Source of the DNA: a virus
Direction: 5' to 3' (one strand)
IMG/VR virus record: IMGVR_UViG_3300009447_000045
Coordinates: 1 to 25,173 of that record
Length of the DNA stretch: 25,173 nt
In this document: one piece after another, positions 1 to 25,173 of the stretch
Position numbering within the stretch: position 1 is the first letter of the stretch
Layout of the letters: every line of letters begins with the position of its first letter
Notes under the pieces: generated by a model
What the model was told of the DNA's origin: nothing
The model's database searches: none
Seen by the model: the letters and a program-made list of their open reading frames with translations, nothing else
Made by a program: the position numbers and the translations under genes

Positions 1-851
1 ATAGTAATGATGTAGTCTTCTAGCAACATGCCAGATTCCCTATCATACACTGTTCCTTCAAGCTCTAAGATCTCTACATAACCACTACCGTAGTATTCAT
101 ATAGATCCCCGAAGCCATCAACAGAGTAGGCTGAAGCCTTTCTGAAATCATCTACATTGTATCCACCAATGTTACGTCTTAGTTCTCTAGCTTCTGCTAC
201 TGCATCCTTATAGTATTGATCAGGAGAGTTGGCTGCATTAAGTTCTAGCTCACCAAGAGTTGTAATAGATCGTGTAATCTTCGGAGACTTTTGAAAGTCT
301 ACAGCAGTAGGATCAAATACAATCCCATTAGGATCGATACGAACCATCTTAGGTCCGACATATCCGGGGATAGTCTCGCCATCTTCAGGATCAAGTTTAC
401 TTTCGTTTACCCAGATAACATCTGCAATAGCTACACCATAGTCAATGTAATCTAAGATTAAGTTACTACAAGTAGTACGGAAGTCACCCTCTCGTACCTT
501 GTTACTCATGTACGCTTGGATGGCATTCTTCTTACTAAGCTCATCATCATCTAGTGTGTAGCCTTCCCACTTCATCCACTCATCATTAGGGAAGAGTGCA
601 CTGTTGTAGTTGGCATGTAAGTTGTCACGTATCTGACACAGCTTAGGAAGTGTTGTTCTATTCTTCCAAGGCAATGCACCTGCTGTAGTGCTGCCTGTAT
701 CTGTAGCGAATACGTAGTTACGAATCTCTTCCTTCTCAGCTAACCAACCACTTCTTTGGTTGTTCCAGTTGTCCCACTTATCAGTTATGTTAGCTGCCAG
801 ATCATCTGCTGCCAGCATGTTTTGTATTGCTATTACATTGTCTTCAATCAT
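1..851 (-). CDS. Portal (head-tail connector) protein, N-terminal part, cut by window edge
   Basis: Open reading frame that starts at the ATG at 851 and runs off the left edge, about 283 codons without a stop. The N-terminal part is acidic and helical, followed by WKNRTTLPKLCQIRDNL, HANYNSALFPNDEWMKWEG and a DYIDYGVAIADVIW stretch. This resembles portal proteins of SIO1-like podoviruses as I recall them. The family forms the dodecameric ring through which DNA is packaged and on which the tail assembles. Context supports the call: it directly follows the large terminase, and its ATG overlaps the terminase stop in an ATGA junction, so translation is probably coupled. The 3' end is outside the window. 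Another head-tail protein cannot be excluded. Confidence 0.72.
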   Translation of the reverse strand, partial: MIEDNVIAIQNMLAADDLAANITDKWDNWNNQRSGWLAEKEEIRNYVFATDTGSTTAGALPWKNRTTLPKLCQIRDNLHANYNSALFPNDEWMKWEGYTLDDDELSKKNAIQAYMSNKVREGDFRTTCSNLILDYIDYGVAIADVIWVNESKLDPEDGETIPGYVGPKMVRIDPNGIVFDPTAVDFQKSPKITRSITTLGELELNAANSPDQYYKDAVAEARELRRNIGGYNVDDFRKASAYSVDGFGDLYEYYGSGYVEILELEGTVYDRESGMLLEDYIIT

Positions 852-2377
852 TTGAAACTAATGCCTCCGAACTTCTTGTTGAAGACCGCGATGTTATTAG
901 ACTTCATCTTGGAACCTCTACGTTGTTTAGGTTTGACTGCGATCTCAACTACAGATGCAAGACAGTCTTTAATATCATCGTGTTGTGGTCGAGACAATAC
1001 AAGCTCTTCTTCAAGTGCTGGTATGTACCCACCTTTGTAATGCCACATAGATAGATTCTCGTAACGTGGTTCTAAAGCAGCAGCCATACGCTCTTGCTTA
1101 TTACCTTGATTACGGTTAGGTCTATACTCTTCAATAGATAGACTGTCACCATTCTCCCGTATACGATCTTTTAAATCACCTACGATAATTGCCTGTGCTG
1201 TTGTAACCTCAGCTCTTAGTTTCCTGAACTCCCAATGGCTATGCATATGGAAGATCTTATCAAAGTATACTGAAATCTTATTTGTTCTAAATCTGTCAAT
1301 ATCTAATACATAGATGTGACCATCAGCAGCTATACCTATAACAACTACAGCTGTATAATCCGCAGTGGTTCTTAAACTAAATGCAAAGTCAATTGCTGCA
1401 TATACGTTTAATACTTTCTCTTTATACCACCACCGGCCATTCTCTTGTCTTAAATGTTTCTTATCATAATATTGAAACTGTGAACTATCTAATCTATTAG
1501 AAGAAGGATCATTAGGGTTGTTATAATACTGAGCATAGAACTGAGTCCTATCTGAGTACATAGCACTGATTCGATCTAGCTCTCGCTTATCAAACCCGAA
1601 TGCCTTACCATCATCTCTTGAACCTCGTGGCCATAAGAATACACCATCTTCTTCTACCACTTCTTCAAGGATACTCCAGATTTTTTCCTCACCATTTACT
1701 TCATCATTCTCATCATAGGTAGGAACAAACTGCTTCATCCATATGGAGTATTGATCAGCCATGTGATAACGAGTACCACATCCTTTAATCATACCACCAG
1801 TGTTAAGGATAGAAGCCATCTGGCTCATAGCATTAGCACATTTCTTACGACCTTCGGAGGTGTAAGCATTCTCAGGAACCACGACATCATCTGGTACAAT
1901 GATCTCTGCGTGCCATCCTGTTGTATTCGTTGTAAGTCCAGCTGTACGTACAGTGAAGTCACGTATGCCTTCTTCAGCTCGTAGTGGGTGATCAACTGAT
2001 ATAGCTGTCGTTGCCCACTTAGCTCGCTTCCCTTCATCAGGGTTAATCATCTCAGGCCAGTACCTAGAATAGATAGCACTGCTTAACATATTCTTAATTG
2101 CATATAACTGCTGCTCTGCCAAATCAGCCGTAGCTGAAATGTAGAGGATGGTTGTATCAGGATTCTTAGTAACCCACCAAGCAACCCATACAGCTAAGCA
2201 ATGACTCTTCAAGTGTCCCCTTGGTAACAAGAGGAGTTGGTTAGGATGATCTACCTGCATCAACCACTTGAATACTTTCTTGTGTACATCCCCATAAAGA
2301 TACTTAGGGTTGACTAACACAGCAAAGGTATATAAGTCATCTTCTGCTAATGCTTTAATTTCATCAATGTCTGACAT
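848..2377 (-). CDS. terL: Terminase large subunit (packaging ATPase and nuclease)
   Basis: 509 aa, full length for the family. The N-terminal ATPase has a deviant Walker A LPRGHLKSH (residues 51-59, K57/S58), a Walker B AEIIVPDD (157-164) and a coupling-type motif GTRYH (201-205). The C-terminal RNase H-like nuclease has a first acidic strand VYAAIDFAF (D330) and a late HDD (466-468). TerL docks on the portal, cuts the concatemer and pumps DNA into the procapsid. Its ATG overlaps the end of the small-subunit gene by 14 bases and its stop overlaps the portal start by 4, as in a coupled packaging operon. Function is confident. The packaging strategy (terminal repeats or headful) cannot be read from the sequence. 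Confidence 0.95.
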   Translation of the reverse strand: MSDIDEIKALAEDDLYTFAVLVNPKYLYGDVHKKVFKWLMQVDHPNQLLLLPRGHLKSHCLAVWVAWWVTKNPDTTILYISATADLAEQQLYAIKNMLSSAIYSRYWPEMINPDEGKRAKWATTAISVDHPLRAEEGIRDFTVRTAGLTTNTTGWHAEIIVPDDVVVPENAYTSEGRKKCANAMSQMASILNTGGMIKGCGTRYHMADQYSIWMKQFVPTYDENDEVNGEEKIWSILEEVVEEDGVFLWPRGSRDDGKAFGFDKRELDRISAMYSDRTQFYAQYYNNPNDPSSNRLDSSQFQYYDKKHLRQENGRWWYKEKVLNVYAAIDFAFSLRTTADYTAVVVIGIAADGHIYVLDIDRFRTNKISVYFDKIFHMHSHWEFRKLRAEVTTAQAIIVGDLKDRIRENGDSLSIEEYRPNRNQGNKQERMAAALEPRYENLSMWHYKGGYIPALEEELVLSRPQHDDIKDCLASVVEIAVKPKQRRGSKMKSNNIAVFNKKFGGISFK

Positions 2378-2861
2378 CTCTTAACCTTTCTAAGTCCGAT
2401 TGAATAACAGATTTAACAGCGGCTTGTTGTTTCTTCTCGCCCTTAACTTCTGCTTTCGATGGACGACCGGCTGAGCGTTTCTCTACCCACCCCTTTTCTG
2501 CTAACCACTTTGCTGCTGTTGGTGACTCGGAAGCATTACTGAGCATACGGGTTACACCCTTAGATCTCATCTTAACTTCCAACTCTTCACGCCATTCTTC
2601 AATGTAAGGGTGAAGAAGCGATGTCTTATTTAACAAACGCTTCCAATGATTCCAACCACCAAGGTTTCGAGTAGCAAACTTATACTCAGTAGGGTCATCA
2701 GTTGCTACGTATAGCTTCTTGATTGACTTGTATACCTTACCCTTGAACTCATGATCATCATCCTTTAAGGTGTAGATCGCGTGCTTGGGGTTGTCATACG
2801 AGAGCTCAAGGAACAAGCTCTGCGTATAGAAGTTACCATTCTGATCTTTAAACTTACTCAT
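2364..2861 (-). CDS. terS: Putative terminase small subunit
   Basis: 165 aa. It lies immediately upstream of the large terminase and overlaps it by 14 bases. The middle contains a W-rich segment (NLGGWNHWKRLLNK) followed by helical, charged sequence. The C-terminal third has a short helix-turn-helix-like TAAKWLAEKGWVEK segment and then a Lys/Arg-rich tail (GRPSKAEVKGEKK). Small terminases recognise packaging sites on viral DNA and regulate TerL. No sequence signature proves this here; the call depends on position, size and the basic, helical C-terminus. An unrelated DNA-binding protein is possible. Confidence 0.6.
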   Translation of the reverse strand: MSKFKDQNGNFYTQSLFLELSYDNPKHAIYTLKDDDHEFKGKVYKSIKKLYVATDDPTEYKFATRNLGGWNHWKRLLNKTSLLHPYIEEWREELEVKMRSKGVTRMLSNASESPTAAKWLAEKGWVEKRSAGRPSKAEVKGEKKQQAAVKSVIQSDLERLRDVRH

Positions 2862-2862
2862 A

Positions 2863-4668
2863 TTACGTATCCACTGAAATAGTTTTTACAGTACCGTCTC
2901 CAAACTTAACTTTAAGATCACCATCTGCTGAGTCAACATATAGATAAGTGTTGCCTGCGGATGTAACAGGTATTGTTGCACCATCTGTTAATACTAGATG
3001 TTCTACATTACCTGTCTCTACTCCATCGTTGGTATTACGGAAAGTACCACCAGTTGCTATAACAGTATTTACAGTGTTACCTGTGAAGGTTCCTAATCGG
3101 AAGTCCATGTCAGACTGTCGAGTTACACTGGCACCTGTTGTGCAGTTCTCTATATTCAACTGTAAAGCGTTTAAAACAGAGTTGTCTATTAAACTTGCTC
3201 CGATATAATAGCCATCAATTATACCATTGAGCCTGAGCCTTGTTGAATTCTGACACGTTACACCTGTGTTGAAACCAACTCCTTGTTCATTATATGCATA
3301 TATATTTGTAATAAATCCACTGCCATTGTCAGAAGAGACCGCAACAGAGTTCGTTCCGTTGACACGAAGAGCGACCATAGCAATGACGCTCTGGTTTACA
3401 ACCATCCCGGTTCCAGAATTCGACCCGAAGATTACATCACTTGTCCCCTCGAAGTAGCAGTTGTTGATTAGCTGAATACAAGAGCTTGTGCACGAAGACA
3501 CAAACATTTGACTTGCTCCAAAGAATGATGAACCATCGTTCAGAGAGACGCCTGTTGTATATTTCGCTATAGCCAGTTTACTACCCGACTGTCTTACAGA
3601 AGCTCTGTTGGTGGCGTATATTCCTTGTGTGCTTCCTACCCCACCGATGATTCCAAATTCTCCAGCAAATTCTAAAGAACCATTGTCTACGCTGAAAGAT
3701 CTACCAGACCCTGCTGCAAACTCAAGCTGGACTTCGTACTTATAGAAGTTTAGTGTTCCACCAAAAACGCCCACAGTGAAAGGATTTGAGACATACTCTG
3801 ATGACACCGCTAAGGTTACAGAGGTGTTGCCTATAATAGCTGTTACTTCGTGATAGCCGTTTAGCTCTTTCCTAACAGGATTACTTGAGATCGTAGACAC
3901 ATAATCACCTACAGAAATACCTGATGTATCTGAACATGTTAGCTCAACTGAGTAGTTATTAATAGACCCTGAAGATGAAGTTATTCCTGAGGCAGAGAAT
4001 GCTGTTGCTCCTGCGGCGCAGTCGTACTTCAGTGTTCCAAGTATCTGAGAGAAAGATTGTGCAGATACATTTGTGTAGATGCCGCTGTCTACTAACAAGG
4101 ATGCCCCATTAGCTACGATAACTGCATTTGTAAAATTAGGAAGACCACTCACTCTATAAACTGTATCTGCTTTAAAAGATATAGCTTCGCCTGTTGCTAG
4201 TGCTGAGTTGATAGCTGCTAGGTCGTCTGTTGTTCCATTACCGAGTGCACCAAAGTCTTCAACAGATACTATCTCACTAATCTTAGAACCTAGTGTTCTT
4301 CGTGAAGCACCTGCTGCTACGTTAGTAAAGGCTAGAGCATCTCCGTCTCTGAATACAAGGTTTGAACCATCGGTTGATAATGCTCTATCTGTATTGCCAG
4401 ACTGAGAAGGAAGAGTAGCATCTATTGTTGTGATGCCGGCTTTAACATCGATCCATCGTGCTGCATCGTTGTCGTTAACAGGTGATGGTAGATTCTTCAG
4501 AGGCTTGGAATTCATATCCAAATCTGTGTTCATCTGGTTAGGCTCACCCTCTGGGTTATCACGATACAATACCTTATCATTTAACTCAGACTCAATCGAG
4601 TCAAAGTTTGCAATGAGCTTTGTAACAGACTTGAACCCGCTGATGATTGAGTCGAGTGTAATTTTCAA
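2863..4668 (-). CDS. Tail spike/tail fibre with right-handed beta-helix
   Basis: 601 aa. The N-terminus (about residues 1-80) is a virion-anchoring tail-fibre type, with LYRDNPEGEPNQ, then NTDLDMNSKPLKNLP and a DNDAARWIDVKAG stretch, typical of podovirus fibres. Next comes VSVEDFGALGNGTTDD (135-149), the start motif of pectate-lyase-like beta-helix spikes. Repetitive Ser/Thr/Asn/Gly-rich beta sequence continues to about residue 545, followed by a short C-terminal beta tail. Such spikes bind, and often degrade, surface polysaccharide. No catalytic residues can be named, so the enzymatic activity is unknown. The start is a TTG at 4668, supported by AAGGAG 7 bases upstream that overlaps the stop of the preceding gene; the next in-frame ATG would remove the anchoring region. 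Confidence 0.88.
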   Translation of the reverse strand: MKITLDSIISGFKSVTKLIANFDSIESELNDKVLYRDNPEGEPNQMNTDLDMNSKPLKNLPSPVNDNDAARWIDVKAGITTIDATLPSQSGNTDRALSTDGSNLVFRDGDALAFTNVAAGASRRTLGSKISEIVSVEDFGALGNGTTDDLAAINSALATGEAISFKADTVYRVSGLPNFTNAVIVANGASLLVDSGIYTNVSAQSFSQILGTLKYDCAAGATAFSASGITSSSGSINNYSVELTCSDTSGISVGDYVSTISSNPVRKELNGYHEVTAIIGNTSVTLAVSSEYVSNPFTVGVFGGTLNFYKYEVQLEFAAGSGRSFSVDNGSLEFAGEFGIIGGVGSTQGIYATNRASVRQSGSKLAIAKYTTGVSLNDGSSFFGASQMFVSSCTSSCIQLINNCYFEGTSDVIFGSNSGTGMVVNQSVIAMVALRVNGTNSVAVSSDNGSGFITNIYAYNEQGVGFNTGVTCQNSTRLRLNGIIDGYYIGASLIDNSVLNALQLNIENCTTGASVTRQSDMDFRLGTFTGNTVNTVIATGGTFRNTNDGVETGNVEHLVLTDGATIPVTSAGNTYLYVDSADGDLKVKFGDGTVKTISVDT

Positions 4669-4678
4669 AGGTAACTCC

Positions 4679-4978
4679 TTATGTATCTACGTGAATTGCT
4701 GTTGCTACTGCTGTAGCCGGCTTGTCTATTCGGAAGTATCCGGGGCCAGTGATAAGAGCACTGTTGTTGTCAGATGACAATAAGACATTACCTTCTGGAT
4801 CACCACCATTAACTGGTACTGTGAATGTGCTGCCACCATCGATAGATCGCATTAACTTAACACTCTCTCGTGCTCCCATGTTAGGAACACAGTACACCTG
4901 AGCTGATGCTCCGGATGCTAGTGTTAATGCGTAAGTGCCTGCGCCTGTTGCTGATGCGATTGCTGTTGCTGTTGCCAT
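4679..4978 (-). CDS. Small probable virion protein, unknown function
   Basis: 99 aa, with an Ala/Thr-rich start (ATATAIASATGAGTY) and then beta-prone sequence rich in Gly and Ser (SIDGGSTFTVPVNGGDPEG, GPGYFRIDKPA). It has no signal peptide, membrane span or known motif. It lies between the deacetylase-domain tail protein and the tail spike with gaps of 7 and 10 bases, so it is probably a tail-tip, decoration or spike accessory protein. Its last residues (HVDT) echo the spike C-terminus (SVDT), which may be chance. I do not recognise a family. Confidence 0.7.
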   Translation of the reverse strand: MATATAIASATGAGTYALTLASGASAQVYCVPNMGARESVKLMRSIDGGSTFTVPVNGGDPEGNVLLSSDNNSALITGPGYFRIDKPATAVATAIHVDT

Positions 4979-4985
4979 TTTGTTA

Positions 4986-6710
4986 CTACCTCGTTATGAT
5001 TTTGTTTGATATGATAGAACTCGGTGCACCACCCCCACCGGAAGGCGTATCTGCCATTAGCTCTGAGAATGTTAAAGCATCGATAACGCCTGCATCATTA
5101 AGAGCAGCAACCTTGTCAATGAAGTATTGGAAGTCAGCTCGATCAACTTCAATACCTGAAGCACCTGTTGCCACAATACCATGGTAGGCTATAACGGCAT
5201 CTGAGTTTGTTTCTATCATACGCTTCAAGATTAAATCAGCTTGACTTGTAAGACGCTCGTACCCTGTATCAGGATAACGCATTCTATATAGATCACCTGT
5301 CTGCCATGTATTGTCAACACCACCAAACAAAGTAGATGTCTGTGTCGTGCCTGTTCCTGCTGATATTAATCCAGTGCTTCCATCTGTTACGTTCTCGATA
5401 ATGAAGCCTTGGTATTCGTTCGTATTCCAAAACTGAGCATTAGCATCGGTTAATACCGTTGTGCTGTTTGCTGCTGTATGAGTACCTTGAGTATCTCTTG
5501 AGTGAAGGATACCTTGACCCAAGTAGTTACGATCTGCTTTCTCATCAGCAGAGTCTGGGTTGTACATCATAGCAGGAACCCGTAACGGGTCGTCCATACC
5601 AAAACTACCATTAGGGTTAATTGGGTTTTGTGAAAGGTTAGCTTCTGTTAGTCCATCTACGTTTGCGCCTAGTCCCGCCCGTGCATAGCTGATACCTGAG
5701 TCAAAAAGTTCCTGTCTAAGCAACTGGTTATTCTTACTCTCTGGGTATGCAAAAGAACGTCTGCCCTTCTCTAAGCTATTTGTTGTACAGAATGTTTGCC
5801 AACCTGCGTGAGCCGTAGCCCGTTCTTCTGGTGTGGCATCTAGTAAGTTTAAGAATGCTCCTCCATTTGATGTGAAGTGATAACCTACTTCCCAACCTGT
5901 GCCGGCCATCTCTATGAAGTTTGCTAGGCTTGCTCTGCCTGAATCCGCAGGGTTGTTCACTTTATCATATTGTACAAAGCTAGTTCCGGGGACACCTTTA
6001 GGCTGCATGTATGCATAGGCTTCAGTGTAATCCGAATCTATTCCATCATCAAAGCATATAGCGAGTCTAGGTTTTCTATTAGCAATAGGATCAACAACAA
6101 CATCTAATAAGTGTATTGTCGATGTACCGTAGCTTGTTGCTGTATCTGCTGTTAAGACAAACTGTATGTTATCAACAGCAGACCACGAGAACGTGCCGCC
6201 TTTCGGTGCAGCATCTTGTGCATAGAACTCATCAAGGTTTGTTGTAACCCACCAGTAGCCTAGCTTGTTGTAAGCTGTTACAGAGTCTGCTGTTCCTCGT
6301 GCCATGTAGTATCGGGTAGTGTTGTTAGGCCATGATGTTCCTGATCCTACATACACTTGTACGCTGTTAAAATCCCACCAGCTAAACTCTGTAGTTTCGT
6401 CTGTGCCTTCGATGTATACAAGGAAGCCTATTGTCTTTGCACCCACTAGGTTCAAAGGTTCACTCATATGTAGACGAACAGAAGGGGTGAGTTCATTCGT
6501 ACTGGCATTGTGATCCCAGTCTAGTCTGATACCACCGCTGTTGTTTATAGCGTAGGTGTCATCTAGTGTCAGTGTTGAATCTGTATAAGCACCGTTGGTT
6601 CCCGAATCTCTTAACTGCCAAGCATCATCCTCTGTGCCTGAAGCCACAGCATCGAACTTAGCTATCTTCTTGTGGTTAGCCGCTAATGGCTTAGGTGTTG
6701 GATATGGCAT
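4986..6710 (-). CDS. Tail protein with polysaccharide deacetylase (NodB/CE4) domain
   Basis: 574 aa. Residues about 15-205 are a beta-rich, Trp/Tyr-containing region resembling a carbohydrate-binding jelly roll. Residues about 214-345 and 480-556 form a NodB-type deacetylase. Motif 1 is CFDDG (219-223), a motif 2-like GYHFTSN has H278, FAYPE (320-324) matches motif 3, and AYHG (508-511) fits the late His motif. Family members remove acetyl groups from surface polysaccharide with a metal held by one Asp and two His. Here the second His of motif 2 appears to be replaced by Asn (N282). Residues about 400-480 (DANAQFWNTNEYQGF and following) look like a beta module inserted inside the catalytic domain. 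It sits in the tail-gene cluster, so a virion-associated receptor or capsule enzyme is likely. Confidence 0.85.
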   Translation of the reverse strand: MPYPTPKPLAANHKKIAKFDAVASGTEDDAWQLRDSGTNGAYTDSTLTLDDTYAINNSGGIRLDWDHNASTNELTPSVRLHMSEPLNLVGAKTIGFLVYIEGTDETTEFSWWDFNSVQVYVGSGTSWPNNTTRYYMARGTADSVTAYNKLGYWWVTTNLDEFYAQDAAPKGGTFSWSAVDNIQFVLTADTATSYGTSTIHLLDVVVDPIANRKPRLAICFDDGIDSDYTEAYAYMQPKGVPGTSFVQYDKVNNPADSGRASLANFIEMAGTGWEVGYHFTSNGGAFLNLLDATPEERATAHAGWQTFCTTNSLEKGRRSFAYPESKNNQLLRQELFDSGISYARAGLGANVDGLTEANLSQNPINPNGSFGMDDPLRVPAMMYNPDSADEKADRNYLGQGILHSRDTQGTHTAANSTTVLTDANAQFWNTNEYQGFIIENVTDGSTGLISAGTGTTQTSTLFGGVDNTWQTGDLYRMRYPDTGYERLTSQADLILKRMIETNSDAVIAYHGIVATGASGIEVDRADFQYFIDKVAALNDAGVIDALTFSELMADTPSGGGGAPSSIISNKIITR

Positions 6711-6719
6711 TGTTTATTC

Positions 6720-6920
6720 CTATCGGTTATCGTTCTTAATACGTTCAAGCTCTGCTTCTGCAAAGGATACGTTACGCTTTAGCTTCTCATCAATCTCTGC
6801 CTCTGTAGGCACTTCCCCTGCAACTACACGTTTGTATAATTCAGATACTTGATCAACTGTAACTAATGCTTCATTGATAACCAATAGGCTATCTATAATC
6901 TTAACTGCTGTGCTACTCAT
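6720..6920 (-). CDS. Small acidic helical protein, unknown function
   Basis: 66 aa, almost entirely predicted helix, with heptad-like hydrophobics (IIDSLLVINEALVTVDQVSEL and a charged C-terminal half, AEAELERIKNDNR). There is no membrane span or signal peptide. It overlaps the end of the upstream lipoprotein gene by 8 bases and lies 9 bases before the deacetylase tail gene. It could be a chaperone or structural coiled coil of the tail module. Family not recognised. Confidence 0.65.
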   Translation of the reverse strand: MSSTAVKIIDSLLVINEALVTVDQVSELYKRVVAGEVPTEAEIDEKLKRNVSFAEAELERIKNDNR

Positions 6921-7296
6921 CTAACATACCTCTCATCTTAATTAGGATTGATGCAATATCTTCACGAGTGCAGGCTTTATTAATCTCATCATCGAGAAGC
7001 ACGTCAACACAAGCAACCCCAGTTCCGTTATAATCAAGAGCATCAGCCCCAGACTCAATCCTACCAATAAGATTAGATAGATCGATAGTCGCAACAAGGA
7101 TGACTTCATAGTTGGCAACCGAGAGGTTGTCCGCATCATACATCCGCTTAGCTGATTGCTGAACCATGTGTATCGCGTCGAGAGAAGCTGCTGCGTACAG
7201 GTCACTCTTCTCTTCAGCGTCTTTAACATCGATAAGTCCACAGCTTGCCACCATCATGATAATACTTAATAGAAATACCTTAAACGTCATCTGCAT
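6913..7296 (-). CDS. Phage lipoprotein (predicted signal peptidase II substrate)
   Basis: 127 aa. The N-terminus is a lipoprotein signal: MQMTFK, then LLSIIMMVASC with lipobox VASC at about residue 19. The mature part is helical and acidic, with two further cysteines (ACVDVL and KACTRED). It follows the holin-like gene with a 17-base overlap, which suggests a lysis cassette. A lipoprotein next to a holin can be an outer-membrane spanin, but no partner inner-membrane spanin is visible, and the Pro-rich form typical of Rz1 is absent. A superinfection-exclusion or surface role is the main alternative. Confidence 0.7.
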   Translation of the reverse strand: MQMTFKVFLLSIIMMVASCGLIDVKDAEEKSDLYAAASLDAIHMVQQSAKRMYDADNLSVANYEVILVATIDLSNLIGRIESGADALDYNGTGVACVDVLLDDEINKACTREDIASILIKMRGMLDE

Positions 7297-7474
7297 TCTT
7301 ATTCTTCCCGATGTTTAATGATAGGATGTTCAATACTCGTAGCACCGCTGCTACAATCTTGTCATCAGACTTAGTAGGTGTTACTGCTGTGATAGCTGAT
7401 ACTGCGCCTACTAATGTAAGAGCCATACCGATCCATACAGGTAGGTTGGTGAATAATAATTCTAATTGTTCCAT
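7280..7474 (-). CDS. Holin-like small membrane protein
   Basis: 64 aa with one clear transmembrane segment (about 13-33, LPVWIGMALTLVGAVSAITAV), a conserved-looking TPTKSDDKIV turn, an amphipathic helix and a basic/acidic tail (GKNKNADDV). Small one-span proteins with this TPTKxDDKI motif are common in marine phages and are often labelled holins. Holins form membrane holes that trigger lysis timing. No endolysin is in the window, so the lysis role is inferred from topology and the neighbouring lipoprotein. The ATG overlaps the stop of the preceding 32-aa gene (TAATG). Confidence 0.65.
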   Translation of the reverse strand: MEQLELLFTNLPVWIGMALTLVGAVSAITAVTPTKSDDKIVAAVLRVLNILSLNIGKNKNADDV

Positions 7475-7572
7475 TACTTATATCCTCTTGTCTTCTTGTT
7501 AGTTGAAGCACGTCCACCTTTCTTTGGCAGAGGGGCTTTCTTCTTCTTAATAGGTGTAACCTTCTTCTTCAT
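7474..7572 (-). CDS. Lysine-rich 32-aa peptide
   Basis: Short frame of 32 codons beginning ATG AAG AAG AAG and ending TAA. About 40 percent of its residues are Lys or Arg, and it ends RGYK. It fits exactly between two genes, with one-base-shared TAATG junctions on both sides: its ATG uses the last A of the upstream stop and its stop shares a base with the holin ATG. This arrangement supports real, coupled translation. The composition suggests nucleic-acid binding or a virion core peptide, but no function can be assigned. Confidence 0.55.
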   Translation of the reverse strand: MKKKVTPIKKKKAPLPKKGGRASTNKKTRGYK

Positions 7573-7859
7573 TACCATTTCGCCTTGTCTGCCCAGTAAG
7601 CCGCACTCATCTTACCCTTTTTAATATTAGCCGCATGTCTGGCCTTGAAGCTCTTCTTACGAGCTTTCTCTGCTTCTGTGCTAGGCTTCTTACCAGCTCC
7701 CTTTACACCTTGTTGACCAAACCGTATAGTCTTGATCTTATCCCCTACCTTAGCAACTACTACGTGGCTCTTGGTAGGATGAGAAGGAGTCTTCTTAGGT
7801 TTATTATACCCGGCTACTCCTGCCCTCTCTAGCCTGCTGTCTTTGGTTTTCTTTGGCAT
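7572..7859 (-). CDS. Basic conserved phage protein (DUF6321-like)
   Basis: 95 aa, strongly basic. The C-terminal half (FGQQGVKGAGKKP, then EKARKKSFKARHA and KGKMSAAYWADKAKW) matches a conserved small family of marine phages that I recall as DUF6321; the Pfam label is from memory. Function is unknown; basic virion or DNA-associated proteins are plausible. I chose the ATG at 7859, with GGGAG about 7 bases upstream; a GTG one codon earlier (7862) is too close to that site. It is the first gene after the terminator at 7877-7910, so its expression needs read-through or a promoter I cannot identify. Confidence 0.8.
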   Translation of the reverse strand: MPKKTKDSRLERAGVAGYNKPKKTPSHPTKSHVVVAKVGDKIKTIRFGQQGVKGAGKKPSTEAEKARKKSFKARHAANIKKGKMSAAYWADKAKW

Positions 7860-7876
7860 CACTGTCTCCCATTGTC

Positions 7877-7910
7877 AAAAAAGCCAGCATGTCGAATGAC
7901 AGAGGCTGGC
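7877..7910 (-). terminator. Intrinsic terminator on the leftward transcript
   Basis: On the minus strand, GCCAGC (7910-7905) pairs with GCTGGC (7888-7883). An inner TGTC/GACA stem lies between them, and TTTTTT (7882-7877) follows directly. It lies between the secreted-protein gene (ends 7941) and the basic protein gene (starts 7859). It would attenuate leftward transcription early in the structural arm. Confidence 0.85.
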
Positions 7911-7940
7911 GATGCTTTGGTAGGGGTTCCAGCCCTCTCG

Positions 7941-8363
7941 TTATATCTTAAAGTTTAGATGTAGACTTAATGCTTCACCAAGGAAGCTAACTACAAACCA
8001 CTTATACTTTACTTCAACTGTTGCTATTGGTCCTACACTACTACCAAGGATATACTTCTCTTGGGATAGATAGACACCATACCTTGTAGCTAGTTCAATG
8101 TCTCCGTGTAGATAACTCTTGAAGACATACCTTCTATTAGCAAAGGCTGTCCAATCACATAAGCTATTCTTGAATATGATTCCTGATAGTCCTGAGTCTG
8201 ATGTATATCCTAATAAAGGATTGGACTCACACCACTTATCATCTCTATCGAAGTGGTAGGAAGCAGCTCCTAGTTGTATCTCGCCGGCTTCAGCTTCAGG
8301 TGAGAATACTATATAAGACAGTATAGCTGCTACGATGAATACATAAATTGTTGGCTTGTGCAT
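7941..8363 (-). CDS. Secreted, probably outer-membrane beta-barrel-like protein
   Basis: 140 aa. It has a Sec signal peptide with a hydrophobic core IYVFIVAAILSYIVF and a likely cleavage site after AEA (about residue 26). The mature part is rich in alternating polar/hydrophobic strands with aromatic residues (IQLGAASYHF, SGIIFKNSLC, FANRRYVFKSYL, VEVKYKWFVVSFLG). Two to three cysteines (CESN, LCDW) could form a disulphide in the periplasm. Similar small phage proteins occur, but their function is unknown; surface alteration or superinfection exclusion would fit. It is the first leftward gene, with GGAG 6 bases before the ATG and a leader of about 300 bases if the 8683-8719 motif is its promoter. 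Confidence 0.75.
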   Translation of the reverse strand: MHKPTIYVFIVAAILSYIVFSPEAEAGEIQLGAASYHFDRDDKWCESNPLLGYTSDSGLSGIIFKNSLCDWTAFANRRYVFKSYLHGDIELATRYGVYLSQEKYILGSSVGPIATVEVKYKWFVVSFLGEALSLHLNFKI

Positions 8364-8464
8364 ATCTATCTCCTAGATACAGACCACTATGTATGCTATT
8401 GCATATAAAGATACACTACTCTATATATACCTACTCAGTGACCTGTCCTTAGTATACTTTAGTA

Positions 8465-8563
8465 TATACTCAAGGTATGTATAAGAAAGCCACCCTGCTA
8501 CTATGATTTTTATTGTGGTCAATAATAGAATCTAAGTAGCTTTCTTATATACACTAGAGTATA
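8465..8563. repeat. Long imperfect inverted repeat
   Basis: TATAAGAAAGC at 8480-8490 is repeated inverted at 8539-8549 (11 of 11). Further out, TATACTC at 8465-8471 pairs with GAGTATA at 8557-8563. The arms are about 26 bases each around a 48-base loop. It lies in the untranslated leader of the leftward transcript, with no U-run, so it is not a terminator. It could be an RNA structure or a protein-binding site. Confidence 0.7.
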
Positions 8564-8570
8564 CGTCTCC

Positions 8571-8601
8571 GCCGAACTTCGGCTTATCCTCTGTAAGAGG
8601 A
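8571..8601. repeat. Two adjacent short hairpins
   Basis: GCCGA/TCGGC with a 3-base loop and CCTCT/AGAGG with a 3-base loop lie side by side in the leader of the leftward transcript. No U-run follows on either strand, so they are probably leader RNA structure rather than terminators. Confidence 0.5.
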
Positions 8602-8682
8602 GTGCTTAATAAATCAATATATATATAAACCTCCGAAGATACTACTCCGTAGGTAGTCCTAGAAAAACTAAGTCTATACTTA

Positions 8683-8719
8683 TAATAAACACTTTTTAGT
8701 CCAATTCTTCCCCACTTTT
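8683..8719 (-). promoter_or_regulatory. Putative phage-sigma promoter for the leftward (structural) arm
   Basis: Read on the minus strand: AAAAGTGGGGAA (8719-8708), 9 bases, TAAAAAGTGTTTATTA (8698-8683). Both blocks are identical (12 of 12 and 16 of 16), with the same 9-base spacing, to the motif at 13899-13935 before the sigma-like gene. GGGGAA and GTTTATTA are 17 bases apart, a -35/-10 geometry. It faces the structural genes, whose first ATG is 320 bases downstream. The sequence match is observed; promoter function is inferred. Confidence 0.65.
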
Positions 8720-8766
8720 ATTAAAAATAATTAAAATAATTTGTAAGTCCTTGATAGTTATAGGTT

Positions 8767-8806
8767 GGCAGTCAAACACACTTCGCTTCGCTCGTAGGTG
8801 TTTGCC
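8767..8806. repeat. Stem-loop in the divergent region
   Basis: AAACAC (8774-8779) pairs with GTGTTT (8798-8803), and GGC (8767-8769) with GCC (8804-8806), leaving a 4-base bulge. The loop contains CTTCGCTTCGCTCG. It starts within a 13-base sequence, ATAGGTTGGCAGT (8760-8772), repeated at 9714-9726. No terminator-like U-run is present. Role unknown. Confidence 0.5.
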
Positions 8807-8863
8807 GTGTTAAAAGAAAGCTAAAAGATTAAAACATGAGCACACTATCTGGTAATCCATGAT

Positions 8864-8905
8864 GGTGTCGTAACAGATTACGGTAGCATACAAGAATACG
8901 ACACC
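8864..8905. repeat. 8-bp perfect inverted repeat
   Basis: GGTGTCGT (8864-8871) and ACGACACC (8898-8905) are perfect inverted copies around a 26-base loop. It lies between the leftward promoter motif and the GC-rich island. Possible protein-binding site or origin structure; unproven. Confidence 0.5.
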
Positions 8906-8961
8906 GGGTATATGAGAGAGGAGCATTTCTGTGGACGCATATCCCCGAATGGCCAGAATTT

Positions 8962-8990
8962 CTCAGAGATTTTTCTGAGGTGCAGTGCAC
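8962..8990. repeat. Hairpin CTCAGA/TCTGAG plus GTGCAGTGCAC palindrome
   Basis: CTCAGA (8962-8967) pairs with TCTGAG (8974-8979) around a 6-base loop. It is followed at once by the odd palindrome GTGCAGTGCAC (8980-8990). The pair marks the left border of the GC-rich island. Confidence 0.5.
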
Positions 8991-9001
8991 TACAGAGCTC
9001 G

Positions 9002-9110
9002 CCCCCCACCCCCCTTGGTGCCCCTTGGACCACTTCACCGGCTTCTACCTGTACGCGGGCCTGCGCGTGCGTGCGCGTGTAGCATATCGTGCGGCTAGTG
9101 TCAAGGGGGG
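9002..9110. other. GC-rich island with C/G runs and alternating purine-pyrimidine tract
   Basis: Runs of six C (9002-9007, 9009-9014) and four C (9021-9024) give G tracts on the minus strand. A strictly alternating CG/TG tract of about 20 bases (9062-9081) and a G6 run (9105-9110) follow. The composition contrasts sharply with the AT-rich flanks. G-quadruplex or Z-DNA formation is possible but not shown. Confidence 0.6.
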
Positions 9111-9386
9111 TGCAATGACATTACAACATTGTCACACTGCCACACCTTGGCACACTTCTTGCTAATCCCTTGCGTATCAATGACATACACCACATCAATA
9201 CTTGAGCCACTATCTATAGCTTGCAGTGATACTACCCTGTAAGGTCCTGTATGCCCTTGTGTGCGACGATAGGTGTACCCGTGCCTCTGCTATTCGTTAC
9301 GCCTTAACCTTGCTTAGAGCTATAAAGTCTTGCTTCTATATAGGTAAATTAAACGCTATCATTAACTATCTGTAATAAAACTATTG

Positions 9387-9414
9387 TTGACTATTCTATT
9401 GACTGGTGTATAGT
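9387..9414 (+). promoter_or_regulatory. Sigma70 early promoter 1
   Basis: TTGACT (9387-9392), a 16-base spacer, TATAGT (9409-9414), with GTTAAC overlapping the -10 end. It faces the early genes. A perfect GCAAAC/GTTTGC hairpin (9429-9447) lies just past the expected start. Confidence 0.7.
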
Positions 9415-9428
9415 TAACTCAAGTCAAG

Positions 9429-9447
9429 GCAAACACGGATCGTTTGC
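9429..9447 (+). repeat. Hairpin at the 5' end of the promoter 1 transcript
   Basis: GCAAAC (9429-9434) and GTTTGC (9442-9447) form a 6-bp perfect stem with a 7-base loop. It sits about 8 bases after the predicted transcription start of promoter 1. It could protect the 5' end or be an operator. Confidence 0.5.
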
Positions 9448-9494
9448 AGCAAGGTGGCTTAAAGCGGTGTAGGAAAATAAATTGAAATAAAGTG

Positions 9495-9522
9495 TTGACA
9501 GTATCAAATAAGCATGTATACT
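9495..9522 (+). promoter_or_regulatory. Sigma70 early promoter 2 (near consensus)
   Basis: Perfect TTGACA (9495-9500), a 16-base spacer and TATACT (9517-9522), followed by GTTAAC as at promoter 1. This is the best host-type promoter in the window. It would start the early transcript near 9529, giving a structured leader of about 330 bases before the first gene. Confidence 0.8.
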
Positions 9523-9630
9523 GTTAACAAGTCGAGCGAATCACGCCATAAGCTCAAACCACTCGGTATAGTACGGGATAGGGCTTAGCAATAGGCCCCC
9601 CAGATAACAAAAACGCTAAAATATAATGTT

Positions 9631-9694
9631 AGGTAGTACTTCTAGTACCAGTGTGATAAGGCTGCGACCTTATACAGTGGATGAAGTGCTACTT
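9631..9694 (+). ncRNA. Leader RNA stem-loop element 1
   Basis: AGGTAGTACTT (9631-9641) pairs along its full length (two G-U pairs) with AAGTGCTACTT (9684-9694). Inside, TGT plus ATAAGG (9652-9661, one bulge) pairs with CCTTAT plus ACA (9668-9676) around the loop CTGCGA. This nested structure lies in the early leader. I do not recognise a known riboswitch or tRNA. Confidence 0.5.
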
Positions 9695-9706
9695 ATAGAT
9701 TGTATT

Positions 9707-9829
9707 TTGAACAATAGGTTGGCAGTGTTTGGGTTTGATCACCTGAATACCTGTAGGGCTTTCGGTTACTGGCTGGAGTTGCCGCGCATGTAAATCCATA
9801 TAAGGTAGTGGTGCCCTCCTATTGTTCAA
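9707..9829 (+). ncRNA. Leader RNA element 2 closed by a 12-bp helix
   Basis: TTGAACAATAGG (9707-9718) is the exact inverse complement of CCTATTGTTCAA (9818-9829). After a 2x2 internal loop the pairing continues with GGCA (9721-9724) and TGCC (9812-9815). Further inside, GGGTTTG (9731-9737) pairs with TAAATCC (9791-9797) using two G-U pairs, and a small hairpin spans 9750-9772. The helix ends 15 bases before the ribosome site of the first early gene. No U-run follows, so it is not a terminator. Family unknown; a cis-regulatory RNA or stable small RNA is inferred. Confidence 0.6.
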
Positions 9830-9858
9830 GGTATAACTTACTAACGGGAGAATATAGA

Positions 9859-10011
9859 ATGACTATACAAGTGAATGACATAGAATTTATGTTTGCACGA
9901 TACGGCTTTATCGGGTGCCCCTTGACCCGTAAACAGATTGTGTCCCTACTTTGCAGGGGCATTGATCACGATAGAATTTATTCAATTGGCTGCGATATAG
10001 CGGCCCGATAA
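9859..10011 (+). CDS. Early protein of 50 aa, unknown function
   Basis: First gene of the rightward early cluster. ACGGGAG lies 8 bases before the ATG at 9859. The frame could be extended to a GTG at 9808, but that codon lies inside the paired leader element and has no ribosome site. The product (FMFARYGFIGCPLTRKQIVS, ending GCDIAAR) is a small soluble protein with a possible short helix-turn-helix (LTRKQIVSLLCRGIDHDRIY). A DNA-binding role is only a guess. Confidence 0.65.
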   Translation: MTIQVNDIEFMFARYGFIGCPLTRKQIVSLLCRGIDHDRIYSIGCDIAAR

Positions 10012-10023
10012 CGGGAGAATACC

Positions 10024-10212
10024 GTGGATACTAATTGGCATAGTGAAACGCAAGAACGGTTTAGTAATTTTACAGTGGATCAATTGATATATACAAGAGA
10101 AGATGCCTATAATGCGGCTCGTGCCGGTGACGGGTGGAACCCAAAAGCTGGGCAGTATTGGTACGAAGTACACTATTGTATTCTGGAATTGAAAAAGAGA
10201 GAGGAGTATTAA
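10024..10212 (+). CDS. Early protein of 62 aa, unknown function
   Basis: Starts with GTG, preceded by the same ACGGGAG at similar spacing as the gene before it; this site overlaps the previous stop. The product is soluble and rich in aromatic residues (RAGDGWNPKAGQYWYEVHYC, ending ELKKREEY). No motif is recognised. It belongs to the run of tiny early genes that probably modify host functions. Confidence 0.7.
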   Translation: MDTNWHSETQERFSNFTVDQLIYTREDAYNAARAGDGWNPKAGQYWYEVHYCILELKKREEY

Positions 10213-10214
10213 TC

Positions 10215-10370
10215 ATGAGCTACGACGAAGCAATGGATGTAATGGTAACGCGAAGAGAAGCACGCCTTGAGATAGTGGAACATAATTTAGAGTGGTGCGA
10301 TTTTATTAATGACTGCGGAGATTTGCCAGAGTATACAGGTGAGACAGTGTTAGCATGGTTGGGGTATTGA
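10215..10370 (+). CDS. Early protein of 51 aa, unknown function
   Basis: I chose the ATG at 10215 with GAGGAG 8 bases upstream; a longer frame from 10134 runs through the preceding gene and lacks a ribosome site. The product is acidic and helical (SYDEAMDVMVTRREARLEIV, then EWCDFINDCGDLPEYTG). No domain recognised. Confidence 0.65.
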   Translation: MSYDEAMDVMVTRREARLEIVEHNLEWCDFINDCGDLPEYTGETVLAWLGY

Positions 10371-10374
10371 TCAC

Positions 10375-10554
10375 ATGGATACGATACATTATAAAATTAC
10401 GTTTAAATACAATGATGATTCTGAAGAAATAAGCTGGACGTACTCTCTGGATAAAGCTCTGGAGGCTAAGAAATATGGTGACATTAACAGCGAAGTGGTG
10501 AGAGTCACCATTGAAGCAAAAGAGAGAGGTGAAAGAACATGTCTTTATATATGA
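10375..10554 (+). CDS. Early protein of 59 aa, unknown function
   Basis: Frame of 60 codons from the ATG at 10375 to the TGA at 10552-10554. It overlaps the next gene by 16 bases in another frame. A GGGG ribosome site lies about 10 bases upstream. The product has the pattern beta-strand, acidic turn, strand, helix (MDTIHYKITFKYNDDSEE, SWTYSLDKALEAKKYG, VRVTIEAKERGE). This resembles other small phage proteins with a single alpha/beta unit. Function unknown. Confidence 0.6.
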   Translation: MDTIHYKITFKYNDDSEEISWTYSLDKALEAKKYGDINSEVVRVTIEAKERGERTCLYI

Positions 10555-10724
10555 TAACAGACTACGAAGCGCCTATTGACAGCAGTAATAGGGTGAGAAC
10601 TGAGGCATTGACAGCGGAACAAGTGGCGGTCGTGTATGAATATAACAGACAAGCACGCCGTATATACGGACAAGCACGATTTGAACTAGAAGCTATTGAA
10701 ACTAACAAGGCGCTTAAAGCGTAA
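10539..10724 (+). CDS. Early protein of 61 aa, unknown function
   Basis: AGAGGTGA lies shortly before the ATG at 10539, inside the end of the previous gene. The product is mostly one long charged helix (AEQVAVVYEYNRQARRIYGQ, ARFELEAIETNKALKA). Soluble, no signal or membrane span. Family not recognised. Confidence 0.7.
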   Translation: MSLYMITDYEAPIDSSNRVRTEALTAEQVAVVYEYNRQARRIYGQARFELEAIETNKALKA

Positions 10725-10733
10725 GGTGATAAC

Positions 10734-10922
10734 ATGGATAAGGTAGATTTGACACAATATACGGATAACGAACTATCGATGGTAGTGTATAATGACAGCG
10801 GCTTGTACAGTATGCGACATGATAGTGGTTTAATTTCTGAACTGGAGGAGTGGTTTAACTTCACACCTTGCCAACTATCGGTATTACTTGACGACTTAGA
10901 GGAGGAGCTAGAATGTATATAA
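10734..10922 (+). CDS. Small acidic protein, paralogue of the gene at 16536
   Basis: 62 aa, acidic. The pattern DNELSMVVYNDSGLY, then LISELEEWFNFTPCQLSVLL and DDLEEE lines up with the 60-aa product of 16536-16718 (DEELVCEVLRLDRLY, then EEYLFTWWQVGHLIDELD). D-EL, LY, FT, Q and L-D-L positions are shared at the same spacing. The two are probably duplicated or related family members. The acidic helical character would suit binding to a host protein, but this is a guess. Confidence 0.7.
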   Translation: MDKVDLTQYTDNELSMVVYNDSGLYSMRHDSGLISELEEWFNFTPCQLSVLLDDLEEELECI

Positions 10923-11239
10923 CATTGAGTACGGAACAGGCCATTGATATTTGTATGGATCATAAGGTGTTCGGTGAAGATCAATATGAAGCTACGCGGG
11001 CATTGGTTGAATATTTTGAGATGCTTGAGGAGGAGGGTGTTAAAGGTCTGGGCCTTGACCCAGTAGCATTAAGATGTGCGTTCTCTCTTTATACCTTGGG
11101 AGAGTGCGCGGAGGTGTGGGACATAGACACAAGTGGGGTGGAAGAAGAAGATCGATCTGAATTTATTCTTGACTACTTGCAGTGCCGAACTACAGTGATT
11201 AAGGTTGATGCTGATACCTATATTGTGGAGGAATTCTAA
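10913..11239 (+). CDS. Early protein of 108 aa, unknown function
   Basis: The largest of the early hypothetical proteins. It overlaps the previous gene by 10 bases, with GGAGGAG just before its ATG. The product has a helical first half (STEQAIDICMDHKVFGEDQY, ATRALVEYFEMLEEEG) and a segment DPVALRCAFSLYTLGECAEV followed by a beta-rich acidic end. No signal or membrane span. I do not recognise the family. Confidence 0.75.
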   Translation: MYITLSTEQAIDICMDHKVFGEDQYEATRALVEYFEMLEEEGVKGLGLDPVALRCAFSLYTLGECAEVWDIDTSGVEEEDRSEFILDYLQCRTTVIKVDADTYIVEEF

Positions 11240-11364
11240 TGAGCAATCAAGGGCATCAACGGGTGAAAGAGGGGCTTGAACTAGCAGGACTGGCCCTCTT
11301 CATGGTGTTAATACAGGCACCAGTTATAGTGGCAGTGTTGATATATAAGGGGGTGGTAGCATGA
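11239..11364 (+). CDS. 41-aa single-span membrane peptide
   Basis: ATG shares its A with the previous stop (TAATG), and GGAGG lies 7 bases upstream. It ends in ATGA, overlapping the next start. The product has a short polar N-terminus (SNQGHQRVKEGLEL) and one hydrophobic span (AGLALFMVLIQAPVIVAVLI). The tight coupling on both sides supports a real gene. An early membrane peptide could alter the host envelope; function unknown. Confidence 0.65.
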   Translation: MSNQGHQRVKEGLELAGLALFMVLIQAPVIVAVLIYKGVVA

Positions 11365-11570
11365 ATTTAGATATTGATATAGGTACACGGTTTACAAAAC
11401 GTGGTAAGCATAACAAGGGTAGGGTGTACACTGTAGTGGATGAATTAACTACCACCAATAGAGCGGGTGTAATAGTTAAGGTAGAGTTCTTATGTATTCA
11501 TGGGTTTTGTGGTCAACAAGTTAAGAGCAGAGAGTGTGCAACGACAATTAAAATGGGGTTAATAGAATGA
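11361..11570 (+). CDS. Small beta-barrel-like early protein, 69 aa
   Basis: The product starts IDIGTRFTKRGKHNKGRVYT, continues VVDELTTTNRAG and ends with VKVEFLCIHGFCGQQVKSRE. This strand-turn-strand pattern resembles SH3-like small barrels found in many podovirus early regions. It could bind nucleic acid or host protein. Starts with an ATGA overlap to the membrane peptide gene, with GGGGGTGG upstream. Confidence 0.75.
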   Translation: MNLDIDIGTRFTKRGKHNKGRVYTVVDELTTTNRAGVIVKVEFLCIHGFCGQQVKSRECATTIKMGLIE

Positions 11571-11869
11571 GTAATTTAAGAATAGCAAATCAAAATGGTT
11601 TTCACTGGGGCGAGACAGCATATATTATAGGCAACGAATACGGAACCTTGTGCGTGTCGTATGGGGGTAATGAGTGCGAAGCCTTAGATCATGCGGTCGA
11701 TGCAGGGTTTTTAGATGTCCAACTAATGGGCGAGGAGGACCACGAGGAGTACAAGCGCATGATGTGGGAGGATAGCTACACCTACCTTGGCAATGCAAGT
11801 GAGGCATTCTGGACCGAATACCTATGGATTAAACCAGCGAGTGAACGTACTAAAGAGGTGGTATCATGA
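11567..11869 (+). CDS. Early protein of 100 aa, unknown function
   Basis: Overlaps its neighbours on both sides by 4 bases (ATGA). The product includes IANQNGFHWGETAYIIGNEY, CEALDHAVDAGFLDVQLM, a charged helix and SYTYLGNASEAFWTEYLWIK. The central and C-terminal part (ALDHAVDAG, YLGNASE) looks like a small conserved phage family seen elsewhere, to my recollection without known function. Soluble. Confidence 0.75.
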   Translation: MSNLRIANQNGFHWGETAYIIGNEYGTLCVSYGGNECEALDHAVDAGFLDVQLMGEEDHEEYKRMMWEDSYTYLGNASEAFWTEYLWIKPASERTKEVVS

Positions 11870-12063
11870 GTAGGAAACTAAAAGCAGGTGATAGAATCAA
11901 AGCGCTTGAAGGTACGCAGGCATTCTTCTGGTCAGAAGGTCGAGCGGGTACAGTGAGAACCGTGAATCACAGTAATAACCGTGGCGTTGCTAGTTGGGGT
12001 GATGATCCTACAACACTGGGCTTCAACTGTATTGATGTAGTGAAAATAAACGAGGAGTATTGA
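11866..12063 (+). CDS. Early protein of 65 aa, SH3-like fold possible
   Basis: GAGGTGG lies 6 bases before the ATG. The product begins SRKLKAGDRIKALEGTQAFF and has GRAGTVRTVNHSNNRGVASW, a strand pattern like small SH3-type or KOW-type barrels (GDRI, GTV, W). Basic start and acidic end. No firm family. Confidence 0.7.
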   Translation: MSRKLKAGDRIKALEGTQAFFWSEGRAGTVRTVNHSNNRGVASWGDDPTTLGFNCIDVVKINEEY

Positions 12064-12064
12064 T

Positions 12065-12250
12065 ATGGGATTCTATAAGAACAAGGCAATAGAAGATAGT
12101 GAGGTGGACGTGATGTATATCGAAGCGGAGTCCAACCCTAACGAAGATTATTATTTTGAATGCACGGCGGAGGAGCTAGGGTATGCAATAAGACTAGGCT
12201 TTGTGGTCGAATCATACGAAGGGATCTACACTAAGAAGGGGGAGCTATGA
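12065..12250 (+). CDS. Early acidic protein of 61 aa, unknown function
   Basis: GAGGAG lies 8 bases upstream of the ATG; the 3' end overlaps the next ATG by 4 bases. The product is strongly acidic with many Tyr and Glu (EAESNPNEDYYFECTAEELG, YAIRLGFVVESYEGIY). The TAEELGYAIRLGF segment may form a small helix-turn-helix-like fold. Function unknown. Confidence 0.7.
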   Translation: MGFYKNKAIEDSEVDVMYIEAESNPNEDYYFECTAEELGYAIRLGFVVESYEGIYTKKGEL

Positions 12251-12477
12251 CTAACGAAGAGAAGTGGGCGAGAGCAAGGCTGAAACAATTAAACATTCAC
12301 TACCTTGAAGATATTCTGTATCATGCACGCACCGCTGAGTACGAACACGACGTAAGTATATTTAATCATGTGACTGCTGGTGGTCCATATTGCACTAGCA
12401 TGGCAGACTTGAAGGATGTCATTAAAAACTTGATGTTACTAATAGAGATGACAGACACAGAGAGGAGAGAGCTATGA
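12247..12477 (+). CDS. Early helical protein of 76 aa, unknown function
   Basis: Mostly helical product (EEKWARARLKQLNIHYLEDI, then DLKDVIKNLMLLIEMTDTER) with a central loop HVTAGGPYCTS. GGGGGAG lies just before the ATG. Coupled by ATGA to both neighbours. No domain recognised. Confidence 0.7.
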   Translation: MTNEEKWARARLKQLNIHYLEDILYHARTAEYEHDVSIFNHVTAGGPYCTSMADLKDVIKNLMLLIEMTDTERREL

Positions 12478-12617
12478 ACAATCACACGCGGTCCGAAATA
12501 TACTTAGCAATCAAGGAGTTAGAGGACATACTCGACACGTATATCAGCTTAGGTATTGATGAGCACACTGATTTACTTCTCGGTGCCATTGAACGACTAA
12601 GAAATTTGATTGTCTAA
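12474..12617 (+). CDS. 47-aa helical early protein
   Basis: Frame of 48 codons from an ATG that overlaps the previous stop (ATGA), with AGGAGAG upstream. The product is two predicted helices (TRSEIYLAIKELEDILDTYI and HTDLLLGAIERLRNLIV), a hairpin-like layout. Small size, but coupling and composition support it. Function unknown. Confidence 0.55.
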   Translation: MNNHTRSEIYLAIKELEDILDTYISLGIDEHTDLLLGAIERLRNLIV

Positions 12618-12640
12618 CACATAACATGAGAGGTGATGAG

Positions 12641-12799
12641 ATGTTCGACTACAACTTACGTAACCTATTAGAATGGGTTAAAGAATACGGAGATGATGGA
12701 GACCTGCCCAACCAAGACGGGTCAGGCGGTGAGGCATACCGCTATGCTAAAGAGTTATTAATATTCATGGACGTAGTGGAGGAGAGAGATGGAGTGTAA
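12641..12799 (+). CDS. 52-aa acidic early protein
   Basis: ATG at 12641 with GAGGTGA 5 bases upstream; overlaps the next gene by 11 bases. The product is FDYNLRNLLEWVKEYGDDGD and then a Gly-rich loop QDGSGGEAYRYAKELLIFMD. Probably two helices around a loop. No family recognised. Confidence 0.55.
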   Translation: MFDYNLRNLLEWVKEYGDDGDLPNQDGSGGEAYRYAKELLIFMDVVEERDGV

Positions 12800-13016
12800 G
12801 GGAACGAACTGTAAGTACAACCATAACATGAGTATACATTCAACGGAGTGTACACAAGAGCACGAGGAGGCTACGATGACAGGTGAAGAACAGCTACTAC
12901 GTTGGATAGAGATGTATAAAGACAAGAGTAATAAGGAGAAGTGTCCTGCTATGGTTGTTACATTAAATAATATGATTAAGAATCTGGAGAACATGATAGA
13001 TGAGCACGACTATTGA
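12789..13016 (+). CDS. Small Cys/His motif early protein, 75 aa
   Basis: The first 27 residues hold a metal-site-like pattern, CKGTNCKYNHNMSIHSTECT followed by QEHEEA, with C3, C8, H12, H17, C21 and H25. Small phage proteins starting ECKGxxC...HSxEC occur in many podoviruses by my recollection, with no known function. The rest is helical (EEQLLRWIEMYKDK, MIKNLENMIDEH). Zinc binding is inferred. GGAGGAGAGAG directly precedes the ATG. Confidence 0.7.
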   Translation: MECKGTNCKYNHNMSIHSTECTQEHEEATMTGEEQLLRWIEMYKDKSNKEKCPAMVVTLNNMIKNLENMIDEHDY

Positions 13017-13272
13017 TATGATGAGAGAAAAAGATTGGATTATGTACACTGCCTGTTTTTACTGGCCTGATAGTAGCATATCACCATTAGTGATACCATA
13101 CAAGACCATAGATGGGGCGCTAACGAAGTTTAAAGAGATGGGAGGGTCATCGTATACCTTAGAGAACAACTTCCTTAGAGGGACACACAAGCAGGAAGGG
13201 AAGGGATGGCTGTTAGTGATAGAATCACACCATATGGCAGAAGATGAGGGAAGATATGAAGAAGATCAGTAG
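13000..13272 (+). CDS. Early protein of 90 aa, unknown function
   Basis: Overlaps the previous gene by 17 bases. In-frame ATGs at 13000, 13018 and 13021 make the start uncertain; 13000 has GGAG about 11 bases upstream. The core (DWIMYTACFYWPDSSISPLV, KTIDGALTKFKEMGGSSYTL, GKGWLLVIE) looks like a compact alpha/beta domain. The end is acidic. Function unknown. Confidence 0.65.
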   Translation: MSTTIDMMREKDWIMYTACFYWPDSSISPLVIPYKTIDGALTKFKEMGGSSYTLENNFLRGTHKQEGKGWLLVIESHHMAEDEGRYEEDQ

Positions 13273-13354
13273 TTTTATAGGTGAATGGCATGATGTCATC
13301 ATCATTATTATCATAGGCTATGCAATACTAACAACTATCGAGGCGACATTATGA
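13256..13354 (+). CDS. 32-aa single-span membrane peptide
   Basis: ATG at 13256, with GAGGG 5 bases upstream inside the previous gene; its TGA overlaps the next ATG (ATGA). The product has a short charged N-terminus (KKISSFIGEWHD) and a very hydrophobic span (VIIIIIIGYAILTTI). Likely an early inner-membrane microprotein. Support comes from translation signals and topology only. Confidence 0.5.
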   Translation: MKKISSFIGEWHDVIIIIIIGYAILTTIEATL

Positions 13355-13539
13355 ACAAGCAAGAGACATCAATCGATCCAATTAATTTAGACGCACTACA
13401 TGCATGTTCAACACCGTGTCCCGAAGTGCGAGGGTATAACTTTGAGAACTGGTACGAAACAGTAGGGAAGTGGAGTCAAGATATTGACACTAAAGATTTC
13501 TTAGAAGCAGAGATTAGAGAGGAGAACTTTGAATGCTAG
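13351..13539 (+). CDS. Early protein of 62 aa, unknown function
   Basis: GAGGCG lies 7 bases before the ATG. The product is acidic and soluble (SIDPINLDALHACSTPCPEV, then RGYNFENWYETVGKWSQDID) with three Cys. No motif recognised. Overlaps the next small gene by 7 bases. Confidence 0.6.
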   Translation: MNKQETSIDPINLDALHACSTPCPEVRGYNFENWYETVGKWSQDIDTKDFLEAEIREENFEC

Positions 13540-13649
13540 TAAAGATATTAGTAGCAAGGGTATCAGGTAATCAATTCATCTACTTACAAAAAGGATATTC
13601 AATACAAGAATTCATGAGTGAACTACTACCACATAACGAGGTGAACTGA
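13533..13649 (+). CDS. 38-aa early peptide
   Basis: ATG at 13533 with GAGGAGA 7-8 bases upstream. The product is LVKILVARVSGNQFIYLQKG followed by YSIQEFMSELLPHNEVN, one strand pair and a helix. It is followed after one base by the next ATG. Plausible small gene; function unknown. Confidence 0.5.
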   Translation: MLVKILVARVSGNQFIYLQKGYSIQEFMSELLPHNEVN

Positions 13650-13650
13650 C

Positions 13651-13848
13651 ATGTTAACAGTATACGTTTTACTACAGATGATAATTGTAAATGGTGAGTA
13701 TATCGGCAGCGTTCCAGTACCCTATATCTTTTATAGTATGGAGTCATGTGAGGATAACAAGATGCCATTCGCATCAACCCATCCACCGAAGGATGAGAAC
13801 ACGAGGCACGCCTATGTATGCAGTGAGTACAATCCTCAGATGAATTAA
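13651..13848 (+). CDS. Early protein of 65 aa with hydrophobic N-terminus
   Basis: GAGGTGA lies 7 bases before the ATG. The product begins with a hydrophobic stretch (LTVYVLLQMIIVNGEYIGSV), too weak for a sure signal peptide. It continues YIFYSMESCEDNKMPFAST and ends with a Cys (YVCSEYNPQMN); the two Cys could form a disulphide if exported. Last gene before the promoter motif and sigma-like gene. Function unknown. Confidence 0.6.
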   Translation: MLTVYVLLQMIIVNGEYIGSVPVPYIFYSMESCEDNKMPFASTHPPKDENTRHAYVCSEYNPQMN

Positions 13849-13898
13849 ATAAGTCTATATATCAATGGCTTACCTTATTCCTTACAAAAACTTAATGA

Positions 13899-13935
13899 AA
13901 AAGTGGGGAAAAATCAGGGTAAAAAGTGTTTATTA
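13899..13935 (+). promoter_or_regulatory. Putative phage-sigma promoter before the sigma-like gene
   Basis: AAAAGTGGGGAA (13899-13910), 9 bases, TAAAAAGTGTTTATTA (13920-13935). It is identical in both blocks and spacing to the minus-strand motif at 8719-8683. GGGGAA and GTTTATTA are 17 bases apart. The expected start near 13941 is just before the ribosome site AGGAG (13948-13952). Autoregulation by the encoded factor is inferred. Confidence 0.65.
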
Positions 13936-13959
13936 GTATATGATACTAGGAGAATGGAG

Positions 13960-14502
13960 ATGAATGATCGACTCAAGAACGAGGCTTACCAACTAGCCTT
14001 GTCTGATATACAAGGACTGGCTTGGAAGTGGTGTAAAACTAAATATATAAAAGAAGATAACATGCTAGACCGAGATGATATAGAACAAGAAATATCTATC
14101 GCATTCTTTAGAGCATTAGATACATATGAAGATCAATCCTTTACCTTTAGGACTTATTATAATAGAGTTATCTTTAATCATATGATGAACTTTGTCAGAG
14201 CTATCAAGGCTAGGCGTCCTGATGGTATCAGTATTGAGAGTCTTGATGTTGTTGATGACTACATGACAGCATCTTTAGATGTAACAGAGAAGGCTAAAGA
14301 TATACTTAAAGTATTACAGACCAGCCTATCAGATAGAGACTACGAAATAGTAGTACTGTACTACGGAGTAGGACTACCAGCAGCATCTACCCTTGTGGAT
14401 ATAGAGAGACTAACAGGTGTGCCTAACCAAACAGCATCAAGAATTATTAAGAAGGCTTTAGATAACAAAGAGATTAAAGATCAACTAAGATACCTACAAT
14501 AG
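13960..14502 (+). CDS. ECF-size RNA polymerase sigma-like factor
   Basis: 180 aa. Residues about 37-86 match sigma region 2 (DRDDIEQEISIAFFRALDTY, then FTFRTYYNRVIFNHMMNFVR), the part that binds core polymerase and the -10 element. Residues about 112-170 match region 4 (LKVLQTSLSDRDYEIVVLYY, then VDIERLTGVPNQTASRIIKK), with a helix-turn-helix that would read the -35. Region 3 is absent, as in ECF sigma factors. The start is the ATG at 13960, with AGGAG 7 bases upstream; a GTG at 13903 would place the N-terminus inside the promoter motif. It sits at the junction between early genes and replication genes, the right place for a transcription switch. It could redirect host polymerase to phage promoters. 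Confidence 0.8.
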   Translation: MNDRLKNEAYQLALSDIQGLAWKWCKTKYIKEDNMLDRDDIEQEISIAFFRALDTYEDQSFTFRTYYNRVIFNHMMNFVRAIKARRPDGISIESLDVVDDYMTASLDVTEKAKDILKVLQTSLSDRDYEIVVLYYGVGLPAASTLVDIERLTGVPNQTASRIIKKALDNKEIKDQLRYLQ

Positions 14503-14511
14503 GAGATAATC

Positions 14512-16176
14512 GTGGCCGATTGCATAGAAAAATTAGAACATTCATGTGGAAGTAGTGATGGGCTTCAAGTATTCAAAGAGAGTAGTGGTGTGTATCATGG
14601 TTACTGCTTCGCTTGTAGTACGTTTGTAAAGAATCCTTACGATGATAAGCCTGATGACTACAAACCACCAACAGCTAAACTTAAACGTCCACTAGAGGAC
14701 ATACAGAGGGACGTAGAGGACATCAACACATGGGGTTGTCATGGCCTACCGGATAGGAAGTTAAAGAAAGAATACTTAGAATACTTTGGTGTTAAGGTAG
14801 GTGTTAGCGAGACGGATGGTACTACACCAACGACAGCAGCCTTTCCTATCTACCGAGGTGGTGAGATTGTTAGCTATAAGCTAAGAGATCTGCAAGAGAA
14901 GCACATGTTCAGCTTAGGTAATGCCAGCAAGCCCCAGCTATTCGGATGGGAGCAGGCAGTAGCAACAGGTGCACCAAGACTTATCATAACAGAGGGAGAG
15001 TTCGATGCGGTGGCCTTGTTCCAAGTACTTAAAGATCTTAACACTGATCCTAAGTATGCAGACTTTAACCCTGCTGTGGTCAGCTTATCCAATGGCTCAG
15101 GTGGAGCGAAGAGACAGATACTCGACCAGCTATCGTACATCAAACAACATTTCAAAGATGTGGTACTTGCCTTTGATATGGATGATGCCGGTAACATAGC
15201 AGCAGCAGAGGTGTGTAAGATATACCCCGAAGCTATGCGTGCTAACCTACCAGCTAAGGATGCTAATGAATGCTTAGTGAAAGGTCATAAAAAATCTTTA
15301 AAAAATTCTGTACTCTTTAAGGCAGCAGCACCAAGCAACAGTAAGCCAGTGTATGGTGACAGCCTAACAGAGAGCGCATGTAAGGAAGCAGAGATGGGGC
15401 TTAGCTTTCCATGGCCTGCACTAACAGCGCTCACACGAGGCGAACGATGGGGTGAGGTGAGGTACATAGGGGCAGGTGTTAAGCAAGGTAAGTCTGAGTT
15501 GCTCAATGCCTTGGCAGTACACAAGATCCTAGTACACGGAGAGAAAGTATTCTTAGTTAAACCAGAGGAGGCAAACAATAAGACATACAAGCTACTCGTA
15601 GGTAAGGCAGCTAGTCGTGTGTTCCATGATCCTAACATCAAGTTCGATCAGAAAGCATGGGATGAATGGGAGCCACGCATAGGTAGGAACGTAGCTATGC
15701 TAGACCTGTATCAGAATGCAAGCTGGGAAACAGTTAAGGCTGATATAGTACAAGCAGCAGCAGAGGGATACCGTACAGTATACCTTGATCCTATCACTAA
15801 CTTTACTAACACACTGTCAGCATCAGAGGCTAATGAAAAGCTAGGCCAGATAGCTAGTGAAGCAGCATCATTAGCTAAGGACCATAAACTATCTATAACA
15901 ATCTTCTGTCACTTGCTCTCGCCCGGCAATGGTAAGAAGCCACATGAGAGAGGAGGTGATGTACTATCTAATCAGTTCGCAGGGTCACGGTCAATGATGA
16001 GGTCATGTCATTACATGATGGGACTCAAGGGTAACAGAGATCCTGAACTAACAGAGGATGAACGTAATTGCAGGGACTTAGTTATACTAGAGGACAGAGA
16101 GTTCGGTAGTGTAGGTACAGTGCCACTATTCTGGGATAAAAATACTGGACAATTTTCACAGAGGGTAGAGGAATGA
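14512..16176 (+). CDS. Primase-helicase (T7 gp4 type)
   Basis: 554 aa. An N-terminal zinc site (H10/C12/C32/C35; HSCG and YCFAC) is followed by a TOPRIM primase core with TEGEFDA (160-166, E161) and AFDMDDAG (220-227). The C-terminal RecA-like hexameric helicase has Walker A GAGVKQGKS (320-328) and a Walker B strand TVYLDPI. The protein makes RNA primers and unwinds DNA at the fork. The start is a GTG at 14512 with AGGAGA 6 bases upstream. It begins 10 bases after the sigma-like gene, so the two probably share a transcript. Length is close to T7 gp4 (566 aa). Confidence 0.93.
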   Translation: MADCIEKLEHSCGSSDGLQVFKESSGVYHGYCFACSTFVKNPYDDKPDDYKPPTAKLKRPLEDIQRDVEDINTWGCHGLPDRKLKKEYLEYFGVKVGVSETDGTTPTTAAFPIYRGGEIVSYKLRDLQEKHMFSLGNASKPQLFGWEQAVATGAPRLIITEGEFDAVALFQVLKDLNTDPKYADFNPAVVSLSNGSGGAKRQILDQLSYIKQHFKDVVLAFDMDDAGNIAAAEVCKIYPEAMRANLPAKDANECLVKGHKKSLKNSVLFKAAAPSNSKPVYGDSLTESACKEAEMGLSFPWPALTALTRGERWGEVRYIGAGVKQGKSELLNALAVHKILVHGEKVFLVKPEEANNKTYKLLVGKAASRVFHDPNIKFDQKAWDEWEPRIGRNVAMLDLYQNASWETVKADIVQAAAEGYRTVYLDPITNFTNTLSASEANEKLGQIASEAASLAKDHKLSITIFCHLLSPGNGKKPHERGGDVLSNQFAGSRSMMRSCHYMMGLKGNRDPELTEDERNCRDLVILEDREFGSVGTVPLFWDKNTGQFSQRVEE

Positions 16177-16349
16177 ATATAGATGTTAAGAGGATTGGTG
16201 ATTACTTATCTGTCGAGGTAGAAATAGCTGATGCCACTATAGACTTAGGTTTTCTTGAGGAGGATGAGGCTAATGAGCTGGCGGATAAACTGCTAGATGT
16301 TGTTTGGGATCTCACAGGTAAGCCGGTATATTTTGAGGAGGCTTTATGA
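16173..16349 (+). CDS. 58-aa acidic protein, unknown function
   Basis: ATG overlaps the helicase stop (ATGA), and its own TGA overlaps the next ATG the same way. The product is MNIDVKRIGDYLSVEVEIAD, then helical acidic sequence (LEEDEANELADKLLDVVWDL). A strand-strand-helix microdomain is likely. Not recognised. Confidence 0.6.
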   Translation: MNIDVKRIGDYLSVEVEIADATIDLGFLEEDEANELADKLLDVVWDLTGKPVYFEEAL

Positions 16350-16543
16350 AGACATATGAGATAGAGATGACAGAGGTGCAAAGGGTTTACTACCGTGTCG
16401 AAGCAGAGAATGAAGACGCTGCCATCGAGAAGTACGAGAACGCAAGTGTGTACGATCAGATACGTATGATGGTAGGTTCAAAGGGCGGTGTTGACGCAAT
16501 GACAAACGTGAAGGAGGTGGTAAGGGGGGTGGTAGATGAGTGA
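16346..16543 (+). CDS. Small protein of 65 aa with beta-alpha unit
   Basis: MKTYEIEMTEVQRVYYRVEA followed by ENEDAAIEKYENA is the strand-helix pattern common to many small phage and bacterial proteins of unknown role. GAGGAGG lies 5 bases before the ATG. Overlaps the next gene by 8 bases. Confidence 0.7.
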   Translation: MKTYEIEMTEVQRVYYRVEAENEDAAIEKYENASVYDQIRMMVGSKGGVDAMTNVKEVVRGVVDE

Positions 16544-16718
16544 GAAAATAGATTTACGTGGGGGTGCAGATGAAGAGCTAGTATGTGAAGTTCTTCGCCT
16601 TGATAGGCTGTACGACAAACTCAACAATCCGGACGAATTAATGGCTGTATTAGTTGAAGAATATTTATTTACGTGGTGGCAAGTAGGCCATCTTATCGAT
16701 GAACTTGATCTAGGGTAA
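16536..16718 (+). CDS. Small acidic protein, paralogue of the gene at 10734
   Basis: 60 aa. DEELVCEVLRLDRLYDKLNN and then EEYLFTWWQVGHLIDELD share spaced positions with the product of 10734-10922 (D-EL, LY, FT, Q, L-D-L). GGGGGGTGG precedes the ATG. Two diverged copies 6 kb apart suggest an early-gene duplication. Function unknown. Confidence 0.7.
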   Translation: MSEKIDLRGGADEELVCEVLRLDRLYDKLNNPDELMAVLVEEYLFTWWQVGHLIDELDLG

Positions 16719-16722
16719 GGGA

Positions 16723-16878
16723 ATGAATAGAAAAAAGATTAAAATGTTTTTTGTTGGGTTGCTTCACCTTATTATCTCGCCAGTCTACATACCTGCGATG
16801 ATACTGTGGGAAGAAAGAGATGCAATTGCAGACTACTATGATCAATGCTTTAAAGCTATAACATTTAAAAGTCTGTAA
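16723..16878 (+). CDS. 51-aa single-span membrane protein
   Basis: Frame of 52 codons. A basic start (NRKKIK) is followed by a hydrophobic span (MFFVGLLHLIISPVYIPAMI) and a soluble acidic tail (EERDAIADYYDQCFKAI). The ribosome site AAGGGA is very close to the first ATG. Likely membrane protein between replication genes; role unknown. Confidence 0.55.
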   Translation: MNRKKIKMFFVGLLHLIISPVYIPAMILWEERDAIADYYDQCFKAITFKSL

Positions 16879-16896
16879 ATTATAGGAGAAAATTTT

Positions 16897-18798
16897 ATGC
16901 TATGCTACTTTGATTTAGAAGCCAATGGTTTACTTGATACAGTAACAAAGATACACTGTGGTGTCTTCATTGAGGCAGCATCAGGCAAGCAGCACATCTT
17001 TGAAGGTCATCAGATGAAAGAGATGACTGAGTTTATGGATACATGTAGCATGTTGGTAGCTCATAACGGTATCGGTTATGACTTCCCTCTGTTAAAGATG
17101 ATGCTTAACTATGAGTACAAGGGTATCAAGATTGACACAGCCCTTATGTCTAGGCTTCAACGGCCTGAACGTAAGCTACCTTATGATTGTCCTGATAAAG
17201 GTACACGTCCTCACTCACTAGCTGCCTTCGGGTATCGGGTAGGTAGGGGTAAGGTAGTACATGAGGACTGGACAACATACACACCGGACATGTTACATCG
17301 ATGTGTCGAAGATGTGGAGATTCTTCGACTTGTCCACGGTTATCTGAAAGAAGAGGGCGGCCCTAGCTGGATAGCCGCACATCAATTGACTCACCGATTG
17401 TTCGAGATACTACACGAACAAGAGAAGTATGGCTGGCTGGTTGACCGCACATGGATTGATAAGTCTATCGCAATGCTCACACATTGGATAGCTAAGATCG
17501 ATAGTGTCGTGGTGCCACGGCTGCCACAGGTGCTAGTGATTGATGAGACTAAGAAGGCAGGTGAGCTAGGCTGGGTACGTAAACCCTTCCTTAAATCAGG
17601 GCTGCCCTCTTCACAGGTATTGAAATGGGAGGGTGAATCAGATCATGTTGCTGGTCCATTCAGTAGAATAAGTTACCGACCTGTCAACTTAGACAGTAAC
17701 AAGGAGACAAAGGACTGGCTGCTAAGAGAAGGATGGATACCGGAGGCATGGAATTATAAGAAAGAGAATGGTAAGCTGCTCAAGGTAGACAAGAAGCTAG
17801 TGAGAGCTAGTCCTAAGTTAAATGGTGCTGATGCTTTCCGTGGTGTTGATGGTAAGATAGGTCGGCTTATAGCTAAGCGTGTGCAGTGTAAGCATAGACG
17901 TAGTAACTTAGAAGGGTGGGTTAAGATCATACGTGATGATGGCCGTATCAGTCAGGGTATAGCGGGTATGTGTACAACAGCAAGGCTTAAACATAGAGGC
18001 ATAGTAAACGTACCTAGTGATGGTGCATTCTTTGGTAAGTGGATGAGGAAGTCATTCATATCTAAGGATGGATACTCAATCGTAGGTGTTGATGCTGCTG
18101 GTTGTCAGAACCGTATGCTTGCAGCAAGGGTAGGTGATGATTCTTTCACTGAGATATTAATCAATGGTGATAAGGATAAGGGTACAGCCATCCATCAGAT
18201 AAACCAACAGGCTATAGCTGATGTAGGTATCACTGTTAGCTATGGTCAAGCAAAGAATCTTAACTACGCATTCATGTTTGGGGCTAGTGATAACAAGCTG
18301 GGTGATATTATAGGGGAGAATAAAGATACAGGTACACGTATCAGGGATGCATTACTTAGTGTATCAACAGGGTTCTCTGATTTAGTATTGAACTTAACTA
18401 AAGAATGGGTGTCTAATGCTAAGACAAGATTGAATGACTGGGATAAGAAGGAACACTATGATGGATGGGTTGAAGGATTAGATGGTAGGCCTATACACAT
18501 AGAGAGTGAACATCAGATCCTTGTGTATGTCTTACAAAGTGATGAAGCAATCCTTATGCAACATGCACTGGTGTTACTAAAAGAATGGTGTGATGCTGAG
18601 GGATGGACTCATGGTGAGGAGTATGGGTTCGTAGCTAATGTCCATGATGAATTTAGTGCAGAGGTACGAGATGATCTAACTGAGCGTTACTTACATCTAG
18701 GATGTGAGGCTATAGCTGAGGCAGGTCGTAGATTAAAGATAGCATGTCCTCACCAAGGTGATGGTATGATAGGTAAGAATTGGATGGAGGTCCATTAA
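16897..18798 (+). CDS. DNA polymerase, family A, with 3'-5' exonuclease
   Basis: 633 aa. The N-terminal DEDD exonuclease has FDLEANG (D6, E8), HNGIGYDFPLL (D62) and CVEDVEI (D139), so proofreading is probably intact. The C-terminal polymerase has motif A VDAAGCQNR (398-406), motif B SYGQAKNLNYAFMFG (448-462) and motif C VHDEF (582-586). Tyr457 is the Phe762-type position, Tyr as in T7. Motif A has Gln404 where Glu is usual, and motif B has Tyr449 at the usual Arg position; both are unusual. It is about 70 aa shorter than T7 gp5 (704 aa), and whether a thioredoxin-binding loop exists is unclear. AGGAGAA lies 8 bases before the ATG. Confidence 0.95.
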   Translation: MLCYFDLEANGLLDTVTKIHCGVFIEAASGKQHIFEGHQMKEMTEFMDTCSMLVAHNGIGYDFPLLKMMLNYEYKGIKIDTALMSRLQRPERKLPYDCPDKGTRPHSLAAFGYRVGRGKVVHEDWTTYTPDMLHRCVEDVEILRLVHGYLKEEGGPSWIAAHQLTHRLFEILHEQEKYGWLVDRTWIDKSIAMLTHWIAKIDSVVVPRLPQVLVIDETKKAGELGWVRKPFLKSGLPSSQVLKWEGESDHVAGPFSRISYRPVNLDSNKETKDWLLREGWIPEAWNYKKENGKLLKVDKKLVRASPKLNGADAFRGVDGKIGRLIAKRVQCKHRRSNLEGWVKIIRDDGRISQGIAGMCTTARLKHRGIVNVPSDGAFFGKWMRKSFISKDGYSIVGVDAAGCQNRMLAARVGDDSFTEILINGDKDKGTAIHQINQQAIADVGITVSYGQAKNLNYAFMFGASDNKLGDIIGENKDTGTRIRDALLSVSTGFSDLVLNLTKEWVSNAKTRLNDWDKKEHYDGWVEGLDGRPIHIESEHQILVYVLQSDEAILMQHALVLLKEWCDAEGWTHGEEYGFVANVHDEFSAEVRDDLTERYLHLGCEAIAEAGRRLKIACPHQGDGMIGKNWMEVH

Positions 18799-19232
18799 TG
18801 GCATACAGTAAAGAATTAGTAACCGTTATGCATGAGGGCGGCTGTGTCACACCAACATCACACAAGCTGAATCAAGACGGTTACTTTAGGAAGCAGGTGT
18901 GGGTAGATGGTACATTGAAACCTATGATGTATCACCGACACATCTGGATGCAGGAGAGGGGAGACATACCTGAGGGCTACGAGGTAGATCATATCTGTAG
19001 GAACAGGGCATGTTGTAACATAGACCACCTTCAATTGCTAACAGTAAGTGACCATAAGGTTAAGACTAACAAGGAAAGAAGTAAGGATAGGATAGATCAA
19101 GCCTATCAAACATGGATAGCTGAGGGTCTATCAGGCTCTGAGTTAGGCAGGAAGTACAACACAACAGAGAGTACAGGCTGTCGGTGGGTACGTAAGTTTA
19201 AAGAAGACACACGCACTAAGCGTTCAAACTAA
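18798..19232 (+). CDS. Free-standing HNH endonuclease with C-terminal HTH
   Basis: 144 aa from the ATG at 18798, which shares a base with the polymerase stop (TAATG) and has GGAGG 7 bases upstream. An HNH_3-type core includes YHRHIWMQERG, VDHIC (63-67) and CCNIDHLQLL (72-81). The C-terminus has a helix-turn-helix (LSGSELGRKYNTTESTGC, then RWVRKF). This domain order is typical of phage homing endonucleases, which cut unoccupied alleles and spread. It sits between polymerase and ssDNA-binding genes, a frequent insertion place. Not needed for replication, so probably a selfish gene. Confidence 0.88.
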   Translation: MAYSKELVTVMHEGGCVTPTSHKLNQDGYFRKQVWVDGTLKPMMYHRHIWMQERGDIPEGYEVDHICRNRACCNIDHLQLLTVSDHKVKTNKERSKDRIDQAYQTWIAEGLSGSELGRKYNTTESTGCRWVRKFKEDTRTKRSN

Positions 19233-19253
19233 AATCAAAATAGGAATCAGACA

Positions 19254-19943
19254 ATGGCTTTAAATGCTAACAAGGTAAGAAGTTCCGGCGGTAAGAGTAA
19301 GTTTAAACCACAAGCACCAGTAGCTGTGGGTACATACCCAGCTCGACTGGTATCAATCATTGACTTAGGTGTACAAGCACGACGACCATGGAAGGGTGAA
19401 GCAAAAGATCCTATCGCCATGATCCGATGTACATACGAACTTACTACTGAGTTCATGAAGGATGAAGCAGGTAAGGATGATGAGACTAAACCACGATGGA
19501 TCAGTGAGGACTTCCCGTTCTATGGCTTGAGTGCCGATAGAGCTAAGAGTACTCAACGATACCTAGCACTTGATCCACAGCAAGCAGCGGGTGGTGACTG
19601 GGCTGAGTTGTTAGGTGCACCAGTAGCACTCACTGTAGTTCACAATCCTAAAAAGGATGACAGCACTATCGTGTATGCTAACATCGGAGCAACATCTCCT
19701 ATCATGAAAGGCATGGATGTAGCTGAGCTAGTCAATGACCCTCAGCTGTTTGACTTCGATGAGCCTGACATGGATGTGTTCAATGGACTGCCTGACTTCT
19801 TGAAGGATAAGATCAAGGGTGCTACTAACTTCCAAGGCTCAGCTCTTGGTGCGTTACTAGGTGGTGGTGTAGTCCACGAGCCTATCGTTAACACGGATGA
19901 GGTGACACGCACTGGTGATGAAGCAGTTAATCCTTACGGTTAA
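19254..19943 (+). CDS. Putative single-stranded DNA-binding protein
   Basis: 229 aa. The N-terminus (LNANKVRSSGGKSKFKPQAP, then GTYPARLVSIIDLGVQ) and middle (IRCTYELTTEF, KPRWISEDFPF, STQRYLALDP) have the look of the single-stranded DNA-binding proteins in marine T7-like phages, with beta-strand, aromatic-rich sequence compatible with an OB fold. It is placed with the replication genes after the polymerase. The C-terminus (GDEAVNPYG) is not the strongly acidic tail of T7 gp2.5. The call is by resemblance and context. A strong terminator follows, as expected for an abundant product. Confidence 0.6.
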   Translation: MALNANKVRSSGGKSKFKPQAPVAVGTYPARLVSIIDLGVQARRPWKGEAKDPIAMIRCTYELTTEFMKDEAGKDDETKPRWISEDFPFYGLSADRAKSTQRYLALDPQQAAGGDWAELLGAPVALTVVHNPKKDDSTIVYANIGATSPIMKGMDVAELVNDPQLFDFDEPDMDVFNGLPDFLKDKIKGATNFQGSALGALLGGGVVHEPIVNTDEVTRTGDEAVNPYG

Positions 19944-19950
19944 CACATAA

Positions 19951-19976
19951 GGCGGGGGTAAAACCTCGCCTTTTTT
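19951..19976 (+). terminator. Intrinsic terminator after the ssDNA-binding gene
   Basis: GGCGGGG (19951-19957) pairs with CCTCGCC (19964-19970, one G-U), the loop is 6 bases, and TTTTTT follows at 19971-19976. It would end or reduce transcription before the exonuclease block. Confidence 0.88.
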
Positions 19977-19990
19977 ATGCGAGAAATTTT

Positions 19991-20116
19991 ATGATGAATC
20001 ATCATGTATATAAATATTATAGATGGAAGCTCTTTGTTGCTAAGCAAGAGAAGCACTACTGGTCAGCCTTTCATTATGAGACACAAGCAGAGTTGGAGTT
20101 GATATGCGGGCTTTAA
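19991..20116 (+). CDS. 41-aa basic, aromatic peptide
   Basis: Frame of 42 codons from 19991 that overlaps the exonuclease start by 13 bases. The product is NHHVYKYYRWKLFVAKQEKH and then a helix (WSAFHYETQAELELICGL). It is the first frame after the terminator; GAGA is a weak ribosome site. Composition resembles real small phage proteins, but support is modest. Confidence 0.45.
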   Translation: MMNHHVYKYYRWKLFVAKQEKHYWSAFHYETQAELELICGL

Positions 20117-20907
20117 TAGACGGAGACTTATTAGTATATGAATGCTCGGCAGTGGCTGAGTATCCTAAGGATGAACCAATCAGTAACTTTGATTTTGTTA
20201 TCGAGGTATTTCATAACAAGCTAAGGGATATGTTAAAGGCTGTTGATTGCACAGACTACACCATGTACCTTACAGGTAAGGGTAACTTCAGGGAGCAGGT
20301 AGCAGTAACCAAGCCATACAAGGGCAACCGTAAGGGAGAGAAACCTTTCCACTACAATAACCTTCGTGCTTATATCATGTCACATACATGGGCTGTAATG
20401 ATTGAGGGTATGGAAGCTGATGATGCACTGGCTATCAATCAGACAGAAGATACAATCATATGTAGTAGAGATAAAGATCTAAGGATGGTGGCCGGCTGGC
20501 ACTATGGATGGGAATCAGGACAGCAAGGAGAGTTCGGACCTTATCAGTTCTCTAAGCATGGTGAGCTACACCTATCAGAGAATAGGAAGAAGCTAACAGG
20601 TGGTGGGTTGATGTTCTTCTATAGTCAATTACTAACAGGGGATAGCACTGATAACATTCCCGGTTTGAAAGGCTATGGTCCTGCTAAGGCTTATGATCTC
20701 TTATGTGATTGTGAAGATGAGTATGAGTTGTTCGATGTTGTATCAGTGGCGTATGAAGACCAGCATCAAGATAAGTTTGAAGAGTATATGTTAGAGCAAG
20801 GTCGTCTGTTATGGATGGTGAATGACCTGAACGAGGATGGTAGTCCTGTTATGTGGGAGCTACCTATGTATGTTTGGAAACCAGAAGAGGGTCTTGATGA
20901 TGTATGA
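20104..20907 (+). CDS. 5'-3' exonuclease (FEN/T7 gp6 type)
   Basis: 267 aa. PIN-like 5' nuclease: D6 (ALIDGD), basic helix YKGNRKGEKP (72-81), EADD (104-107) and SRDKDL (121-126). The helix-three-turn-helix TGDSTDNIPGLKGYGPAKA (178-196) binds duplex DNA. The family removes RNA primers and, in T7, degrades host DNA and helps recombination. Metal-binding Asp/Glu residues are in place, so it is probably active. GGAG lies 6 bases before the ATG. Followed by endonuclease and second exonuclease genes, making a nuclease cluster. Confidence 0.92.
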   Translation: MRALIDGDLLVYECSAVAEYPKDEPISNFDFVIEVFHNKLRDMLKAVDCTDYTMYLTGKGNFREQVAVTKPYKGNRKGEKPFHYNNLRAYIMSHTWAVMIEGMEADDALAINQTEDTIICSRDKDLRMVAGWHYGWESGQQGEFGPYQFSKHGELHLSENRKKLTGGGLMFFYSQLLTGDSTDNIPGLKGYGPAKAYDLLCDCEDEYELFDVVSVAYEDQHQDKFEEYMLEQGRLLWMVNDLNEDGSPVMWELPMYVWKPEEGLDDV

Positions 20908-21067
20908 AGTAACACACAATGATGCACTAGGTATGTATACTATGACCTTTGCTGATCATAAGGATGCACTGGATTACTACTATGATGTACTGCCTACATC
21001 CTTTGATGTACAGATCTTTAAATGCAGTGTCTTTGATGTAGAGGAGGGAGCATGGGACGAAGAGTAG
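20897..21067 (+). CDS. Small protein of 55-56 aa, unknown function
   Basis: Two tandem ATGs (20897, 20900) follow AGAGG, so the exact start is uncertain; a longer frame from 20837 runs inside the exonuclease and lacks signals. The product is YEVTHNDALGMYTMTFADHK, then DALDYYYDVLPTS and an acidic end. The strand-helix pattern resembles other small proteins here. It overlaps genes on both sides. Confidence 0.6.
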   Translation: MMYEVTHNDALGMYTMTFADHKDALDYYYDVLPTSFDVQIFKCSVFDVEEGAWDEE

Positions 21068-21420
21068 CTAAGACTAGAGGCGGTGGTCGTTACACTGAGG
21101 CAGGGTACTTTGGATTCATTCGGAGTGGACTGAGACAGAAGAGTATGCGATGGCCACCTAAGTACGATGTAATGAACAAAGCTAAGAGACCATACACTGG
21201 GCCTGATAAGAGACGTAAGTTTGAATACTTATGTAATGGATGCAAGCAGTGGTGTGCAGGTAAAGAGGTAGCAGTAGATCACATCAAAGAATGTGGAAGC
21301 CTAAAGTCTTACGATGACTTAGCTCAGTTTGTTGAAACATTATTCTGTGAAGAGGACAACTTACAAGTGTTATGTAAGGGATGTCATAATATTAAAACAC
21401 AAGAGGCTAAGAAGAAATGA
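21052..21420 (+). CDS. HNH endonuclease (DNA-processing type)
   Basis: 122 aa, basic N-terminus (GRRVAKTRGGGRYTEAG). A zinc-type HNH core has CNGC (61-64), VAVDHI (73-78), a conserved loop GSLKSYDDL, then LQVLCKGCHNIKT (104-116) with C108, C111 and H112. Such small HNH proteins between exonuclease genes occur in SIO1-like and other podoviruses. They probably act in host DNA breakdown or resolving branched phage DNA, the task of T7 gp3. Unlike the gene at 18798 it has no extra targeting domain, so it is more likely a core enzyme. GAGGAGGGAG directly precedes the ATG. Confidence 0.83.
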   Translation: MGRRVAKTRGGGRYTEAGYFGFIRSGLRQKSMRWPPKYDVMNKAKRPYTGPDKRRKFEYLCNGCKQWCAGKEVAVDHIKECGSLKSYDDLAQFVETLFCEEDNLQVLCKGCHNIKTQEAKKK

Positions 21421-22166
21421 AAATACTAATGCTTGATATAGAAACAAAACCACACAAAGCATACTGTTGGGGTCTGTTCGATCAACGTATCGGCCTCAAT
21501 CAGATTGTAGAGGCAGGCGGTACACTATGCTGGGCTGCTCGATGGGTTGGTGATAAGGAAGGTAAGTTCTTCTTTGGTGCTGAGTGGGAGACTAAGAAGA
21601 ATTACATTCAAACTATCTGGAATCTATTGGATGAGGCTGATGCTGTCATTCATTACAATGGTAAGAAGTTTGATATACCTACACTGAACTGGGAGTTCAT
21701 TCAACACGGACTTACACCACCATCTCCTTACAAAGAGATTGACTTGCTTCAGACAACAAGACAGAAGTTCAAGCCGGCATCTCGTAAGCTAGACTATGTT
21801 GCGTCTAAGCTAGGCATCGGTGCTAAGGTATCTCATGCAGGTATGCCACTGTGGACTGGCTGTATGAATGGTAACAGGAAAGATCGTAAGACAATGAAAG
21901 AGTATAACATCCAAGATGTATTCTTGTTAGAAGAATTATATCTCAAGCTATTACCTTGGATAGGCAGTCATCCCAACCGTCAAGTGTACTCAGGTGAGCG
22001 TGATACATGCCCATCGTGTGGTAGTCACGACATCCATTACCGAGGCTACGCATACACCAATGCAACTAAGGCTCGGAAGTTTAAGTGTAATGGTTGTGGT
22101 AGTTGGAGTAAGTCAGCTAAGTCGGAGAAAGGTGCAGCATCTAACCTACGTGGGGGGAACATATGA
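21417..22166 (+). CDS. DnaQ-like 3'-5' exonuclease with C-terminal zinc ribbon
   Basis: 249 aa. The RNase H-like DEDDy fold has MLDIET (D7, E9), AVIHYNGKKFDIPTLN (D86) and EYNIQDVFLLEEL (Y163, D167). The last 60 residues add a four-Cys zinc ribbon: CPSCGS (198, 201) and KCNGCGSW (224, 227). The exonuclease would act on single-stranded ends in DNA breakdown, recombination or repair, separate from the polymerase's own proofreading domain. The ribbon may give nucleic-acid or partner specificity. Coupled to the HNH gene by an ATGA overlap. The nuclease fold is confident; the substrate is unknown. Confidence 0.88.
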   Translation: MKILMLDIETKPHKAYCWGLFDQRIGLNQIVEAGGTLCWAARWVGDKEGKFFFGAEWETKKNYIQTIWNLLDEADAVIHYNGKKFDIPTLNWEFIQHGLTPPSPYKEIDLLQTTRQKFKPASRKLDYVASKLGIGAKVSHAGMPLWTGCMNGNRKDRKTMKEYNIQDVFLLEELYLKLLPWIGSHPNRQVYSGERDTCPSCGSHDIHYRGYAYTNATKARKFKCNGCGSWSKSAKSEKGAASNLRGGNI

Positions 22167-22471
22167 ATTGGATAACAGATCCTAATAGATCAACAACACT
22201 GCACGCAGCACAAGCTACGAGAGAAGCTCGTGCATTCGGAAAGCAGGTAGGAGGTGATCACTATAAGGATCAAGGCATCCAACCATTGGAGATAACGTAC
22301 CGAAACTTTGGATACGCTGGTGTTAAGGCATCAGTGTACACCAAGGTGAACAAGTACCTTACTCGTAACAAGGGTAATGAGTTAGAGGATATACACAAGG
22401 CTATCCACTGTCTTGAGATGTTAGCAACATTTAAAAATCAATCAACAATACCGGAGAACAATCATGAGTGA
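22163..22471 (+). CDS. DUF3310 family protein
   Basis: 102 aa. The core matches DUF3310: VGGDHYKDQGIQPLEITYRN, then a helix with VYTKVNKYLTRNKG and EDIHKAIHCLEML. The family is common in phages near nucleotide-metabolism or replication genes and is sometimes labelled nucleotide kinase, but the activity is unproven. GGGGGGA precedes the ATG, which overlaps the previous stop. The divergent N-terminal 27 residues are a linker-like extension. Confidence 0.88.
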   Translation: MNWITDPNRSTTLHAAQATREARAFGKQVGGDHYKDQGIQPLEITYRNFGYAGVKASVYTKVNKYLTRNKGNELEDIHKAIHCLEMLATFKNQSTIPENNHE

Positions 22472-22712
22472 AGAGACTATGTTCCAAGTAAAAATCTATG
22501 ACTTGAAAGCGGTATTAGGTGATGACATAGTAGTAGATGGCATCCCTGATATGAATCATGCATACGTGATGGTTATGTCTAATGATGAAGATGAGACAAC
22601 CACTGTCTTCTTAACATGTGATGAGGGCATAGAGGACATGGCTGTCACACTAGAGAAGGTAGCTAGTGAGATACGTACCTTGAAAAAGGAGACACAACAA
22701 TCAATCCACTAA
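22464..22712 (+). CDS. Acidic protein of 82 aa, unknown function
   Basis: GGAGAA lies 7 bases before the ATG. The product has beta-prone segments (MFQVKIYDLKAVLGDDIVVD, HAYVMVMSNDEDETTTVFLT) and a C-terminal helix (TLEKVASEIRTLKKE). No signal or span. Family not recognised. Confidence 0.7.
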   Translation: MSEETMFQVKIYDLKAVLGDDIVVDGIPDMNHAYVMVMSNDEDETTTVFLTCDEGIEDMAVTLEKVASEIRTLKKETQQSIH

Positions 22713-22864
22713 GAGATGTTAGAGACACTAATGCAAAGAGGGTGATCCAAGAGACGGGAGGGGTCTTGGATGCAGTAACCACAGTCCTCTTTACGCTATG
22801 GTTAGTATCAGCATTGACTATCTTTAGCGTAGTAATGTTTATTTTATATCTTATAACGAGGTGA
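22700..22864 (+). CDS. Single-span membrane protein with unclear start codon
   Basis: An open frame ending at the TGA at 22862 encodes a soluble start (NPLRDVRDTNAKRVIQETGG) and a clear span (TVLFTLWLVSALTIFSVVMF). No ATG, GTG or TTG lies early enough in the frame to give the full N-terminus. A strong AAGGAG (22686-22691) is 8 bases before an ATC at 22700. The alternative is GTG at 22742, or TTG further in, with poor ribosome sites. The membrane span and the fit before the next ATG support a gene; the start is unresolved. Confidence 0.45.
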   Translation: MNPLRDVRDTNAKRVIQETGGVLDAVTTVLFTLWLVSALTIFSVVMFILYLITR

Positions 22865-22866
22865 TC

Positions 22867-22983
22867 ATGGACTTAGAAGCGATAGTAGTATATATAATCA
22901 TGGGGATTACAGCGGCGACATTGCTAACTCAAGTTTGGTTAATCGTATACTATCTTAGTAAGATAGCAGCGGGGGTGTTATGA
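22867..22983 (+). CDS. 38-aa single-span membrane peptide
   Basis: ATG at 22867 with GAGG 5 bases upstream; the TGA overlaps the next ATG. The product is a short acidic start (MDLEA), a hydrophobic span (IVVYIIMGITAATLLTQVWL) and a short tail. It follows another predicted membrane peptide, so the two could work as a pair. Function unknown. Confidence 0.55.
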   Translation: MDLEAIVVYIIMGITAATLLTQVWLIVYYLSKIAAGVL

Positions 22984-23153
22984 ATGAGAACGTGATTGTA
23001 CAGGGGAGCTTCGGCTCCCTTGCTGCTCTAAAGAAGCAGCTAGAAAAGAACGGAGTGAAGGTTATTTCCTTCGATGGTAAAACATTAACCACAGACCACG
23101 CTACCTTTTCCATGGTAGACCAAAAAATAATCAGAGAAACTAGGGACAATTAA
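22980..23153 (+). CDS. 57-aa soluble protein, unknown function
   Basis: Starts in an ATGA overlap, with GGGGGTG just before; its TAA shares a base with the reductase ATG (TAATG). The product is NENVIVQGSFGSLAALKKQL, then EKNGVKVISFDGKTLTTDH. It has a strand-helix-strand pattern like a small alpha/beta unit. Coupling to the reductase gene hints at a link with it, but no family is recognised. Confidence 0.65.
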   Translation: MNENVIVQGSFGSLAALKKQLEKNGVKVISFDGKTLTTDHATFSMVDQKIIRETRDN

Positions 23154-25018
23154 TGGATCAATACCAACAGTACATACACACTAGCCGATACGCACGCTGG
23201 CTGCCTGAGCTTCAACGAAGAGAAACATGGGAGGAAACGGTAAGTAGGTATGTAGATTTCTGGGTAAATCGTGGAGATTTAGATAGCAAGACAGCTACTA
23301 AGATGCACAAGGCTATCTATAACATGGAAGTAATGCCATCAATGAGATGCCTTATGACAGCAGGTGTTGCACTTGATAGAGATAACATGGCGGGTTTCAA
23401 CTGTAGTTACATAGCCATCGATCATGTACGTGCATTCGATGAGATCTTATACGTTCTCATGTGTGGTACAGGTGTAGGCTTCTCTGTTGAAAGACAATCA
23501 GTAAAGAAACTGCCAGAAATATCAGAGGACTTTCATGAAACAGACACAACAATCATCGTCAGAGATAGCAAGATCGGGTGGGCTAAAGCGTTTAAGGAAT
23601 TGCTCGGACTACTCTACTCCGGACAGGTACCAAAGTGGGACGTGTCCAAGCTCAGACCAAAGGGTGCACCACTCAAGACTTTCGGTGGCAGAAGTAGTGG
23701 GCCTGAGCCTTTGGTTGCTCTGTTTAACTTCGCTGTTCGTATGTTCCGTAATGCTGCTGGCCGTAGGCTTACTAGCCTTGAGTGTCATGACCTAGTATGT
23801 AAGGTAGCTGAGATTGTAGTGGTAGGTGGTGTGCGTAGGTCGGCACTTATCTCTCTATCTAATCTATCAGATGATCGAATGCGAGGGGCTAAGCTAGGTA
23901 ACTGGTGGGAGTTAGACGGACAACGTGCACTTGCTAACAACTCAGCAGTGTATACAGAGCAGCCTGACTTCGAGGTGTTCTTAAAGGAATGGGTATCGTT
24001 ACATGAGAGTAAGTGTGGTGAGCGAGGGATCTTCTCTCGTATAGCCAGTAAGAATCAAGCAGCTAAGAGTGGCAGGCGGGATGTCGATCACGACTTCGGC
24101 ACCAACCCTTGCAGTGAGATCATCTTACGATCAGCTCAGGTTTGTAATTTGTCTGAGATAGTGGTTCGTAGTACTGATACACCACAGGATCTAAACCGTA
24201 AGGTAGAGATGGCTGCTATCATTGGTACATTACAGTCTACTCTTACTGACTTCCGTTATGTACGTCCTATCTGGACACGTAACACAGCAGAAGAAAGACT
24301 ACTAGGTGTATCGATGACTGGCATTATGGACCACCCACTACTAAGCAAGACATCATGTGCACCTTTGTTGGAGAAGCTGAAGAATAAGGCTGTCACTGTC
24401 AATAAGAAGTGGGCTAAGCGTTTAGGTATTGAACAATCTACGGCGATCACCGCCGTGAAACCTAGCGGTACTGTCTCACAGTTAGTTGATAGTGCATCAG
24501 GCATCCATGCTAGGTACTCACCTTACTATGTCAGACGTGTACGGAGTGATACTAAAGATCCTCTTACCGCTCTGCTACAGGATCAGGGTGTACCATGGGA
24601 GCAGGATGTAATGAACGCAGAGAACGTAGTGTTCAGCTTCCCTGTTAAGGCACCGAAGGATGCAGTGTGTACCGAGGACTTAGATGTCAAGAAGCAGTTA
24701 GACTTATGGGAGGTGTACCAAGATCATTGGTGTGAACACAAGCCATCTGTTACTGTGTACTACAGTGATGACGAGTTCTTAGCAGCAGGTCAATGGATAT
24801 GGGATAAGCTAGATAAGTGTAGTGGTGTGTCGTTCCTACCAAGGTCTGATCATGTCTACCAGCAGGCACCTTACGAAGAGATCAGCAAAGATGTGTACAG
24901 TAACTTGTGCAAGTCTATGCCTAAGATTGATTGGAGTAAGTTGTCACAGTATGAATCATCTGACATGACAGAGGGTGCTCAAACGCTAGCCTGTGTTGGA
25001 CCCTCGTGTGAAATTTAG
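23153..25018 (+). CDS. Adenosylcobalamin-dependent ribonucleoside-triphosphate reductase (class II)
   Basis: 621 aa. It makes deoxynucleotides from ribonucleotides using coenzyme B12 as radical source. Visible hallmarks are FNCSYIAI (C84), TNPCSEI (C320, E322), VCNLSE (C331) and the phosphate loop VKPSGTVS (436-443). A C-terminal CVGPSC pair is at 614/619. The 11-residue gap C320-C331 and 5-residue gap C614-C619 equal the C408-C419 and C731-C736 gaps of the Lactobacillus leichmannii enzyme, by recall. It is about 118 aa shorter than that enzyme. No small-subunit gene follows, as expected for class II. The host must supply cobalamin. The ATG overlaps the previous stop, with AGGGA 7 bases upstream. 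Confidence 0.92.
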   Translation: MDQYQQYIHTSRYARWLPELQRRETWEETVSRYVDFWVNRGDLDSKTATKMHKAIYNMEVMPSMRCLMTAGVALDRDNMAGFNCSYIAIDHVRAFDEILYVLMCGTGVGFSVERQSVKKLPEISEDFHETDTTIIVRDSKIGWAKAFKELLGLLYSGQVPKWDVSKLRPKGAPLKTFGGRSSGPEPLVALFNFAVRMFRNAAGRRLTSLECHDLVCKVAEIVVVGGVRRSALISLSNLSDDRMRGAKLGNWWELDGQRALANNSAVYTEQPDFEVFLKEWVSLHESKCGERGIFSRIASKNQAAKSGRRDVDHDFGTNPCSEIILRSAQVCNLSEIVVRSTDTPQDLNRKVEMAAIIGTLQSTLTDFRYVRPIWTRNTAEERLLGVSMTGIMDHPLLSKTSCAPLLEKLKNKAVTVNKKWAKRLGIEQSTAITAVKPSGTVSQLVDSASGIHARYSPYYVRRVRSDTKDPLTALLQDQGVPWEQDVMNAENVVFSFPVKAPKDAVCTEDLDVKKQLDLWEVYQDHWCEHKPSVTVYYSDDEFLAAGQWIWDKLDKCSGVSFLPRSDHVYQQAPYEEISKDVYSNLCKSMPKIDWSKLSQYESSDMTEGAQTLACVGPSCEI

Positions 25019-25027
25019 GAGTGTAGT

Positions 25028-25138
25028 ATGAAGATAGGTCAAACAATATGGAGGGCCGGCTTCGCGCTGGTCTTTGTATTCTTAGGGGTGACTGCTTGTA
25101 TAGCAGGTATTGACATCCTAATATCAATAGGAGTGTAG
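25028..25138 (+). CDS. 36-aa membrane peptide or tiny lipoprotein
   Basis: AGGAG lies 7 bases before the ATG at 25028. The product is KIGQTIWRAG, then a hydrophobic segment FALVFVFLGVTACIAGIDIL. VTAC fits a lipobox, so it may be lipid-modified, or simply one membrane span. The same 17-base initiation context recurs before the next gene. Function unknown. Confidence 0.5.
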   Translation: MKIGQTIWRAGFALVFVFLGVTACIAGIDILISIGV

Positions 25139-25139
25139 T

Positions 25140-25173
25140 ATGAATATTGCTAGTACGTTATGTGCAGTAGGGC
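25140..25173 (+). CDS. Start of a further gene, cut by window edge
   Basis: ATG at 25140 with AGGAG 7-8 bases upstream; only the first 11 codons (MNIASTLCAVG) are in the window. The initiation context is a near copy of that of the previous gene. Nothing can be said of function. Confidence 0.4.
   Translation, partial: MNIASTLCAVG

Follow-up and report, generated by a model that had tools for sequence, protein, structure and literature searches.

The window analyzed here, a record of 25,173 bases from a marine-type bacterial virus, taken as a whole, carries on its minus strand (4986..6710) the gene for a 574-aa protein. The ORF, a match to PF01522, an AlphaFold2 (AF2) model and a comparison with PDB structures delineate in it an N-terminal CBM-like beta-sandwich, a NodB (CE4-like) domain and a beta module inserted into that domain, whose expected second metal-binding His is an Asn. 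We consider it probable that this protein deacetylates glycans as part of the virion of a short-tailed, ICP2-like phage, uncultivated so far, and that the insert serves receptor or substrate recognition; metal binding, catalysis, the substrate, the location on the virion and the function of the module are what we infer from the features set out below. The family to which the inserted module belongs is the most surprising part of the results.

Domains and motifs of the probable deacetylase

The ORF starts with ATG and has an AGGAA-type ribosome site upstream. Residues 212-342 matched the NodB domain (PF01522) with E=2.5e-8 and 34.3 bits (curated cut-off 23.1), and an HMM constructed from 10 other viral NodB proteins matched with E=1.4e-22 in two stretches, one in each half of the domain; the Pfam match is confined to the first half because the insert parts it from motif 5. 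A sequence-only reading of this DNA had pointed to FDDG, to H278 followed by N282 and to a late His motif, and all were found at the positions claimed, in a NodB domain detected well above chance. Motif 1, canonically TFDD, reads C-FDDG here, with FDDG at residues 220-223 (6042..6053, minus strand as for every feature of this protein), with D221 as the presumed base and D222 as the presumed metal ligand. Motif 2 reads Y277-H278-F-T-S-N282 (H278-N282 at 5865..5879), motif 3 is AYP at residues 321-323 (5742..5750) within FAYPES (320-325), and motif 5 contains H510 (5181..5183; AYHGI, 508-512), the presumed catalytic acid. Motifs 1 and 5 have the canonical CE4 form, and motif 2 departs from the canonical H(S/T)xxH. 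R344 (5679..5681), present in 19 of 22 aligned proteins, is a candidate for a displaced motif-3 Arg, an arrangement which has precedent (PMC10967932). Motif 4, DxxD(W/Y), was not located in the deacetylase, and the insert begins in that region. Across the 22 aligned proteins D221, D222, H278 and P323 were invariant and H510 was retained in 21, the letters that fall within FDDGxxxxYTxA being invariant by construction since the viral NodB set was chosen by this pattern.

The N-terminal beta-sandwich occupies about residues 10-205 (6096..6683), as indicated by CBM matches and by a model with pLDDT mostly of 50-80, and it aligns with the equivalent region of the viral homologues. Over its whole length the deacetylase is only 16-22% identical to its viral NodB homologues. 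When the complete protein was used as query, tblastn against phages found nothing at E<=1e-5 and, at E<=10, 20 distant records; viral contigs yielded only the overlapping contig L001, genome contigs yielded none and plasmids only 4 distant records. A PDB search with the single sequence gave no match.

The AF2 model computed from 22 sequences had pLDDT of approximately 85-98 in the NodB core, moderate values in the N-terminal sandwich and values below 50 in the insert, and its core is predicted to form the distorted beta/alpha barrel of NodB. The best match among PDB folds was the turret head of HFTV1 (Z 23.1, 6.7 Å, 345 aligned), whose sandwich-plus-NodB architecture runs along the deacetylase chain. 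The next matches were CE4 deacetylases with Z of 13-19, including an M. smegmatis deacetylase (3rxz; Z 18.8, 3.6 Å, 222 aligned), CtAxeA (2c71; Z 17.0, 2.9 Å, 183 aligned) and BoPDA (4dwe; Z 15.5, 3.7 Å, 219 aligned). By VIA-align, residues ~10-210 matched CBM families 11, 28 and 30 with Z of 11.8-13.1, the range being 11.8-13.6 when a mannanase CBM is included. When a profile of the family alignment was run against PDB sequences, 38 matched at E<=0.01; the HFTV1 protein was one of these, matched over residues 42-390, nearly its whole length, with E=9.1e-22.

Virus and gene order

The TerL encoded in the window is 62.9-65.9% identical to those of ICP2, VP41s3 and GX1, which are ICP2-like Zobellviridae, and the 25-kb record is perhaps a fragment of a genome. 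Read along the minus strand, small genes are followed by the deacetylase gene, a 99-aa ORF (4679..4978, minus strand, from the ORF list), a 601-aa spike-like ORF (2863..4668, minus strand, TTG start), a TerS-like phrog_8035 protein and TerL, so that the deacetylase locus lies just before the two terminase genes. In ICP2 a putative tail-fiber gene and adjoining hypothetical genes hold the equivalent position ahead of a phrog_8035-like gene and TerL; both the near terminase and the matching order of fiber, phrog_8035 and TerL genes place the window with the ICP2-like Zobellviridae.

The spike-like protein has an N-terminus of ~76-87 residues which matches tail-fiber anchor families and proteins of the ICP2 tail locus. 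The sequence-only reading had named it a beta-helix spike located 280 bases downstream of the deacetylase gene. A second, spike-like gene at the receptor-binding locus was borne out; the spacing proved to be 317 bases, with the 99-aa ORF in between, and the beta-helix match was weak, Pect-lyase (PF12708) falling short of its cut-off at E=0.0017. No relatives of the 99-aa ORF were found. It is plausible that the deacetylase and the co-encoded spike form a two-protein receptor system.

The deacetylase itself lacks the tail-anchor N-terminus seen in the spike. This, together with the turret head being the top and nearly full-length fold match and with the profile match to the HFTV1 sequence, would suit a decoration of the capsid or neck rather than the tail, a counterpart of the HFTV1 turret head, in which CBM and deacetylase form a trimer on the capsid. 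We regard such a location as quite unlikely, as the gene stands in a tail-fiber and terminase block and does not adjoin a capsid gene, and no counterpart of the turret base protein was identified.

Several further observations were made in the window. Rfam and tRNA scans found nothing. Positions 8364-9807 (~1.4 kb), which separate the leftward structural genes from the rightward ones, hold only short ORFs. Over positions 2729-6765, which include the deacetylase gene, the 99-aa ORF and the spike gene, no base differs between the window and contig L001/L012, and 32 aligned positions differ in the remainder of the ~9-kb overlap; the identical stretch may reflect a recent exchange or sweep of the receptor-binding cassette.

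The metal site and the second His of motif 2

That Asn stands in the place of the second motif-2 His, as had been proposed from the sequence, was upheld by the alignment, where 15 of the 22 proteins have His at position 282 and the deacetylase of the window is the only one with Asn. For a wider count, 34 non-redundant viral NodB proteins were compared (41 of 65 pattern stretches passed E<=1e-10). HxxxH was present in 22 of the 34 and absent from 12; among those without it the next His was at +5 in one and at +7 in three, and there was none within +8 in six, the query included. In the remaining two of the 34 (L140 and L144) the motif-2 position of the alignment is not His; in L144 a His stands two residues ahead of it, so that this loss may be an alignment shift. 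Six annotated phage proteins were also compared: that of a TM7 phage has H-x-T-S-N, four from Gordonia phages have Tyr at +4 and His at +7, and the Arthrobacter phage protein has none.

A tree was constructed from the query, the six annotated phage proteins and 22 viral NodB proteins out of the 33 others in the non-redundant set; L104, L105, L116, L130, L140, L144, L145, L149, L150, L156 and L158 were omitted, their sequences being incomplete, interrupted or difficult to place in the alignment. With motif-2 columns removed, lack of the second His, a class that here takes in proteins with His at +7, required 5 changes on the tree versus a mean of 9.66 after shuffling (minimum 6; 0 of 300 shuffles as low), and with motif 2 included it required 2. 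The query branched with the group lacking the second His with support of 80/93, which is not strong, and one member of this group (L110) has HxxxH; the branch of the query is long and its exact placement unsure. As the query and the TM7 phage protein are not sisters, the Asn may have arisen twice.

Two other descriptions of the motif were considered and dropped. A unique decay of one gene was rejected, since HxxxH is missing from further viral NodB proteins too and its absence is structured on the tree. WE-x-G-x-H-x-T-S-N as a subfamily marker was unsupported: the DNA pattern occurred in three viral-contig stretches, namely the other contig of the same phage and L088 and L089, where the motif lies in no open frame.

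The retained D222 and H278 fit an Asp-His dyad metal site as in CtAxeA and BoPDA, a reading that is based on the sequence pattern. According to PMC11713874, the second His is missing from BoPDA, in which an Asp-His dyad binds Co, Ni, Zn and Cu and no activity was seen with the substrates assayed, and CtAxeA with the same dyad is active; the motif change alone therefore proves neither a dead nor a live enzyme. The sequence-only reading had offered a former enzyme turned binder. Developed fully, this would make the NodB fold a glycan-binding receptor domain with a weakened, non-catalytic metal site, the insert supplying or replacing the binding site. Loss of the second His, the inactivity of BoPDA with its His...Asn pattern, the existence of related CE4-like proteins without activity and a sister viral protein (L140) devoid of any motif-2 His all speak for it. 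We nevertheless consider it unlikely, and it did not hold as the default: the base, the metal Asp, the first His and the acid His (D221, D222, H278 and H510) are kept in the deacetylase and, with few exceptions, in the aligned homologues, absence of the second His follows clades, the dyad precedents bind metal and CtAxeA is active. The former-enzyme option is weaker than that of an enzyme whose metal site is reduced.

A complete Asp-His-His site might instead draw on a His from elsewhere, either H301 or, from the insert, H403 or H411. All three residues exist, and the His at +7 in three viral relatives and in the four Gordonia phage proteins indicates that the third ligand can move. However, the deacetylase has no His at +4 to +8, and H301 lies in a helix at a position occupied by Leu, Ile, Val or Met in the other 21 proteins. 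The position of H411 is His in most copies of the module, whatever protein carries it, and it is therefore improbable that H411 is adapted to this particular site. We judge such a site very improbable. The outcome that the sequence-only reading had named as evidence against itself, a canonical site provided by other residues and an insert with no fold of its own, was not observed in the models, where the core is predicted with confidence and the insert is predicted to fold separately.

The insert in the NodB domain

The insert spans about residues 388-487 (~100 aa; 5250..5549), between the strand at 378-382 and the helix at 490-501, as delimited by the gap in homologues, the motif distance and the model. 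It corresponds to a gap in all 21 aligned viral homologues. From the motif-3 Pro to the motif-5 His there are 187 residues in the deacetylase versus 69-85 in 23 other viral NodB proteins, these being the ones among 33 other non-redundant proteins in which both motifs could be placed. The interruption of the domain had been anticipated from the sequence as about 80 residues at 400-480; its existence was substantiated, and its size and borders were revised to the ~100 aa given above, with a compact module at 409-477.

Loops which follow the strands of such barrels sit on the active-site face, as do motifs 1, 2, 3 and 5. The insert likewise follows a strand and should therefore lie near the groove, a placement over the active site which rests on topology rather than on a modeled distance, the pLDDT of the insert in the whole-protein model being below 50.

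In three other viral NodB proteins (L105, L149 and L150) motifs 2 and 3 were separated by 121-139 residues compared with 38-59 in the other 26 of the 29 measured. These proteins gave no match in the module HMM search, so that insertion on the catalytic face seems to recur in the family with differing material.

The module and its family

The beta module within the insert comprises residues 409-477 (~69 aa; 5280..5486) and was delimited by the AF2 model and by an HMM match with iE=1e-24, the window copy being one of the seeds of this HMM. Its signature, GGVDNTWQTGD at residues 463-473 (5292..5324), was used to scan the collections; modules were collected by GGxDNxWxxGD, whose letters are therefore invariant by construction. 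Identity between the module and 22 counterparts on other viral contigs is 34-51%. The HMM found 80 ORFs in the loci collected and covered 71 of the 79 loci gathered by the signature pattern. When the module was masked in the 78 strongest ORFs, a count in which the window and its near-identical contig enter separately, the remaining sequences fell into 39 groups without mutual blastp similarity at E<=1e-3. Ten module-bearing proteins were scanned for other domains: beta-helix or pectate-lyase matches were present in four (two above cut-off), one was a nozzle, one matched Phage-tail_3 at cut-off, one had a sub-threshold flagellar-hook match and three had none. In the nozzle protein (L027:1258-3822, minus strand; PF25675, E=2.8e-249) the module occupies residues 106-173, and its end coincides with the start of the main profile match at residue 170. 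An 883-aa ORF (L023:3675-6323, minus strand) contains three module copies. The genomes scan gave at least 12 true modules from the 120 pattern loci listed.

Searches of Pfam, PHROG and NCBIfam gave no convincing family for the module, weak RimM, Ig-like and other hits not being significant. With one natural member as query, tblastn found no match at E<=0.01 in 50,697 phage records and none in 72,556 plasmid records, and the window's own insert gave only two chance-level hits among phages. A literature search on the module signature and mobile tail domains returned nothing on the module, which is not proof of its absence from print.

Modeled alone with AF2, the module formed a small beta domain with core pLDDT of about 84-94, and a viral predicted structure matched it at 0.6 Å with 42% identity. 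The best match among PDB folds was a GTA virion protein (Z 7.9, 5.3 Å, 90 aligned), maybe reflecting just a common arrangement. The discrete inserted fold suggested by the sequence-only reading is in this way corroborated by dozens of relatives and a confident separate model. A low-complexity or chance insert was rejected on the same two grounds and on the clean borders of the module.

Discussion

For the probable virion-borne deacetylase we propose the following mechanism. The CBM-like sandwich and the inserted module would hold an acetylated surface polysaccharide against the NodB groove, the module, spliced into the loop past strand 378-382 on the active-site side of the barrel, helping to grip or select the host glycan. 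A divalent metal on Asp222 and His278 would activate water, with water or Asn282 filling the vacated third position, and Asp221 and His510 would act as base and acid, respectively. Acetyl groups might then be taken off capsule or O-polysaccharide during adsorption, beside the co-encoded spike. For the SGNH tail enzymes of the phages G7C, Aristophanes and Possum it is reported that acetyl removal accompanies attachment, and PMC12494034 proposes the same for the HFTV1 turret.

A broader proposal is possible, although we hold it doubtful in its entirety. A deacetylase branch of tailed viruses would have moved to a stable, working Asp-His dyad and would swap beta modules in catalytic-face loops to alter glycan specificity; the 69-aa module would be a promiscuous adhesion cassette, so far without a name, that uncultivated phages share among spikes, nozzles and enzymes; and the bacterial-phage members and the HFTV1 turret head would stem from one virion deacetylase.

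A virion deacetylase composed of CBM and NodB domains is already known; what is new is that it occurs together with a dyad-type site and an unnamed, promiscuous module. In the literature surveyed, those phage deacetylases whose activity has been measured are SGNH enzymes. A tailed-virus NodB lineage with a reduced metal site offers a test set for whether CE4 chemistry needs Asp and His only, and the module provides a means to trace domain shuffling in tail proteins of viruses outside the isolate collection searched. The authors of PMC12494034 report that the HFTV1 turret head has no homologue in bacteriophages; the family profile described here ties the turret head to viral proteins, among them the deacetylase of the window.

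Among known systems, the SGNH tail deacetylases (G7C gp63.1, Aristophanes gp41 and Possum gp66) resemble the proposed enzyme in that they are described as removing O-acetyl groups without depolymerizing the glycan, whereas their SGNH fold and chemistry are unrelated to NodB. The TM7 phage DolZOral124_53_65 protein (MG269973, CQ476_49; L083) is 30% identical, shares H-x-T-S-N and a CBM-like region, and its gene adjoins a pectate-lyase-superfamily gene as the deacetylase gene of the window is accompanied by a spike gene; in contrast it has no insert, comes from a phage of another host and is not the sister of the query in the tree. CtAxeA (PDB 2C71/2C79) and BoPDA (PDB 4DWE, 9D44) share the CE4 fold and the dyad pattern without the second motif-2 His, the Asn of BoPDA lying in an HDLN (213-217) motif as written in PMC11713874. 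Unlike the viral protein, these are cellular enzymes with no phage module in a catalytic-face loop, and in BoPDA the CE4 domain sits inserted within a CBM. The HFTV1 turret head gp31 (PDB 8QPG) differs as a 413-aa chain with ~12% sequence identity and no module-length insert and, according to PMC12494034, as an archaeal virus protein of a capsid turret with a Zn site; as described there, it is like the deacetylase in combining an N-terminal glycan-binding-like sandwich with a C-terminal NodB-like domain, on the virion of a tailed virus.
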